From Mesorhizobium sp. SARCC-RB16n (lineage in GTDB: Bacteria; Pseudomonadota; Alphaproteobacteria; Rhizobiales; Rhizobiaceae), in contig NZ_ML703279.1 in NCBI RefSeq assembly GCF_008520305.1, forward strand, positions 186,001 to 250,000: a stretch of DNA of 64,000 nucleotides, in the 5' to 3' direction. The notes under the pieces were generated by a model. The model did not search any database and was not told where the DNA came from. It saw only the letters and a program-made list of their open reading frames with translations. The position numbers and the translations under genes were made by a program. Shown in pieces: positions 1 through 64,000 of this stretch (positions are counted from its first letter, which is position 1; each line of letters opens with the position of its first letter).

Positions 1-121
1 GTGGCCAGCCACTACCCCCGGCTAGGCAGCCTATTCACCAAACCAGCACATGCTCATAAGCGGAGATGCTGGGTAGCTTGTACGCGCCGGCGCGGACCAA
101 GCGCTGGGGCTTTGTTAGTTT

Positions 122-313
122 CTATATCCGGGTGATCGTATGCAGTCCTAGCCGGATCCGCTGGCCGTCCGCATAGGACAGCGCGAATGATTCCAGTTCA
201 AATGCTCGGGTAAGTTCTTGGTCGTCTTCGGTGACGCGCACGAACCACTCGCCACAGGCTTCCGTCACTTCGACACGGGCCGCCACATTGCGGAACGGAA
301 CCACGTTGTCCAT
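122..313 (-). CDS. Small hypothetical protein
   Basis: A 63-residue protein starting MDNVVPFRN. No family is recognised. It is mostly polar with a short acidic stretch and no signal peptide, so probably cytoplasmic. An in-frame ATG lies 21 bases upstream; I chose the internal one because the extra residues look non-coding. It sits at the island edge of the window among other small unknown genes, so its operon context is unclear. Confidence 0.5.
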   Translation of the reverse strand: MDNVVPFRNVAARVEVTEACGEWFVRVTEDDQELTRAFELESFALSYADGQRIRLGLHTITRI

Positions 314-375
314 CGCACGCCTCCCTAGAAGCAATGGGGAACGTCGATTTTTATAGGACCACCGGAATTACTAGA

Positions 376-624
376 TCAAGTGAGATTCGGTGTCCGATTT
401 CGTACCGATGGGTTTCGAGCTGGCTGTTTATCGTCGGGCGCTCCGGTGATCTGACTAACCGCCGCTTCGGTGAGTGTTTGGTCCGCTAACTGTTGAATGA
501 ACTGTTGGGCATGTTCGCCCCATTCGGCAGCCGTGACATTGTTTTCATGGACAGACCTCATGAACGCCTCCCGCAGAGCGTCGAGATCAAAGATGGAAAG
601 GCGTTGGCTATCTTTACCTGGCAT
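376..624 (-). CDS. Small hypothetical protein
   Basis: An 82-residue reading frame starting MPGKDSQRLS. The middle (FDLDALREAFMRSVHENNV) reads like a real helical protein; the tail is polar and probably disordered. The frame is open further upstream to 741, but those residues look like translated non-coding DNA. No family is recognised. It could be a chance frame. Confidence 0.4.
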   Translation of the reverse strand: MPGKDSQRLSIFDLDALREAFMRSVHENNVTAAEWGEHAQQFIQQLADQTLTEAAVSQITGAPDDKQPARNPSVRNRTPNLT

Positions 625-1536
625 ATACGGGAATATGACGGCAAAGGCCGGGGCTTCCAAGAGCGGGGAGGCCTGGGTGCACGAGGCCCGACCATAGTCC
701 CCGTCGGCCGGATCCCACCCCTGGCATCGGTCACTTTGCATTGCCTAGAACGCCGGCGACACCCAGAAGAAATTTGCGATCTCGCCGAACTTTCGGACAT
801 CTGCCAGGCCGTCACGACCGTCCCAAAAAGTGCTATGCGGGCTGGCTATCCTCGCCGAACTCAGGTAAATTGAGAGCAGCCGGAACAACGCGAAAACTCG
901 GGCATTTCGCATCGCCGCAGGGCAGCCTGCAAACGTCAACGGAACCATTCACAGCCAACTTTGTCTTGATGCGAAGCGCCGCTTCGCTCGCTGTGAAATG
1001 CCCGAGGATACTGCGACTGCCAATCCACTCGACCGATGGATGCATCAGCGCTCGCTTAGAGCGATCCGCAGCCCATCTGGCCAATGTTGGTGATGCTGAT
1101 CTGGCGTTGCTGAACTGCCTATGCGGCGTCCAGGAAATCCTGCTGGCGACATGCGAGAGCGACGATCTCGCGGGCCGTTTTCCAGCCCAAATGCCAAGGC
1201 TGTCTCGACTGATCGCAGACGCCTGCCCGATCATGGCCACGCGCGGTGTGATGTCGCCAGAGCGCCTTTACTGGGGATGGGCCGCACCAATGATCTGTTG
1301 GCACCGACTGAGGCCAAGTTGCGGATCGCGCGTATCAACTATGTCGCGATCTTCGTGGCGGAGCTCTCAATCGCGCTGCACCCGCCCGGTCTGCATCGAT
1401 GAACTGAACGCCGTTGGAAGCTGGAGTCGCCGTCCCGCTAGGCCTGAGCAGGATTGGAGTTGAGGCCGAGGATCCAGCCTCATCTTCGCCAAGGTCAAAG
1501 AATACCTGACCGCCGGGGCGTCGATAGGAGTGTTTT
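625..1536. other. Stretch without a supported gene
   Basis: Several long frames are open on both strands here (for example 741-1463 on +), but their translations are rich in Arg, Ser and Pro, have no recognisable domain, and none has a convincing start. It may be decayed coding sequence, which is common in island DNA. Nothing else stands out. Confidence 0.4.
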
Positions 1537-1827
1537 GTGATGATCCGAATTCTTGTCGCGGCAGGCGCCCTCGCGCTGGCCGGCTCCTTCACCGCCCCAG
1601 CAAACGCGCAAGAGACGTTCCATGGCTACGATTGCACGGATGACTGTTCGGGACACGTGGCCGGCTACGATTGGGCGGCAAGGAAAGACATCACCGATGA
1701 ACGGGATTGCGACGGCGATAGCCTATCGTTCAACGAAGGCTGCCAAGCGTACGTCGAAGAGCACGCGGATAACGCAAGTCGGAGCCAATCTGATAATGGA
1801 AACGACGACGAGGACAGCGACGAATAG
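1537..1827 (+). CDS. Secreted acidic cysteine-containing protein
   Basis: A 96-residue protein with a clear signal peptide (residues 1-24, cleavage after ANA before QE). The mature part starts FHGYDCTDDCSGHVAGYDWA and has four cysteines in an even pattern, then a strongly acidic Asn/Asp tail. Two disulfides in the periplasm are likely. I recall similar short secreted proteins of unknown function in rhizobia, but cannot name a family. A GGAG-type ribosome site precedes the start. Its neighbours also encode small exported proteins, suggesting an envelope-related cargo block. Confidence 0.8.
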   Translation: MMIRILVAAGALALAGSFTAPANAQETFHGYDCTDDCSGHVAGYDWAARKDITDERDCDGDSLSFNEGCQAYVEEHADNASRSQSDNGNDDEDSDE

Positions 1828-1849
1828 GAAAGCTCGTGTCTCGTCGAGC

Positions 1850-2314
1850 CTAGTTCCGGGGCAGTTTATGGATTTCCAGCCGGACCGGTCCGCCTCGATC
1901 GCAACTCGTGCAGACAAGCGCCCGCTCAACGGTGCTGAATAGCGCGTCCTTGCCATATCGCCTGATCAGTGCGGCCGCCTTTACCGGGGCGTGATGGGAG
2001 CAATTCTTGCACCAGGCCCGCAGCGTATGCCATTCGCGTAAGTCCCCGAGGGAGACGTCCAGACCGGCATGAATGCTGCCATCGATAATCGTCTGTGGCG
2101 GTATTTTCACTTCGCCGGGCGTGATGATTTTCTCCATGACGTGGCGGCTGTTGTAGTGAATTAGCAGCATGCCCGGCCGGCGCCGGATCGCTGCCTGCCA
2201 GGCGGCCTGACTGACCGCAGCGTCCGGCGAGCGTGAAATCGTTTCGAGATGGGTCTTTTCCTCTCGGTCCCATACCTCGATGCGAAAATTGTCCTCTGCC
2301 GTATTCGCCATCAC
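1850..2314 (-). CDS. Hypothetical protein with C-terminal CxxC pair
   Basis: A 154-residue protein. The N-terminal two thirds (EDNFRIEVWDREEKTHLET onward) are mixed alpha/beta with no known domain. The C-terminal third has two CxxC pairs (CKNC about residue 102 and CTSC about residue 138), as in a structural zinc ribbon. No signal peptide is seen. Its start overlaps the stop of the upstream gene by four bases (ATGA), so the two are very likely co-transcribed and translationally coupled. Function unknown; a zinc-bound protein of regulatory or nucleic-acid-binding type is one possibility. Confidence 0.7.
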   Translation of the reverse strand: MMANTAEDNFRIEVWDREEKTHLETISRSPDAAVSQAAWQAAIRRRPGMLLIHYNSRHVMEKIITPGEVKIPPQTIIDGSIHAGLDVSLGDLREWHTLRAWCKNCSHHAPVKAAALIRRYGKDALFSTVERALVCTSCDRGGPVRLEIHKLPRN

Positions 2315-2520
2315 GATCGCGCCTTGTGCCAGCCGCGAGAGAACCCGTTGGAAACTGCCGCCCGCGACAGCGCGAGATCGCGTTCGAGTTCAGCGTTCCT
2401 GGCCAGAACATTCAGCAGAGCAACCAAGGCATCGCCGCCGGCCGCGGCGATGGCCTGCTGCGCCGCCATTTCCAATTCCGACATAGCTTCGCCACTCGGC
2501 GCGTTCTGGCGCTTTCCCAT
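2311..2520 (-). CDS. Small hypothetical protein, first gene of a two-gene operon
   Basis: A 69-residue, alanine-rich helical protein. An internal ATG (MSELEMAAQQ) is an alternative start. Its stop codon overlaps the start of the next gene (ATGA), which supports both frames being real. It contains one long predicted helix (MAAQQAIAAAGGDALVALLN) and a basic tail. No family is recognised. Confidence 0.6.
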   Translation of the reverse strand: MGKRQNAPSGEAMSELEMAAQQAIAAAGGDALVALLNVLARNAELERDLALSRAAVSNGFSRGWHKARS

Positions 2521-2630
2521 AGCCGTTCCTGCTCAGATCGCCTTCAGGAATAAGGAACATATTCCTGTCCGGTCAAGCCCGCCGTTGACACTTAAGTTCT
2601 TATTTTGTTCACTGGCGGCCAAATGGCCCG

Positions 2631-2825
2631 GTGGAGGTGAGCGACGAGCCGATCAGACTTGCCGAAGAGAGGGCACCAGCGCCGCGCGAGCGCGCCAGAG
2701 TGCTCGGACACCTGTGCGAGTCCACGGGGTGCGCGAAGCATGCGGGCTTCGGGTTTGCCCGGCCCCGGCAGGATCCGCACTGGTTCTGTTTCGAGCACCG
2801 CGGCGACGGCGAAAGATACCTCTGA
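2631..2825 (+). CDS. Small Cys/His-containing protein
   Basis: A 64-residue protein starting at a GTG. The C-terminal half carries CESTGCAKH and WFCFEH, giving three cysteines and two histidines that could bind one zinc ion. It reads like a compact folded zinc protein and not a chance frame. A second GTG two codons later is an equally good start. It stands alone, divergent from the operon ending at 1850. Confidence 0.55.
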   Translation: MEVSDEPIRLAEERAPAPRERARVLGHLCESTGCAKHAGFGFARPRQDPHWFCFEHRGDGERYL

Positions 2826-2899
2826 GGGGCAAGGCGCGCTGCCCCAGTGGATTAGTTGAAACTAAATTTAGCCGGCTGCGTTCTTGCCTTTCCGATAAA

Positions 2900-3118
2900 T
2901 TGGCAGGTGGGCGCTTGGCAGAGTTCAGAAAGTTTCAGTGTCGGCAATGTCTCGGAGCCGGCAAGGTTTTCGATTGCAGTAAATGGTTGGCGTCGAACGG
3001 CACTTGTTGCCCGCCCGGGGCTCACCAACCGGGCTGCAAAGGTTCTACTATCAGATGCCCAGTGTGTCGCGGCAGCGGTCTGCAAGGCTTGGGACTTACA
3101 CGTCAAACAGATCAGTAG
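2900..3118 (+). CDS. Small zinc-finger protein with CxxCxGxG motifs
   Basis: The translated frame has CRQCLGAGKVFDC, then CC, then a cysteine, and finally CPVCRGSGLQG. The two CxxCxGxG blocks are the signature of the DnaJ-type cysteine-rich zinc finger, here on a protein of about 72 residues without a J domain. No ATG is in frame; TTG codons at 2900 and 2915 are the possible starts, and I give the first. The frame is open further upstream. The motif pattern makes it likely to be real; the start is uncertain, and a truncated gene is an alternative. Confidence 0.5.
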   Translation: MAGGRLAEFRKFQCRQCLGAGKVFDCSKWLASNGTCCPPGAHQPGCKGSTIRCPVCRGSGLQGLGLTRQTDQ

Positions 3119-3251
3119 AGGCCGCGGCTCATCGTAGGTGATGCGCTTGCATCTATGACCCCCTTTGCGATGACGAGCCCGCCCTCGTCACGCATGCCCT
3201 TGGCCTAGATCCCGAAATGGCAGAATGCGCCAAGGCGTTTGGGCCAGCATC

Positions 3252-3310
3252 CCTGTAGTGAGAGTGCGAGAAAGGGCCCGTACCTCAAGTACGAGCCCAA
3301 TCACTACAGG
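3252..3310. repeat. Nested inverted repeats
   Basis: An outer perfect 10-base inverted repeat (cctgtagtga at 3252-3261, tcactacagg at 3301-3310) encloses an inner 10-base stem (3274-3283 with 3289-3298, one G-T pair, 5-base loop). There is no run of T on either side, so it is not a standard terminator. It lies 43 bases beyond the end of the secreted-protein gene at 3353. Confidence 0.6.
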
Positions 3311-3352
3311 ACGCCAGTAAAGGAGTGTGACAGCTACCGGGCGTCACATCAC

Positions 3353-3640
3353 TCAGCCGCCCATCTTCTTAGCCATCGCGCAGAAATCCGCGTGCGACTT
3401 GTTAACTTTGGTGTCGCCGCAGTCTTTCAACACCGCCTTCTGTTCGTCGGGTTTCATGTCCTTCCACGCGGTCTTGAAATCCTTTTCCGACTTCATGGTT
3501 TTCATCCCGGCATCGGTGAAGAACGGCGACATCTTCGCAGGGTCGTCGAGTGCCGACGTTCCGGCCGCGGTGCCAGCGAGCGCGGCACCGGTGATCATTG
3601 AAAGTGCCATGGCACTCATCCAGAGATTCTTGCTGTTCAT
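3353..3640 (-). CDS. Small secreted protein, unknown function
   Basis: A 95-residue protein starting MNSKNLWMSAMALSM. Residues 1 to about 25 form a signal peptide ending in an Ala/Gly-rich stretch. The mature part is Lys/Asp-rich with helical repeats of the type MKTMKSEKDFKTAWKDMKPD and two cysteines. A strong GGAAGGAA ribosome site precedes this start, which is why I prefer it to an ATG 24 bases upstream. Periplasmic. No family is recognised. Confidence 0.75.
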   Translation of the reverse strand: MNSKNLWMSAMALSMITGAALAGTAAGTSALDDPAKMSPFFTDAGMKTMKSEKDFKTAWKDMKPDEQKAVLKDCGDTKVNKSHADFCAMAKKMGG

Positions 3641-3701
3641 TTTAGGGTTCCTTCCCTGATTCAAACTCTTGCGTAGCGCTGAACCTACTTCAGCAGCGCG
3701 T

Positions 3702-4040
3702 TTAGCCGCACAGTCTCGTGCGCTCGACTACCCGGTGATGATGACGCCAGTGCGTAGTTACAAATATGCGACAACCATGGTGGTGATGACGATGCCGCCT
3801 GTATTGTCCGTCGTTGTACTGGTTATCGTTGTACTGACTGTCGTACTGACCATCGCTGTAGCTGTCTTGATTGTGATGCCGATGGTGGCGGTGGTACTGA
3901 TCCCCATCGCCCGATGAGTATTGGTCGACGTAGCCCCCGCCATTATCAGGCTGGATAATTACGCTTTGTGCATAGGTAGGTGCCAATGCCATAAATGTCG
4001 TCGCCGCCGCTATCGCAGCTCCCAATAATAGTTTCATCAA
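3702..4040 (-). CDS. Secreted His/Tyr/Gln-rich protein
   Basis: A 112-residue protein with a signal peptide (residues 1-24, cleaved after TYA). The mature part is low complexity: repeated YxDxQY units and several His clusters (HRHHRHHNQ and RRHRHHHHG). Such His clusters often bind transition metals in the periplasm, but that is an inference. A good ribosome site (caggagg) precedes two consecutive ATGs. It is transcribed in the same direction as the secreted protein at 3353, with a short gap, so the two may form one unit. Confidence 0.75.
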   Translation of the reverse strand: MMKLLLGAAIAAATTFMALAPTYAQSVIIQPDNGGGYVDQYSSGDGDQYHRHHRHHNQDSYSDGQYDSQYNDNQYNDGQYRRHRHHHHGCRIFVTTHWRHHHRVVERTRLCG

Positions 4041-4437
4041 TTTCCTCCTGCTGGATTTACGCCCACCTCACAACGACGTGATGTCGCGTGCGTTCCAACC
4101 GCGTTGTTTACAAATTCGTAAGCCAACAAACCGCGCCGGCGGACGTCCGGGCCCACGTGTTCATGCGAGGACGCGGTTTCCGGATTCTGGGTGTGGCGAT
4201 CTATGCGATTCATCTTTCACAGGGGACCTTTTTTAAATGGCCTGTTTGGAGCCTCACCTTGGGCTTTTGCTTATGCTCTCGTTTGCCACCGGCTGCGGGC
4301 TGGTTGTCTATTATGGTTTCGAAGTTTGGGCCACACCTTGGTTCGGCGCTGGATGCTGCAATGGCTCTCGGGTCGCAGCGGTCGTCCAGGTGGTTGGCCT
4401 ATCACCGTGGCGAGGGGCTGACCGTTGCAGCCCGCGC

Positions 4438-4704
4438 CTACCGGTGCGGACGATCCTCTGCGAGAACGTTGTAGAGCACACAACACGCCACCAACGAGGC
4501 GACGCCGCCTAAGAGATCACTCGCCGTCAAACCAGAAAAATAGACGAATTCAAACGCCGACACGGTGGCCTCTCTGCCTTGGAAATCGACCAAGAAAGAA
4601 CCGTTAGAAGGCTCTGATGTTCCGCTCCGGTTGGGCACTTCTGGACTCTTCGTCGCGATGGACGCATTCTGTCCCTGGGGGAGCATGGGGGCGTGGACAA
4701 ACAT
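4438..4704 (-). CDS. Possible small membrane protein
   Basis: An 88-residue frame starting MFVHAPMLPQG. Its only protein-like feature is a C-terminal hydrophobic segment (LLGGVASLVACCVLYNVLA) that could be one membrane helix. It overlaps the proposed start of the divergent SNase gene by 12 bases, which counts against it. It may be a chance frame. Between 4041 and 4437 I see no gene. Confidence 0.22.
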   Translation of the reverse strand: MFVHAPMLPQGQNASIATKSPEVPNRSGTSEPSNGSFLVDFQGREATVSAFEFVYFSGLTASDLLGGVASLVACCVLYNVLAEDRPHR

Positions 4705-5523
4705 CGGCACGACAACCGGTCTGATCAGTGGCGAAGGCGAACTGGCGCCAGGCGCTCGCGCGCACGCAGATGGGCGAGCGTCCCGCTGCGCCTGATCGCT
4801 GTCACGGTCACTGCGGCCGGCGCATTGGCCGCGCAGACGCTTCTGCAGCACAGCGACCGTTTGCCGGAGATCAACCTGTCGAACTTGCTCGGGCCGAAAC
4901 CAGGACCGATCGTCGGCGTGGCGTCGGTCATCGACGGCGACACGATCGAGATCCACGGGCAACGGATCCGCTTCAACGGCATCGACGCGCCGGAGAGCCG
5001 GCAGTACTGCGACGATGCCAAGGGCTTCGAATACCCCTGCGGCCGGCGATCAGCCGAAGCGCTCGACTCCTTCCTGGCGGCCTCGAGGCCAGTGCAATGC
5101 ACGTTCGTCGATTGGGACCGATATCACCGCTTCGTCGGGGACTGCCGGCGTGCTGATGGCGCCAGCGTGGAGGGGTGGATGGTCGAGCACGGCCAGGCTC
5201 TGGATTGGCCGCGCTACAGCCATGGCGCCTACGCACAGCAGCAGGCGAAGGCGGAAGCAGCAAAGGTCGGCCTGTGGGTCGGCAAGTTTCAGGCGCCTTG
5301 GGAGTGGCGCGCGGAGCATGCCGACGGCACGGCGCCGTCGCGCCAGCCGCTCGGCATCATCAGCCGCAGGCTTGTCGTGCAGAGCGGCTATCCATGCGAG
5401 CCGCGGCGAACGTGCAAGCAAATTGGTTCGTGCGACGAGGCCCAATGGTATCTGCAGAACTGTTCATGGGGCGGAAAGCTGGATCGGGACGGCGACGGCG
5501 TGGCGTGCGAGAGGCTGTGCTAA
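4693..5523 (+). CDS. Exported SNase-like nuclease with Excalibur domain
   Basis: A 276-residue protein. Residues about 30-50 form one hydrophobic segment (signal or anchor) after a basic N-terminus. Residues about 75-200 are a staphylococcal-nuclease (thermonuclease) domain: IDGDTIEIHGQRIRF, then GIDAPE with the catalytic glutamate, and DRYHRFVG with the expected arginine. The last 45 residues form an Excalibur domain (CKQIGSCDEA, LDRDGDGVAC), a calcium-binding module with paired cysteines. Likely an extracytoplasmic, calcium-dependent nuclease. The start is a GTG; no in-frame ATG is available nearby. SNase/Excalibur proteins are common cargo of rhizobial islands and plasmids. Confidence 0.85.
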   Translation: MDKHRHDNRSDQWRRRTGARRSRARRWASVPLRLIAVTVTAAGALAAQTLLQHSDRLPEINLSNLLGPKPGPIVGVASVIDGDTIEIHGQRIRFNGIDAPESRQYCDDAKGFEYPCGRRSAEALDSFLAASRPVQCTFVDWDRYHRFVGDCRRADGASVEGWMVEHGQALDWPRYSHGAYAQQQAKAEAAKVGLWVGKFQAPWEWRAEHADGTAPSRQPLGIISRRLVVQSGYPCEPRRTCKQIGSCDEAQWYLQNCSWGGKLDRDGDGVACERLC

Positions 5524-5719
5524 AGCCCCAATCCTCAACCACCCTTCCGCCGGCGCCTTTGCCCCGGCTGAGGTTGTGAAAGAAGGGGTTCTTGCAATGG
5601 CAGCGACGGCTGACCTCTAGAAAGCTTACCGCCGGAAATTGGCATCGGAGGTAGTTCTGGCTGCTTCCGTAGTTCGTCGGCGGAGGGTCGCCGCTGAGGT
5701 AGCTTACGCGCAACCGAAC

Positions 5720-5806
5720 GAGCCGCCTGTGCGGCTGCGACAATGTTGAGAGCAGTTAAAATCCCAAGGTCTGGGCCGCCGATGAGATCAGCCGCACAGG
5801 CGGCTC
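5720..5806. repeat. 17-base perfect inverted repeat
   Basis: gagccgcctgtgcggct at 5720-5736 matches the reverse complement at 5790-5806, separated by 53 bases. The right arm lies inside the integrase-derived coding sequence (codons for SAAQAAR), so the left arm looks like an inverted copy of it. It could arise from rearrangement at the broken 5' end of the integrase gene. Confidence 0.7.
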
Positions 5807-6903
5807 GAAAAGAGGCGCGTATTTTGATCGGTCGGATCGCGCAAGGCGACAACCCTGCGGAGACAAAACTCCTCGACGCTAAAACGATCACTATCAAAGA
5901 ACTCTGCACCCGATATCTGGCTGATTGTGAAGCTGGACTTGTGCCAGGCAAAGGCGGCCGCCCTAAGAAGCCATCGACCATGGAGATCGACGGTAGCCGT
6001 ATCAGCCGCCACATCCTTCCGCTTGTCGGGAACCGGAGAGTGACCGAGATCACGTCGGCAGACATTGCCAAATTTCTGCGCGACGTTGCCAACGGCAAAA
6101 CCCGGGCCGACATTAAGACAAAGAAGCGAGGCCGGGCGATCGTTCGGGGAGGGATTGGCACTGGCTCGCGCGGCGTAGGCCTTCTCGGCGGCTCTTCACG
6201 TATGCCATCCGGGAAGGCATCATCGAAAAGAACCCGGTTCACGGCTTTCGTAAACCAAAAGATCGCGTCCGTGACCGTCGTCTGACGGAGCGTGAGTATC
6301 GAGCGTTAGGCAAGATTCTCGCGGACGCCGCTATCGACCCGCAGTTTTCAACGGCCGCCAAAATGGCGCGGGCACTCGCTATGACGGGATGTCGACGAGG
6401 CGAGATTATTAATCTGCGAATGGGCGAGGTCGATGTTCAGCGCAGCTGCATCAGGCTTGAGGATTCCAAGGAAGGCGCATCCACCCGGGCTATCGGCTTG
6501 CCTGTGGTCGAGTTGCTCCAACCGCTATTGTCCGACCATGAGGCTGATTTCGTGTTTCCCGGTACCGAGGAAGGGAAGCCATTAGTCGGCTTCCAAAAGC
6601 TGTGGGAAAAGCTCGTCAAAGACACACCACTTGAAAGCGTTACACCCCACGTGCTTCGTCACAGCTTCGCGAGCGTGGCAAACGATCTCGGCTTTACCGG
6701 GTCGACGATAGCTGCCTTGGTGGATCACGAGCCGTTACATTCACACCGTAGACACGGCGCTCGTAATGGCAGGCGATACAGTCGCCAGCTACATTCAGGC
6801 CTTGCTTGATGGAGTTAAGTTCGAGCGCGCAAATTATGCGCTCGATCTCAGTGCACGTAAGGATGCAATGCGGAAATTTTTGACGACGCACACGGCTCCT
6901 TGA
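5743..6903 (+). pseudogene. Broken tyrosine integrase
   Basis: The reading frames together spell a phage/ICE-type tyrosine recombinase. The arm-binding/core N-terminal part runs to about 6170; a frameshift near 6190 moves to the frame carrying LFTYAIREGIIEKNPV and the catalytic domain (CRRGEI, HVLRHSF). A second lesion near 6720 removes a few codons after AALVDH and shifts frame again; the last piece contains SRYIHTVDTAL with the tyrosine and ends at TGA 6901-6903. The usual N-terminal DUF4102-like segment is also missing. It is therefore non-functional and marks an older integration event. The inverted repeat at 5720-5806 overlaps its 5' end. Confidence 0.85.
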
Positions 6904-6930
6904 GGCAATAGGACCCATTGGGTACGGCGA

Positions 6931-7581
6931 TCAGTGATCTTTAAGACCGTGCTCGCTCAGGAGCTTTCCATACCGGTTCAGGTCGTACATCGTCCCGCCG
7001 CTGTCTTCCTCCATCATAAGGCCGCCATCAATTCCCACGTCAACGAGCAGGCCGGCCGAAAAGAGCGCTGAAGCGGCGTCCTTGTCCTTTTGTACGCCCT
7101 CTTTGAAATCAAGCAGGAACCTCAAGTCTTCCGAAAAAGCCCTGTCAACGATCTTGGCCAGGCGTATCGCCTCATCCAAAGAGAGCTTGCCGTTGGCAGC
7201 CGCCGACATTACTCGGGCTATTATTTCAGGTTTCTTCATGTCGTCAGCGCGATCTAAAAGCAGCAGCACCGTCTCGCCGAATTCAGCCTTTTTTCCCTTT
7301 TTTTCCAAGTTCGCGATAAACGCCTGGCGGTCCTCTAAAGGCGTTTTCTCAAAGGTATTCAGGAAAGTAGCCACCTTTTTCTGAAACAGCCAATCCCTGT
7401 AGGCGAGCCCCCCTCGCGCGAGACCGACAAGAGCGCCCAAAATAGGAACTCCATCCAGCGCGCCGGACGATATGGCTGCGTCCAATCCGATGTCGGCGGC
7501 AGTGGCGGCCACATCGACAAGCTTTTCGCTCGCGACAGAATCCGCGAATGCAACAGGTAGGTTTTTCGGCTCGTCTTCCAT
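6931..7581 (-). CDS. Unknown protein with hydrophobic hairpin
   Basis: A 216-residue protein starting MEDEPKNLPV, preceded by an AGGAG site. Residues about 30-60 form a hydrophobic stretch with GVPILGALVGLARGGLAYRDWLF, like a membrane or lipid-interacting hairpin. The rest is helical and charged, with repeated DRA/LDEAIRLAKI helices. No catalytic motif is seen. I recall loosely similar proteins near phage-defence genes but cannot name a family. The TIR gene at 8742 is on the same strand upstream, with two other genes between. Codon use is less GC-biased than in backbone genes, consistent with transfer. Confidence 0.7.
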   Translation of the reverse strand: MEDEPKNLPVAFADSVASEKLVDVAATAADIGLDAAISSGALDGVPILGALVGLARGGLAYRDWLFQKKVATFLNTFEKTPLEDRQAFIANLEKKGKKAEFGETVLLLLDRADDMKKPEIIARVMSAAANGKLSLDEAIRLAKIVDRAFSEDLRFLLDFKEGVQKDKDAASALFSAGLLVDVGIDGGLMMEEDSGGTMYDLNRYGKLLSEHGLKDH

Positions 7582-7744
7582 ACGCACTCCTAGCACGCTG
7601 TGAGGGCTATATAGGGATTGACTCTTCGGGACGAAGTAGGATAATTTTCCTATATCCCATTTCGCCGTCGAAGCTGCTGGGCTGCAGTCGAGCCAGCCCT
7701 TTCGGGAGTGGACGTGCTGAAGACGGATACGGTGCGACAAGGCC

Positions 7745-8236
7745 CTAGGCGACGACGCCGGAGTGTTCGTAGGCGAAATACCGCGCCTCGCGTTTTAGCA
7801 GCGCAATCGCCCAATCCTCCGTCGAGCCGCCGCCGCTGGCCGCGCATTTCCAGATGCCGTATTCTATCTCGGCCATCATCCCGGTGGCCTTGTTGTGCAG
7901 AAAAACAGGGTACGGCGTGTCGACCGTCGGGACGCGCGACAGAAAGACCTCAACCCAATCCCCGACGCTGGCCGGCGCCCTAAACCCTCTAAGCTCGACC
8001 GGCAGCAGGCCACCAGCTGTGGATAGGATCAGGCGGGTGCCTGCCAGCTCGACGCCCCCCTCGATGGACGTGATCTCCGCCGTTTCGTGAACCTTTCCCA
8101 GCACTGCGGCGTGGTCGTAATGCGCTGTGCTCGGAGCCGGTGGGCGCCGTCGCCCTTGGGGGTCAAGCCTCCACCCGATAAGCAAGCGCTCCCAATACGA
8201 TAGCGGGCTTCCCCATGGCGGTGTCGGTGCAGGCAT
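7745..8236 (-). CDS. Hypothetical protein, possible beta-rich domain
   Basis: A 163-residue protein starting MPAPTPPWGSPLSYWERLL, with a GGGGGA ribosome site. The N-terminus is proline-rich. The middle looks beta-rich (AEITSIEGGVELAGTRLIL, VELRGFRAPASVGDWVEVFL) and the C-terminus is helical. No signal peptide or family is recognised. It is 163 bases upstream of the hairpin protein on the same strand and divergent from the gene at 8333. Confidence 0.65.
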   Translation of the reverse strand: MPAPTPPWGSPLSYWERLLIGWRLDPQGRRRPPAPSTAHYDHAAVLGKVHETAEITSIEGGVELAGTRLILSTAGGLLPVELRGFRAPASVGDWVEVFLSRVPTVDTPYPVFLHNKATGMMAEIEYGIWKCAASGGGSTEDWAIALLKREARYFAYEHSGVVA

Positions 8237-8332
8237 TTTATCCCCCGTGCGGGACGCCAATCTAGCCGACGGATTTTGATTCCACCAACCCATACCTATC
8301 TATGGGGAAATCCCAACAACGGAGGCTTCTTC

Positions 8333-8647
8333 ATGGGTTGGCAGGGCTACTGCTCTTCGAATGAAATCAAGGAACAGGTCAGGGTGCAGGTCATGGAATC
8401 GCCCCAGGACCCCGGCACGCCACCGCCGAAGCTCAAGGCGGGCGATACTGTCCCGGTCGAGTTCGGCAACAACGCCCGCACACGTTTGGACGTGGTAGCG
8501 GAGCTGCCTGCCGATGAAGTGGTCGTGAAAACGCCTGACGCCACGCGCTGGAGGATGTCGAAGGTGAAACCCGGTGAGATCGGCTCCGCCTACGATCCTC
8601 CGCGCCGCATGGTCGCTCAAGATTGGGCTATTCGGGAAAAGCTCTAG
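8333..8647 (+). CDS. Small hypothetical protein, SH3-like segment
   Basis: A 104-residue protein starting MGWQGYCSSNEIK, placed after a ggagg site eight bases upstream. The central part (LKAGDTVPVEFGNNARTRLDVVAELPADEVVVKTPD) alternates like a small beta barrel. It is divergent from the gene at 7745 and convergent with the TIR gene. No family is recognised. Confidence 0.6.
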   Translation: MGWQGYCSSNEIKEQVRVQVMESPQDPGTPPPKLKAGDTVPVEFGNNARTRLDVVAELPADEVVVKTPDATRWRMSKVKPGEIGSAYDPPRRMVAQDWAIREKL

Positions 8648-8741
8648 GGAGCGACCATGCACGTTGGCCTGACAAGAAGGCGGGCGCCGGTGACACAGCG
8701 CAAACCACGCGGGGTATTCTCAAACTTGTCGCGGCTTGCGA

Positions 8742-9782
8742 TTAGTAAAGGACGTTGTCGTCCCAGAAACGGAAATTGTCTGGATCGGCACCCTTTCCCT
8801 TCGATTTGAGCCAGTCGGCTATCTGCGGAAATTCCAAAAGAAGCGCCTCCATCTCACTGATCTTTTTATCGAAGATCTGGACGAAGTCGTCGCTCCAATT
8901 CCACGTGTTTGACTCTGGGTCGTATATGTCCCTCTCCATCGCGAACTCGACCTCTGAGGCGTAGTTCACGCTGTCGGGGCGGGATTGTTTTCCCAAGTGA
9001 TCGAGGATCAGTTGCCGTTGGATATACGATCCGCCGAGCTTCGGCGCGAGCCTCTGAATCTCGCTAGTAAGGGTTTGAAATTTTCCTTCCCAGCCGCTTT
9101 TGTCGAATTCCTTCTCCAGCTTCGACACGTCCTCTGGAGCCTTGAGACTTTTCAGTGCCTTAATATACTTTTCGGCCTTCGTGAGGTCATCTTCAGCGAG
9201 GTTTCGGGCATTGACCGCATCGTCGCGCTCTTTCTCGACTTTCTTAAAATCAGCAATCGGAACGTTGGTCGACTTCCCAATGTCACCCTTTGCATCCTGC
9301 CATTTTTTTTGAAACTCACGCATAGCCCGCTGGCGGATGCCAACCGCAGCCGGCGCAAGTTCTAAAGAACTTGAGAGATCCTCCAGCATCTGCGCCAGCG
9401 CGTCTTCATTATCCACCATCACGCCGACTGTTCCCAAGAGGGTGGCATCTATCACCCCAAATCCACTTGGTGGCACGACGACGGGAAACCGATTAGTGCT
9501 TAGCGCCCACGCTGCGCCAAGTTCTGCCATACAGAACGCGCTTTCCCGATAAGCTGGTGAAATCAGCGCTATCACCGACTCCGTAGTGACGATTTCGGCC
9601 TTGATGGCATCGACGAAGTTCATTCCTTTCGGAGCACCCTGCCCCTCCAGACTCGATACGAAGATTTCGTGCGAGCCGATACCAAGCCACTTGATCAGGA
9701 GCGTTTCGAAGGCCTCTACCAGCGGGCCATCCGCAGAAGAGTGGCTTAGGAAGATTTTTCGGGTCTTTGCTGGCATTTCCAC
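8742..9782 (-). CDS. TIR-domain protein with coiled coil, likely NAD hydrolase of a defence type
   Basis: A 346-residue protein. Residues 8-130 are a bacterial TIR domain: KIFLSHSSADG at the N-terminus and FCMAELGAAW with the glutamate (E87) expected to hydrolyse NAD. Residues about 150-230 are strongly charged and heptad-like (KKVEKERDDAVNARNLAEDD), probably a coiled coil. The last 100 residues are unique, with a Trp/Asp-rich tail. TIR proteins of this layout act in abortive phage defence, where a sensor part triggers NAD depletion; the trigger here is not evident. It is cytoplasmic. The gene lies in island DNA near other unknown genes. A second ATG two codons in is possible as start. Confidence 0.85.
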   Translation of the reverse strand: MEMPAKTRKIFLSHSSADGPLVEAFETLLIKWLGIGSHEIFVSSLEGQGAPKGMNFVDAIKAEIVTTESVIALISPAYRESAFCMAELGAAWALSTNRFPVVVPPSGFGVIDATLLGTVGVMVDNEDALAQMLEDLSSSLELAPAAVGIRQRAMREFQKKWQDAKGDIGKSTNVPIADFKKVEKERDDAVNARNLAEDDLTKAEKYIKALKSLKAPEDVSKLEKEFDKSGWEGKFQTLTSEIQRLAPKLGGSYIQRQLILDHLGKQSRPDSVNYASEVEFAMERDIYDPESNTWNWSDDFVQIFDKKISEMEALLLEFPQIADWLKSKGKGADPDNFRFWDDNVLY

Positions 9783-10298
9783 GATCCTGACTGCTTGGGA
9801 TAAACTCGTGGGATATCTCTATCTTCAAAGGTTTGGAAGTGGAGTGACGAGCAAACCCGCCGCAGCGGCTCGTAACAGTACGGGCATGAGGAGCAACGGC
9901 TAAAGGGGCCACGTTCCGAACCGCCGTAGCCGAGAATTCCTTCGTGCCCGTCGTGGCGAGCCGCTTTGCCAAGCTGTCCAATTGGCTGACGACTGAGGCC
10001 TTGGAAGTTTTTCGAACCCCCTGCCTTGGGTCTCCAGTCGAATTGCGCGTCCTCATGGAGGACGCTTTGGCGTCTCGATCTGCAGTGATGAAAACTTGAT
10101 CGTTTCTCTTATTCCGGGGTTCGAGTCGCCGATAGTTGGCCGGGCATCGCGTCATAGCTTCCACTCTTTTCGACATGACTGCGCAAATTAAGATGGCGAC
10201 AGCTACGTCCAATAAGCCCGAAGATTTGTTCTATATCGAGCTTGCAGCTTAGGTGGGCTCACGGCAGTATTGCCGCTGTCGCTCAGGCGGAGGGGAAC
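9783..10298. other. Stretch without a supported gene
   Basis: A minus-strand frame is open from 10212 into the TIR gene, with some protein-like stretches (QLDSLAKRLATTGTKEF), but it has no recognisable domain and overlaps the TIR gene in another frame. I take it as decayed or non-coding. The region must contain the promoters of the divergent genes at 9782 and 10299. Confidence 0.4.
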
Positions 10299-11162
10299 GT
10301 GAAGGGCCTTGTAACGGCCGCTGGTGCGGGCGTAGTTCTACTGGTCGGCGTGTCCGCATCACAAGCGGCCGACTGTAAGGGCGATACCCGACAGGAACAC
10401 CACGTCGGCAACTTCAACTTCGTCACCAGCTCATGGGTCGAGGATGTTGGCACTATGCGCCGGTATGTTTCCTGTGTCGGTAATCTCGATGCCAACAGCG
10501 ACCTACTCGTCACTTGGTACATCGCTGGCCCTTTCAAGTCGTATGTGCCTTCAGAAGAATCTGCTGAAACGCCCAGGATGCGCGCCCATACCAATACGCG
10601 GCCAGTCGCAGGGTGCATACAGTACGGAAGCTCGGGGGAGCGCACGCCGGCCGAATTTCTGGGAACCGCACAAGACGACGATGAAAACACGAAGGCTGGC
10701 CGATGCGGTGCGAGTTATGGCCAGACGGAAGATGTTGCTTTAGCGCCTTTACCTGAAGGTGGCTGGTCCGATCATGTGCGAGTTTTCTTTCCCAGCGACC
10801 TCAACAATCCCTCGGCCACGATGCTAGAAGTTAGCGGTACGATCGGCGTTGAACCATCCGATGGCGGTTTTCAAGCATTCTTCAGGTATGCGGCGGACCG
10901 ATTCCGCGATCGCCCAGACGGCCAGGTCAATGATGTCACCGTGCGGCCGATATTTCCGGTCGAGCGCGACAAATTTCTCGCCGCGTTCTTTCTCGACAAC
11001 AAAGGCGGAGCTCCACTCTCATCCAAGGGTGCTGTGACGTTTTCCATCAAAGGCAACGCCGCCAATCTGTGGAAGCCGGTTCCGGCTTACTATGAGTTCG
11101 TTGACAAGGACAACCACCTCCTTGCCGCGATCCCCATGCCACTGTTCGGCGATCCGCAATGA
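10299..11162 (+). CDS. Secreted protein of unknown function
   Basis: A 287-residue protein from a GTG start that follows a ggagggg site. A signal peptide (MKGLVTAAGAGVVLLVGVSASQAA) precedes the mature sequence, which starts DCKGDTRQEHHVG. The mature part is largely beta-strand with four cysteines before residue 160 and no catalytic motif that I recognise. Periplasmic. The stop overlaps the start of the membrane-protein gene at 11159 by four bases, so the two are an operon and may work together. Confidence 0.75.
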   Translation: MKGLVTAAGAGVVLLVGVSASQAADCKGDTRQEHHVGNFNFVTSSWVEDVGTMRRYVSCVGNLDANSDLLVTWYIAGPFKSYVPSEESAETPRMRAHTNTRPVAGCIQYGSSGERTPAEFLGTAQDDDENTKAGRCGASYGQTEDVALAPLPEGGWSDHVRVFFPSDLNNPSATMLEVSGTIGVEPSDGGFQAFFRYAADRFRDRPDGQVNDVTVRPIFPVERDKFLAAFFLDNKGGAPLSSKGAVTFSIKGNAANLWKPVPAYYEFVDKDNHLLAAIPMPLFGDPQ

Positions 11163-11587
11163 ACTTCGGCAAGTTCATAGGGGCGGTGGCGAATGTCACC
11201 CCGAATCTACTCTTCGCGTTCGTAACCGGCTGGTTCAACCTGTTCACAAACACATCGATCATGCGCGCTGACTGGGGCTTGCGGAGCGAGAGGACCGGTC
11301 TCGCGCTCGCTACGGCGCTCGCAATAGTATTCAGCCTCATTTTTCGGAAATGGCCGGCCGACAATCACAAGATCTGGGCTTTGCGGATGCTGACCATATT
11401 CGCAGTATTGGCCGTGTTCTCGTATGGCTGCTCGCTGTTTCTCGATTACCCTCGAACACGGCAAGTTCAACAGCTTGTTATTCCAGTGTGGGACATAGCC
11501 TCTACGGCATGCCTCGTAACCATAACGCTCTCGGTCCTTTTCGGCACCATGTACGCATTCGCTGGCGAATCCGATCCCGGCATTTAA
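11159..11587 (+). CDS. Small multi-pass membrane protein
   Basis: A 142-residue protein with four likely membrane helices (around residues 12-32, 47-62, 75-95 and 110-133). No family is recognised. ATGA overlap with the secreted protein upstream points to co-translation. It could be a membrane partner of that protein. Between 11588 and 11770 I see no gene. Confidence 0.7.
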   Translation: MNFGKFIGAVANVTPNLLFAFVTGWFNLFTNTSIMRADWGLRSERTGLALATALAIVFSLIFRKWPADNHKIWALRMLTIFAVLAVFSYGCSLFLDYPRTRQVQQLVIPVWDIASTACLVTITLSVLFGTMYAFAGESDPGI

Positions 11588-11770
11588 AGGTTTGGCTGCA
11601 CCGCTTTCGATACTGCGGGGCATATCAATTCATGTTCCAGTTGCTCCAAGAAACGCATCGGAACACGATCGTCTTTGCACGCCTGGGAACCTATTTCAGC
11701 GAGAATCCCGGCCCTCAGCACTGAGGGCAACGTAGAGCTTGACCGTCTGGTTTCGACGATCGCGGCCATG

Positions 11771-11802
11771 AAAAAAGCCCGCGACGTTGGCGGTGGCGGG
11801 CT
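11771..11802 (-). terminator. Rho-independent terminator
   Basis: Read on the minus strand: agcccgc, a 13-base loop, gcgggct, then TTTTTT. It lies 32 bases beyond the stop of the DUF2188 gene. Confidence 0.8.
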
Positions 11803-11833
11803 AAGTCATTTTTGAGAGGATTGGGACGGCGGT

Positions 11834-12043
11834 TCACGCCTTCCGCCACTGGTCAGGCTTGCCGACGCTGGTGTGACGAACACGCTCGACATCTGGCCTT
11901 GTGTTGGGTTCCAGCTGCCGGGCCCGCTCGATGGCCTCGCGCTGGGTTGGTGCCACCGCGCTTGCACGTTCCGAGTTAGGCCGACGCACGGCGTAGTCGC
12001 CTTGCTCCCTTCGTTCTACAAACAAGTGCTTGTCTTTGCTCAT
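11834..12043 (-). CDS. DUF2188-type small protein
   Basis: A 69-residue protein matching the DUF2188 pattern: an N-terminal strand pair (HLFVERREQGDYAVRRPNSERAS), then TQREAIERARQLEP and a basic tail. The family is small, soluble and widespread, with no assigned function. It is a single gene with its own terminator at 11771-11802. Confidence 0.8.
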   Translation of the reverse strand: MSKDKHLFVERREQGDYAVRRPNSERASAVAPTQREAIERARQLEPNTRPDVERVRHTSVGKPDQWRKA

Positions 12044-12170
12044 TCCACTCTCCTACTACATATAGCGCCTTAGTTGACGCGCTGACACGAGATACGCCAA
12101 TAATGGCACAATTTCGTCCAGATTGCGGCCAAAGCGGGCCTTAAGAACAAAAAGGGAACTCCGGCGCGAG

Positions 12171-12302
12171 ATGAACTTTTCTGACCCCACGGAATGGCAG
12201 TTAATCACCGCGCTTGATCGAAGGCCGACAGGTGCCGCATTCGGCACGTTACGGTCAAATATATCTGCGATAGTCGGAACTCACCTTCTCATCGGTAACT
12301 GA
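12171..12302 (+). CDS. Possible 43-residue peptide
   Basis: ATG at 12171 opens a short frame, MNFSDPTEWQLITALDRRP to THLLIGN. The composition is protein-like but there is no ribosome site better than gcgcgag and no family. It may be a fragment. From 12274 a different frame is open to 12507 without a standard start and also looks like a remnant. Confidence 0.25.
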   Translation: MNFSDPTEWQLITALDRRPTGAAFGTLRSNISAIVGTHLLIGN

Positions 12303-12657
12303 TTTTCCCTGGCCCCATATTGCTTCGGTCCTTGCCGACCTCAGGGAAATCGCTGGGAGCCTGCCGCTTGAACGTCCCGAGCGATCTGTCGTCCAGGCGG
12401 ACTGTAGACGTTACAAAGCGGTGGCGGCCGACTTGGTCGGCCTGGAAAACCAGGCTGCCAACCTTGATTTGGGGCTCCCCGAGCACCTTCCCCTCATTGG
12501 CACTTGACCGCCATCGAGCTGGACGCACCATTCAACCGGATCGCCGATTGGCCACTTGGCAGGCTTAGAGCAATGCTGACCGCCTCGTCTAGCTTGCGCC
12601 GCAAGTGGCTCGAAACTAATGTACCGACTGCTAAAATCATTAGGATCAGTTGGCGCG

Positions 12658-13176
12658 ATGGGCAACGAAGATCAGCCCTCCTCTAGAGGAGCGTTCTTCC
12701 TACCATTGCTTGGCTTCGTTGCGCTTTTGGTTGTGTATAATATAGCGAATCCGCCGCCACCAGAGACTCCGAAAACCGCTGCGCAGGTGAAGCTTGAACA
12801 GGAGCATGCGGCGGAGCATGCGGCTGCCCAGGCGAAGCTTGAACAGGAACAAACTGCGCAGCGAGAAGCGCGCGCGAAAGCTGATCAACAAAGCCAAGAC
12901 CACCTCACGAACCTTTGCAAATGGGTGGACCTATGCAGGGAGTTTGGTGATGCTCGTCAGGCATGTGCCACTGCCGGCGATTTCCAAAACTGCCTCAATG
13001 TAAAGCTGGGCGATAATGCTTGGGTCATAGGCGACAACTGTTCAAACGATGGCAGTCTCATCAACCCTCAGAACGACACGCCGTCGAGGCTGGAATGCCT
13101 CGGCGCTACTGTAGAGGGTGCCGTGCATAACACCCCGCTAGGGGATGTCATACATGACGCCCTGCATAGCAAGTGA
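12658..13176 (+). CDS. Membrane-anchored protein with Ala/Glu coiled coil and Cys-rich end
   Basis: A 172-residue protein starting MGNEDQPSSRG. Residues 12-30 form one membrane helix (FFLPLLGFVALLVVYNIA). After a Pro-rich linker, residues about 40-80 are an Ala/Glu/Gln coiled coil with an internal repeat (KLEQEHAAEHAAAQAKLEQE). The C-terminal part has six cysteines and is probably outside the cytoplasm, where disulfides can form. No family is recognised. Ends next to a convergent gene. Confidence 0.6.
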   Translation: MGNEDQPSSRGAFFLPLLGFVALLVVYNIANPPPPETPKTAAQVKLEQEHAAEHAAAQAKLEQEQTAQREARAKADQQSQDHLTNLCKWVDLCREFGDARQACATAGDFQNCLNVKLGDNAWVIGDNCSNDGSLINPQNDTPSRLECLGATVEGAVHNTPLGDVIHDALHSK

Positions 13177-13419
13177 TTAGCTCATAAGTGCCTTGAAGGG
13201 CTTCGCATTGACGACAAGGTCTGGAAGACCGTTGACCACGGCACGATAGTCGTCTTCATCCTTGAGCATCAGAAATCCGCCGCCGATGAAGTAGCCGCGC
13301 CTGTCGAATTCTTCTGCGCTGCGCTTCTGTATGATCACGTAAAGCTGTCCGGTCCGCTCAATCATCTGGTCGACGACGAGACCGGTTCTTGATCTGATTA
13401 CGTCTGCTCTCCCCAGCAC
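13177..13419 (-). CDS. Small hypothetical protein
   Basis: An 80-residue protein, MLGRADVIRSRTG to PFKALMS. It has a strand-rich middle (GQLYVIIQKRS) and a helical end (DEDDYRAVVNGLPDLV). No family is recognised. Its stop abuts the stop of the convergent gene ending at 13176. Confidence 0.55.
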   Translation of the reverse strand: MLGRADVIRSRTGLVVDQMIERTGQLYVIIQKRSAEEFDRRGYFIGGGFLMLKDEDDYRAVVNGLPDLVVNAKPFKALMS

Positions 13420-13599
13420 TGCACCTAACGTCCTTGCGTTACCCGGCGCAACTCGTCGCCAACTTAAATCATTCTGGAATCGGGCGTTTGTTCATCCGCC
13501 TTCCCCCAGCAAGGCCGCCTAGATTAGCTTCGCCTGCGAAGCATGCTACCGTCCAGCCCCTTCTTGAGCCGCTTCTGGGAAATTGAGCCGAGTGCGAGA

Positions 13600-15519
13600 A
13601 TGGACGACCACGAGAGTGCAAGAAAATCCTTCGGCTCCGATCGCGCGCAACTTGTCTACGGGCGGCGCGACGATGGCGCGCTGGCCCATATTTCCGAAGT
13701 TCAGCGCGGTCTCGCTTGCGGTTGCAAATGCCCCTCATGTGGCCTTCGACTTGTTGCGCGATTGAAGGACGACCATGTAGTACCGCACTTCGCGCACAGC
13801 GACGGCGAGGCGTGCGGTGGTGGTCCTGAAACAGTCTTGCACCTGCTTGCCAAGGATGCGTTTCGCACCAATCCGAAGATGCTCCTACCGGAACGGCTCG
13901 GCCTACATAAGGGCAGCGTAGTGATGAAGCCGGGGCAGGAAGTCGAGACAGAATTTCAGCGCCTCGAATACACCGACCCAAAGAAGGTCATTCCGGACCT
14001 TTATGTTCGCGCGCTCGGCTATGACCTCTTCGTGGAGGTCGCGGTAACGCACGCCAGCGACGGCACCAAGATCCAGCGCCTCCAAGAGCATGGCACGATG
14101 GCTGTCGAAATTGACCTGTCCAAGTTGCCGAGAGACTCCGCACGCGAGCAGATCGCAGAAGCCGTCTTGCGATCTGCGCCGCGCCGCTGGCTATACCACC
14201 CAGGTATCGAAGCGGCGAAGGCGAAAAACCGAGCCGACGAAGAAGCCTGGCAGGCGGCACAAGCGACTCGGTTTGCCAATTATCAGGCCAGACATGAAAA
14301 GCGGGTTGATGAGCTAGCGAGCGGTTACGCGAAGGCCCTTAGGCAACTAGCTGGAGGACAGGTTACGAGCCCGCGCCTGGCTGAATTGCAAGCGGTCGGA
14401 CTGGCCCCGCATGTCGGTATCAAGATGGCGGGGTATGCCTGCTTCACAGTCCCGCCCGCAGTTTGGCAGGCCGTCATCTTGGCAGAGGTCTTCCACGACA
14501 AATGCCTTGGTGACGAGTTTCCAAAGGCGGTGCCGATCGCCAAGCATCTGGAAAGGCGTAATCTAATACGGCCACTTTTCCGGCGCGTGTCGCGCGAGGT
14601 GGCGGACGATACGGCTTTAGCCGAACCGCGCTTTGCTCCAGCGTGGAAAGCGATAGACAGTTACTTGCAGCATTTGCTCGGCAAGGACGTGTTGGCTCAC
14701 CAACGCTATGGCGTGATGCTGCAGAAGCATCTAGCCGACCAGTTGACCGCTCGCACGCTAGCCCAGAAACAGAGAACCGCTGCCATGCATGCGGTCGTGC
14801 AGAAGGTCGATTGGATCTTGGGCGAGCTTCCCGACGAAGAGCGCGGGAACATGACTGGCGAGTTGTGGCTTGATTCCGGCCACACCGAATCCGGCATGAC
14901 ATACCGGGCTGCGATCCGGGCCGACATCGAGGCGCCAAAGATCGCTGCCGTGATTGATGCCGTTTTCGCCATGCTCAGAGGGAATGGCCGACTTCCACAT
15001 GCCAGCGCTGGACTGCCTGTTGAGGGCGCAATCGAGCGCAGCAGGGGTCAGATCGCAAAACGAGCCCAAGACCTACGTGAGAAGCAGCTTCGGGAAGCGA
15101 ACCGACTTCGACAATCACGCCGTGACCGGTTTTGCATAGACGCTGAAACTGAACTGAACGGTCCTGACCTTGGCACATTTCTGAACACGAAACGCGACGA
15201 TCTGAGCGGAATGACGCCGTTGGAAGCGGTAGAAGACAGCGAGTCGGGACTGACCCGAGCGCGCGATGCGCTATCCGAGTTGGTGCGGCAGCGGGCAAGC
15301 GCAGCGGAAGCAGATGCCGAGCGAAAGCTATATCAAGAGATGATAACCGCCGACGCCGTACGCTCTTTGCCGCCAGAACACGTAGATGCCTTCCTAAACG
15401 GTCGGGATGACGATCTTGGACGGACCACGCCGCTCTTGTTTGCAAAGGACGAAAACACTTATCGCAATGCACTCAAAAAACTATCGGAATGGCAGCGTGA
15501 GTTTGGTGGCCCAGTATGA
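13600..15519 (+). CDS. CoiA-like protein with zinc motif and PD-(D/E)XK-type nuclease core
   Basis: A 639-residue protein starting MDDHESARKSFG. Residues 40-72 carry CGCKCPSC, then HFAH and a further cysteine: the N-terminal zinc motif of the competence protein CoiA family. Residues about 130-150 read IPDLYV...DLFVEVAVTH, the D133 and E146 of a PD-(D/E)XK-type nuclease active site, as in CoiA. The rest (about 220-639) is long, helical and specific to this protein, far beyond the usual CoiA length. An upstream ATG at 13543 is possible, but a related fragment at 19295 begins its similarity at the DDHE residues. The stop overlaps the start of the HNH gene (ATGA), so the two are coupled. A DNA-processing or defence role is an inference. 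Confidence 0.75.
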   Translation: MDDHESARKSFGSDRAQLVYGRRDDGALAHISEVQRGLACGCKCPSCGLRLVARLKDDHVVPHFAHSDGEACGGGPETVLHLLAKDAFRTNPKMLLPERLGLHKGSVVMKPGQEVETEFQRLEYTDPKKVIPDLYVRALGYDLFVEVAVTHASDGTKIQRLQEHGTMAVEIDLSKLPRDSAREQIAEAVLRSAPRRWLYHPGIEAAKAKNRADEEAWQAAQATRFANYQARHEKRVDELASGYAKALRQLAGGQVTSPRLAELQAVGLAPHVGIKMAGYACFTVPPAVWQAVILAEVFHDKCLGDEFPKAVPIAKHLERRNLIRPLFRRVSREVADDTALAEPRFAPAWKAIDSYLQHLLGKDVLAHQRYGVMLQKHLADQLTARTLAQKQRTAAMHAVVQKVDWILGELPDEERGNMTGELWLDSGHTESGMTYRAAIRADIEAPKIAAVIDAVFAMLRGNGRLPHASAGLPVEGAIERSRGQIAKRAQDLREKQLREANRLRQSRRDRFCIDAETELNGPDLGTFLNTKRDDLSGMTPLEAVEDSESGLTRARDALSELVRQRASAAEADAERKLYQEMITADAVRSLPPEHVDAFLNGRDDDLGRTTPLLFAKDENTYRNALKKLSEWQREFGGPV

Positions 15520-16405
15520 AGCGACGAACACGCTGGGATCGTTGCGGCCTATGCGGTGAGCTTCGGATCACCACTCGCGAGCATGTTGTTCCGCGGTCCC
15601 TCTATCCGGCATCGAAGTCCAACAGTAGATTCCAGCGCATCACGATCGCAGCATGTGTCACATGCAACAATGGCACCGCCGACGACGACGCGCATTTCCG
15701 AAACGTCGTCCTTGTGGCCGGCGAGCCAAATGAAGCGGTCAAAGAGCTATGGTCTGGTCCCGTGCGCCGGGGCTTCGCACAGGTAGACGGCCATCGTCGC
15801 GCTCGCGACATCTTCGATCTTATGCAACCCGCGCCGGACGTTGGACCAAACCGGTATCGCATTTTCCCGGCTGACGACCCGCGCATTCTCCAAATCGTCC
15901 GCAAGATCATTCGCGGTCTGTCACGGCACCATGAACTTGCCTATCCGCTCAGCGACGGTCAGGTGTTTGCTGACGTAATGCGGCAAACGATACCGGAGGA
16001 AATTCTTGCCGCGATGGAACATAAGGAGGCCGAACCCGATGTCCTCCAATACGGATATCTACGCCTAGCAGGCTGTTGAAGAAGTATCTCGTTTGGCTTT
16101 GAGGATCGCCTCGTCGCCGTTGTGGTAGGCGAATGTGATCTCGATCGAGCCGTCGTCAAGCAATTCAGCAGAGCCATCGCCAGTGACCTCGTCCATCTCG
16201 TCGAAGCCGGCCCATGTGAAGAATACCATATTGGGGCCATAGCTGAGATCGAGGCCGGCTTGCAGGGCGCCAAAGGCGATCTCACCGTGGTTGCCCGCTT
16301 CGATGGTGATAGTGGCGGGATCGACAAGGTCGAGATGATCGCGATCCCAAAGATCGGCCTCGACGATCCGCCAGCGGCCGATCAATTTACAACCCGCCGG
16401 GGCGG

Positions 16406-17551
16406 TCATGTCGACACCGCCAACAGCTTGGGCAGCCGCACTAGATTGTAGGCGGCGGCGCTGAGGGTGAAGGCCCATCCGACGCGGTCGCGGCCACGCA
16501 ACTTTGTCTTTGCCTGCCCTGCGACCATCTTGATCCATCCGAACGCCTCCTCAATGCGTTTGCGGATGCGCTGGCTGACGGCATAGCCGCCGTGCCGCGT
16601 CGTGCGCCCGTCGATCGCCGAGCGACGGCCGCTGGTGTTCTGCGCCACGTGTGGCGTCACCCTCATCGCGCGCAACTCGTTGATGAAGTCCTCGGCGTCA
16701 TAGGCCTTGTCGGCGCCGAGCGTGATTGCCCGCGGCCTGTCGGCATAGGGTTCGATCATGTGCAGCGCCGCCACCCGTTCGGCATGCCCGTCGGCTTGCG
16801 TCAGGCAAGCATCGACCAGCAGGCCATGGCGGTTCTCCATCAGCCCATGCCCCATGAAGCAGAGCTTCGCCTCCTTGCCCCGCCCCTTGCGATAGAGCCT
16901 AGCATCCGGATCGGTGGTCGATGCATGCGTCTGGTTAGATCGCTTCTGGCCATGGAAGTCTGCCTCGGCATTGCGCCCGCCGCCCTCTGACGGCGGCTCG
17001 CCAGAGCCATCCGTCGGGTCTTCGCCCGACCCGTCCTTCGGCTTCACGCTCTTCATCGATGCCCACGCCTCGATCAGCGTGCCGTCGACCGAGAAGTGAT
17101 CCGTGGACAGAAGCTTCTTCACCTTGGGTTGCGCCAGGACAGCGCTCAGGAACTTCGCCGCGATGTCGCCCTCAAGCAGCCGGTCGCGGTTCTTCGAGAA
17201 CACCGAATGGTCCCAAGCCAGATCGTCGACGCCAATGCCCACGAACCAGCGGAACAGGAGGTCGTATTCCAGCCGCTCCATCAAAAGCCGCTCCGAGCGG
17301 ATCGAATAGAACGCCTGCAAAAGCATCGCCCGCAACAGCTTCTCCGGCGGGATCGATGGTCGTCCGATCGGCGAATACAGCGCCGCGAACTCACGCTCCA
17401 GCGTCGACAGGGCTTCTGTCACGATCGTCCGGATCGCACGCAACGGATGATTGCGCCGAACCCGGGCCTCAAGGTCCACGTAGCTTATATGAGGAGTGTC
17501 AAGGGCTTTTAGGGCTCCGCTTTTTGGGTTCGTTGGTTTTGCGGTATCCAT
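16406..17551 (-). CDS. IS5-family DDE transposase
   Basis: A 381-residue protein starting MDTAKPTNPKSG. The N-terminal DUF772-type domain covers about residues 30-110 (GRPSIPPEKLLRAMLLQAFY). The DDE catalytic residues are D in HFSVDGTLIEAW, D in GADKAYD, and E in RIRKRIEEAFGWIK. The long Gly/Ser/Glu linker around residue 170 is usual for this group (IS5 or the related IS1182 type). The frame is open to 17695 upstream, but those residues come from the inserted IS110-side DNA. It has no frameshift. Confidence 0.9.
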   Translation of the reverse strand: MDTAKPTNPKSGALKALDTPHISYVDLEARVRRNHPLRAIRTIVTEALSTLEREFAALYSPIGRPSIPPEKLLRAMLLQAFYSIRSERLLMERLEYDLLFRWFVGIGVDDLAWDHSVFSKNRDRLLEGDIAAKFLSAVLAQPKVKKLLSTDHFSVDGTLIEAWASMKSVKPKDGSGEDPTDGSGEPPSEGGGRNAEADFHGQKRSNQTHASTTDPDARLYRKGRGKEAKLCFMGHGLMENRHGLLVDACLTQADGHAERVAALHMIEPYADRPRAITLGADKAYDAEDFINELRAMRVTPHVAQNTSGRRSAIDGRTTRHGGYAVSQRIRKRIEEAFGWIKMVAGQAKTKLRGRDRVGWAFTLSAAAYNLVRLPKLLAVST

Positions 17552-17559
17552 GGTCTGAG

Positions 17560-19025
17560 CCTGATTGCATGACGCGGCTCGTTCCCCGAGCCAGATCCAA
17601 CTTATATACGGTCGCTGTTCGAAGCAGCGGCACCAACATCCCGCTTGCGGCGGACAAGGGCTCAGGAGAACGAGACCATTCTGAGACAACGGCATTTGAA
17701 GCCACGCTACGTGCCGGTTCGTCCCCCTTGGATCCGCCAGGACTCATCAGGTCCTGGAAGATGGCAGAATTCGATGGGTGTAGCGCATCAGGCAACCGAC
17801 ATAATCGCGCCCTCGATGACAACGCCGGCGTTGACGTATTTCCACAGCGCCACGAGCAGCTTGCGGGCGAGCGCCACGATCATCGTCTTCTTCAGCCGGC
17901 CGTTGTTTTGCTTCACCCGCTCCTTGAACCAGAAGGTGAGCGCCGAGTGCGGCTGATGGCGCACCCATAGCCAGGCCATCTGGACCAGCGTCGTTCGCAG
18001 CGTCGGATTGCCGGATTTCGACACCCCCTGCTCGTGGTCGACCGAGCCGCTCTGCCAAGGTGTCGGTGCGAGGCCCGCATAGGCGGCAACTTGTCGTCGG
18101 TTGTCGAAGTGACGCGACAGCCCCTCCGACCACAGGACAGCGGCAAACTCCGGCCCGATGCCCTTCAGGTCGAGCAGCATCGCCGGTGCCGACGAGACAA
18201 CCTGCGTGACAGCGAGCATGGCATCGCGCTCGGCCTCGACTGCCTTGATCTGCTCGAGCAGCAGTTCGAGCCTGTCTAGTTCCCGGCCGACCTGCGCCTG
18301 CAGATGGGCCGGCAAGGGTCGGCCGTCGCCGGTCTTGAGCGCCTCCAATCTCTTCCGCCGGTCGCGGCGCAGCGGCTCGTAGCCGGACACGCCCTGGGCG
18401 AACAGCAGGCCTTTGACGCGATTGACGTGTCGCACACGCTCGTTGGTCAAGGCCTTGCGCTCACGCGTGACGCGGCGACGGTCCTCTTCTTCGGGCGTAG
18501 GCACTCGGAGCATCGCACACACCCGCGGCTCGCCTCGCTTGTAGGCCAGCAACGCCCGGACCAGCGCCTCGCCGTCGATCTTGTCGGTCTTTGCCCGGCG
18601 CCGCCGGCGCGAGGTCGCAATCGAGGCCGGATCGACGACGTGACTTTTGATTCCTTCGGCCTGCAGCACGCGATGGATCCAGAAGCCGTCGAGCCCGGCC
18701 TCCTGGATCACGATGATCGGAAAGTGCCGCCCGGTCCGCGCTTGCGTCTTCCTGTTGATGTCGGCAAATCGCGCCAGCATGCCGGCGACATCGCCGGCCG
18801 CCACCGCATGTTTCGACATCTTCTCGCCGCCACCCGGCGACAGCGAGGTGATCAACCATTTCGAGCGACTCAATTCCAACGAGACGAAAATTGCACCAAG
18901 ATCTGTGCGGATAGCGGTCGGCGCTTTGGGTTGGTGAGCTGCTACGGGCATGCTTGCCTCCAAGGATGTTGATTACGCGACCTCACTTTGCCACAGCGCC
19001 GGTCGCTATCCACTCTCCTCATAGG
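17560..19025 (-). mobile_element. IS110/IS1111-type element (approximate ends)
   Basis: The element holds the transposase at 17788-18963. IS110-type elements lack clear terminal repeats, so the ends are estimates: the right end lies close to 19025 and the left end somewhere between 17552 and 17700. Non-coding DNA is longer downstream of the transposase (up to 236 bases) than upstream (about 60), the layout of the IS1111 group, whose guide (bridge) RNA is encoded on that side. Confidence 0.6.
17788..18963 (-). CDS. IS110-family DEDD transposase
   Basis: A 391-residue recombinase. The N-terminal RuvC-like DEDD domain spans about residues 20-190, with QEAGLDGFWIHR and TDKIDGEALVR. The C-terminal Transposase_20 domain holds LKGIGPEFAAVLWSEG and the serine motif GVSKSGNPTLR. 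A second ATG (MPVAAHQPK) four codons in is possible. It appears complete and could be active. The enzyme works with a non-coding bridge RNA from the same element. Confidence 0.9.
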   Translation of the reverse strand: MEASMPVAAHQPKAPTAIRTDLGAIFVSLELSRSKWLITSLSPGGGEKMSKHAVAAGDVAGMLARFADINRKTQARTGRHFPIIVIQEAGLDGFWIHRVLQAEGIKSHVVDPASIATSRRRRRAKTDKIDGEALVRALLAYKRGEPRVCAMLRVPTPEEEDRRRVTRERKALTNERVRHVNRVKGLLFAQGVSGYEPLRRDRRKRLEALKTGDGRPLPAHLQAQVGRELDRLELLLEQIKAVEAERDAMLAVTQVVSSAPAMLLDLKGIGPEFAAVLWSEGLSRHFDNRRQVAAYAGLAPTPWQSGSVDHEQGVSKSGNPTLRTTLVQMAWLWVRHQPHSALTFWFKERVKQNNGRLKKTMIVALARKLLVALWKYVNAGVVIEGAIMSVA

Positions 19026-19294
19026 ATCTGAACAGTTCGCCCGTCTGTCCGTCCCCGCCCCGCACGATTCACTCCCACTCTTCGTGGTCAGAGTGAATCA
19101 CGAACCTGGGACTGTCGCGAGCCCTTTTTCAACAGCCTGCTAGACGAGCCCCACGGCCTTTCGTCAGTGTGGGTTCTCCGGTTCTTTCAGCGGACAACCT
19201 TCATCGGCTTTGTGTTCGCCAACGAAGCCGCCCGACAGAAGCACACGGGTGCGCCAGGACCAGACAAGCACTGAAGGATAACCACGTGATATTG

Positions 19295-19353
19295 AGTTGG
19301 ATCACGAGAACGCGAGAAAATCCTTCGGCTCCGATAGCGCGCAACTCGTGTAA
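19295..19353 (+). pseudogene. Fragment of the CoiA-like gene 5' end
   Basis: The frame reads LDHENARKSFGSDSAQLV followed by TAA, closely matching residues 3-19 of the CoiA-like protein (DHESARKSFGSDRAQLV). At DNA level about 45 bases are nearly identical to 13613-13655. It ends abruptly, 25 bases before the HEPN-like gene. It shows an old duplication or the scar of a gene replacement. Confidence 0.75.
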
Positions 19354-19377
19354 TCTTTTCGCTTGAGGAAGAGCGTT

Positions 19378-20055
19378 ATGACGGGACCCATGGAAAGAGA
19401 CTCCGAAGAGAATGAGGCTGAGCGCAGCGAATACGTCGTTGTGCCTGAAGAGGCGATTCAGTTCCTGCCAGCCGAATGGCGCGATGCTCTGCAATCGAAG
19501 TTGGAAGATGGCCGAGCGATTTTGGAAGCCGTCGATAGCGACATCAAGGGTCTGGTTCGACTCATTAACGCCTCACAGGTGATGACGAGTCTTAGCTATA
19601 TTCACCAGCGTCTCGCAAAGGCGGACTTCAATCTAACTACTGAGGCGTTTCTAGAGCACGACATGCTCACGTCCGCCTTCGTTGTCACGTACGTCCGACT
19701 TATTGACGGTGGCGTGGGAAGCGGCGTCTCACGAGACGCTCTTCCTACGCATCTTCGTCAGGCACACGACGAAATCATCGAATTTCGAAACAAGCGGTTC
19801 GCTCACAATGCTGGTCATCGGTCGGTTGATGGGACGCTCGACATCCAGTTCGGCGATGGCCGTTTTGAAGTAAATGTCACCATGCGGATGGGCTACTACA
19901 TCCGGGGCGCAAACGAATGGGGAGAGTTAGTAACTTTCCTGAACGGTTTGATGTTCGATCGGCTTACCAAGCTGCTTGAACGGTTAAAGAACAAAACCGG
20001 ACATGACTGGACCTTTCCGAGCGGGCCGCCGCCCGCTTGGATCGATTTCCCATAG
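19378..20055 (+). CDS. HEPN-like protein of unknown function
   Basis: A 225-residue, mostly helical protein starting MTGPMERDSE after an aggaag site. Residues 137-143 read RNKRFAH, which fits the RX4-6H motif of HEPN ribonuclease domains, at the end of a long helix (LRQAHDEIIEF). The C-terminal part (FGDGRFEVNVTMRMGYYI) is strand-rich. HEPN proteins are often RNases in toxin-antitoxin or phage-defence systems, but the motif is short and other helical folds can mimic it. The location just beyond the interrupted CoiA-like/HNH pair is suggestive. No partner antitoxin gene is adjacent. Confidence 0.6.
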   Translation: MTGPMERDSEENEAERSEYVVVPEEAIQFLPAEWRDALQSKLEDGRAILEAVDSDIKGLVRLINASQVMTSLSYIHQRLAKADFNLTTEAFLEHDMLTSAFVVTYVRLIDGGVGSGVSRDALPTHLRQAHDEIIEFRNKRFAHNAGHRSVDGTLDIQFGDGRFEVNVTMRMGYYIRGANEWGELVTFLNGLMFDRLTKLLERLKNKTGHDWTFPSGPPPAWIDFP

Positions 20056-20422
20056 TGACAATGGAAAACGCTCGCATTGAATAGGTTGTTGTCTTTCCGC
20101 CCCAAACGCCAAAGGGCAGAGATTTTCGGCCAAGCCAACCAGTTTAGGCGGCCCTACGTGGTACGGACAATGGCGGGCGACGTAGCGCAGTAAGTCATTG
20201 CTTTTGCTTGATTATAGTGGTTGCGCCGCAGTTCGACGCGGACTGAACCATCAGCCCGAGCACGTCGGTCTCGCAAGCAAGCGGCGATGACCCGAGAGGG
20301 ATCGGTCTTAGGGTACCTCGAACACACGTCCGACTGCTTCCGTGGTGCTTCCGCGACGCGTTTCCCGCCCTCTTCTCGCGGAAATAAGGCCTTGCTAACC
20401 AACTGTTTTTACAGTATAAAAA

Positions 20423-20468
20423 TGGCGCACCCGACAGGATTCGAACCTGTGACCTCTGCCTTCGGAGG
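20423..20468 (-). pseudogene. 3' fragment of a tRNA-Arg(CCG) gene
   Basis: On the minus strand the DNA matches the 3' half of tRNA-Arg: anticodon loop CTCCGAA, 3' anticodon stem GGCAG, variable loop, T arm (ACAGGTTCGAATCCTGT), then GGGTGCGCCA. The 5' half is absent; the sequence loses all match just before the loop. A 3' fragment like this is what an integrating element carries or leaves as an att site. Confidence 0.85.
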
Positions 20469-21140
20469 ACAAAGCAGCGGCTTCTCAGATTCGGAGATGG
20501 GCTGGGCTCGCTCTCACATCTCCACGGCAAAGACGCACTGGCGTAGAGTTACCGCCAACTGGATGGGAGAAGGCCATCCTCGATCCCCGCGCCGGCCACC
20601 GGCGGCGCTCAAAGGAACAACGGCGTATAAACCGCAGTCCTGCGCGCGTCCGCATCACTGGACGGCTGTCGCGCGCAGGACGGAGGAAATTCGCCCCCGC
20701 CGCGGACGGTGAACAGGGCAGCCGTAGGAGCGTCAGCATAGCGCCGGCCGCAGGACGGGACGCGGGACCGACTGTCCCCGTCCGCGGTGGCCCGCATGTT
20801 GTATAAATTTGACCTGTTGGAACGGCTGCGACTGGGCGCCCGATCCGGCTGCTGGAGTATCATCCGAAATAGCGAAGCCGGAATCGGCACTTCGATAAGT
20901 GGGGGGAAAGGCGGTAGCGCCCTACCGATACGAACCCCCGAGATTTGCGATCAGGAAGTTCTCCCGGCCGATTGTCCGTCCGATTTGTACGCCGCCGCCT
21001 CCCTTTGAGCGAAGTGCCCAACGAGACGGCTGTCGCGCATGCTTATAGTCGCTAGATGAACCGAACAATCACCATCACTGGGACAACTGCATGCGGATTT
21101 TGTTACGGCGACGGTTTACGGTTCCCAAGTCGAGTGTTCT
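20469..21140. other. Stretch without a supported gene
   Basis: Open frames here are Arg/Pro-rich and lack starts or domains. The last 80 bases must hold the promoter for the excisionase-like gene at 21141. The stretch 20056-20422 is equally empty. Confidence 0.4.
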
Positions 21141-21392
21141 ATGACGAATGATGCCATCTACTATCCGCCGCGAGGCCTTTCGCGCGATGAAGCAGCACGT
21201 TATGTCGGTGTCGGATCCACCCTCTTCGACGAAATGGTTGCCGACGGGCGTATGCCGCGACCTAAGCAGGTTAACAGTCGCGCGGTTTGGGATCGCGTGG
21301 CGCTTGACATTGCGTTCACCTCCCTGCCCGACAAAAGCAACGATCTCCAAAAACTGTTAGAGCGAAGTAGATTCGACCGAAGCAAAAGATAG
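21141..21392 (+). CDS. AlpA/excisionase-like DNA-binding protein
   Basis: An 83-residue protein with one winged-helix/HTH of the AlpA-MerR type: RGLSRDEAARYVGVGSTLFDEMVADGRMPRPKQV, where ARYVGVG is the turn and the wing reads MPRPKQVNSRAVWD. Proteins like this act as recombination directionality factors or integrase activators. Its place directly before the small HTH gene and the integrase fits that role. Cytoplasmic. Confidence 0.82.
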   Translation: MTNDAIYYPPRGLSRDEAARYVGVGSTLFDEMVADGRMPRPKQVNSRAVWDRVALDIAFTSLPDKSNDLQKLLERSRFDRSKR

Positions 21393-21455
21393 GAACTACG
21401 CGTGTTGCGTATACGCTGCTGGCGTAGTAAATTTGAACCGTGCGAAAGGCAGGAC

Positions 21456-21671
21456 GTGAGCGAGAATGAGAAGCTTGCCCAAGATGTAAAAGCTTGGCGA
21501 GCCAAGGAAGGGTTCACCGCCGAAGCTGCTGCCAAGGCGTTGGGAATACCGAAGCGCACCTTTGAAGGTATCGAGCAAGGCAGAGGCTTCCCCTACCCGG
21601 TGCTCTTGCGTGCTGCCATGAAAAGCAATGCTCTCCAGGCATTACGGGAGAAACCTTCGCGCAAGGATTAG
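21456..21671 (+). CDS. Small HTH protein
   Basis: A 71-residue protein from a GTG start (VSENEKLAQDVKAWRAKEG). Residues about 15-50 resemble an XRE-type HTH: GFTAEAAAKALGIPKRTFEGIEQGRGFPYP. It lies between the excisionase-like gene and the integrase, 30 bases from the latter, so it probably belongs to the same transcript and helps control integration or excision. Confidence 0.65.
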   Translation: MSENEKLAQDVKAWRAKEGFTAEAAAKALGIPKRTFEGIEQGRGFPYPVLLRAAMKSNALQALREKPSRKD

Positions 21672-21701
21672 CCACGGCAGAAATGCTGGAGGAGAGATTA
21701 A

Positions 21702-22892
21702 ATGGCAAGACCATTCAAGGATCCCCGCTACCCAGGCGTCTCCTCGCGCGTCAAAAACGGCAAACTATTTTATCGCTATAGGGCAAAAGGCCAGCCCGAA
21801 GTTCGACTTCCCGGCAAGCCCGGTGATCCAGAATTCGAAGCTGAGTATCAAAATGCGACGCAGGGTCTCTGCAAAAAGGCAGCGATCATCGATCTGCCTG
21901 GTCGGGCGCTACCAAGGACGTTCGGCCACGCCGCGCGCCGGCTTGAGACCACGATGGAGTGGCTGGATTTTGACGAAGCAACGCAGCGCAAGAACGCGCG
22001 GCTGATCGAGCGCTTTCTCAACCTCAAGGTCGATCCGAAATACCCGCTTACCTGGCGCGACACTCCTGTCGAACACCTCGACGCAGATCGGCTTCGCACG
22101 ATCATCGAGGGCATATTTAGCACCAACCGCACCGTCGCCAAGCACATGTTGGTCGCCATCAAAAAACTGCTATGGGTCGCGACCGAGATTGAGAAATGGA
22201 TCAAGCCGCAAGGCGATCCTTCCCTATCCATCCGCGTGCGCGTGCCCAAATCGTCCAAGAACCCTGCTTGGCCGATCGCGGTCCGCGAGAAGTTCGAGGC
22301 GCGACATCCAATCGGCAGTGCTGCACGTACCTGCTACGCACTGGGCTTTTGGCTTGGAAATCGGCGCGGCGATATCGCCGCCTTGGAGTGGGACGACCTT
22401 GTCACCGAGGAGATCGAATTGTTCGACGGCTCGCTGGAGTTAATCGAAGCCTTTGATTTCCGTCAGAAGAAGAACCGCAATCGCCATGGCGGGAGGGAGA
22501 TGTTCATTCCTGTTGTTGACAAGCTGGCGACGGCCTTGAACACGCTCGACCGCTCGCAGGGCGGCACGGTGTTAAAGAATGGGTACAATCGCGCGTTCTC
22601 CGAAAAGAGCCTGACCGGCATGATGCAGCACTGGACGCGCCAAGCGGAAATTCCCGACGGCTACACGCTTCACGGACTGCGTCGCACCTTCGGCACATAC
22701 CTTGCTGAATGCAATGTCCAGGCGCGCGCCATTATGGAGGCAATGGGACATTCCTCGATGACTGTAACGGACGACTATGTGCGTGAAGCAAACAAGAAGC
22801 GGATTGCGGTGGATATCGCTCGTGCCATCAATGAGCGCGAAGCCAAACGCGATGCGATGAAGCAACGAGCGGTCCTGCGAGTCGTCAAGTGA
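21702..22892 (+). CDS. Tyrosine integrase of the island
   Basis: A 396-residue tyrosine recombinase preceded by a ggagg site. The N-terminal arm-binding part is followed by a core-binding domain (about 80-185) and the catalytic domain (about 190-370). Catalytic residues are visible: an Arg at 221/222 (GNRRGDIAALEW), H324 and R327 (HGLRRTF), H350 (MGHSS) and nucleophile Y359 (VTDDYV). It is complete, unlike the broken integrase at 5743. It is transcribed toward the tRNA-Ile gene, 107 bases away, which is therefore its likely attachment site. Confidence 0.93.
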   Translation: MARPFKDPRYPGVSSRVKNGKLFYRYRAKGQPEVRLPGKPGDPEFEAEYQNATQGLCKKAAIIDLPGRALPRTFGHAARRLETTMEWLDFDEATQRKNARLIERFLNLKVDPKYPLTWRDTPVEHLDADRLRTIIEGIFSTNRTVAKHMLVAIKKLLWVATEIEKWIKPQGDPSLSIRVRVPKSSKNPAWPIAVREKFEARHPIGSAARTCYALGFWLGNRRGDIAALEWDDLVTEEIELFDGSLELIEAFDFRQKKNRNRHGGREMFIPVVDKLATALNTLDRSQGGTVLKNGYNRAFSEKSLTGMMQHWTRQAEIPDGYTLHGLRRTFGTYLAECNVQARAIMEAMGHSSMTVTDDYVREANKKRIAVDIARAINEREAKRDAMKQRAVLRVVK

Positions 22893-22946
22893 TCAAACCG
22901 AGCCGGAACAAAGGGTGGCCGATGTCGTATGGCCGGGCCCATAATG

Positions 22947-22966
22947 GGCCCAAAACGTTTTGGGCC
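22947..22966. repeat. 20-base perfect palindrome
   Basis: ggcccaaaacgttttgggcc is its own reverse complement. Just before it lies a second inverted repeat, gggcccataatgggccc at 22935-22951. Both sit between the integrase stop and the tRNA-Ile 3' end, so they could be integrase or accessory-protein binding sites in the att region, or a terminator for the integrase. Confidence 0.75.
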
Positions 22967-22999
22967 GAGGTCGGTTTTCATCAATAAAATCAATGGTTA

Positions 23000-23075
23000 T
23001 GGTGGGCCCGGAGGGACTCGAACCCCCAACCAAGCGGTTATGAGCCGCCGGCTCTAACCATTGAGCTACAGGCCC
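23000..23075 (-). tRNA. tRNA-Ile (CAT anticodon, lysidine type)
   Basis: A full 76-base cloverleaf on the minus strand including an encoded CCA. The acceptor GGGCCTG pairs with CGGGCCC; the anticodon loop CTCATAA gives CAT. The arm GGCGGCTCATAACCGCTTGG is that of the tRNA-Ile2 read as AUA after lysidine modification, and not an initiator or elongator Met tRNA. Its 3' end faces the integrase, as expected when an island uses the tRNA 3' end as attB. Confidence 0.92.
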
Positions 23076-23209
23076 CACGCGGGCTGGATTAATGTTTTTC
23101 GCATCGCGGCACAAGGCTTTACCGGCGGGCTTTCGCAGATCGCCCAAATCAACCCATAATCGCGCTCTACGCGACCCCTGCGACCTGATCGCAGACCAAG
23201 GAGATTTTC

Positions 23210-23920
23210 ATGACCAGACATCTTTTGCCCCTCGCGCTCGCCGCTGCAATCGCTTTTCCGGCGATGGCTGGAGCCACCGATCTGCCGACGCCGCCCCGCA
23301 TCATCGTGTCCGGCGAGGGCGAAGCAACCGTGGCCCCCGATCTGGCGGTCCTGACGCTCAGCGTCATGCGCGAAGCCAAGACGGCGCGCGCCGCACTCGA
23401 CGCCAACAATGACGCCATGGCCGCCGTGATCGCCGCGATGAAGGCCGCCGGCATCAAGGATCGCGACCTGCAGACCGCAGGCATCCAGATCAACCCCCGC
23501 TACAACTACACCAACAAGCCCGATGGCAGCCAGGAAGCCGAACTCGTCGCCTATCAGGTGACCAACACGCTCTCGGTGCGGGTGCGCGACGTCGACAAGA
23601 CAGGCGAGATCCTCGACAAGGCGGTGTCGCTCGGCGTCAATCAGGGCGGCGGCATTGCCTTCACCAATGACAATCCGGCGGCCACCGTCACAGAGGCGCG
23701 CAAGAAGGCTGTCGCCGACGCCATGGCCAAGGCCAGGACGCTGGCCGAGGCGGCAGGGGTCAGCCTCGGCCGGGTGCTCGAGATCACGGATCAGAACATC
23801 AGGCCGGCGCCGATGCCGATCAACGCCAAGGCGTTCGACGCCGCGGCCGGGGCGGCGCCGGTGCAGGCCGGCGAGAACGCCTACAATGTCCAGGTCACCG
23901 TTACCTTCGAACTCAAGTAA
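23210..23920 (+). CDS. Periplasmic SIMPL-domain protein
   Basis: A 236-residue protein with a signal peptide (1-22, cleaved after AGA). The rest is the SIMPL/DUF541 domain: IIVSGEGEATVAPDLAVLTL at the start, an AVSLGVNQGGGIAF middle and ARTLAEAAGVSLGRVLEI toward the end. The family (BP26/YggE-type) is periplasmic, with no settled biochemical function; some members relate to oxidative stress. First chromosomal gene after the tRNA, with its own terminator. Confidence 0.9.
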   Translation: MTRHLLPLALAAAIAFPAMAGATDLPTPPRIIVSGEGEATVAPDLAVLTLSVMREAKTARAALDANNDAMAAVIAAMKAAGIKDRDLQTAGIQINPRYNYTNKPDGSQEAELVAYQVTNTLSVRVRDVDKTGEILDKAVSLGVNQGGGIAFTNDNPAATVTEARKKAVADAMAKARTLAEAAGVSLGRVLEITDQNIRPAPMPINAKAFDAAAGAAPVQAGENAYNVQVTVTFELK

Positions 23921-23976
23921 TCGGCTGAGACGGTGGCCGGTTCCTGCCGGCCATCGATCACGGGTTGGAAGGCATG

Positions 23977-24010
23977 AAAAAACCCGCGGGATCACTCCCG
24001 CGGGGTTTTT
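23977..24010. terminator. Bidirectional terminator
   Basis: aaaaaacccgcggg, a short loop, cccgcggggttttt. It has a T run in both directions, ending the SIMPL gene on + and the convergent gene at 24025 on -. Confidence 0.9.
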
Positions 24011-24024
24011 CGAGCCGCGCCCGT

Positions 24025-24381
24025 TCAGCGGTTGATGATCGGGCAACCGCGCTCGTTGGCGAACACGATGACGACACGGTCTCCATACTGACGGCCCATC
24101 ACCTTGACCACGCGGCGGTTGGCATCGACGATGCGGGCACGATACAGCCCCATGCGCTCGGCCTTGTCGAGCGCGCGGTCCGGCGAGCAGCCGCGGCGCC
24201 AGTCGTCGCGGCGCTCGTCCCGGCGGTGGCGATAGCCATCATCGCCGGCATAGACGCCGAAGCGCGGATCCTGGTTGTTGCCGAAGCCAAGATAGAGGCT
24301 GTCGGCATGGGCGGGAATGGCCGCCAGCGTGCCGAGGCCGACCAGAGCCGAAAGCGCTGCCGTCTTGATAGTGGTGTACAT
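24025..24381 (-). CDS. Small secreted Arg-rich protein
   Basis: A 118-residue protein with a signal peptide (1-26, ending PAHA). The mature part has a YLGFGNNQDPRFGVY start, an Arg/Asp-rich linker, a single disulfide-capable cysteine pair, and a C-terminal block (KAERMGLYRARIVDANRRVVKVMGRQYGDRVVIVF) seen in many rhizobial exported proteins of unknown function. A ggagag site precedes the start. Confidence 0.75.
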   Translation of the reverse strand: MYTTIKTAALSALVGLGTLAAIPAHADSLYLGFGNNQDPRFGVYAGDDGYRHRRDERRDDWRRGCSPDRALDKAERMGLYRARIVDANRRVVKVMGRQYGDRVVIVFANERGCPIINR

Positions 24382-24510
24382 GGTTCTCTCTCCTTGTTGC
24401 GGGCTTGCGCCCGTCCTCGTGAAACCGATGGCGGGAGAATGCACCGGCCTGTCTGAACTATTTACGAACTCGCCGTTCATCTGCGGTTCATGTAGCGCCG
24501 GCTGGCAAAG

Positions 24511-24570
24511 CGCCGGCCATTTGCAAAATCCTCGCCGGCCAAATCCCTCGCCGGCCAAATCCTTTGCCGG
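24511..24570. repeat. Short 16-base tandem repeat
   Basis: Two near-perfect units (tcgccggccaaatccc at 24532-24547 and the next 16 bases) with degenerate units on both sides. It sits in the 280-base non-coding gap between two minus-strand genes, in which I see no other feature. Confidence 0.6.
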
Positions 24571-24663
24571 CATTGAACATATCGCGCCAAACGCCTTGCC
24601 CCTCACCCGGTTCTCGGCCGCGCGATTGTCGCCCGCAAGAGCGCGCAACCATCCTCTGGCGCG

Positions 24664-25119
24664 TCAGGGCTCGTCGTCGAGCATATAGTCGAAATAGTCT
24701 TCCGGCTCGGCAAGGTCGGTCTCGCTCGCCTTGACCCGGCCGCGCATCGAGATGCCGGCTTCGTGCACGGTCTCGGCACTGCCCGAAACCAACCGGTGCC
24801 ACCAGTAAAGGTCGCGGCCCTCTGCCACCAGCCGGTAGGCGCAGGTGCTGGGCAGCCAGCTGATGGTACGCACATTCTGCGGCGTCAGGCCGACGCAATC
24901 GGGAACGCGTGCCAGCCGGTTGGCATAGTCGCCACAGCGGCAAGTCTTGGCGTCGAACAGCCGGCAGCCGACGCTGGTCCAGTAGATTTCGCCGGTGTCC
25001 TCGTCCTCGAGTTTCGACAGGCAGCACTTGCCGCAGCCGTCGCAGAGTGATTCCCACTCCGTGGGGCTCATCGCTTCCAGCGTCTTGGTTTTCCAGAACG
25101 GCGTTTCCATTTCCGGCAT
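24664..25119 (-). CDS. UPF0260 (YcgN-like) cysteine-cluster protein
   Basis: A 151-residue protein matching the UPF0260 family. It has [22 protein letters not shown] at the N-terminus and [17 protein letters not shown] next, the conserved cysteine cluster (CxxCxxCC type) that may bind zinc or an Fe-S centre, and a YWWHRLVSG motif. Family length is usual. Start codons at 25119 and 25110 are both possible. Function is not established for the family. Confidence 0.88.
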
Positions 25120-25306
25120 GTGGCCCCAGCCGCCGCCGAGGTCAAGCGCGGCAACGGCCGGAATGGGCCCGTAACCGGCCGAATGACACGATGTTGCCTT
25201 CAAAAGGCCGGCCAATGGCCCCTTACGCCCCCTAACGATGGGCAACCGGAACCAATTTGGTTAAAAGCGGTTTCGGCAAGGATGGGACCCCACAAGGAGA
25301 ATTTCG

Positions 25307-27568
25307 ATGAAACGCCAACCACGGATTCTGGCAGGCACAGCCCTTGGCCTGTTGATGGCATCCGCGCCGTTAGGCGCGTCCCCGCTACAGGGGACAGCCG
25401 CGTTCGGCCCCATGCAGCACGGCGCGACACCGCTGATCATCCTGGCGCAGGACACGCCTGCCGATCAGGGGCAGAGCGATCAGGAACAGCTCCGAAAGAA
25501 GAAGCGCGAGCAGCAACAGCAGTCCGCCCCGGCCGCCCAGCAGCCCGCCCCGGCGGCCTTGGAACAACAGCCGCGCAAGAAGAAGCACGACCAGCAGCAG
25601 CAGACCGCGCAAGCTCCGGCCGGCGAGGCGGCACCCGCCACTGACGAGCAGCAGCCGCGCAAGAAGAAGCGCGACCAGCAGCAACAGCAGACCGAGCAGG
25701 CTCCCGCCGGCGAGGCCGCGCCCGCCACCGGCGAGCAGCAGCCGCGCAAGAAGAAGCACGACCAGCAGCAACAACAGACCGAACAGGCTCCTGCAGGCGA
25801 GGCCGCGCCCGCCACCGGTGAGCAGCAGCCGCGCAAGAAGAAGCGCGACCAGCAGCAGCAGCAGACCGAGCAGGCTCCCGCCGGCCAGGCGGCACCCGCC
25901 ACCGACGAGCAGCAGCCGCGCAAGAAGAAGCACGACCAGCAGCAGCAGACCGGGCAGGCCCCGGCCGGCGAGGCGGCCCCTGCCAACGACAACCAGCCGA
26001 CCAAGCCCGGCAGGAAGCCCAAGCAGGATCAGCAGAAAGAGGCGCCGGCGCCGGAGAACACCCCAACGCCGAAGCAGGCTCCTGCCGGCGAAGCGACGCC
26101 GAAGGTTGAACCGGCCCCCGCCGGCGAGCAGCTTCCCGCCCAGGGCGAGCAGGACAAGACGAAGAAGCACGGCAGGAAACCGGCTGGCGAACAGCCGGCA
26201 AACGGCGAGCAGCCTGCGAACGGCCAACAGCCCGCGAACGGCGAGCAGCCGCAGACCGGCAAACAGCCGGCCACCGGCGAACAGCCGGCGACGGGACAGC
26301 AGCCCGCTACCGGCAGGCCCGCTACCACAGGGAAAGCCGCGCCTGTCCAAGGCGAAAACCCGGTTCAGGGCGAAGCGCCCGCCGACAAGAACGCCGCCCC
26401 CCTCCTCGACAGCCAGAAGGATGCCAGGCGCAAGGGTCGCGGCGAGAACGGCCAGGGCAAGCCTGCCAACCAGAATGGCGAAGAGCAGAATGGCGGGCAG
26501 CAAAATGGCGGGCAAAATGCCCAGCAGGGCGGTGACCAGGGCCGGAAGCCGGTTGCGGCGCCCGTGGATCAGGGTCCGCCTCCAACCGACGACAAGGCCG
26601 CCCAGGAGGCGATCAAGCCCGAAAAAATCGTTCCGGTTACGGAAGAAAAGGGTAAGCGCCTTGATCGCGCCCCCGACGAGAATATCCGTGACCGCCGCCG
26701 GCCCAAGGGCGTCGACGTGCTCAAGGAGATCGGCGACCGCGTCATCATCCAGCTCAACGACCAGACGTTCGTCCAAAGCAATGACCGCCCGCGCATGACC
26801 CGCGGCGCCAAGGATGTCTACTACGAGGACCTGCCGCAGGGCCGCACACGCGAGACGGTCGAGCGCGACAATGGGTTCCGGATCGTCACCATCCGCAACC
26901 GCTACGGCGACATCCTGCAGCGGTCGCGCATCGCGCCCGACGGTCGCGAATATGTGCTGAGCTATGTCGACGAGCGCAGCTACCAGGACGAAAATGACTG
27001 GCGCGATCCCGGCGATGACCTGCCGCCGATGCGGCTGACCATTCCGCGCCGTGATTACATCCTCGATTCCGAGAATGTCGAAAGCCCCGACGACTACTAT
27101 AGCTTCCTCGAACAGCCGCCGGTGGAGAAGGTGCAGCGTCTCTATTCGATCAACGAGGTCAAACGTTCGGCCCGCGTGCGTGACATTGCCCGGCGCATCG
27201 ACCTCGATACGCTGAACTTCGAATTCGGCTCCTCTTCGATCTCCGACACCGAGGTGCAGAAGCTCCAGGGTGTCGCCGACGCCATGGAGAAGCTGTTGAA
27301 GAAGAACCCGGCGGAGACCTTCCTGATCGAGGGCCACACCGACGCCGTCGGCACGCCGGAGGCGAACCTTGCCTTGTCGGATCGCCGTGCCGAAGCGGTT
27401 GCGGAAGCGCTGACCAATGCCTTCGGCATCCCGCCCGAGAACCTGACGACACAGGGCTATGGCGAGGAGTATCTGAAGGTCGACACCTCGGCGCCCAACC
27501 GCGAGAACCGGCGCGTCGCCATCCGCCGCATCACCCCGCTGGTGGCGCCGGTGGCGAGCAACGACTGA
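25307..27568 (+). CDS. OmpA-family envelope protein with long repeat region
   Basis: A 753-residue protein. A signal peptide covers residues 1 to about 24. Residues 63-229 are six copies of a 27-29 residue unit starting RKKK(R/H)(D/E)QQQQ and ending APATxEQQP. Residues 230-390 are a second low-complexity part rich in Asn, Gly, Gln, Pro. Residues about 430-620 form an unknown globular part (RPKGVDVLKEIGDRVIIQLND). Residues 634-746 are an OmpA-like peptidoglycan-binding domain (LIEGHTDAVGTPEANLALSDRR). The basic Gln-rich repeats probably make an extended periplasmic stalk. The protein is longer than most OmpA-like proteins because of the repeats. Chromosomal, single gene. Confidence 0.9.
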   Translation: MKRQPRILAGTALGLLMASAPLGASPLQGTAAFGPMQHGATPLIILAQDTPADQGQSDQEQLRKKKREQQQQSAPAAQQPAPAALEQQPRKKKHDQQQQTAQAPAGEAAPATDEQQPRKKKRDQQQQQTEQAPAGEAAPATGEQQPRKKKHDQQQQQTEQAPAGEAAPATGEQQPRKKKRDQQQQQTEQAPAGQAAPATDEQQPRKKKHDQQQQTGQAPAGEAAPANDNQPTKPGRKPKQDQQKEAPAPENTPTPKQAPAGEATPKVEPAPAGEQLPAQGEQDKTKKHGRKPAGEQPANGEQPANGQQPANGEQPQTGKQPATGEQPATGQQPATGRPATTGKAAPVQGENPVQGEAPADKNAAPLLDSQKDARRKGRGENGQGKPANQNGEEQNGGQQNGGQNAQQGGDQGRKPVAAPVDQGPPPTDDKAAQEAIKPEKIVPVTEEKGKRLDRAPDENIRDRRRPKGVDVLKEIGDRVIIQLNDQTFVQSNDRPRMTRGAKDVYYEDLPQGRTRETVERDNGFRIVTIRNRYGDILQRSRIAPDGREYVLSYVDERSYQDENDWRDPGDDLPPMRLTIPRRDYILDSENVESPDDYYSFLEQPPVEKVQRLYSINEVKRSARVRDIARRIDLDTLNFEFGSSSISDTEVQKLQGVADAMEKLLKKNPAETFLIEGHTDAVGTPEANLALSDRRAEAVAEALTNAFGIPPENLTTQGYGEEYLKVDTSAPNRENRRVAIRRITPLVAPVASND
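25493..25990 (+). repeat. In-frame tandem repeats of 81 to 87 bases
   Basis: Six units encode RKKK, a Q tract and an Ala/Pro-rich tail; units alternate between KR and KH after the lysines. Unit lengths differ only by whole codons in the CAG/CAA tract, so slippage keeps the frame. The repeat number may vary between strains. Confidence 0.85.
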
Positions 27569-27815
27569 CCCGCGTTTCCAGCGACTTACAGTGATTTCTG
27601 GAATCAGGTCGGCAACAAGGTCCCATCCCGGTCAACCGGGATGGGCTGGACTACGGATAGCATGGCCTGGGCCAACAAGAATTGTATAGCCCCTGGAGCA
27701 GGCTCATTGAATCACCAGGCTTCGCACCCCAGATTCTTGTCTGGGCGTTCCCTGCCCCGTCCCGACTCCAGCGGGACGCATTGAGCCCCGCCGGCCCTCT
27801 CCGGCGGGGTTTTTT
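27569..27815 (+). ncRNA. Possible small RNA ending in a strong terminator
   Basis: The gap between the OmpA-type gene and the SDR gene contains a hairpin (cccatcccggtcaaccgggatggg), a second short stem (cccagattcttgtctggg) and a terminator at 27786-27815. It may be a long 3' untranslated region or a separate small RNA. No known RNA family is recognised. Confidence 0.3.
27786..27815 (+). terminator. Rho-independent terminator
   Basis: ccccgccgg, 6-base loop, ccggcgggg followed by six T. It is oriented for plus-strand transcripts, 218 bases after the OmpA-type gene. Confidence 0.85.
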
Positions 27816-27833
27816 GCTTCGGGGTGATGTCCG

Positions 27834-28700
27834 CTAATAGATGCTTTTGACGTTCGTCTCGGAATTGGCGAACACCTCGTCGGGCACAAAGAAATCTCCC
27901 GCCAACGGTCCCGTCGCGCCAGGAGCATAGATAGAGAAATCGCTGGCGCCTTCGGCGCGCAGCACCTCCTCGTCGATGTAGAAATTCCCTGTCGCCTCGC
28001 GCGACGGCCGCATGAAGATCGCGTGCGCGGCATCGGCCATGATCTCGGGCGACCGGCTCATCGCCGCCACCGTCGCGCCACCCAGGAGATTGCGCACCGC
28101 CGCCGTGTCGATGGTCGAGATCGGCCACAGCGAATTGACCGCGATGCCATCGCCAGCGAATTCCGCGCTCATGCCCAGAGTGCACATCGACATGCCGAAC
28201 TTGGCCATGGTGTAGGCCACGTGGTTCTTGAACCATTTGGCCTTCATGTCGAGCGGCGGCGCCAGATTCAGGATGTGAGGGTTTTTAGCCAACTTCAGGT
28301 GCGGGATGCACATTTTGGAAACGAGGAAGGTGCCGCGCGTGTTGATCTGATGCATCAGGTCGTAGCGCTTCATGTCGGTTTCCAGCGTCCCGGTGAGCTG
28401 GATGGCGCTGGCATTGTTGACGCAGATATCGATGCCGCCGAATGTCTCGACGGTCCTGGCGACCGCCTCGGCGACCTGCGCTTCCTCGCGAATGTCGCAC
28501 AGCACCGGCAGCGCCTTGCCACCGGCCTGCTCGATCTCCTGCGCCGCGCTGTAGATCGTGCCCGGCAACTTGGGATGCGGCTCGGCGGTCTTGGCCGCGA
28601 TTGTCACATTGGCGCCGTCGCGCGCGGCCCGCAGCGCGATCGCCAGCCCGATGCCACGCGACCCGCCGGAGATGAACAGCGTCTTTCCCTTGAGCGACAT
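27834..28700 (-). CDS. SDR-family oxidoreductase, HSDL2-like
   Basis: A 288-residue protein. The Rossmann NAD(P) site is FISGGSRGIGLAIA (residues 8-21), with NNASAI further on and the catalytic YTMAK. The wording around it (HILNLAPPLDMKAKWFKNHVAY) matches the hydroxysteroid dehydrogenase-like protein 2 group, where the residue before PPL is often the catalytic Ser; here it is Ala. The substrate is unknown. Cytoplasmic, monocistronic. Confidence 0.85.
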   Translation of the reverse strand: MSLKGKTLFISGGSRGIGLAIALRAARDGANVTIAAKTAEPHPKLPGTIYSAAQEIEQAGGKALPVLCDIREEAQVAEAVARTVETFGGIDICVNNASAIQLTGTLETDMKRYDLMHQINTRGTFLVSKMCIPHLKLAKNPHILNLAPPLDMKAKWFKNHVAYTMAKFGMSMCTLGMSAEFAGDGIAVNSLWPISTIDTAAVRNLLGGATVAAMSRSPEIMADAAHAIFMRPSREATGNFYIDEEVLRAEGASDFSIYAPGATGPLAGDFFVPDEVFANSETNVKSIY

Positions 28701-28835
28701 TTTTCCTCCGCTTCCTTACACTTCTTTGCACGATCCTTGCCCGCGCCGCTGCGGGATACAAGGGCTTGCGACGGGAAGCCGTGGTGACGCTGCGGAGGCA
28801 GGGCGCTGAAACCCGTTGGATTCGCGGCAAGAACG

Positions 28836-28867
28836 ATATATGTTCTATACAAACAGGTAGAATATAT
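28836..28867 (+). promoter_or_regulatory. Operator upstream of vapB-type gene
   Basis: An imperfect inverted repeat, atatatgttcta and tagaatatatat, ends one base before the antitoxin start. This is where the antitoxin or the complex would bind to repress its own operon. Confidence 0.65.
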
Positions 28868-29134
28868 ATGGCACTCTCGATCAAAAACAGGGAAGTCGAG
28901 CAATTGGCGCGTGAACTCGCCCGCCGCCGCCGCGTGTCCGTGACGGAGGCGATCCGTCAGAGCCTTGAGCGTGAGGTTGCGCGCGAACGGTTGGTGCCTC
29001 GCGATGATGCAAGCGACCTATTTCAACGGTTGATGGCGATTTCCGATAGCGCCGGAAAAATCCCCAAACGCGCAAACGCGCTGACCGACGATGAAATTCT
29101 CGGTTACGACGAATTCGGAATCCTGACGAAATGA
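28868..29134 (+). CDS. VapB-type antitoxin
   Basis: An 88-residue protein of the Rv0623/PSK-type VapB family. The first 40 residues form a ribbon-helix-helix (MALSIKNREVEQLARELARRR, then VSVTEAIRQSLEREV). The C-terminal tail (NALTDDEILGYDEFGIL) is the usual toxin-wrapping part. It overlaps the toxin start by four bases (ATGA). It would neutralise VapC and repress the operon through the repeat just upstream. Confidence 0.92.
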   Translation: MALSIKNREVEQLARELARRRRVSVTEAIRQSLEREVARERLVPRDDASDLFQRLMAISDSAGKIPKRANALTDDEILGYDEFGILTK

Positions 29135-29520
29135 TCATCGATTCCTCGGTCCTGGTCGCCATTCTACGTGTCGAACCGGGCTTCGAACGTTTCGTCCTCG
29201 CGATCGCGCAGGCCAAGAGACGGTTGCTGGCAGCGCCAACCTTTCTTGAAACCACCATGCTGCTCGCGGGCGACCGGCAGGATGAAATCCTGGATCGCCT
29301 CGACCGCTTCCTGCGCACCGCCTCGATCGATACAATCGACTTCACGGCCGACCATGCAGCGGTCGCCCGGCAAGCCTTCCTGCGCTACGGCAAGGGCCGG
29401 CATCCGGCGGGGTTGAAATACGGCGACTGCATTGCCTACGCCACGGCCCGGCTCGAAGCCATGCCGCTGCTCTTTAAAGGTGATGATTTCCGCCTGACCG
29501 ATATCGAAGCCGCGGTCTGA
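29131..29520 (+). CDS. VapC-type PIN-domain toxin
   Basis: A 129-residue PIN ribonuclease. The acidic site is visible: D4 (MIIDSSVL), E40 (FLETTML), D in YGDCIAYA and D in FKGDDF. These bind the metal that cleaves RNA. Length and motif order match VapC. Coupled to the antitoxin gene upstream. Chromosomal module. Confidence 0.93.
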   Translation: MIIDSSVLVAILRVEPGFERFVLAIAQAKRRLLAAPTFLETTMLLAGDRQDEILDRLDRFLRTASIDTIDFTADHAAVARQAFLRYGKGRHPAGLKYGDCIAYATARLEAMPLLFKGDDFRLTDIEAAV

Positions 29521-29526
29521 TCGATA

Positions 29527-30171
29527 TCAGACCAGCACCAGCCCCTGTCGCATCGCAATAGCGATGGCATCCGTACGATTGGCGGCGCCGAGCTTGATCA
29601 GGATCGCGGCGACATGGAATTTCGCCGTATGCACGGAGATGTTGAGTCGCCGCGCGATCACCTTGTTGGGCGCGCCTTCGGCGAGCAGCGCCAGCACTTC
29701 CGCTTCGCGTGGCGACAGCGCTGGCCGGGCGGCGTGCTCGTCCAAGACTTCATCCTCGAATGGCTCGCCATCGCCGGCGCTGAAATCCTCACGATGTCCG
29801 GGCGCACGGCCATTGCCCGATATGCTGTAGCCAGCGGCGGCCAACCGCGCCGCCGCGGCGATCAGCAGGTCGTCCGTGCCGGCGGGCATGACGGCAGACA
29901 CCCCGCCGGCAGACCGCTCGCCGCTGGCGCGCGCCACCGAGAGCAGCACCCGTGGCACCGAGGCCGGCACGGCATCCCTGCTCCTGTCGTCGACGATCGC
30001 AACGTCGGCCCTGCCGCCGCCAACCACCACCGGCAACAGGTCGTCGCTGGCGGCAAGCGAGGCGGCCAGACGCTCGGCGCGCCCGGCATCGCCAAGCGCA
30101 ATCAGCACCACCAGCCGCCGCGAAGCCGCAGTATCGGTCCCGATCCGATCACTGGCGAGTGTTTCCATCAT
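29527..30171 (-). CDS. LuxR-type transcriptional regulator
   Basis: A 214-residue protein. The N-terminal part is receiver-like but has lost the usual phospho-acceptor arrangement. The C-terminal part is a LuxR/FixJ HTH: LSPREAEVLALLAEGAPNKVIARRLNISVHTAKFHVAAILIKLGAANRTDA. A ribosome site (agagga) overlaps the stop of the pseudoprotease gene just upstream, so the two are one operon. It may control the divergent protease genes; this is inference. A second ATG one codon later is equally likely. Confidence 0.88.
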   Translation of the reverse strand: MMETLASDRIGTDTAASRRLVVLIALGDAGRAERLAASLAASDDLLPVVVGGGRADVAIVDDRSRDAVPASVPRVLLSVARASGERSAGGVSAVMPAGTDDLLIAAAARLAAAGYSISGNGRAPGHREDFSAGDGEPFEDEVLDEHAARPALSPREAEVLALLAEGAPNKVIARRLNISVHTAKFHVAAILIKLGAANRTDAIAIAMRQGLVLV

Positions 30172-30176
30172 TCCTC

Positions 30177-31049
30177 TCAGCTCAGCGGTTTTTCGCCGAT
30201 GGTCAGCACGACGTCGCGCTGTTCGCCGCCACGAACGACACCCAACGTCACCGAGGCACCGGCACTGTCGGGCCCGAGCCGGCGGATCAGGTCGCGCGGG
30301 CCATGCACCGCCTCACCGTTCCACGCCACGATGATGTCGCCGAGCGAGAGGCCAGCGGCCTTGGCAGGGCCATTGTCGTCGAGGCTCATCACCATTGCTC
30401 CATGCGCGTCGCGGTCACGCACCGGATGCAGGCCGGCGCCGAGATAGCCGCGCGCGACATGGCCCTTTTCGCGCAAGGTGGCGACAGCCCGCTCGATCGT
30501 CTCGTAAGGCATGACCAGCGCCCGGCCACGCGGCCCGAACAACAGCATGCCGATCAGCGTGCCCTTGGCGTCGAGCACCGGGCCGCCCTCGAAGCGGCCG
30601 CCGGCGCCGACGGCCAGGTTGATGCGCCGGTCGATGGTACCGCCGCGCATCGAGCGCCAGGCCGGACCGACTTCGCCGACCGAGCCGGACACAGCCAATG
30701 CTGCCCCCTGGCTGTTGCCGATGGCAATGGCGATGTTGCCCGGCCGAACGGCATCGGCTTTGGCCAGGACAGGCGCGGTGGTAGCATCCGCCGGCTTCAG
30801 CAGGGCGACGCCGGTCGAAGGATCGCGGCCGATGAGTTCGGCCTTCACCGTCGCGCCGGAGGCCAGCGTCAGTTCGATCTCCTCGCCGGCCTCGACGGCT
30901 TCCTCGGCGGTGACGAAATAGCCGTCGCGCCAATGGAAGGCGCTGGCCGTGCGGTGGTGATGAGTGGCGAAGCTCGCCATGGCAGGGGCGGCCTTGGCGG
31001 CCAGATCGGCGATGGCGTCTGAAAACGCGCTCAGGTTGAAGTCGCTCAT
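30177..31049 (-). CDS. Trypsin-like (S1C/HtrA) paralogue with no catalytic triad, plus PDZ
   Basis: A 290-residue protein with the S1C fold followed by one PDZ domain (LGAGLHPV, then GPAKAAGLSLGDIIVAWNG). When aligned by eye with the neighbour at 31220, all three catalytic residues are replaced: His by E50 (FVTAEEAV), Asp by G80 (DPSTGVALL) and Ser by E154 (RFEGGPV). The surrounding fold is intact (NIAIAIGNSQG), so it was kept as a non-catalytic form. There is no signal peptide. It is first in a two-gene unit with the LuxR-type gene and divergent from the active protease. Confidence 0.88.
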   Translation of the reverse strand: MSDFNLSAFSDAIADLAAKAAPAMASFATHHHRTASAFHWRDGYFVTAEEAVEAGEEIELTLASGATVKAELIGRDPSTGVALLKPADATTAPVLAKADAVRPGNIAIAIGNSQGAALAVSGSVGEVGPAWRSMRGGTIDRRINLAVGAGGRFEGGPVLDAKGTLIGMLLFGPRGRALVMPYETIERAVATLREKGHVARGYLGAGLHPVRDRDAHGAMVMSLDDNGPAKAAGLSLGDIIVAWNGEAVHGPRDLIRRLGPDSAGASVTLGVVRGGEQRDVVLTIGEKPLS

Positions 31050-31219
31050 AAGGGTCTCCTGGGTTTCTTGCATGTCCCAGATATCGCTCGACGGCGCGCT
31101 TGCAGGTACTCGCCTGACGGCTAGTTGCGGGTTTGACTGGCCATCTGGTCAGGTCGCGGCGTTTCGGGCCGCTCCGCACATATAGTCACGAAAAAGCCTG
31201 AAAACACGGAACCCGACCT

Positions 31220-32170
31220 ATGGCCCTCGCCGCCCCCAAAATCCAATCCGATGACACTCTTCTCGACGCCTATTCCGAAACAGTAGCCGACGCCGTCGAC
31301 CGCATCGGCCCGGCCGTCTGCCGCATCGAGCGCATCGGCGGCCCGGGCGGCCATGGCTCGGGCTTCGTCATCGCGCCGGACGGGCTGGTCGTCACCAATT
31401 TCCATGTCGTGGGTGACGCCAGAACGGTGCGCGTCTCGATGCCGGACGGCGCCTCCAGCGAGGGCCGCGTGCTCGGTCGCGACCCCGATACCGACATCGC
31501 CCTGGTGCGCGCCGACGGCAGCTTCGCCGATGTGGCGCCGCTCGGCGATTCCAAGCGGCTGCGGCGCGGCCAGATCGCGATTGCCATCGGCAACCCGCTG
31601 GGCTTCGAATGGACCGTCACCTCGGGCGTCGTCTCGGCACTCGGCCGCTCCATGCGCGCTTCGACCGGTCGACTGATCGACGACGTCATCCAGACAGATG
31701 CGGCACTCAACCCCGGCAATTCCGGCGGCCCGCTGGTGTCGTCGGCGGGCGAAGTGATCGGCGTCAACACCGCGATGATCCACGGCGCGCAAGGCATTGC
31801 GTTTGCGGTCGCCTCGAACACCGCGAACTTTGTCATTTCGGAGATCATCCGCTTCGGCCGCGTGCGGCGCGCCTTCATCGGCGTCTCCGCCGACACCGTA
31901 AACCTGCCGCGACGCGCAGCACTCTTGTCGCAGGTGTCGACCAGCACGGCGGTACGCCTGCGCAGCGTCGAGAAGGACGGCCCGGCGGCCAAGGCAGGTC
32001 TCAAGGAAGGCGACATCATCGCCGCCATCGACGGGCGCCCGGTGACCGGCGTCGACGACCTCGTGCGCATGCTCGACGCCGAGCGCATCGGCCGCGAGAC
32101 ACAGTGCACGGTGGTGCGCCGCACCGGCGTCAGCCAGGTGGCGGTAACGCCGGTGGCGCGGGCGAGCTGA
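31220..32170 (+). CDS. HtrA/DegP-like serine protease with PDZ
   Basis: A 316-residue S1C protease. Its triad is visible: H62 (VTNFHVV), D92 (DPDTDIALV) and S168 (NPGNSGGPL). A PDZ domain covers about residues 215-310 (GPAAKAGLKEGDIIAAIDGRPV). No signal peptide is seen at the N-terminus, which is unusual for HtrA proteins and suggests a cytoplasmic site or another export route. It is divergent from a catalytically dead paralogue, with 170 bases between, so joint control is likely. Confidence 0.9.
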   Translation: MALAAPKIQSDDTLLDAYSETVADAVDRIGPAVCRIERIGGPGGHGSGFVIAPDGLVVTNFHVVGDARTVRVSMPDGASSEGRVLGRDPDTDIALVRADGSFADVAPLGDSKRLRRGQIAIAIGNPLGFEWTVTSGVVSALGRSMRASTGRLIDDVIQTDAALNPGNSGGPLVSSAGEVIGVNTAMIHGAQGIAFAVASNTANFVISEIIRFGRVRRAFIGVSADTVNLPRRAALLSQVSTSTAVRLRSVEKDGPAAKAGLKEGDIIAAIDGRPVTGVDDLVRMLDAERIGRETQCTVVRRTGVSQVAVTPVARAS

Positions 32171-32179
32171 GACTGCCGT

Positions 32180-32605
32180 TCAAACCCCCGCCGCGCCTTC
32201 CGCATACTGCGCCAAAAATTCCTCGCTGGGCGGGATCGGCTTGATGACGTCGACCAGCACGCCGTTGGGATCCCGGGTGATGAAATGGCGCTGGCCGAAG
32301 GGCTCGTTGCGTAGTGTGCGCAGGATCGGCAGACCGGCAGCAAGGATCCGCTCATAGACCGCATCGGGATCGCGGACCTCGAAATTGATCAGCAGCCCAG
32401 AAGTGCGCCCCCGCCCCTCCTCCGGGATGGTCTCATGGTCGCCCTGGACAATGCCGAGGTTCACTCGCCTGTTGTCCACCGATTGCAGATGCACGTACCA
32501 GTCGCTCGTAAACAGCGGCCGGAAGCCGAAATGCCTGACGTAGAAGGCCGCCGTGCCGACGACGTCGCCGGTCATCAATACCGGGTAATAGCTTGATATC
32601 TTCAT
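32180..32605 (-). CDS. VOC-family (glyoxalase/bleomycin-resistance-like) protein
   Basis: A 141-residue protein starting [17 protein letters not shown], after a ggagaagg site. One VOC (vicinal oxygen chelate) module pair fills its length: the N-terminal beta-alpha-beta-beta-beta block ends around [15 protein letters not shown], and the second half holds [19 protein letters not shown]. The substrate is unknown. It is divergent from a TetR gene with repeat operators between, so the TetR protein probably represses it. Confidence 0.85.
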
Positions 32606-32620
32606 CTTTCCTTCTCCCAT

Positions 32621-32670
32621 CAATTAACATACAGTCTGCATGTAAATTCAATTAACATACAGGCTGCATG
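32621..32670. promoter_or_regulatory. Two direct repeats between VOC and TetR genes
   Basis: Two 22-base copies (32621-32642 and 32649-32670, one mismatch, period 28) starting caattaacataca and ending ctgcatg. They fill the divergent gap and are the likely TetR binding sites. Confidence 0.85.
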
Positions 32671-32671
32671 C

Positions 32672-33265
32672 ATGCAACAGGAGACCGGCCGCCGCTCGAA
32701 CCGCGACCGCACCGAGGCGACACGGGCCGACCTGATCGCGGCGGCGCGGAAACTGTTTACGGAGAAGTCCTATGCCGAGACCGGCACGGCGGAGATCGTT
32801 GCCGCCGCCGGCGTGACGCGCGGAGCGCTCTACCACCACTTTGCCGACAAGCAGGCGCTTTTCGCCGCCGTGGTCGAACAGGAAGCCGCGGCGGTAGCGC
32901 GGGAGATTGACCGCGCCGCCCCGCCCTCGCTCAGTGCGCGCGATGCGATGATTGCCGGTTCCGACGCCTATCTCACGGCCATGCGCACGCCCGGCCGCAC
33001 GCGGCTCTTGCTGCTCGATGGCCCGGCCGTGCTAGGCCGCGCCGCCATGGATGCGATCGACAACCGCCACGGCAACCGCTCACTACGCGAGGGCCTGGTC
33101 GCGTCGATGCGGACGCAGTCGATGAAAAGACTGCCGCCGGAAGCGCTGACCGCCCTGCTTGGCTCGGCTTTCGACCGGGCGGCGCTCGCTATCGAGGCCG
33201 GTGCATCAGCCGAGGACTACCGCGCCGTTCTCATGGCGCTGATAGACGGACTGTCGCGCGCATAA
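32672..33265 (+). CDS. TetR-family repressor
   Basis: A 197-residue regulator. The N-terminal HTH covers about residues 15-62 (TRADLIAAARKLFTEKSYAETGTAEIVAAAGVTRGALYHHFADKQALF). The C-terminal ligand domain is helical. Its start lies within two bases of the second operator repeat, typical of autoregulation. The ligand is unknown. A truncated RiPP-like reading frame overlaps and follows its 3' end. Confidence 0.92.
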   Translation: MQQETGRRSNRDRTEATRADLIAAARKLFTEKSYAETGTAEIVAAAGVTRGALYHHFADKQALFAAVVEQEAAAVAREIDRAAPPSLSARDAMIAGSDAYLTAMRTPGRTRLLLLDGPAVLGRAAMDAIDNRHGNRSLREGLVASMRTQSMKRLPPEALTALLGSAFDRAALAIEAGASAEDYRAVLMALIDGLSRA

Positions 33266-33347
33266 TGAGAAACCGACATTACGCAAGCGCGGGAAATTGA
33301 CCGTCCGCACGGCGCAGATCGTGGGTTCCGGGATGACGATGATCTAA
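33246..33347 (+). pseudogene. Truncated copy of a RiPP-type precursor gene
   Basis: The frame gives EKPTLRKRGKLTVRTAQIV then GSGMTMI and TAA at 33345-33347, matching the intact peptide at 41593 (EKPTLRKRGKLTARTAQIV then VSGVTII). The codons before EKP have no start and a stop at 33243-33245, so the MKKPY start is missing. It therefore looks dead. As at the intact copy, it directly follows a TetR gene. Confidence 0.75.
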
Positions 33348-33406
33348 TGACGTCCAGGGCGGTCCCGGGTCCAGCAGCTGGCGACGTACTATTTCCAACG
33401 CCAGTT

Positions 33407-34222
33407 TCAGACCGGCAGCCCGAGCTGCTTTCGCAGGCTCTGGTCAAATGCGGATGCGGGAACGAAACGGCGCAGGAAACTGACCTGGCGCGCCACTTTT
33501 CCGGCCGCATAGCGCCTCTTCGGAACGGCATCGATCGCAGCCGCCAAAACGACCTTGGCTATCCCTTCGGGCGCATCGCCTTTTTCCATCGATTTCCGAA
33601 CGGCCACGGTCATGCCGGCGCGCGCGGAGTCATAGATATCAAGCACCTGATCGGGAGCGGCGAGATTCTCCTCGAATGACGTACGGGTATAAGCGGGCTC
33701 GACCAGCGCAACGCGAATGCCGAACGGACGCAGTTCATGGTCGAGCGATTCGGAATAGCCCTCGATGGCATGTTTGGTCGACGCATAAAGCGCGAAATAG
33801 GGAGCCGGGATGAACCCTTGTACGGAACTCAAATTGACGATCCTGCCCTTCCCCTGGCGTCGCATTGCCGGCAACACCGCATTGGTCATGCGCAACACGC
33901 CGAAGACGTTCACGTCGAACAGCGCCTTGGCCTGGGCGATCGAGGACTCCTCGGCGCCGCCAAACAGGCCTATCCCGGCATTGTTGACAAGCAGGTCGAT
34001 GCGTCCGGCCTTGGCCAGAACGTCGTTGACCAGCTTCGCCACGGACGCGTCATCGGTCACGTCGCAGGTCAGCATGGTGACGCCGTCGGTCCTCTCGCCC
34101 GCCGCGCGACGGCTGGTTCCGAACACGCGAAAGCCCGCGTCCAGCAGGGCCTTGGCCGTTGCGTGCCCGATGCCGGAAGATGCCCCTGTGACGATGGCAA
34201 CGCCAGGACCAATCTTATTCAT
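33407..34222 (-). CDS. SDR-family oxidoreductase
   Basis: A 271-residue classical SDR. The nucleotide site is TGASSGIG (residues 13-20), with NNAGIG, the catalytic Ser in NLSSVQG, and YASTK. It resembles ketoreductase-type SDRs. It follows the FabF-like gene by 62 bases on the same strand, after a TetR gene, so a TetR/ketosynthase/ketoreductase operon is likely. The substrate is unknown. Confidence 0.88.
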   Translation of the reverse strand: MNKIGPGVAIVTGASSGIGHATAKALLDAGFRVFGTSRRAAGERTDGVTMLTCDVTDDASVAKLVNDVLAKAGRIDLLVNNAGIGLFGGAEESSIAQAKALFDVNVFGVLRMTNAVLPAMRRQGKGRIVNLSSVQGFIPAPYFALYASTKHAIEGYSESLDHELRPFGIRVALVEPAYTRTSFEENLAAPDQVLDIYDSARAGMTVAVRKSMEKGDAPEGIAKVVLAAAIDAVPKRRYAAGKVARQVSFLRRFVPASAFDQSLRKQLGLPV

Positions 34223-34284
34223 GGAATAACTTTCTTTGAGTTGGATTAGGTGGGAAGAGCAGAAAAGTCGAGCAAAAGCATCAA

Positions 34285-35604
34285 TCAGGAAGGGCCCCGG
34301 CGTTCACGCCAGGCACCTTCTCCGTCCCAACGCTGGAACAACGCACTGGCGTTTACCCCTCCAAAGCCGAAGCCATTGGAGATTGCGTAGTCCATCTCCA
34401 TTGGCCGGGCGTGGTTTGCGACGAAGTCGATTCCGTCGCCGGCCGGATCGGGAGCGCTCAGATTGAGCGTCGGCGGCGCGACCTGGTCCCTGAGCGCCAG
34501 CACCGTGAAGATGGCCCCAAGCCCGCCGGCGGCCCCGAGCAGGTGTCCGGTCGCCGACTTCGTTCCGCTGACGGCTATGCCGAAATCTGTCCCGAAAACC
34601 CTCTTGATCGCCGCGATTTCTCCCGCATCGCCGACAGGCGTCGACGTCGCGTGCGCATTGAGGTGACGGACCTCACGCGGTGAAATGCCGGCTTGGACGA
34701 TCGCGATCTCCATCGCCCGGCGCGCACCGTCGCCATCATCGGGACCGGAGGTGATGTGATAAGCGTCCGCCGTCGTGCCGTAGCCGACGAGCTCGGCCAG
34801 CGGCTTGGCGCCGCGGGCAAGCGCATGGCTCAAGGCCTCGACGACCAGGATGCCAGCTCCTTCGCCCATGACGAAGCCGTCACGCAGCGTGTCGAACGGA
34901 CGGGACGCCTGATCGGGACGGTGATTGAAAGAGGTCGAAAGGGAGCGTGCCGCGGCAAAGCCGCCGAGGCTGACCGCGTTCATGCAGGCTTCCGTTCCGC
35001 CGCAGACCGCGATGTCGGCCTCATTGGCGCGGATAAGACGCGCCGCATCGCCGATCGCCTGAATGCCGGCCGCGCACGCCGTCACCGGAGCGCCGAGCGG
35101 ACCTTTGAAGCCGTGTCGGATCGAAATCTGTCCCGCTGCCATGTTCACCAGGAAAGATGGCACCGAGAACGGCGAGAGACGCCGAGCACCGCGCTGGTCG
35201 ACGGTTCGCACGGCTTCGGTTATCGCGTGGAATCCTCCGATACCCGAAGCGATGATTGTCGCGGTGCGGGCCCTGTCATCGTCCGAGACCGGCTTCCACC
35301 TTGCCTGGGCCAGCGCCTCTTCCGCCGCCGCCAGTGCGAAGACAATGAAGCGGTCCGCCCTGCGCTGCTCCTTCGGAGCCAGGACGGTATCTGGATCGAA
35401 GCCAGCTTCGGGGTCTTCCTGCAGGGAGGGAACCATTCCGCCGACCTTTGCCGGCAGATCTCCCGCCATTTCATCCGGCAGGTTCCGAATGCCCGAACGG
35501 CCAGCCAGGAGCCGGGACCATGACGTCGCGGCGTTGGCCCCGAGGGGACTGACTGCTCCCATGCCTGTAATAACGATACGACGCATCTGTACTCCAGCTG
35601 TCAT
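34285..35604 (-). CDS. Beta-ketoacyl-ACP synthase (FabF-like)
   Basis: A 439-residue thiolase-fold ketosynthase. The active cysteine is C177 (VTACAAGIQA), with the two histidines in NAHATSTPVGD and SATGHLLGAAGG, so it is probably active. The expected C-terminal GFGFGGVNAS is present. The start at 35604 follows an aaagga site; an ATG at 35586 (MRRIVITG) is a second option. It is not next to other core fatty-acid genes and is grouped with a TetR and an SDR, so it may act in a special lipid or small-molecule pathway. Confidence 0.9.
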   Translation of the reverse strand: MTAGVQMRRIVITGMGAVSPLGANAATSWSRLLAGRSGIRNLPDEMAGDLPAKVGGMVPSLQEDPEAGFDPDTVLAPKEQRRADRFIVFALAAAEEALAQARWKPVSDDDRARTATIIASGIGGFHAITEAVRTVDQRGARRLSPFSVPSFLVNMAAGQISIRHGFKGPLGAPVTACAAGIQAIGDAARLIRANEADIAVCGGTEACMNAVSLGGFAAARSLSTSFNHRPDQASRPFDTLRDGFVMGEGAGILVVEALSHALARGAKPLAELVGYGTTADAYHITSGPDDGDGARRAMEIAIVQAGISPREVRHLNAHATSTPVGDAGEIAAIKRVFGTDFGIAVSGTKSATGHLLGAAGGLGAIFTVLALRDQVAPPTLNLSAPDPAGDGIDFVANHARPMEMDYAISNGFGFGGVNASALFQRWDGEGAWRERRGPS

Positions 35605-35662
35605 TCTGCTTGATCCTTTCGCATGATGGCGCGGCGCAGGCGCCGGGTCGCGAGCACCGCCT

Positions 35663-36244
35663 CTATTCCTGCGCGGCCGCAATTCGCCTGACTTCGCCGG
35701 CGGCGGCATCGAGAAAACGCTGCGACATCTCTTCATCTCCAAGGATGCGGGAGAGCGTCACGGCCCCCACCATGAGCGACAGCATCGCCATGGCCTTGCG
35801 ATGAGTTTTTGGACCTTCCGCCGCCGGCATCAATTCGTCGAGAACCTCAAGGTAAGCTGCGATCCCATCCTGGAAGGGGACCCTCACCTCCTCGCTTTGA
35901 CGTGCCGCGTCCGAACCAAGCGCAACCAATGGGCAACCGTCGCTCTTCTCTTCGCGATGTCCGAGGGAAAGGTAGAGCCCTATAACGGCTTCAAGGGGAT
36001 CAGGGCTCCCGGCAGCAACAGTCGACCATCTGCGGGTCGCATGTTCCATCGCTCGCCGCGATGCCTGCGCTGCCAAGTCGTCCTTGGATGCGAACTGCTT
36101 GTAGAAGGCGCCTTGGGTCAGCCCGGCACCCTTCATCAGATCCTTCAGCCCAATGCCATCGAAGCCGTGCTCTCGAAAAAGCCGGCTTGCCACATCGATC
36201 ACGGTCTGCCGGTTCTGCTCAGCCTGACTGCGACTTACGCGCAT
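35663..36244 (-). CDS. TetR-family repressor
   Basis: A 193-residue regulator with an N-terminal HTH (NRQTVIDVASRLFREHGFDGIGLKDLMKGAGLTQGAFYKQFASKDDL). I start at 36244 because the ggag site lies at the right distance; ATG 36250 is too close. It heads the minus-strand unit with the FabF-like and SDR genes and is divergent from the RND efflux genes. The palindrome in the gap is its likely operator, so it probably controls both sides. Confidence 0.92.
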   Translation of the reverse strand: MRVSRSQAEQNRQTVIDVASRLFREHGFDGIGLKDLMKGAGLTQGAFYKQFASKDDLAAQASRRAMEHATRRWSTVAAGSPDPLEAVIGLYLSLGHREEKSDGCPLVALGSDAARQSEEVRVPFQDGIAAYLEVLDELMPAAEGPKTHRKAMAMLSLMVGAVTLSRILGDEEMSQRFLDAAAGEVRRIAAAQE

Positions 36245-36260
36245 CGTCATCTCCTTTTTT

Positions 36261-36307
36261 AGATTGCATTCGAAATCTATATCAGATATAGAGTGTGAAT
36301 GCAATCT
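36261..36307. promoter_or_regulatory. Palindromic operator between TetR and efflux genes
   Basis: An 11-base inverted repeat, agattgcattc at 36261-36271 and gaatgcaatct at 36297-36307, encloses a second palindrome, ctatatcagatatag. It is centred in the 85-base divergent gap. Confidence 0.88.
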
Positions 36308-36329
36308 ATTTCAACTGGAGGCGATGGGC

Positions 36330-37460
36330 ATGAAAAAGAGACCGATTATTATGCTGGGTGCGATCCTGATCGCGGGGGCAGGAGCGATCGCGGCGTCATG
36401 GGAGACGGCATTCGCCACATTTGCCGCTCCTGCGCAGGAGAATTCCGCCGCAGTCGACCCGAGGCAGGAGCCGCCTGTCGTCAGGCTGGCGACGGCAGCA
36501 CGGGTGAGCGGTTCCGAGCGCAGTTTCACGGGCATCGTAGCGGCAAGGGTGGAGAGCAATCTCGGCTTCCGCGTCCCCGGCAAGATCATCGAGCGCCTTG
36601 TAAATGTCGGTGAACAGGTCAAGGCGGGCCAACCGCTGCTGCGGATCGATGATACCGATCTGGCCCTTGCGCTCGCCGCCAAGCGCAACGCTGTCGCTGC
36701 TGCACGCGCTGCCCTGGTTCAGACCAGTGCGGACGAAAAGCGCTATGCCGTTCTGGTCAAGAAGGAATTGGCCGCAACCCCGCAGCGTTACGAGCAGGCG
36801 AAGGCAGCACTTGACACCGCGACGGCACAGCTTGCCGCTGCCGAAGCGGAAGCGAAGGTCGCGGAGAACGAGGCGGCCTATTCCGTCTTGGACGCGAATG
36901 CCGATGGGACGGTCGTCGAAGCGCTTGGCGAGCCGGGACAGGTCGTCACCGCAGGACAGACCGTGGTTCGGATCGCGAACGCCGGCCCCCGGGAGGCTGT
37001 GGTGGCGCTTCCCGAAACGATCCGGCCGGCGATCGGATCGTTGGCCGAGGCGGCCTTGTATGGGGCCGATGGTCGGCAGTTTACGGCGCATCTCCGGCAG
37101 TTGTCGGACGCCGCCGATCCCCAGACCCGTACTTATGAGGCCCGTTATGTGCTCGATGGCGAGGCGGCAGTAGCGCCGCTCGGCGCGACGGTGACCATTA
37201 GGCTTGCAAGCCAGGCGAGCCAGCCGGAAGTCCAGGTGCCGCTGGGAGCCGTGCTCGACGACGGCAAGAAGACCGGAGTTTGGGTCCTGGACGACGCCAC
37301 GTCGACCGTACACTTTCAGCCCGTCAAGCTTGTGCGTGTGAGCGGCGAATTCGCCGTGATTTCCGGACTGAGTTCCAGCGATCAGATTGTTTCACTCGGC
37401 GCTCATCTTCTGCAGGAGGGCGCTCGCGTCAGGACTGCGTCCGAAAGCGGGAGCAACTGA
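36330..37460 (+). CDS. RND efflux periplasmic adaptor (membrane fusion protein)
   Basis: A 376-residue adaptor starting MKKRPIIMLGA after a ggagg site nine bases upstream. One N-terminal membrane/signal helix is followed by a half lipoyl domain (GFRVPGKIIERLVNVGEQVKAGQPLL), an alpha-hairpin (about 90-165), the second lipoyl half (ADGTVVEALGEPGQVVTAGQ) and beta-barrel and membrane-proximal parts. No lipobox cysteine is seen. It is two bases from the pump gene. It links the inner-membrane pump to an outer-membrane channel, not encoded here. Confidence 0.93.
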   Translation: MKKRPIIMLGAILIAGAGAIAASWETAFATFAAPAQENSAAVDPRQEPPVVRLATAARVSGSERSFTGIVAARVESNLGFRVPGKIIERLVNVGEQVKAGQPLLRIDDTDLALALAAKRNAVAAARAALVQTSADEKRYAVLVKKELAATPQRYEQAKAALDTATAQLAAAEAEAKVAENEAAYSVLDANADGTVVEALGEPGQVVTAGQTVVRIANAGPREAVVALPETIRPAIGSLAEAALYGADGRQFTAHLRQLSDAADPQTRTYEARYVLDGEAAVAPLGATVTIRLASQASQPEVQVPLGAVLDDGKKTGVWVLDDATSTVHFQPVKLVRVSGEFAVISGLSSSDQIVSLGAHLLQEGARVRTASESGSN

Positions 37461-37462
37461 CG

Positions 37463-40400
37463 ATGAACCTCAATTTTTCAGCGATCGCAGTTCGCGAACG
37501 CGCCGTCACCCTGTTCCTCATCCTCCTGCTCGTCGCCGCCGGCGCCTACGCTTTCCTCATGCTTGGACGGGCGGAGGACCCCAACTTCACTATCAAGACC
37601 ATTACGGTCACGACAGCATGGCCGGGCGCGACGGCCCGCGAGATGCAGGACCTTGTCGCGGAACCGTTGGAGAAGCGGCTTCAGGAACTGACCTGGTACG
37701 ACCGGGTGGAGACGACCACGCGACCGGGCTACGCGTATATGACGGTCACGCTGAAGGACAGCACGCCGCCATCCGCCGTGCAGGAAGAGTTCTATCAGGC
37801 CCGCAAGAAACTCGGGGATGAAGCCCGCAACCTGCCGCCCGGTGTCTACGGCCCCTTCGTCAACGACGAATATTCGGACGTCAGCTTCGCCCTTTACGCG
37901 CTAAAGGCCAAGGGCATGCCGATGCGTGATCTGGCCAGGCAGGCCGAGGCGATCCGTCAGGACCTCCTGCACGTGCCCGGCGTCAAGAAGATCAACATCC
38001 TCGGTGAACGGCCCGAGCAGATTTTCGTCGAGTTCTCCTACGCCAAGCTGGCAACGCTCGGCGTGTCGGCAAAGGATATCGTTGCCGCCTTGCAACGGCA
38101 GAACACCGTCACACCGGCGGGCTCGATCGACACGCAGGGGCCGCAGCTCTTCATCAGGGTCAATGGCGCGTATGACAGCGTCCAGGCGATCGCCGACACG
38201 CCGATTGTCGCCTCGGGGCGGACGCTGAAGCTTTCCGACATCGCCGAGGTCCGCCGCGGCTATGAAGACCCGGCCACCTATCTCATCCGGCGCCAGGGCG
38301 AGCCCACCATCATGCTCGCGGCGGTCATGCAGGAGGGCTGGGATGGTCGCGCGCTCGGCAAGGCGCTGGAGGACAGGACGGCGGCCATCGTACGGACATT
38401 GCCGCTCGGGATGACCCTCGACAAAGTGTCCGACCAGGCCGTCAACATCACCTCGGCGGTTGACGAGTTCATGCTGAAGTTCGCGATGGCGCTCGGCGTC
38501 GTGCTGCTGATCAGCCTGCTCAGCATGGGTTGGCGCGTCGGCATCGTCGTGGCGGCCGCCGTCCCCCTGACGCTCGCCGCCGTGTTCCTCATCATGCTGG
38601 AGACCGGCCGGTTCTTCGACCGCATCACGCTCGGCGCCCTCATCCTGGCGCTCGGTCTTCTCGTGGACGACGCCATCATCGCCATCGAGGTGATGGTGGT
38701 GAAAATGGAAGAGGGCATGGACCGCATCAGGGCGGCGGCCTATGCCTGGAGCCACACCGCGGCGCCGATGCTGTCGGGAACGCTGGTGACGATCGCAGGC
38801 TTCCTGCCCGTGGGCTTCGCACGCTCGACGGCCGGCGAATATGCCGGCAACATCTTCTGGGTCGTTGGGTTCGCGCTCATCGTCTCCTGGATCGTCGCCG
38901 TGGTCTTCACGCCCTATCTCGGTGTCAAGATGCTGCCCGAGATCAAACCGGTCGAGGGTGGTCACCACGCGATCTACGATACACGGAACTATCGCCGCCT
39001 GCGGCGGCTCATCACCTTTGCCGTGCGCCACAAGTTCGTGACCTCCGGCGTCGTCGCCATCGCCTTCGCGCTTTCCATTGTCGGCATGGGCGCCGTCAAG
39101 CAGCAGTTCTTTCCGACATCCGACCGCCCTGAAGTGCTGGTCGAGGTTCGCCTGCCGGAAGGCACCAGCATCGAGACAACAACCGCCACGGTCGAGAAGC
39201 TCGAGCACTGGCTGGACGGCCAGCCCGAGGCCAAGATCGTCACGAGCTATGTCGGTCAGGGTGCTCCGCGCTTCTTCTTCGCGATGGCGCCGGAACTGCC
39301 TGATCCTGCCTTCGCCAAGATCGTCGTGCTGACTCCGGACGCCGACGCGCGTGAGGCCCTGAAGCACCGGCTCCGTGAAGCTGTTGCGAAAGGGCTGACC
39401 CCCGAAGCGAACATTCGCGTTACGCAACTCGTATTCGGACCCTACACGCCGTTCCCGGTCGAATTCCGGGTCATGGGGCCTGACCCGGCACAACTTTACA
39501 GCATTTCCGATAAGGCCCTCGACATCATGCGGGGCATCCCGGACGTTCGGCAGGCCAACCGCGACTGGGGCAATCGCACGCCCGTGCTCCGCTTCGTGCC
39601 GGACCAGGATCGGCTGAACCTCATCGGCCTTTCGCCGGCGGAAGTGGGTCAGCAGCTCCAGTTCCTCCTGACCGGCGTCCCTGTCACACAGGTTCGCGAG
39701 GATATCCGCAATGTCCCCATCGTGGCGCGCAGCGCGGGCGACGAGCGGCTGGATCCGGCGCATCTGGCTGATTTCTCGCTGATGAGCCGGGACGGCCGGC
39801 AGATTCCGCTCGACCAGATAGGCCATTCGGAAGTCCGTCTGGAAGAGCCGATCCTGAAGCGCCGCGACCGGACGCCCGTCATCACGATCCGCTCGGACAT
39901 CAACGAAGCGACTCAGCCTCCAGAGGTCTCCAAGCAGATCATGAAGGCCCTTCAGCCGCTGATCGCATCCCTTCCGGCCGGCTATACCATCGAAATGGGC
40001 GGATCGATCGAGGAGGCTGCGAAGGCCAACACCGCGCTGGGCAAAATCTTCCCGGCCATGATCGCCGCCATGCTGATTGTCATCATGCTGCAGGTGCGAT
40101 CCTTCTCGACGATGTTCATGGTTGTGCTGACTGCACCGCTTGGCCTCGTCGGCGTCGTGCCCATGCTGCTCGCCTTCCACCAGCCCTTTGGCTTCAACGC
40201 CATTCTGGGCCTGATAGGATTGGCAGGCATCCTGATGCGCAATACGCTGATCCTGACCGAGCAGATCAAGGAAAACCGAGCCGCCGGCCTGGATGGCTAT
40301 CACGCCGTCATCGAGGCCACGGTGCAACGCGCAAGGCCCGTGATCCTGACCGCACTTGCCGCTGTGCTGGCTTTCATCCCCCTCACGCACTCCGTCTTCT

Positions 40401-40573
40401 GGGGATCGATGGCCTTTACGCTGATCGGCGGTACGGCGGTCGGCACGGTGCTGATCCTGCTGTTCCTCCCTGCGCTCTATGTCGCGTGGTTCCGGATCAA
40501 ACCGACCACGGATGAGCTCCATGAGGATTCGACGGAGGAACCGGAGGTGCCAGCCGCAATGGCGGCCGAGTAG
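37463..40573 (+). CDS. RND efflux pump (HAE1-type inner-membrane transporter)
   Basis: A 1036-residue RND permease, the usual length. It has a first membrane helix (AVTLFLILLLVAAGAYAFL), a large periplasmic loop, a block of six helices, a second loop and a final block of helices. The proton-relay acidic pair is in LALGLLVDDAIIAIE (TM4). The TM10 region (GLAGILMRNTLILTEQIKEN) is present. It exports hydrophobic compounds, driven by protons, with the adaptor upstream. The closest type is the multidrug HAE1 group; the substrate is unknown. Two TetR genes flank the operon. Confidence 0.94.
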   Translation: MNLNFSAIAVRERAVTLFLILLLVAAGAYAFLMLGRAEDPNFTIKTITVTTAWPGATAREMQDLVAEPLEKRLQELTWYDRVETTTRPGYAYMTVTLKDSTPPSAVQEEFYQARKKLGDEARNLPPGVYGPFVNDEYSDVSFALYALKAKGMPMRDLARQAEAIRQDLLHVPGVKKINILGERPEQIFVEFSYAKLATLGVSAKDIVAALQRQNTVTPAGSIDTQGPQLFIRVNGAYDSVQAIADTPIVASGRTLKLSDIAEVRRGYEDPATYLIRRQGEPTIMLAAVMQEGWDGRALGKALEDRTAAIVRTLPLGMTLDKVSDQAVNITSAVDEFMLKFAMALGVVLLISLLSMGWRVGIVVAAAVPLTLAAVFLIMLETGRFFDRITLGALILALGLLVDDAIIAIEVMVVKMEEGMDRIRAAAYAWSHTAAPMLSGTLVTIAGFLPVGFARSTAGEYAGNIFWVVGFALIVSWIVAVVFTPYLGVKMLPEIKPVEGGHHAIYDTRNYRRLRRLITFAVRHKFVTSGVVAIAFALSIVGMGAVKQQFFPTSDRPEVLVEVRLPEGTSIETTTATVEKLEHWLDGQPEAKIVTSYVGQGAPRFFFAMAPELPDPAFAKIVVLTPDADAREALKHRLREAVAKGLTPEANIRVTQLVFGPYTPFPVEFRVMGPDPAQLYSISDKALDIMRGIPDVRQANRDWGNRTPVLRFVPDQDRLNLIGLSPAEVGQQLQFLLTGVPVTQVREDIRNVPIVARSAGDERLDPAHLADFSLMSRDGRQIPLDQIGHSEVRLEEPILKRRDRTPVITIRSDINEATQPPEVSKQIMKALQPLIASLPAGYTIEMGGSIEEAAKANTALGKIFPAMIAAMLIVIMLQVRSFSTMFMVVLTAPLGLVGVVPMLLAFHQPFGFNAILGLIGLAGILMRNTLILTEQIKENRAAGLDGYHAVIEATVQRARPVILTALAAVLAFIPLTHSVFWGSMAFTLIGGTAVGTVLILLFLPALYVAWFRIKPTTDELHEDSTEEPEVPAAMAAE

Positions 40574-40717
40574 GGCTCTGTTTTCGCAGGAGACGGTTCA
40601 AGTTCTTGCCCGTTGGCTTTGCCTGGACACATGCAGGGCCAACGGCACGAACTTACCGCCCACAGATCATCCTCTACGCAAGCCCGACAGGTCCGCTTCA
40701 TCAATTCTGGAGACTTC

Positions 40718-41332
40718 ATGAATCGCCCGGATCGAACACGAACTGATCCCGACGAGATGCGCGCGCGCATCCTGGCCGTGGCCGACGAGCAGTTTCGCCG
40801 CCTCGGTTATCATAAAACGTCGGTGGCCGACATCGCCTCCGAACTCGGCATGAGCACGGCAAACGTCTATCGTTTCTTCCCTTCCAAGGGTGCGATCATC
40901 GAGTCCATCTGCGGGCGGGTCGTGAACGAGGTCGCCGAGATCGCCTTTGCGATCGCACGCACGAGCGCGCCGGCCTCGGAGAAACTCGACCAGCTCCTGA
41001 CCGCGGTTCACCAGCACAGCAAGACCACACTGGTGAAGGAAAAGCGCATGCACGACATGATTGTCGCCGCCGTGCAGGAGAAAAGGGCGATCATCAAGGC
41101 GCATACCGAGCGGATAGTCGCGATCTTGCAGGCGATCATCCGCGAGGGCGTGGAAGATGGCGAATTCCAAGTCGAAAATCCTGCGGAGGCGGCGTGCGCG
41201 GTCAAGACCGCGTTCACGCCGTTTTTCCACCCGATTCTGATCGAGCACTGCCTTCAACACGGCGAAGATAATGAAGCTGGCCTGCGCGAGCAGATCCGCT
41301 TTATCCTGAAAGCTCTGGGAAAGTCTGACTGA
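40718..41332 (+). CDS. TetR-family regulator
   Basis: A 204-residue protein starting MNRPDRTRTDPDEM after a tggag site. The HTH covers about residues 14-60 (ARILAVADEQFRRLGYHKTSVADIASELGMSTANVYRFFPSKGAII). It follows the RND gene by 145 bases on the same strand and may be co-transcribed or regulate the pump with the TetR at 35663. It is followed by the RiPP-type precursor. Confidence 0.9.
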   Translation: MNRPDRTRTDPDEMRARILAVADEQFRRLGYHKTSVADIASELGMSTANVYRFFPSKGAIIESICGRVVNEVAEIAFAIARTSAPASEKLDQLLTAVHQHSKTTLVKEKRMHDMIVAAVQEKRAIIKAHTERIVAILQAIIREGVEDGEFQVENPAEAACAVKTAFTPFFHPILIEHCLQHGEDNEAGLREQIRFILKALGKSD

Positions 41333-41592
41333 GCCGCTGGTTCCGCGGAGCTTCGCGATGGGCGGCGACCAGAAGATCGAGTTCGACACAACTTGGTTTC
41401 GCGACGACCAACAAAGCGGAAGGACATTATCGCGACCAGCCGGGAAGCGTGGAGTTCACTAACAGTCGCCGAAAGGCTGGTGATCGTGTTACAGTCCGCG
41501 GCACGGAATGGAATGGGGACGCAACCGGAACTCTCCGATCTCGTTATGTCAGGGCTCACCCAACCCTTTCAGGCTCATATTCGGACCGATAC

Positions 41593-41688
41593 ATGAAAAA
41601 GCCTTATGAAAAACCAACCCTACGCAAGCGCGGGAAATTAACCGCCCGCACCGCGCAGATCGTGGTCTCCGGAGTGACGATAATCTGA
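41593..41688 (+). CDS. Short RiPP-type precursor peptide
   Basis: A 31-residue peptide starting MKKPYEKPTLRKRGKL and ending VSGVTII. The YxxPxLxxxGxLxxxT pattern is that of the leader shared by lasso-type RiPP precursors (a leader recognised by a RiPP recognition element). The segment after the leader, RTAQIVVSGVTII, is short and lacks a clear ring-forming acidic residue, so it may make no lasso or be a different class. No cyclase, protease or recognition-element gene is nearby. A weak ribosome site is present. Low evidence for product; good evidence for the leader motif. Confidence 0.6.
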   Translation: MKKPYEKPTLRKRGKLTARTAQIVVSGVTII

Positions 41689-41739
41689 TGATCTCCGGGG
41701 AGCGTTCCGGGGTCCGACCGGGAAACCGGAATTGCCGGG

Positions 41740-42702
41740 TCAGGTGCCGGAGCCGGATACGCCATGAGCCTCCGGCTCTTCTTCGGGCACCTCGCCCGGT
41801 TCGAACTCGTTGAAGCAGCCGAGCCCGCGCTTGAACCGGTCGATCAGCCAGGCCGCGGCCGGTTTGGGGCTGCGATCGGTGCGGTGCATGGCGAACAATG
41901 GCGAACTCACTTCCTTGTAGGGTTCGAGATCGAGCTCGATCAGCCGGCCGCTGGCCAGGTCGTCGGCGATCAGCCAGCGCGGCAGCCCGCCCCAACCCAG
42001 CCCCTCGCGCATCAATATGTGCTTGGTGCGCATGTCGGTCAGTCGCCAGGTGCGGTAGGCGAAGACGCCGTAATCGCGTCCCTTGGTGCGCTCCGACTGG
42101 TCGGTGACGACAAGCTGCGTATGCTCGCGCACATCCTCGAGCGCCACCGGCTTCGGCAGCAGCGCCAGCGGATGGCTGGGTGCGGCCGCCGGCACCAGCG
42201 ACATGAAGCCGATGCGCACGAGGTGCACGTCGACGTCGCCCAGCAAGCCGCCAATGCCGAGATCGGCCTGTCCGCTGACGACAAGATCGGGGATGAGGCC
42301 GAGCGTGCCGATATGCAGGCGCAGCATCACGGTCGGGAATTGCACCTCGAATGCCTTGAGCACCCGCACCAGCACGGGTGAAGGCAAAGCCACATCGACC
42401 GCCAGCGCCACTTCGGCCTCCAGCCCGTGATGGTGCCCGTCTACGCGGGAACGCATGCGCTGCAGCACGCCGATCATGCGCCTAGCATCTTCCAGCATCG
42501 CCCGGCCGATCTCGGTCAGCTGCGGCTCGCGCGTGCCCTCGCGCTCGAACAACTTCAACCCAAGCTGCGCCTCGAGATTGGCGATGCCGTAGCTGATGAC
42601 GGATTGAGCTCGGTTGAGCTTGCGGCCGGCGGCCGAGAAACTCCCGGTATCGGCGACGGCGACAAGGATCTGAAGCTGGTCGAGGGTCGGGTTGGGCTGC
42701 AT
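41740..42702 (-). CDS. LysR-family regulator
   Basis: A 320-residue regulator with an N-terminal winged HTH (PTLDQLQILVAVADTGSFSAAGRKLNRAQSVISYGIANLEAQLG) and a periplasmic-binding-like sensing domain. It is divergent from the azoreductase gene with a 108-base gap, the usual LysR-target layout, so it probably controls that gene in response to a redox or quinone-like ligand. Confidence 0.92.
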   Translation of the reverse strand: MQPNPTLDQLQILVAVADTGSFSAAGRKLNRAQSVISYGIANLEAQLGLKLFEREGTREPQLTEIGRAMLEDARRMIGVLQRMRSRVDGHHHGLEAEVALAVDVALPSPVLVRVLKAFEVQFPTVMLRLHIGTLGLIPDLVVSGQADLGIGGLLGDVDVHLVRIGFMSLVPAAAPSHPLALLPKPVALEDVREHTQLVVTDQSERTKGRDYGVFAYRTWRLTDMRTKHILMREGLGWGGLPRWLIADDLASGRLIELDLEPYKEVSSPLFAMHRTDRSPKPAAAWLIDRFKRGLGCFNEFEPGEVPEEEPEAHGVSGSGT

Positions 42703-42810
42703 TATTGTATCTAATTTATGGATGGATCGTATAGAAAATATACCAGTTTATTTGATTGATCGATAGCCCCATATCTGGCGGAACAATTCATTCCACTGGA
42801 GAAACCCGCT

Positions 42811-43446
42811 ATGTCCATTCTTCTTGTTACCTCGAGCCCGCGCGGCGCCGCCTCGCACTCGACCCGCCTCGCCACCGAGTTCGCCCAGAAGCTTCTCGCC
42901 GCCGACCCGTCGAACACGCTGGTCGTCCGCGACCTCGTCGCCAATCCGTTGCCGCATATCGATGCCGACTATGCGGCAGGCATCTTCACGCCGGCTGAAG
43001 CGCGCACCCCGCGCCAGGCCGAGGTGGTCGGCGTTTCCGATGACGTGCTCGACGAACTGTTCGCCGCCGACACCGTGATCCTGGCCACCGGCTTCATCAA
43101 CTTCAGCATCTCTTCGACGCTGAAGTCCTGGGTCGATCACGTAACCCGTGCCGGCAAGAGTTTCGCCTACGGCGAGAACGGCCCCAAGGGCTTCGTCACC
43201 GGCAAGAAGGTCTACGTCGTGCTTGCTTCCGGCGGCATCTATTCGGAAGGCGCTGCCGTGCAGATGGACCACGCCATCCCTTACCTGCGCACCGCGCTTG
43301 GCTTCAACGGCATGACCGATGTCGAAGTCGTCCGTATCGAAGGTATCTCCAAGGGTCCCGACGCGGTGACGGCGGCGCTTGCCAAGGCTACCGCCAAGGT
43401 CGATGCGTTGGTTGCCTCCAGCCGCGATGTCGCGGCTGCCGCGTAA
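42811..43446 (+). CDS. azoR: FMN-dependent NADH-azoreductase (AzoR-type)
   Basis: A 211-residue flavodoxin-fold protein. The N-terminal FMN loop is SSPRGAASHSTRLA (8-21). The middle has PLPHIDADYAAG, then FINFSISSTLKSWVDHVTRAGKSF and GPKGFVTGKKVYVVLASGG, the AzoR motif set. It reduces azo compounds and quinones with NADH. Cytoplasmic, monocistronic. Divergent LysR gene. Confidence 0.93.
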   Translation: MSILLVTSSPRGAASHSTRLATEFAQKLLAADPSNTLVVRDLVANPLPHIDADYAAGIFTPAEARTPRQAEVVGVSDDVLDELFAADTVILATGFINFSISSTLKSWVDHVTRAGKSFAYGENGPKGFVTGKKVYVVLASGGIYSEGAAVQMDHAIPYLRTALGFNGMTDVEVVRIEGISKGPDAVTAALAKATAKVDALVASSRDVAAAA

Positions 43447-43498
43447 GCGCTGATCCGCATGGTCTATCAAAGGCAGGCGTTCGCGCCTGCCTTTCGTT

Positions 43499-43798
43499 TC
43501 AGCCGATCAGATGCCGCAAGAGGCCGGCCGAAGCGACCCCGATCACCACGGTCGGCAGCATTGAAAGCCGCGTCGCGGCGACCAGCGTGATGGCCAGCGC
43601 AAGGAGATCGGCAGGATTCCGCGACACGAAGGCCGGCGCGATGACCGAGATCAGCACGCAGCCGGGCGCCGCCTCCATCACCGCCGTGGCGCGAACACTA
43701 AGCACGCGGTTGCGCAGCACGACATAGCCGCCGATCCGCGTCAGATAGGTGACGCCGGCCATCAGCACGATGGCGAAAAGGGTGGGTGCGTCGATCAT
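43499..43798 (-). CDS. AzlD-family membrane protein
   Basis: A 99-residue protein with about three membrane helices (MIDAPTLFAIVLMAGVTYLTRIGGY, then two more). It fits the AzlD domain, the small subunit of AzlCD amino-acid exporters. The start overlaps the stop of azlC by four bases, so the two are coupled. The partner pair exports branched-chain amino acids in other bacteria; the substrate here is not shown. Confidence 0.9.
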   Translation of the reverse strand: MIDAPTLFAIVLMAGVTYLTRIGGYVVLRNRVLSVRATAVMEAAPGCVLISVIAPAFVSRNPADLLALAITLVAATRLSMLPTVVIGVASAGLLRHLIG

Positions 43799-44529
43799 GC
43801 ATCACCTGCCATCAGCCAGGCCGCGACCAGCCCGGCCACCGCGCCCGCCGCGACATACCAGGCGCCGGGAACGAAGAGATAGACCAATGCCGCGACGACA
43901 AGGCTGACCAGCCAGGGCCGAGCCGCCGCCACGCCCTTCCACATGCCGCGCATCAGCACCAGGAAGACGGCCGGAAACGCCATGTCGAAACCATAGGTCT
44001 CGACATCGCCCAGCATCGGGCCGAGCAGGGCGCCGAGCGTGGTGAAGGATACCCACGTCAGATACATCGCCAGCGCCGCGCCTATGTAGTAGCGCGGGCT
44101 GAAGGCCGGCGCGATGCCGGCGGCGGCGCGTTGTTTGGCGTCGGCCAGGCCCAGAGCCCAGCTTTCGTCGCACATGAAAAAAAGCGCCGGGAAAACCTTG
44201 CGCCGCGACAGCTCGCGCAGGAACGGCGCCAGCGCCGCTCCCATCAGCAGATGACGGCTGTTGACCAGGAAGGTGATGGCGACGATGAGCAGGATATGCG
44301 GCGGCGACGTCCACAGCTGGATCGCCGCGAATTCCGAGCCGCCGGCGAAGTTCAGCCCCGTCATCATGGACAACTCGACCGTGCTCAGCCCTTTCTGCGT
44401 GGCCTGGGCGCCGAGCACCAGCGCATAGGGAATGGTGCCGAGCAGCACCGGCGCGCAGGACACCACGCCTCGACGGAACTCGGATCCTGATCCATCGCCC
44501 GCTGCTTCAACTGCCTGTGAAATGCTCAT
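43795..44529 (-). CDS. AzlC-family amino-acid exporter subunit
   Basis: A 244-residue membrane protein of the AzlC family, with several helices and the typical FRRGVVSCAPVLLGTIPYALVLG start and NSRHLLMGAALAPFL motif. The start at 44529 (MSISQAVEA) is preferred to upstream ATGs. It is the large subunit of the AzlCD pair. A divergent Lrp-type regulator lies 170 bases away and is the likely controller. Confidence 0.92.
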   Translation of the reverse strand: MSISQAVEAAGDGSGSEFRRGVVSCAPVLLGTIPYALVLGAQATQKGLSTVELSMMTGLNFAGGSEFAAIQLWTSPPHILLIVAITFLVNSRHLLMGAALAPFLRELSRRKVFPALFFMCDESWALGLADAKQRAAAGIAPAFSPRYYIGAALAMYLTWVSFTTLGALLGPMLGDVETYGFDMAFPAVFLVLMRGMWKGVAAARPWLVSLVVAALVYLFVPGAWYVAAGAVAGLVAAWLMAGDA

Positions 44530-44699
44530 GCCTTGCCATCGGCCGGCCTCGCGGCCGCCGCTTCCCTGCGTTTGAACTCTCATGATACCGGCGGCAAACA
44601 TACCCACATCTTGCTGCAATTTGGTTGCGAAAATTGTTGTATTTCATCCGATTATGGCATTAATTGTCACAAATCGCCAAGAAAATGGAATTTGCCGCC

Positions 44700-45158
44700 A
44701 TGAAGCTCGATGAGATCGACAAGCGCATCCTGCGGGCGCTTCAGCGCGACGGCCGCATGGCCAACAATGATCTGGCCACTGAAGTCGGCCTGTCGCCCTC
44801 GCCGTGCCTGCGGCGCGTCAAGCTCCTTGAGGAAGCCGGCATCATCGACCGCTATGTCGCGGTGCTCAACCCGGCCAGCATCGGCAAGGGCCTCACCTTC
44901 TTCACCCGCATCTGGCTGAAGGCGCAGGACGAGGACACGATCGAGCATTTCGCCGCCGAGGTGGCCAAGCTGCCGCAAGTGATGGAGTGCTATCTCATGC
45001 TCGGCGACTGCGACGCCATGGTGCGCGTCGTGGCGGCCGGCATCGACGACTACCGCCGCTTCCAGTCGGAGCATCTGAGCCGCATCAAGGGCGTGCAGAA
45101 CGTCAAGACCGACGTGCCGAGCCAGACGATCAAATACACGTCGGAACTGCCGATCTGA
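44700..45158 (+). CDS. Lrp/AsnC-family regulator
   Basis: A 152-residue protein. An N-terminal HTH (LDEIDKRILRALQRDGRMANNDLATEVGLSPSPCLRRVKLLEEAG) and a C-terminal RAM effector domain (MECYLMLGDCDAMVRVVA) fill the length. It senses an amino acid. It is divergent from azlC, so it probably activates or represses the exporter. A start five codons upstream is possible. Confidence 0.92.
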   Translation: MKLDEIDKRILRALQRDGRMANNDLATEVGLSPSPCLRRVKLLEEAGIIDRYVAVLNPASIGKGLTFFTRIWLKAQDEDTIEHFAAEVAKLPQVMECYLMLGDCDAMVRVVAAGIDDYRRFQSEHLSRIKGVQNVKTDVPSQTIKYTSELPI

Positions 45159-45341
45159 GCCTTGAAACATGTCGCGTCGGTGGATAGTCAGCGCATTTGA
45201 TGAGGCGCACGCCATCGCCTGGCCCTATAAAAATTCCATCTGGAATGTCGATCCGAGCACGCCTCGAACGTCCTTCGGACGCAACCGGAATTGCCGGGCG
45301 GCGTCGAAAGATCGATCCTGCTCCCGGCTGGGAGAAGAAAC

Positions 45342-46544
45342 ATGAACCTTTCCTACCGTTGGGTCATCGTCGCGGCTGGCGCGCTGATGTCCTGCGTCGC
45401 CATCGGCACCATGTTCTCTCTGGCGATCTTCCTCGAACCCATGGCGCTCGATACCAACTGGTCGCGCGCCGGCATCTCCAGCGCCATGACGCTCAACTTC
45501 CTGGTGATGGGCCTCGGCGGATTCGTCTGGGGTGCCCTGTCCGACCGGTTCGGCGCCCGCATCGTCGTGACGATCGGTGCCGTGCTGCTCGGGCTGGCGC
45601 TGGTGCTGGCAAGCCGCGCCGGTTCGCTTCTCACCTTCCAGATCACCTATGGCGTGCTCGTCGGGCTCGCGGCCAGCGCCTTCTTCGCGCCCATGATCGC
45701 ACTGACGTCAGGCTGGTTCGACACCAATCGCGGGCTGGCGGTATCGCTGGTCTCGGCCGGCATGGGCGTGGCGCCGATGACGATCTCGCCCTTGGCCCGC
45801 TGGCTGATCTCCGCCTACGAATGGCGCGCTGCCATGTTCGACATCGGCCTCCTGGCCTGGGTGCTCCTGCTGCCCGCCGTCCTTCTGGTGCGCCAGCCGC
45901 CGAAACCCGTCGCCTCCGATGCTGGCGTAGCACCAGTCGCCGAAGGCGCCGGCCTGACGGTCGGGCAGGCGCTGCGCTCGCCGCAATTCATCGTGCTGGG
46001 GCTGACCTTCTTCGCCTGCTGCGCGGCGCATTCCGGCCCGATCTTCCATATGGTCAGCTACGCCATGCTGTGCGGTGTCGCTCCGATGGCCGCGGTCTCG
46101 ATCTACAGTGTCGAGGGTCTGGCTGGCCTGGGCGGCAGGCTGCTCTACGGCGTGCTGGCCGACAGGCTCGGCGTCAAGCCGGTGCTGATCGCGGGGCTGG
46201 GAATCCAGGCGATCGTCATTGCCGCCTATCTATCGATCAGCCAGCTTGACCAGTTCTATATGCTGGCCGTCATCTTCGGCGCCACCTATGGCGGCGTCAT
46301 GCCGCTTTACGCGGTGCTGGCGCGCGAATATTTCGGCCAGCGCATCCTCGGGACCGTGTTCGGCGCCGCAACCATGCTCTCCAGCCTCGGCATGGCGCTG
46401 GGACCGCTTGCCGGCGGCATGATCTTCGACGCCTATGCCAGCTACCATTGGCTGTTCATTGGCTCGGCTCTCATCGGACTGGGTGCCGCGGGCATAGCCA
46501 TCGCCTTCCCGCCGCTGCCACGCAGGGTGCTGCAGACGGCATAG
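45342..46544 (+). CDS. MFS transporter
   Basis: A 400-residue protein with about 12 membrane helices. The loop between helices 2 and 3 carries the MFS signature (GALSDRFGARIV). It resembles the OFA/monocarboxylate-type group; the substrate is unknown. The start follows gggagaagaaac. It stands alone between the Lrp-type gene and a convergent GGDEF-EAL gene. Confidence 0.9.
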   Translation: MNLSYRWVIVAAGALMSCVAIGTMFSLAIFLEPMALDTNWSRAGISSAMTLNFLVMGLGGFVWGALSDRFGARIVVTIGAVLLGLALVLASRAGSLLTFQITYGVLVGLAASAFFAPMIALTSGWFDTNRGLAVSLVSAGMGVAPMTISPLARWLISAYEWRAAMFDIGLLAWVLLLPAVLLVRQPPKPVASDAGVAPVAEGAGLTVGQALRSPQFIVLGLTFFACCAAHSGPIFHMVSYAMLCGVAPMAAVSIYSVEGLAGLGGRLLYGVLADRLGVKPVLIAGLGIQAIVIAAYLSISQLDQFYMLAVIFGATYGGVMPLYAVLAREYFGQRILGTVFGAATMLSSLGMALGPLAGGMIFDAYASYHWLFIGSALIGLGAAGIAIAFPPLPRRVLQTA

Positions 46545-46595
46545 GCACGGCCGGACGGCAATCCTGGCCAGAAGGGGCCACCGCCTGCCCCGATG

Positions 46596-48713
46596 TCACG
46601 CCGACTTGAGGACCGTGAACGGCCGCTTTTGAATGGCCCGTTTGGCCTGGAAATTCGCGGCCGGAGCCGGGCGGCCGACATGAAAGCCCTGGACCTTGTC
46701 TATGCCGAACTGGCGCATGAGGAGCATCTGCTCTTCGGTCTCCACCCCTTCGACCAGGATTTTGTGGCCGCGATTTCTGACCAGTGCGATGATGTCCTGC
46801 AGCATCGCCATGCCCTTGGGTGTGCCGCAGTCGTGGAGAAACGAGCGGTCGATCTTGACCGTATCGAAGTCGATGAGACGAAGCCACGAAAGGCCGGCGA
46901 AGCCCGTCCCGAAATCGTCGAGCCATATCCTGATCCCGAGCAGCTTCAGGTCGCTGATGCAGCGCAGGATGTCGGAGTGCATCTCCATTTCCAGCCCCTC
47001 GGTGATCTCGAAGGCCAGCCTGTTGCCGGTTACGCCGGTCTCGCCCAGAATGGTCGCGACCGATGTCGCAAAGCCCGGCGTCTTGAGCTGAATCGGCGAT
47101 ACGTTGACGCTGACGACGCGCACGTGATCCTGCGCCAGGAGCTCGGCGCACACGGTCCTAATTGCCCAACGCCCGAGCTCGAGGATGGCGCCGGTCCGCT
47201 CCGCGACGGGAATGAACAGGCTCGGCGGAACCAGCGTGCCGTCCAGCATCTTGAGGCGCATCAGCGCCTCCACGGCCTCGACCCTGCCTGACGCGACGTC
47301 CTGGATGGGCTGGTAGACGAGCGAAATGAGATCCTGGCCGATCGCGATCTTCAGCAAAGCCGCCAGGTTCTCGCTCTCGTCGCTGCTCTGGGGATCGGTC
47401 GGATCGAACAGCCGGACACAGTTTCGGCCGCTGGCTTTTGCCAGATAGAGCGCTCGATCGGCCTCGTGGATGATCTTCTCCAGCTTGGCGGCGGTCTGCT
47501 TCCTGGTGAATGCCGCGCCCACGCTCGCCGTCACGATCCCGATGCCATCCCGCCGCAACTCGTGCGCGATCGCCAGGTTCTCCACCGTGCGGCAAATGGC
47601 TTCCGCGAGATCCGCGACCTGGTCCTTCCTGCCCATGCGGGCCAGGACGATGAATTCCTCCCCGCCATAGCGGCCAATGGAGCCATCATATTGCGTGATC
47701 AGCTCGCTGAGCGCATTCGCGACCTGGATCAGGCAACGGTCGCCTTCCTGATGACCATAGCAGTCGTTGAACTTCTTGAAGAAGTCGACGTCGATGAGGA
47801 TCGCCGCAAAACCGTGGCCAAGCTTTTGCCAATCATTCCAGTAGTCGCGCAGTTTCTCGTCGATCGCCCGCCGGTTCTCCAGACCTGTCAGCGGATCCGT
47901 CCGCGACAGCCTGAGCAGCGCCTTCCCGCGCTCGGTGGCCTCGTTGTGCTGGATCTTGGCTTCCAGCGCGTTCAGGAAAACGTTGTAGCGCTCTTCGTTC
48001 AGCTTCCAGTTCACATAGGACGTGAACGTGAAGCACGAAACATAGAAAGTGCCAAATACCATCTTGTATGTCAGCGACGCGGGTAGAAAATAGTTCACCA
48101 AATACAAGATACACAGAATTATGGTCGACGTTATGATCGACACTTTGAACCGGAACGTAAAGAAAAGATTGGCACTCATCATGAAAATGGTGCCGAAGAC
48201 CATGTAATAGGCGACGCTTTCCTTGTTCGCACCCATGGAAGCGGGAAAAAGCCAGCCGAGATAGCCGAAGATGATGGCCCCGGCGCAGGTTACGTCAAGC
48301 CAGTCCGTGGCGGCTCCCCGGCGAAGCTGTGCTTCCAGCACCAACAGTGCGGTCAGTCCGACAGCGAAGCGGGCTGTGATCGTGAAGGCGGCCACATCCG
48401 GTATCAGCAGCAGATCCGATACCGAAAACAATACATAGATGACGACGGCGATCCAAAGGCCCGGCCTGGCCTCCTTCCTTCGCTTCGCCTGGGCTTCCGT
48501 CCGGTAAAGGACGCGAAGTTCGGCCGCCCCCAGTTCCTGGCGCGGGTCGTGCGGTTCCAGATCCACCGCATCGGCCACTCGCGACGACAGGCGTTCGTTC
48601 ACGACGAATCCCGGCTGAAGGGAGTTTCGCGTTCCGAATTCTTTTGCAGCTTCTGCCCCCAACGCAGACCGACTCCTTGGGCGCGACACGTCTTGCCGCG
48701 CGATCAAATGCAA
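46596..48713 (-). CDS. Membrane GGDEF-EAL protein (c-di-GMP enzyme)
   Basis: A 705-residue inner-membrane protein. Residues about 85-230 have six likely membrane helices. The GGDEF domain (about 265-430) has an intact RYGGEEF, so cyclase activity is plausible; the RxxD inhibitory site reads TQYD and is lost. The EAL domain (about 450-690) keeps EALMR, DDFGTGFAGLSWL, KIDRSFL and VEGVETEEQ, so phosphodiesterase activity is also plausible. It is divergent from the methyltransferase gene at 48889, 175 bases away. The first 80 residues are unassigned. Confidence 0.92.
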   Translation of the reverse strand: MHLIARQDVSRPRSRSALGAEAAKEFGTRNSLQPGFVVNERLSSRVADAVDLEPHDPRQELGAAELRVLYRTEAQAKRRKEARPGLWIAVVIYVLFSVSDLLLIPDVAAFTITARFAVGLTALLVLEAQLRRGAATDWLDVTCAGAIIFGYLGWLFPASMGANKESVAYYMVFGTIFMMSANLFFTFRFKVSIITSTIILCILYLVNYFLPASLTYKMVFGTFYVSCFTFTSYVNWKLNEERYNVFLNALEAKIQHNEATERGKALLRLSRTDPLTGLENRRAIDEKLRDYWNDWQKLGHGFAAILIDVDFFKKFNDCYGHQEGDRCLIQVANALSELITQYDGSIGRYGGEEFIVLARMGRKDQVADLAEAICRTVENLAIAHELRRDGIGIVTASVGAAFTRKQTAAKLEKIIHEADRALYLAKASGRNCVRLFDPTDPQSSDESENLAALLKIAIGQDLISLVYQPIQDVASGRVEAVEALMRLKMLDGTLVPPSLFIPVAERTGAILELGRWAIRTVCAELLAQDHVRVVSVNVSPIQLKTPGFATSVATILGETGVTGNRLAFEITEGLEMEMHSDILRCISDLKLLGIRIWLDDFGTGFAGLSWLRLIDFDTVKIDRSFLHDCGTPKGMAMLQDIIALVRNRGHKILVEGVETEEQMLLMRQFGIDKVQGFHVGRPAPAANFQAKRAIQKRPFTVLKSA

Positions 48714-48888
48714 TGATGCAGGACAAGTTTCCGTTAACTCGAACGCGGAAGCCCACCCTTAAAAAACTCAAAGAATTGACATGGTTAGCGGGAAATTAAT
48801 CATACCAGTAAAATGCCCGCGACCCGACATTGGCAAATCGAATATTCTAAGCAATAAGTTAACTGACTGTTAACTATGGAGTGTTGGT

Positions 48889-49923
48889 GTGCAAACTGTC
48901 TTTGATGGCCAGAGTCTGATTACCGCAGAGGCGATCGCCGGAGGTCTCCGTCGAGGAAAGCCGGAGCATCATGGCGAAGCGTTCGAGACCGCTCGCGCGG
49001 AGCTGGCGCTCATCCTACAGGCGACACAGCAACAGGTCGAACAGCAGAAATTTCCCGCCGAGATCGTTCGCCGCCTGCTGTCGCTTCTCAATGCGCTGCG
49101 TGCCAAGGTCCATCCCGACGTGTGGCAAGCTTTGATACCGCTGGCGCAGAACCACCCGATCCAGAAGTACTTTCTAGAGGATCCGCTGACGCATTGGTCC
49201 TTCACCAAGCCCAGGGGTTATTCCGGCGACGCAGAACTGCTCGACTACATCTATTGTGACCCGCACGTGGCCGAGAGCGTGGCAAACGCCTCGGAGATCG
49301 GCAAGGCGCTTTATAGCCATACCCAGAACGTCCCGTCATGCGTCGCTGCACGGGAGCGCCGCGATCTGTTGACCCGCTATGTCGATGAGACCGCGGCCAG
49401 GAATGGACCGGAAACCGAAATCCTGGCAATTGCGGCCGGCCATCTGCGCGAAGCGAACCGTTCGGCCGCGTTGGCCGAGGGCGGTCTCAAGCGCTGGGTC
49501 GCACTCGACCAGGATCCCCAGAGCGTCGGACTGATCGCGCGCGACTTCCAGGGCACCGCGGTCGAGGCCATCGACGGCTCGGTACGGACCGTGCTCACCA
49601 GGGGCCACAAGCTTGGCAAGTTCGATCTCATCTACGCCTCCGGCCTTTACGACTACCTCCAGCACAATGTCGCCGTAAAACTCACCAAGACCTGTCTGCA
49701 GATGCTGAAGCCGAACGGCACATTCCTGTTCGCCAACTACGCCGAGGGCACTCCCGACGCCGGCTACCGGGAAACGTTCATGGACTGGGTGTTGCTGCTG
49801 CGGTCGGAAGTCGACATGTGGAACATCATCAATGCCAGCGTCGACCGCAACACCGTCGAGGCGCAGGTGTACTTCGGCGAGAACCGCAACGTGCTTTACG
49901 CCGTCATCCAAAAGCGCGGATAA
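48889..49923 (+). CDS. SAM-dependent methyltransferase, PhcB-like
   Basis: A 344-residue class I methyltransferase starting at a GTG. The N-terminal 120 residues are helical (AKVHPDVWQALIPLAQNH), then LTHWSFTKPRGYSGDAELLDYIY, a stretch shared with PhcB-type enzymes that make 3-hydroxy fatty acid methyl-ester signals. The SAM site is around ILAIAAGHLREA, with IYASGLYDYLQHN later. Whether it makes a signal here is not known. It is divergent from a c-di-GMP gene. Confidence 0.8.
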   Translation: MQTVFDGQSLITAEAIAGGLRRGKPEHHGEAFETARAELALILQATQQQVEQQKFPAEIVRRLLSLLNALRAKVHPDVWQALIPLAQNHPIQKYFLEDPLTHWSFTKPRGYSGDAELLDYIYCDPHVAESVANASEIGKALYSHTQNVPSCVAARERRDLLTRYVDETAARNGPETEILAIAAGHLREANRSAALAEGGLKRWVALDQDPQSVGLIARDFQGTAVEAIDGSVRTVLTRGHKLGKFDLIYASGLYDYLQHNVAVKLTKTCLQMLKPNGTFLFANYAEGTPDAGYRETFMDWVLLLRSEVDMWNIINASVDRNTVEAQVYFGENRNVLYAVIQKRG

Positions 49924-50033
49924 TACCTGCCTGAACGGCAAATCGGCCAAAGCCCTCGAGCGCTTCTGCCGGAGTGCTCGAGGGTGCTGGTCGGCCCTGC
50001 GCGCGATCCACGCTCATTCGGGAACGGCCTGCC

Positions 50034-50333
50034 CTACCCGAAAATCCGATCGCCCTGTTCATCCACCAGCTGGATGCCTTTCTTGATGGAGATGTCGACG
50101 GCGTCATCCAGCCCGGCGAAGCGGTCGGCGCGGATGAATTTGTGCTCTTTCACCACGCCGTCGATCTCCTTGGAGACGATGCCGCAGGTCTGGTACTGGC
50201 CGTCGGTCTTGTAGGGCGTGGCGCTGATCGTAAAACCCTTGTGCTCGACCTGCTTGGCGGGCGCGGCACTCTTGGGCTCGGCCGCTTCGCGGCCACCGCC
50301 GCCGCCGCCGAAAAGACGTTTCAGAAAAGACAT
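50034..50333 (-). CDS. HlyU-family protein
   Basis: A 99-residue protein of the HlyU group: MSFLKRLFGGGGGG start, then a conserved beta-rich body (HKGFTISATPYKTDGQYQTCGIVSKEI). Family members are small; HlyU of Vibrio regulates hemolysin, but for most homologues no role is set. It is monocistronic. Confidence 0.88.
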   Translation of the reverse strand: MSFLKRLFGGGGGGREAAEPKSAAPAKQVEHKGFTISATPYKTDGQYQTCGIVSKEIDGVVKEHKFIRADRFAGLDDAVDISIKKGIQLVDEQGDRIFG

Positions 50334-50376
50334 CGCTCAAATCTCCTTGCCGCCTGCGATCGCCTTCCATTGCGAT

Positions 50377-51018
50377 TCACGACGCTGTCTTCCCAGCATG
50401 CGCGAATGTGCCGCCGCGTTCCAGCCCCCTGATGAAGACGCCGACCAGGAACGCGATCTGCCGGTCGATCTCGTCCGCCTGCCGACGCACGGACCTTGCC
50501 GCATAACCGCTGGTGACGATGCCATGCACGCTTGACCAGAGGGTTCGCGCGGCGATCCGGCGCGTGTCCTCGTCGAGATCGAAACCGCCATCGGCAAGGA
50601 CGCTGGCGATGATCTCGAACAGCTGGTCGAGCCGCGCCTCATAGACATCGGGCTCGGTCAGCACCGGACGCCGCCTGTTGAAGGCAAGCAGCGCCGGCCA
50701 GCTGCCGGGATGCGCCTCGACGAACCGCACATAGGCGCCGGCCAGCGCCATCAGCCGTTGGCGCACGTCGGTGATGCCGCGCCTGCCAAGATCGGCCATC
50801 GCCGCCGCGCCCGCCACCCCCAGCCGGTCGAGCAGCCGCATGTTGACGGCGCGGTGCACACCGTCGAGATCGGAAAACAGATTATACACCGAGCCGACCG
50901 AGATGCCCGCCTGTTCGGCGATGGTCCTGGCCTTCAGATTGTCCATGCCGCCTTCGTTGAGCAGCACTTCGGCAATGGCCAGCACCCGTTCGCCCGTCTC
51001 TTCCTTGTCCAGTGCCAT
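50377..51018 (-). CDS. TetR-family regulator (WHG-type)
   Basis: A 213-residue protein. HTH at about residues 10-57 (RVLAIAEVLLNEGGMDNLKARTIAEQAGISVGSVYNLFSDLDGV), then a ligand domain with the Trp/Gly pattern of the WHG subgroup (WSSVHGIV). It is divergent from the PspA-type gene with three TGAACA palindromes in the gap, so self-control and control of the PspA unit are likely. Confidence 0.9.
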   Translation of the reverse strand: MALDKEETGERVLAIAEVLLNEGGMDNLKARTIAEQAGISVGSVYNLFSDLDGVHRAVNMRLLDRLGVAGAAAMADLGRRGITDVRQRLMALAGAYVRFVEAHPGSWPALLAFNRRRPVLTEPDVYEARLDQLFEIIASVLADGGFDLDEDTRRIAARTLWSSVHGIVTSGYAARSVRRQADEIDRQIAFLVGVFIRGLERGGTFAHAGKTAS

Positions 51019-51104
51019 GCTTTTCCTTCTGAATGAGCGCGCCTTGCAAGCGGTCTGCGGTTTCCTAACCCGATCCCGCTTCGTTTACCATATCCCGCAC
51101 ATCG

Positions 51105-51173
51105 TGAACAGCGTTCAAAAACCTCTTGAACAATGTTCATTTCCTGTTACGTTGGTTTCGTGAACATTGTTCA
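51105..51173. promoter_or_regulatory. Three TGAACA palindromes
   Basis: TGAACAGCGTTCA (51105-51117), TGAACAATGTTCA (51127-51139) and TGAACATTGTTCA (51161-51173) lie between the divergent TetR and PspA-type genes. The last two are perfect or near-perfect 13-mers. They are the probable TetR operators. Confidence 0.85.
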
Positions 51174-51199
51174 ACGGAAACTCCGAAGGGAGAAGAACC

Positions 51200-51877
51200 A
51201 TGCTTAGCCTGATCAGAACATTGCTCGACGGCGCCGGCGCACGGGCCGAGGACGGCCTGAAGGATCGCTTCGCCATAGACCTTCTGGCACAACGCATTCG
51301 CGACGCCGAGGCGGGTCTTGCCGCCGCCAAGCAGACGCTTGCCTCACTGATCGTGCGCCAGCGTGCCGAGCAGGCCGGCCTCGACCATCTCGACCGCCGC
51401 CACGCCGACCTGGAGACACGCACGATCAGCGCTTTGGCCGCCGGCAACAACGGGCTGGCCGAAAGCGGTGCCGCGGCCATCGCCGAGCTGGAGAATGAAC
51501 GCGAGGTCCGCCGCGCCACGGTGCAAAGCCTTGGCGAAAAAACCTTGCGGATGCGCGTTTCGGTGGAGCGGGCGCACCGCCGCATCATCGACCTGAACCA
51601 GGGCATGATTTCGGCCCGGGCCATCGATGCCGAGCGCAAGGCGCAGTCACGCCTCGTCGGGTCGATCGGTCATTCGGCAAGCCTCAACGACGCCGAGGAG
51701 CTTTTGGCCCGCATCAAGGGAGCCAGCGACCCATTCGAGGAGGCCGGTATTCTCGACGAGATCGACGGGGAGCTTCGTCACGACGCGATCCGCGACCGCC
51801 TTGCCGACGCCGGGCACGGCCCGCCGGTGAAGGTTCGCGCCAGGGACGTGCTCGAGCGCCTGAAGACCATCAACTGA
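51200..51877 (+). CDS. PspA/IM30-like protein
   Basis: A 225-residue coiled-coil protein starting MLSLIRTLLDGAG. Long helices (AQRIRDAEAGLAAAKQTLASL, VRRATVQSLGEKTLRMRV) and the C-terminal DAEELLARIKGASDPFEE pattern fit the phage-shock PspA/Vipp1 family. It binds membranes under stress. It is followed by a YiaA/B-type gene in the same unit. A TetR gene is divergent. No other psp genes are present. Confidence 0.82.
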   Translation: MLSLIRTLLDGAGARAEDGLKDRFAIDLLAQRIRDAEAGLAAAKQTLASLIVRQRAEQAGLDHLDRRHADLETRTISALAAGNNGLAESGAAAIAELENEREVRRATVQSLGEKTLRMRVSVERAHRRIIDLNQGMISARAIDAERKAQSRLVGSIGHSASLNDAEELLARIKGASDPFEEAGILDEIDGELRHDAIRDRLADAGHGPPVKVRARDVLERLKTIN

Positions 51878-51935
51878 AGATTTCTGGACCTGACCACATC
51901 AAACCCGACTTCGATCCAATCAAAGGAACACGACA

Positions 51936-52196
51936 ATGAACAGCAATCAAACCTACATCATGTTCAACACCGTCTCGGTGGGTGCGGCCTACTTCATGCT
52001 TGGCCTGTCGCTGTGGCTGGCGCCGGTCGACCTCTCGACCAAGGGCTATTGGGCAATGGGCATCCTGCTGCTCACCGGCAGTCTGGTGAACCTGGTCAAG
52101 TATCGCACCGACGAGCGCATCTCCGCCGAGACCACCGCCAAGATCGAGAAGGCGCGCAACGAAAAGCTGATCAGCGAATATGTCGGCAAGGAATAA
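51936..52196 (+). CDS. YiaA/B two-helix domain protein
   Basis: An 86-residue inner-membrane protein with two helices (TYIMFNTVSVGAAYFMLGLSLWLA and KGYWAMGILLLTGSLVNLV) and a charged cytoplasmic tail. This is the YiaA/B domain. Function unknown. It follows the PspA-type gene by 58 bases and ends before a terminator. Confidence 0.88.
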   Translation: MNSNQTYIMFNTVSVGAAYFMLGLSLWLAPVDLSTKGYWAMGILLLTGSLVNLVKYRTDERISAETTAKIEKARNEKLISEYVGKE

Positions 52197-52213
52197 TGCC
52201 GGCATGCCTGACG

Positions 52214-52240
52214 AGAAAAGCCCGGGTCTCCCGGGCTTTT
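52214..52240 (+). terminator. Rho-independent terminator
   Basis: gaaaagcccggg, loop, cccgggctttt: an 8-base GC-rich stem with T runs both ways. It ends the PspA/YiaAB unit; it may also serve the convergent PadR gene. Confidence 0.9.
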
Positions 52241-52283
52241 CTGTTGAGCGTTCGCGCTTCAAGGGACGCGCGGCATCGCGGGA

Positions 52284-52961
52284 TCAGCGATGTGTCAGCG
52301 CTTCCAGCGCCTCGGCGGCGGCTTCGAGAATGGCGATCGCCTCGGCCTGCTTTTCGGCCGGGGCATCGACGATGTCGCCGAGCGCCCCGCGCAGCCGGTG
52401 GCGGATGGCGCGGAATTCGTCACGCGTTTCCGAGCGCTCGCCACGGCCGCCACGGCCACCGCGACGATCCTCGCCATCGTCGTTCCAGCCGAACCATTCG
52501 CGCGCCTTGGCCATCTTGCGGCCGAAGCGTTCGAGATGTTCGAGCACGCCGTCGATCATCTCGCGGTTGTCGGCGAGATGCGCCTGCCCGGCCTCGGTGA
52601 TCGAGAACACCTTCTTGTTGCCTTCGCTCGACGAGACGGCATAGCCGGCCTCTTCCAGAAAGGTCAGCGTCGGGTAGACCACGCCCGGGCTCGGGCTGTA
52701 GATGCCGCTGGTGCGCTCTTCCAGCGCCTTGATGATATCGTAGCCATGGCGCGGCGCCTCGGCCAGCAGCGAGAGCGTGATCAGCTTGAGATCGCCATCG
52801 GCGAGCATCCGCCCGGCGCGGAAGAAGTCGCCCGGGCCGCCGCGTCCGCCGCCCCTGCCCCCGAACGGACCGAAGCCGCCGCCCCCTCTGCCGCCGAACT
52901 TGCCGGCCATGTGCATGAACATGCGTTCGCCGAAATGATGATGATCGGAATGTCTGTGCAT
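52284..52961 (-). CDS. PadR-family regulator
   Basis: A 225-residue protein with a Gly/His-rich N-terminal extension (about 1-48). The PadR winged HTH follows (LITLSLLAEAPRHGYDIIKALEERTSGIYSPSPGVVYPTLTFLEEAG), then a helical C-terminal part. The His- and Gly-rich leader (HRHSDHHHFGE) is unusual and might bind metal. Its start is preceded by an aagga site. Repeats upstream are the likely operator. Confidence 0.9.
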   Translation of the reverse strand: MHRHSDHHHFGERMFMHMAGKFGGRGGGGFGPFGGRGGGRGGPGDFFRAGRMLADGDLKLITLSLLAEAPRHGYDIIKALEERTSGIYSPSPGVVYPTLTFLEEAGYAVSSSEGNKKVFSITEAGQAHLADNREMIDGVLEHLERFGRKMAKAREWFGWNDDGEDRRGGRGGRGERSETRDEFRAIRHRLRGALGDIVDAPAEKQAEAIAILEAAAEALEALTHR

Positions 52962-52980
52962 TGATTGCTCCTTAAGTTCT

Positions 52981-53046
52981 ATCTTACGATATATCTTAAT
53001 TAGGCGCGTGTCGCTATGCGGTCAAGATATATCTTACGATGTATCT
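52981..53046. promoter_or_regulatory. Two direct repeats upstream of the PadR gene
   Basis: atcttacgatatatct at 52981-52996 and atcttacgatgtatct at 53031-53046, 50 bases apart and both partly palindromic. They lie between the PadR and patatin genes. Confidence 0.8.
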
Positions 53047-53198
53047 GGACCTAGCTCCAAGGCTTGCCGCAGTGCCAACACACGCCACCGCCGGGCGTCT
53101 TGCAGCTGCGGCATCACGAATGCGTGCTGTTGCTTGTCCGGCGAAACAAACCCGGCAACCGCCGCGAATTCCTGCCAAGGGCGTACAGGGAGGTTGCC

Positions 53199-54065
53199 AT
53201 GCCATCAGGAACAGACGGCAGGATCGCGCTGGTGCTGGCGGGAGGCGGCAGTTTCGGCGCCGTCCAGGTCGGCATGTTGAAGGCCTTGGTCGCGGCCGGC
53301 GTCAGGGCCGATTTCGTCGTCGGCTCCAGCGTCGGTGCCATCAACGGCGCCTACTACGCCGCCGCTGGAACGGTGGAGACCATCGCGCGGCTGGAAACGC
53401 TGTGGCGAAAAATCACCCGCAACGACGTCTTTCCGGTCAGCTGGCGCTCGATGCTGGGCTTCGCGGCACGACGGGATTTCCTGTCCGCCTCGCACGGCAT
53501 CCGCAATCTCGTCGAACGCAACCTGCCCTATCGCAATCTCGAAGATGCGCCGATCCCGATCCACATCATCGCCACCGATCTGTTTTCCGGCGAGGCGGTG
53601 GTGCTGTCGCACGGCAATGCCGCCGATGCGATCGCCGCTTCCAGCGCCATTCCCGTGGCGTTTGCGCCGGTAAAGGTCGGCGACCGGCTGCTGATCGACG
53701 CCGCCGTCACCTCCAACACACCCATTCATGTCGCGGTCGGCCTCGGCGCGCGCCGGCTGATTGTGCTGCCGACCGGCTTTGCCTGCAATCTCAGTGCCGC
53801 CCCTCAAGGCGCGATCGCCAATGGCTTGCACGCACTGACCCTGATGATTGCCCGTCAACTGGTCCGCGAACTCGATCATCTGCCCGACGACGTCGATTAC
53901 GCCATCGTGCCGTCGCTCTGCCCGCTGGCCGGCTCGCCTTACGATTTTACGCGCACGGCCGCCCTGATCGATGACGCTGAGAGATCGACGCAGAGTTGGA
54001 TCGAGGCCGGCGGACTGTCTCAGCGCGCCATTCCCAACCAGCTGCGCCCACACAGCCATCACTGA
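53199..54065 (+). CDS. Patatin-like phospholipase
   Basis: A 288-residue protein starting MPSGTDGRIALVLAGGG after a ggagg site. The oxyanion loop is GGGSFG (residues 15-20); the nucleophile is S44 in GSSVG; the aspartate is in the later IDAAVTSN stretch (the usual DG(A/G) reads DAA). It is probably a lipid acyl hydrolase. No signal peptide. It sits alone, divergent from the PadR gene. Confidence 0.88.
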   Translation: MPSGTDGRIALVLAGGGSFGAVQVGMLKALVAAGVRADFVVGSSVGAINGAYYAAAGTVETIARLETLWRKITRNDVFPVSWRSMLGFAARRDFLSASHGIRNLVERNLPYRNLEDAPIPIHIIATDLFSGEAVVLSHGNAADAIAASSAIPVAFAPVKVGDRLLIDAAVTSNTPIHVAVGLGARRLIVLPTGFACNLSAAPQGAIANGLHALTLMIARQLVRELDHLPDDVDYAIVPSLCPLAGSPYDFTRTAALIDDAERSTQSWIEAGGLSQRAIPNQLRPHSHH

Positions 54066-54156
54066 CCCATGTCGCCCAAAAGCATGCCCTCGGGCCTGAC
54101 TTGAGGGCGGGCAGTGGTTCTGGGGGCAACGACATGCATCAAGACAAAGGTTGACG

Positions 54157-54549
54157 CTACCAGCGGCGGTTGCGCCGGTTCCAGGCATAGAGCAGATCGG
54201 CGAACCGGTCGTAGCCAAAGCGCGTCAGCGGCACGACGACGGGGTTGCCGAACAGCTTGGCGAGCCAGCCCTCGCCCGGCGTTAACAGCCACACGGCGAC
54301 AGCGACATCTGCGCCGACAAGCAACCTGCCCTGCGCGTCGGTGGCGTGCAGCCGGCGACGGATGTCCTCCAGCGAGGCGCCAAACTGGGAAAGCGCATCC
54401 GGCTCCAGGTTGATGTCGCGGAACTCGATCCGCCCGGCCTTGACCGCCTCGATCAGCCGCCGCTTCTGCCGGCTTATGCCCGCATCGCAGACGGGACAGC
54501 GCGTGTTATACCAGACGGTCAACAAAGACGTGGTTCCGCTACCAGTCAC
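54157..54549 (-). CDS. DUF393 (DCC family) thiol-oxidoreductase-like protein
   Basis: A 130-residue protein from a GTG that overlaps the upstream stop (GTGA). It holds WYNTRCPVCDAGISRQKR near the N-terminus, the CxxC motif of the DCC thiol-disulfide family, and FGYDRFADLLYAWNRR at the end. Cytoplasmic or membrane-near. It is coupled to the DUF333-type gene. Confidence 0.85.
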   Translation of the reverse strand: MTGSGTTSLLTVWYNTRCPVCDAGISRQKRRLIEAVKAGRIEFRDINLEPDALSQFGASLEDIRRRLHATDAQGRLLVGADVAVAVWLLTPGEGWLAKLFGNPVVVPLTRFGYDRFADLLYAWNRRNRRW

Positions 54550-54809
54550 TTGCCGCGCATCGCGGCCTTCGGCCCGACGCATTTGTTGTCGCGAAACAGC
54601 GCCCACTCCTCGCACAGGCGCCCGTTGGGCAGGCGGCAAAACCCGTATTCATTGCCGGCCTTGTCCTTCCTGACCACGAAGCGGCCGCCGATCGCACCGC
54701 AATGGACCGATGCCGGATTGGCCATGCCGACCTTTTGCGCGGCGCCGGCATCGACGGGCATCAACGACATCAAGGCAAGACCGACGGCCAGTATCGAAAA
54801 ATTGTTCAT
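54546..54809 (-). CDS. DUF333-family secreted protein
   Basis: An 87-residue protein starting MNNFSILAVGLAL after an aaggaga site. A signal peptide (about 1-24) ends in AGA. The mature part is the DUF333 motif: MANPASVHCGAIGGRF, then YGFCRLPNGRLCEEWAL. It is periplasmic or a small lipoprotein-like protein; function unknown. Its stop overlaps the next gene. Confidence 0.85.
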   Translation of the reverse strand: MNNFSILAVGLALMSLMPVDAGAAQKVGMANPASVHCGAIGGRFVVRKDKAGNEYGFCRLPNGRLCEEWALFRDNKCVGPKAAMRGK

Positions 54810-54940
54810 GCGATCTCTCCTTGGCAGCATGTCTACCACGGCGAGGCGTCCTGTCCCGAGGCGGCTGTCAAACTTGTCGGAACGCGCGCCGGATCAAGTG
54901 CCGTCGAGGCGGCACCTGATCCGGCTATCCGCAAACCTCA

Positions 54941-55234
54941 TCATCCAAGTGAGGTGATGATCTCACGATAGGCGAACTCCGGAAATGCCTTCAGCGTCCG
55001 CGTCCTGATGTTGCCGGCCGCCGCCAGCATCAGCGAGAAACGCGCCAGGATCGCGTCGTCGGGCGCCTCGACCACCGCCACCATGTCGTACTCGCCCATG
55101 GTCAGGTAGAACGCCTTGAACGATCCGCCCATTTCGCCCAACTGCTTCCTGGCGGCATCGAGCCGCTTTGGTGACTCGCGCACATTTTTGGCGCCCTGCT
55201 CCGTCCAGTTCATAAGCACGATGTAGCTTGTCAT
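54941..55234 (-). CDS. GYD-domain protein
   Basis: A 97-residue protein starting MTSYIVLMNWTEQG after a ggaggg site. It fits the GYD domain (YLTMGEYDMVAVVEAPDD). A small soluble protein of ferredoxin-like fold; function unknown. Divergent from the dioxygenase gene. Confidence 0.88.
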   Translation of the reverse strand: MTSYIVLMNWTEQGAKNVRESPKRLDAARKQLGEMGGSFKAFYLTMGEYDMVAVVEAPDDAILARFSLMLAAAGNIRTRTLKAFPEFAYREIITSLG

Positions 55235-55467
55235 GGCACACCTCCCTCCGGGGCCACGGAGCGCGGCACTCAGGCCGTGGGTCTGTCGACACGGCCTCGA
55301 CCGGGGCGGGCAACCGGGTTCTCGCCCGAAAAATGCATCCGACGTCGGATTATCCTCCCGCTGCCAACGTCCCGCAAGCGCTACCGCGCCGGGACCCATT
55401 GCAGTGAGCGCGGCCAGTTGAAGCCCGTTTGAAAACCCGCTTGATTGAGGCAATCTCCGTCGTGGCC

Positions 55468-56580
55468 ATGGCGGAAAATCCCACGCTGACGTCCATGACC
55501 GATCCAGCCGCGGAGGGCTTCATGCGCGAGACAACACACCTGCCACCGGTACAGATCGACATTCCCGCCGCATGGATCGGCGAGGACATGGCGAAGCATC
55601 CCGAGAGTTGGCTGATCGAACTGGACCCTGCAGACGTCGCCGAGCTGGAATTGGCGGCGACCGGCTTTCTCGCTCGCTCACACGATATCGGCGGTCTGAC
55701 CCAGGCTGATTTCCCCTTGCCCCGGCTTGCCGGCCATCTTGCCGCGCTTCGCGAAAAACTGATTGCCGGAATTGGCTTCGAGGTGCTGCGCGGTCTCCGG
55801 GTGGAAAGATATTCCGCCGAGATGGCGGCAACGATCTTCTGCGGAATTGGCGCCCATCTGGGTAGCGCGCGGTCCCAGAATGCCCAGGGCCACATCCTCG
55901 GCCATGTCCGCGACATCGGCGCCGACGCCAGGGACACCAAGACGCGCATCTACCAGACGGCGGAACGCCAGACGTTTCACACCGATTCCGCCGATGTCGT
56001 CGGCCTGCTTTGCCTGCAAGATGCCATGCAAGGCGGCGAGTCCCTGCTGGTCAGCACGGTGACGATCTACAACGAGATGCGCAAAAGACGGCCTGATCTG
56101 GTCCGCCTGCTGTTTGACCCGATTGCCACCGACCGGCGCGGCGAAATACCCGAGGGCGAGAAACCCTATTTCGAAATCCCGGTGCTCAGCTGGCATGCCG
56201 GACTGCTGACCGGCGTCTATCAGCGCCAGTACATCGACAGCGCGCAACGCTTTCCCGATGCCATGCGGCTCACCGCCGCCCATGTCGAGGCGCTGGACCT
56301 CTTCGACGGCCTCGCCAATGATCCGAAGCTGAACCTGTCGATGCGGCTTCGGCCCGGCGACATGCAGTTCGTCTACAATCATTCGCTGCTTCACGACCGC
56401 ATGGGCTTTCGCGATTGGCCTGAACCGGACAAACGGCGCCATATGCTGCGCCTGTGGCTGTCTATCCCCGGCGACCGCCCGCTGCCCGATTGCTTCAGGC
56501 AGCGTTATGGCTCGATCCAGATCGGCGACCGGGGCGGCATTATCGTCAAGGGTGCACGGCTGAACGTGCCGTTGCTTTGA
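55468..56580 (+). CDS. TauD/TfdA-family Fe(II)/2-oxoglutarate dioxygenase
   Basis: A 370-residue protein. The iron-binding HxD is H171/D173 (FHTDSAD); the second His is in the late MQFVYNHSLLHDR stretch. It is longer than TauD and in the range of the larger TfdA-like enzymes. Starts at 55429 (TTG), 55468 and 55495 are all in frame; I give the middle one. The substrate is unknown. It ends just before a terminator convergent with rpoD. Confidence 0.82.
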   Translation: MAENPTLTSMTDPAAEGFMRETTHLPPVQIDIPAAWIGEDMAKHPESWLIELDPADVAELELAATGFLARSHDIGGLTQADFPLPRLAGHLAALREKLIAGIGFEVLRGLRVERYSAEMAATIFCGIGAHLGSARSQNAQGHILGHVRDIGADARDTKTRIYQTAERQTFHTDSADVVGLLCLQDAMQGGESLLVSTVTIYNEMRKRRPDLVRLLFDPIATDRRGEIPEGEKPYFEIPVLSWHAGLLTGVYQRQYIDSAQRFPDAMRLTAAHVEALDLFDGLANDPKLNLSMRLRPGDMQFVYNHSLLHDRMGFRDWPEPDKRRHMLRLWLSIPGDRPLPDCFRQRYGSIQIGDRGGIIVKGARLNVPLL

Positions 56581-56591
56581 CGCCTGAAACG

Positions 56592-56617
56592 AAAAAAGGG
56601 CGCCAAACGGCGCCCTT
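56592..56617 (-). terminator. Rho-independent terminator after rpoD
   Basis: Read on the minus strand: aagggcgcc, loop, ggcgccctt with six T. It is 27 bases after the rpoD stop and could also end the plus-strand dioxygenase gene. Confidence 0.88.
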
Positions 56618-56643
56618 AACTCTCGTGATAGATAGAAATGAAC

Positions 56644-58668
<2,025 letters not shown>

Positions 58669-58797
58669 AGTCTTTATTTTCTCCTAGCGGCCGGCTATCG
58701 GGGCCGCGTCAGCTGTCGGACCAGTCAAATCGGATACGCCCGTTTTTCTAAACGCGCTTTACCCGGCCCATAAACTGCATCCACTCTTTTGTTTGGC

Positions 58798-58842
58798 GCA
58801 TGCCGTTGCCCCAAAACCGGGTTCCACTCTTGGGCGGCATGC
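58798..58842. repeat. Palindromic intergenic element of rhizobial type
   Basis: gcatgccg at 58798-58805 pairs with cggcatgc at 58835-58842, and an inner stem pairs cccaa with ttggg. I recall this family (small palindromic units with a cccaaaa core) as common in Rhizobiales genomes. It sits in the 425-base gap between dnaG and rpoD; I see no gene in that gap. Confidence 0.75.
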
Positions 58843-59093
58843 ATTAAGTCCAGATTAACCCTGATATCTGTGGCAGGCGGGCTGCCTGTCCAGTGACCAG
58901 GACCTTACATCGCTTGTTTCCCGTCGATGCGGGTGCGGGTTAACGTTTCGAATCGTCCTGATTCCGCCATTCTGTCAGAAGGTCAAGCGGCTCTGGCATG
59001 ATTCGCATGAAAAAAGCGAATCAATTACCCGACTTAGCGCGCCGCGCCCCAAAAGGAGGCATGGCAACGCCTTCATTCCGCACTCGCTTGCAC

Positions 59094-61025
59094 TTAGGCT
59101 CGCCCAGCCCTGCCCGACGAAACGCCGAATCCTTCGATCAGCGCTTCCGTCGCTTGTACATCCTGAAATTGCGCCTGAATTTCGATCAGATGGCGGAAGT
59201 TTTCATCCGAAGGATCAGCTTCGAGCGCCGCTTCCGCCTGTTTCAGCTCCTTATGTAAGGTGCGCGCGCTGCGCTGCAAGTGCAACGCCTGGTTCAGAGC
59301 GTCGCGGGCATCCTCGAGGGCCGCCGTCTCCAGCGCCGGCCATTGCCGCGCCCGCTTGATCAGGCCGACGGCGCGCTCCCAGATCTCGGCGCAGCCGGCG
59401 CGTTCGATCGTCGCCACCACGGCGTGGCGGTCATTGGCCATGTCATGCGCCATCGCATCGAGGATGGCGGCGTGCAGCCTGTTCAGGTCGGAGTTGGCGA
59501 GGTCGAGGAACTCGACATGGGCGAAGTTCTCATCGATCAACGCCGGATGGTTGACCAATGCCACGATGATCGTCGCCTCGCGCACCGACATCGCCTCGCC
59601 GCGCCTGACCAGCGCCGACTGGCCGAGGCTTTCGGTGATCGCCATGCGGCCGCCGCCGGCCTTGGCGAATTGCCCGCCGGGTGCGGGCTTGCCCTGGCCG
59701 CGCTGGCCGCCGTCCTGACGACCTTGCCGCGCATTGCGCTGGGAGCCGAAGAAGCTCAGCACCCGCTCGCGCATCTCCTGTTGATAGTGGTAGCGCAGAC
59801 TTTCGTCGCGGATGCGGCTGGTCAGTTCGCGCAGCGTCTTCTCGAGCTCGGCCCGCCGCTCGGGCGTGTCGAAGACGCCACCCGCCGTCTCGCGCATCCA
59901 CAAGAGGTCGACCAGCGGCCGCGCTTCTGTCAGCACCGCGCGGAAGGCTTCCGGCCCCTCGGCCTTGACCAGGTCGTCGGGATCCTTGCCTTCCGGCAGC
60001 AGCGCGAAGCGCGCCGAGCGTCCGGCCTGCACTGACGGCAGCGCCATGTCGGCTGCCCGCCAGGCCGCCTTCAGCCCGGCCTTGTCGCCGTCGAAGCACA
60101 GCATCGGCTCCGGCGCCATGCGCCATAGCAGTTCGAGCTGGTTTTCGGTGAGCGCGGTGCCGAGCGGCGCCACGACATTCTCGAAACCGGCCTGCGCCAG
60201 CGCGATCACGTCCATGTAGCCTTCGACGGCGATGACGGTGCCGCCCTTGGCCAGGGCTTTGCGCGCACGGGCGAAATTGTAGAGCACATTGCCCTTGTGG
60301 AAGAGTTCGGTATCGGGCGAGTTCATGTATTTGGCGAGCGCATCGGGCGCCAGCGCGCGGCCGCCAAAGGCGATGATCTTGCCACGCGAATCCGGGATCG
60401 GGAACATGATGCGGTCGCGGAACCAGTCATAGGAGACCGGAATGTCGTCGCCATGCCGCACCAGCCCGCAGGCCTCGATATCGGCTTTCGGCACACCCTT
60501 GGCCGCCAGATGCTCCTTCAACGCATTGCGGCTGTCGGGCGCGAAGCCGAGCCGGAACGACTGCTGTGTCGCCGGCGTCAGCCCACGGTCGCGCAGATAG
60601 GCGCGGGCCTTGGCGCCCTCAGGCCCTTGCAGGCGCTCCTGGAAAAAGGCGGTCGCCATCTCCATGACATCAGTCAGGCTGGCGCGTTCCTTCTCGCGCC
60701 GCTCCTCCTGCACGTCGCGGACCGGCATCGGCACGCCGGCCATGTCGGCGATCTTCTCGACCGCCTCGGGAAAACTCAGTCCTTCGAGCTCGGCCAGGAA
60801 CTTGAAATGGTCACCCGAGACCGAGCAGCCAAAACAGTGGTAGCGGCCCTTCTTGTCCTCGCAGTGGAAGGATGGGCTCTTCTCGCCATGGAACGGGCAA
60901 CACGCCCAATAGTCGCCGCGCGACGCGTTGGTCTTCTTGCGATCCCATGCGACGCGCTGGCCGATAACCTGTGAAATCGGCACGCGGTCGCGTATCTCGT
61001 CGAGGAAGGCGGGCGGAAATCGCAT
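59094..61025 (-). CDS. dnaG: DNA primase
   Basis: A 643-residue primase. The N-terminal CHC2 zinc finger is CPFHGEKSPSFHCED plus YHCFGCSVSGD (residues about 43-75). The catalytic TOPRIM core lies around VIAVEGYMDVIALAQAG and PMLCFDGDKAG, and a DnaB-binding helicase-interaction domain (ATIIVALVNHPALI) fills the C-terminus. It makes RNA primers at the replication fork. Upstream of rpoD as in many bacteria. Confidence 0.96.
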   Translation of the reverse strand: MRFPPAFLDEIRDRVPISQVIGQRVAWDRKKTNASRGDYWACCPFHGEKSPSFHCEDKKGRYHCFGCSVSGDHFKFLAELEGLSFPEAVEKIADMAGVPMPVRDVQEERREKERASLTDVMEMATAFFQERLQGPEGAKARAYLRDRGLTPATQQSFRLGFAPDSRNALKEHLAAKGVPKADIEACGLVRHGDDIPVSYDWFRDRIMFPIPDSRGKIIAFGGRALAPDALAKYMNSPDTELFHKGNVLYNFARARKALAKGGTVIAVEGYMDVIALAQAGFENVVAPLGTALTENQLELLWRMAPEPMLCFDGDKAGLKAAWRAADMALPSVQAGRSARFALLPEGKDPDDLVKAEGPEAFRAVLTEARPLVDLLWMRETAGGVFDTPERRAELEKTLRELTSRIRDESLRYHYQQEMRERVLSFFGSQRNARQGRQDGGQRGQGKPAPGGQFAKAGGGRMAITESLGQSALVRRGEAMSVREATIIVALVNHPALIDENFAHVEFLDLANSDLNRLHAAILDAMAHDMANDRHAVVATIERAGCAEIWERAVGLIKRARQWPALETAALEDARDALNQALHLQRSARTLHKELKQAEAALEADPSDENFRHLIEIQAQFQDVQATEALIEGFGVSSGRAGRA

Positions 61026-61132
61026 CGGGGAACTCGTTTCGCTACCATATAATCATGCCCGCGATTTCAGACGACCCCTAATGCGGACGATGCCCGGTTT
61101 CTACAGGCAACGCGACCCTCCGGTGCCGCTGA

Positions 61133-61498
61133 TCAGTCGCCGTCGTCGACCAAACTCTCGATCGGCAATTCGAGAGCGCGGGCAATCCGCAGCCAAAGCG
61201 TGACGTCCCCACCGCGCTTTCCGTTCTCGATGTCCGAAAGATAGTTCTGGGTCACGCCCAAGGAGGCAGCGAGAACGGCCTGGGTCTGCTTGCGGTATCT
61301 GCGCCAAAAAGCGAGTGGAGAGACCGCGCCGACAAGTGCTCGTGCTTCATCGGGCGTAAGGCCGGGAAGCTGCCCGGCACGAAACCCGCCAAGCGCCTGC
61401 GCATGCTCCAGCGATTCACGAAGGGCTTCCAGTTCGCTGCGAGGCAAGATGGCCAATTCCTCGCCACCTGGGGTCGTGACATAGGCGATGTTGTTCAT
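61133..61498 (-). CDS. HTH antitoxin-type regulator
   Basis: A 121-residue protein. The C-terminal half is an XRE-type HTH (LGVTQNYLSDIENGKRGGDVTLWLRIARALELP). The N-terminal part is an unknown, mostly helical domain. It follows the RelE-type gene by 12 bases on the same strand, the reverse order used by HigBA-like modules (toxin first). It would bind and neutralise the toxin and repress the operon. Confidence 0.85.
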   Translation of the reverse strand: MNNIAYVTTPGGEELAILPRSELEALRESLEHAQALGGFRAGQLPGLTPDEARALVGAVSPLAFWRRYRKQTQAVLAASLGVTQNYLSDIENGKRGGDVTLWLRIARALELPIESLVDDGD

Positions 61499-61510
61499 CC
61501 CGGCATTCCT

Positions 61511-61759
61511 TCAATCATAAACCGATCCACGCGGTCCGATCTTGGTCACGATGATCTCTTGATCCGTCTCTTCGAAGATCACGCGATAGTCGCCGACCCT
61601 TAAGCGCAGGGCCGAGGATCCCTGCAAGGCCTTGACGCTGTTGGCAAGCGTACTCGCATCCCTGGCATAGGTTTCGATCTTCGATAAAATCCTCTCGGCA
61701 TCGACCCGATGCTTTCGCAACGCTTTTGCCGCCAGAGGCAGAAGTATGATCCGCTTCAC
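61511..61759 (-). CDS. RelE/ParE-superfamily toxin
   Basis: An 82-residue protein of the RelE/HigB-type fold (MKRIILLPLAAKALRKH, SALRLRVGDYRVIFEETDQEIIVTKIGPRGSVYD). The RVGDYRVIF strand is typical; it would cut ribosome-bound mRNA. First gene of the pair. An operator palindrome lies six bases upstream of its start. Confidence 0.88.
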   Translation of the reverse strand: MKRIILLPLAAKALRKHRVDAERILSKIETYARDASTLANSVKALQGSSALRLRVGDYRVIFEETDQEIIVTKIGPRGSVYD

Positions 61760-61764
61760 CGTTT

Positions 61765-61787
61765 AAATATCGCACATTGTGATATTT
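61765..61787. promoter_or_regulatory. Operator palindrome upstream of the toxin gene
   Basis: aaatatc, nine bases, gatattt; a simple inverted repeat right at the promoter of the toxin-antitoxin pair. Confidence 0.7.
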
Positions 61788-61820
61788 TCGGCAAGGCGGG
61801 TCGACTGGATAGGATGAGCC

Positions 61821-61849
61821 AAAAAGAAGGCGACCCTCACGGGCCGCCT
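61821..61849 (-). terminator. Rho-independent terminator
   Basis: Minus strand: aggcggccc, short loop, gggtcgcct then tcttttt. It follows the RcnB-like gene. A second stem, gaaaggccggc and gccggctttc, lies at 61856-61881. Confidence 0.85.
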
Positions 61850-61889
61850 GCTATCGAAAGGCCGGCGAGATGCCGGCTTTCGTCGACAA

Positions 61890-62252
61890 TTATTGCGCGG
61901 CGAGCGCGCCGAAGACGACGCCGGAGAGAATGCCGACCAGCACATAGTCATTGCCGACGCGGATCCATTCCTGGCCGCGGCCGGGACGATGCAGGCCATA
62001 GCGGCCATAGTCGCGGATCGGCTGGTGACGCTTCCAGTTGGAATATTTCTGGCCATTGCGCCAATGATTGCGCTTCACGACGACCTTCTTCTTCACCACG
62101 CGCTTCTCGACATGCCTGCCGGGCTTCTGCCAGTCGACTTTCGTGTAGTTCGACTGCGGCGCCACCGGCGCGTTCATCGGCGCTGCCTGGCCGGTGAGCG
62201 AGGTGGCCGCCAGCATCGAGAAAGCGAGAGCGGAAAGAACAATGCGTTTCAT
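61890..62252 (-). CDS. RcnB-family periplasmic protein
   Basis: A 120-residue protein with a signal peptide (1-23). The mature part has a Lys/Arg-rich linker, then GQKYSNWKRHQPIRDYGRYGLHRPGRGQEWIRVGNDYVLV, the RcnB motif. RcnB of E. coli adjusts nickel/cobalt efflux; whether this one does is not shown. Several copies are usual in rhizobia. A segment at the end (ILSGVVFGALAAQ) may touch the membrane. Confidence 0.88.
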   Translation of the reverse strand: MKRIVLSALAFSMLAATSLTGQAAPMNAPVAPQSNYTKVDWQKPGRHVEKRVVKKKVVVKRNHWRNGQKYSNWKRHQPIRDYGRYGLHRPGRGQEWIRVGNDYVLVGILSGVVFGALAAQ

Positions 62253-62541
62253 CAGAAGTCTCCTTGGTTGTCGATGCCAGAGGAATAACGGCCAGGGGAT
62301 GAACTGAAACTGAACGCCAGCATTACAATTCCGTAATGGAATCTTGTGGTTAGAATGGCAAGTTGCCCATGTAGCCGAAGCGCGTTTCCCATACCCGCCA
62401 CATCTTGCCGCAGGGGTCGAAATTTGTTATCCGGCTAAAGTGAATCGACCCTATAATGGTTGCTGCGATGTTGATGAATCACACCCTGTTCCATCCGGGT
62501 TTGCTCACCGCGCCGCTGGCGCCCACCGGGCCATCGCGGCC

Positions 62542-64000
62542 GTGAGCGGCTCGGTCGTCCTTCTGCATCTGGCCGGCGCGGTCGCGCTGATGCTGTTTGC
62601 CACCCGCATGGTCAAGACCGGCGTCGAGCGCGCTTATGGCGACGTGCTGCGCCACAGGCTCCGCGCCACCATGCGCAATCCGGTCATGGCGGTGCTGGCT
62701 GGAACGGGCCTCGCGATCGCGCTGCAAAGCTCGACCGCGGTCACGCTGCTGGTCGGCTCCTTCGCCGGTTCCGGCATCGTCTCGGGCGCCGCCGGCCAAT
62801 TGGCCGTGCGTGGCGCCGAGATCGGCTCTGCCCTGGTGGTCAAGCTGCTGACTTTCGATTTCACGCTGCTGGTGCCGCTCTGCCTGATATCAGGCACAGT
62901 GATGTTCATGGCCACCGAGCGGCGCGACTGGCGCCAAACCGGCCGCATCCTGGTCGGCATCGGCCTCTTAATCCTGTCCCTGGAAATGATCGGCCAGGCC
63001 TCCGAGCCGCTGCGCAACAGCCAGTTGCTGCCGGTCATCCTCAATTACTTCTCCAGCGATTCCATCACCGCCTACCTGCTGGCGGCCATGATCACATGGC
63101 TGTTCCAGTCGAGCATCGCGGCGGTGCTGTTGATGGCGACGCTCGCCGGCCGCGGCCTGATCAGCCCTGAACTCGGCCTCGTCCTCATCCTCGGGGTCAA
63201 TCTCGGTTCGTCGCTCATCGCGCCGATGCTGACGCGCTCGGCCAGCCCCGAAGTCCGTGTCGTGCCGGTCGGCAACCTCCTGATGCGCGGGCTGGGCTCG
63301 CTGGTCATGCTGATCCTGTTCATGATCTTCCGGCCGCATGTCGCCTTCCTCGGCCCGACCGCGGCCGATCAGATCGTCAACGCCCATATACTGTTCAATG
63401 TGGTCATCCTGCTCGCCGGCCTGCCGCTGGCCAGTTTGGTCTACCGAGCCTCCGAAAGGATCGTGGCGCTCGGCGCCAAGCCGGCGCAGGCCGCCACGCT
63501 CGAGGTCGTCGAACTGTCGGCGCTCAACGAAAGCGCGCTCGACGTACCGAGCCAGGCGCTGGCCAACGCCACACGCGAAGTGGTGCGGGTCTGCGAGACG
63601 GTCGAGATCATGCTCAAACGCATCATCGAACTCTATGAGGATGCCGACTCGGACAAGATCAAGGCGCTGGCGGCTCTAGACGACCGTGTCGACAGGAAGC
63701 ATGCGGAGATCAAGCTCTATCTGGCAAAGCTGACCAGGAACCCGCTGGCCGAGGACGAGGCGTTGCGCTGCCAGGAACTGATCGGCGCCTGCGTCAAGCT
63801 CGAGCAGGTCGGCGACATCATCGTGCGCAACATGCTGGTGCATGTGAAGAAGAAGCTTGAGCGCGGCCTGGAATTCACGCCCGAGGGCTGGCGGGAACTT
63901 TGCGCCTTCCACGCCTCGGTGCTGGCCAATGCCCGGCTTGCCTTCAACGTGCTGGTCTCGCGCGATGCCGAGACCGCCCGCCAGCTCGTGCTGGAGAAGG
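62542..64000 (+). CDS. Na/Pi cotransporter-like protein (partial)
   Basis: The frame is open from a GTG at 62542 to the end of the window (486 codons so far). The first part has a membrane helix, then the family's QSSTA motif (GLAIALQSSTAVTLLVG) and, later, the second repeat with QSS (WLFQSSIAAVLLMATLAG). From about residue 330 it is a helical PhoU-like domain (NATREVVRVCETVEIMLKRIIELYEDAD). This is the PNaS family, which imports phosphate with sodium or acts in phosphate balance. The start is uncertain: no good ribosome site is seen and the frame is open upstream to about 62460. Confidence 0.88.
   Translation, partial: MSGSVVLLHLAGAVALMLFATRMVKTGVERAYGDVLRHRLRATMRNPVMAVLAGTGLAIALQSSTAVTLLVGSFAGSGIVSGAAGQLAVRGAEIGSALVVKLLTFDFTLLVPLCLISGTVMFMATERRDWRQTGRILVGIGLLILSLEMIGQASEPLRNSQLLPVILNYFSSDSITAYLLAAMITWLFQSSIAAVLLMATLAGRGLISPELGLVLILGVNLGSSLIAPMLTRSASPEVRVVPVGNLLMRGLGSLVMLILFMIFRPHVAFLGPTAADQIVNAHILFNVVILLAGLPLASLVYRASERIVALGAKPAQAATLEVVELSALNESALDVPSQALANATREVVRVCETVEIMLKRIIELYEDADSDKIKALAALDDRVDRKHAEIKLYLAKLTRNPLAEDEALRCQELIGACVKLEQVGDIIVRNMLVHVKKKLERGLEFTPEGWRELCAFHASVLANARLAFNVLVSRDAETARQLVLEK

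Follow-up and report, generated by a model that had tools for sequence, protein, structure and literature searches.

An IS110-family element of IS1111-type layout nested in an IS5-family element within a Mesorhizobium HNH-type gene, and the candidate guides of its relatives

IS4321 and IS5075 are reportedly IS1111-family elements that target the ends of Tn21-type transposons. The inner element described here would likewise be a guided insertion sequence aimed at another transposon, but their target is a terminal repeat whereas the target in the clade of our element is IS transposase coding sequence. The element family and the guide mechanism are already known from IS1111 elements with a seekRNA (PMC11187229) and IS621-type IS110 elements with a bridge RNA (PMC11208160). 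In the IS110 group the guide RNA is mostly encoded before the transposase gene, in the IS1111 group behind it (PMC11208160). The subterminal inverted repeats of IS1111 elements are given as usually 11-13 bp (PMC11187229) or as 7-17 bp (PMC11208160). In this group the element extends asymmetrically past the repeats, by 7 (or 6) and by 3 bp. ISRm19 of Sinorhizobium meliloti is an IS110-family element in REP sequences (PMC1525189). It shares with our element the family and specific targets in rhizobia, but targets REP sequences rather than transposase genes. Among the literature matches listed, none, judged by title, dealt with IS110 or IS1111 elements aimed at transposase genes.

We analysed a window of 64,000 nucleotides, i.e. 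the whole stretch of DNA, from Mesorhizobium sp. SARCC-RB16n. Our reading, with a probability of roughly 0.87, is that two insertions built the locus: an IS5-family element into an HNH-type gene and a probably guide-directed IS110-family element into the IS5-family element.

Two nested elements and their empty sites

The interrupted gene carries conserved Cys/His/Asn core columns, which we take to be the motif named HNH. Its 5' part (15516..16064, plus strand) holds codons 1-183 including this HNH-like core, and its 3' part (19143..19274, plus strand) holds 43 codons and the stop. Copies of CTAG are found at 16065..16068 and 19140..19143, both from the sequence itself and from the alignment with an empty allele. 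The pieces, counted in place by arithmetic on the window sequence, give a rejoined frame of 227 codons (15516-16064 followed by CTA and then by 19143-19271; the stop codon occupies 19272-19274), and the outer element sits at codon 184 with the last 43 codons severed. The sequence-only reading had rightly described a nested insertion in an HNH gene, the CTAG direct repeats, the 12-base perfect inverted ends and the restored 227-residue frame, but it had started the 3' frame at 19144 instead of at the GAC of 19143. It noted neither the target-matching blocks of the inner element nor the loss of the native start of the outer transposase gene.

The empty allele of the outer element is found in a contig of a Mesorhizobium MAG (L001), which was located with the 5' part of the gene alone and is 82.6% and 81.1% identical to the window on the two sides. 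The blastn alignment stops at window position 16068 (L001 6553) and restarts at 19140 (L001 6550). The two alignments overlap by four bases on L001, so the shared bases are the duplicated CTAG. The L001 protein runs unbroken across the junction (...GYLSLDEPHGLSSAW...). It is the uninterrupted protein that the sequence-only reading had proposed to look for in relatives, and compared with it both window pieces are free of stops and frame changes, which bears out the earlier statement that the gene has no other lesion.

The outer element (16069..19139, minus strand) includes the inner one and ends in terminal inverted repeats at 16069-16084 and 19124-19139 (CAGGCTGTTGAA), perfect over 12 bases and with one mismatch over 16; it starts CAGGCTGTTGAAGAAG at 16069, and the far end is the inverted copy with this one mismatch in 16. 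Its transposase (16406..17551, minus strand) has 381 aa counted from the ATG at 17551 and matches the NCBIfam model of the IS5 family (NF033581) with 265.6 bits against a cut-off of 140. The element thus has both a DDE transposase and the terminal inverted repeats with short target duplication expected of the IS5 family. Elements of this family on rhizobial plasmids, such as L004 of Mesorhizobium sp. AR02, share its transposase family, its ends and its CTAG flanks; the window copy differs in being interrupted and in having a replaced transposase start. The native N terminus (VRGGDGQTGELF in L004) is swapped for sequence of the inner element, and the frame stays open to the ATG at 17551, which lies inside the inner element.

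The inner element (17486..19027, minus strand) is 1542 bp long and its borders are given by the uninterrupted L004, where window position 17485 joins 19028; CT occurs at both borders in the window and once in the empty site. Its transposase (17788..18951, minus strand) matches NF033542, "IS110 family RNA-guided transposase", with 224.4 bits against a cut-off of 140, and has PF02371 and PF01548 above cut-off, i.e. the DEDD and Transposase_20 domains of the IS110 family. With 387 aa it is longer than the 330-350 aa typical of IS1111 transposases (PMC11187229). The layout is that of the IS1111 group. The transposase is of the DEDD type with GLAPTPWQSG fitting the GL-P----S(T)G motif of the IS1111 C-terminal domain, and about 300 bp of noncoding sequence lie behind the gene and about 75 bp before it, which agrees with the seekRNA elements (PMC11187229). 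The element also belongs to the RNA-guided recombinase family that includes the IS621-type elements, but its candidate RNA is behind the gene, unlike the mostly-before position in the IS110 group (PMC11208160). This noncoding region (17486..17787, minus strand) contains a conserved fold at 17591-17767. Subterminal inverted repeats, also shared with the seekRNA elements, are at 17488..17496 (transposase-distal end, plus strand) and 19015..19023 (other end, plus strand); the repeat is a perfect 9 bp in the window, differing in this from the seekRNA elements (PMC11187229), and 12 bp in the relative L007. One base at the border, where the extensions beyond the repeats would be measured, is ambiguous. 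Over 13000-20600, Rfam gave no match at gathering score; of the three weaker matches (E 0.37 to 0.48), one lies over the nest.

Variable blocks and target sites across the clade

The noncoding region of the aligned inner-element copies has two variable blocks, and as in the seekRNA elements (PMC11187229) both match the target. In the window, the reverse complement of block 1 (17705..17714, minus strand, GCACGTAGCG) agrees with the adjacent target in 8 of 10 bases. Block 2 (TTGTCTC, 17683..17689, minus strand), which corresponds to the other target side, matches at only 2 of 5 bases ungapped and fits better only if a one-base bulge is allowed. The two-block arrangement of seekRNAs and bridge RNAs is thus seen across the clade and for block 1 of the window, and weakly for its block 2.

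The scan covered the window and 61 further loci (62 sequences); the blocks are present in 54, a recognisable right end in 45 and a recognisable left end in 39. After removal of duplicates, 35 right-side rows with 26 distinct guides and 28 left-side rows with 22 distinct guides were kept. The reverse complement of block 1 was compared with its own flank in two registers, and the higher score was taken. The averaged agreement of block 1 is 7.15 of 10 by guide (n=26), while shuffled targets give 3.83 (sd 0.27), and 7.0 by row (n=35), with 3.70 after shuffling. For block 2 it is 4.05 of 5 by guide (n=22; shuffled 1.34, sd 0.26) and 4.14 by row (n=28; shuffled 1.40). None of 20,000 shuffles attained any of these four averages, and an earlier, smaller guide set was concordant. 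The own flank scores highest, ties included, for 18 of the 26 block 1 guides, and four guides match poorly (L006 and L046 with 3, L033 and L119 with 4 of 10). In a consensus fold of 29 copies both blocks lie within a loop closed by a conserved stem, with 913 of 951 pair cells standard; since the fold came from the same alignment as this count, the support is mild. Overall, the sequence evidence suggests that the target site of the inner element was picked by a candidate guide RNA from the noncoding region, and such an RNA would be made and used in the cell. Different guides pair with different targets across the clade, which is in line with the natural retargeting described for the relatives ISEc11 and ISXne4 (PMC11187229). 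One guide is found at two places, matching the L028 site at 9 and the L039 site at 5 of 10 bases; L039 may be an off-target insertion.

At least 11 of the 26 guides have a transposase family in the flank. Two guides, differing by one base, are in IS5 targets, four are at three sites in targets of the DUF772 group, and one each is in IS630-type DDE_3, IS110, DDE_Tnp_1, DDE_Tnp_1_4 and rve targets. The family names IS630, IS1380-like and IS3 are our reading of these flank Pfam domains. The four guides of the DUF772 group (L028, L030, L043/L110) are all different and use three sites of one transposase family. No transposase was found in the flank for the other 15 guides; Pfam was run on the longest border-touching frame of some of them, so 11 is a lower bound. 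Counted by rows, 14 of the 45 right flanks have a transposase at the border, and copies that share a guide are sometimes without one, e.g. L039, L119 and L122. A background control gave 0 matches in 129 kb; it is weak because the flanks themselves supplied most of its queries. In L027, a relative of the inner element has inserted into the transposase gene of another IS110-family element. Compared with the seekRNA IS1111 elements (PMC11187229), the clade has many more natural guides, with at least 11 of 26 in transposase genes.

The IS5 targets give a view of repeated insertion. The inner site was compared in 30 IS5-family loci, with the window as an additional filled copy and L092 left out as it is the same place as L065: 26 are empty, one is filled (L065, in genome G138) and three are unreadable. 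In a tree of 23 rows the window copy groups with the empty L070 (100/100) and the filled L065 with the empty L079 (100/99). The filled copies are in separate supported clades together with empty ones, so the element was inserted at the same nucleotide at least twice; that the empty copies lost the inner element cleanly is less likely. Inner elements of this lineage also form partial nests in IS5 sequence in G008, G011 and G041, where the right end and most of the IS5 element are lost. These three have one guide and one target side in common, and G138 has a one-base variant of the guide. G146 has a remnant of a nest.

We tentatively consider, at somewhat less than even odds, that this IS1111-type clade may be an RNA-guided transposon parasite specialised on the transposase genes of unrelated insertion sequences, namely IS5, the DUF772 group, IS630, IS110, the IS1380-like group and IS3, which would offer harmless multicopy landing sites and in which it would disable or rewire the host element.

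The interrupted gene and its surroundings

We queried the 5' and 3' pieces of the HNH-type gene separately in the homologue search and obtained nine distinct loci, counting L020 and L005 once as evidently the same plasmid (both 364,822 bp) and leaving out three matching plasmid records (two more of Agrobacterium vitis and one of Rhizobium, 30% coverage). The 3' piece directly follows the 5' piece in eight of the nine (L001, L002, L003, L017, L018, L019, L020 and L023), the only exception being L021, which is a fragment. A single open frame is found in six (L001, L002, L003, L017, L018 and L019). The homologues in the remaining three (L005/L020, L021 and L023) are broken or fragmentary, which suggests that the gene is often lost: a frame change divides the NZP2077 copy (L005/L020), and the A. 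vitis copy (L023) consists of two pieces with no annotated gene. The HNH gene is present in 8 of 146 genomes of the genus of L001.

PADLOC matched about 50 residues of the HNH core only (PDC-M01B, E 6e-5; PtuB, E 0.003), and gave no full-length match to the PtuB (Septu) or PDC-M01B models. Neither the HNH gene nor its CoiA-like neighbour is above the Pfam or NCBIfam cut-offs. The predicted structure of the intact L001 homologue, from a 4-row alignment, has a mean pLDDT of 37.4, too poor to judge. A search of solved structures with the homologue gave nine weak matches, the best to a neuraminidase (E 0.03) and one to a ribosomal protein (E 0.95), which we took as chance.

The CoiA-like gene (13543..15519, plus strand, 658 aa) overlaps the HNH start with its stop, can be aligned with relatives from about 13600 and is 79% identical between the window and L001. 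Its Pfam matches to CoiA_N (15 vs 26.3 bits) and DUF7828 (13.6 vs 25.7 bits) are below cut-off, some of its distant homologues bear the annotation "competence protein CoiA family protein", and the solved-structure search with this protein gave no matches. CoiA-like genes occur in 26 of 146 genomes of the genus of L001. The coupled pair proposed from the sequence alone holds in the window and L001, where HNH directly follows the CoiA-like gene, and more loosely in G142, where it follows three other genes, but it is not general: HNH is near the CoiA-like gene at two of the 11 CoiA-like loci examined (L099, which is the L001 locus, and L018). At the other nine it is absent within about 1.5 kb, and the genus search found no HNH match anywhere in their genomes. 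In G142 (L018:5984-10672, minus strand) the last of the three intervening genes overlaps the HNH start, and the five genes from CoiA-like to HNH could be one operon. A CoiA domain has been reported in the set of anti-phage systems selected in E. coli (PMC9519451), which makes a defence role of the CoiA-like and HNH genes possible.

A gene of unknown function (19378..20055, plus strand) follows HNH in L001 as well, with 81% identity. A 53-nt direct repeat (13606-13658 and 19300-19352, 87% identical) brackets the CoiA-like/HNH pair in the window and also occurs in L001. Its second copy resembles the 5' end of the CoiA-like genes of other genomes and hence looks like the fossil of a second copy. 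We also observed a degenerate tRNA-Arg at 20423-20492, whose 22.8 bits fall short of the Rfam cut-off of 29, and a tyrosine integrase at 21702-23075 that adjoins a tRNA-Met, of whose end no clear second copy is found in the window. The region 4693-10212 may be defence or mobile cargo, with a staphylococcal-nuclease/Excalibur protein (4693-5523), an integrase fragment (5743-6285) and a TIR-domain protein (8742-9782) matching spbK in PADLOC.

A probable history of the nest and its meaning

Based on these data, the IS5-family element would have entered the palindrome CTAG at HNH codon 184 and duplicated the four bases. The IS110-family element would then have entered it near the start of the transposase gene. 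Of the two sides of its target, one is complementary to block 1 and the other has the sequence of block 2. This second insertion would have taken away the native start of the outer transposase, and the open frame of that gene now begins within inner-element sequence. The function of the HNH gene was probably lost.

That the rejoined frame is chance and the gene naturally ends at the IS border is practically ruled out by the uninterrupted L001. The sequence-only reading had named homologues that stop at this border or lack the 3' segment as evidence against itself, but the 3' piece is in place in eight of the nine distinct loci, the exception being the fragment L021. A shortened HNH protein that still functions, so that the insertion is tolerated, is rather improbable: the remaining 183 residues do include the HNH-like core, but the lost 43 residues are conserved in the intact homologues.

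The order of the two insertions is less firm. The inner element could have entered the IS5 element elsewhere and the nest then moved as a unit into the HNH gene, which we consider unlikely but worth keeping in mind; the CTAG copies bracket the whole nest and are compatible with either order, and there are further partial nests with inner elements of this lineage. Against this, the outer transposase is without its native start and may be impaired, no plasmid record contains at least 80% of the nest at a single location, and the outer part in the window is nearest to the empty L070 (94%) and not to the filled L065. We give very little credence to an inner insertion without RNA guidance, in which the agreement of guides and targets would come from shared ancestry or chance. 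Some copies are orthologous (e.g. L034-L036) and kinship inflates the counts, but the agreement holds with one row per distinct guide and targets shuffled among guides, and differing guides go with differing targets, including three sites within one transposase family. Two successive insertions, the second one guide-directed, are thus our preferred reading.

The split HNH gene itself is ordinary, and the interest lies in the targeting series. In the inner clade at least 26 distinct guides form a natural series, each readable beside its own insertion site, and one nucleotide position in an IS5 family was hit repeatedly, with many empty copies of that family for comparison. With this series it can be tested in nature how IS110 and IS1111 elements gain new guides, and whether they prefer the coding sequences of other insertion sequences as targets.
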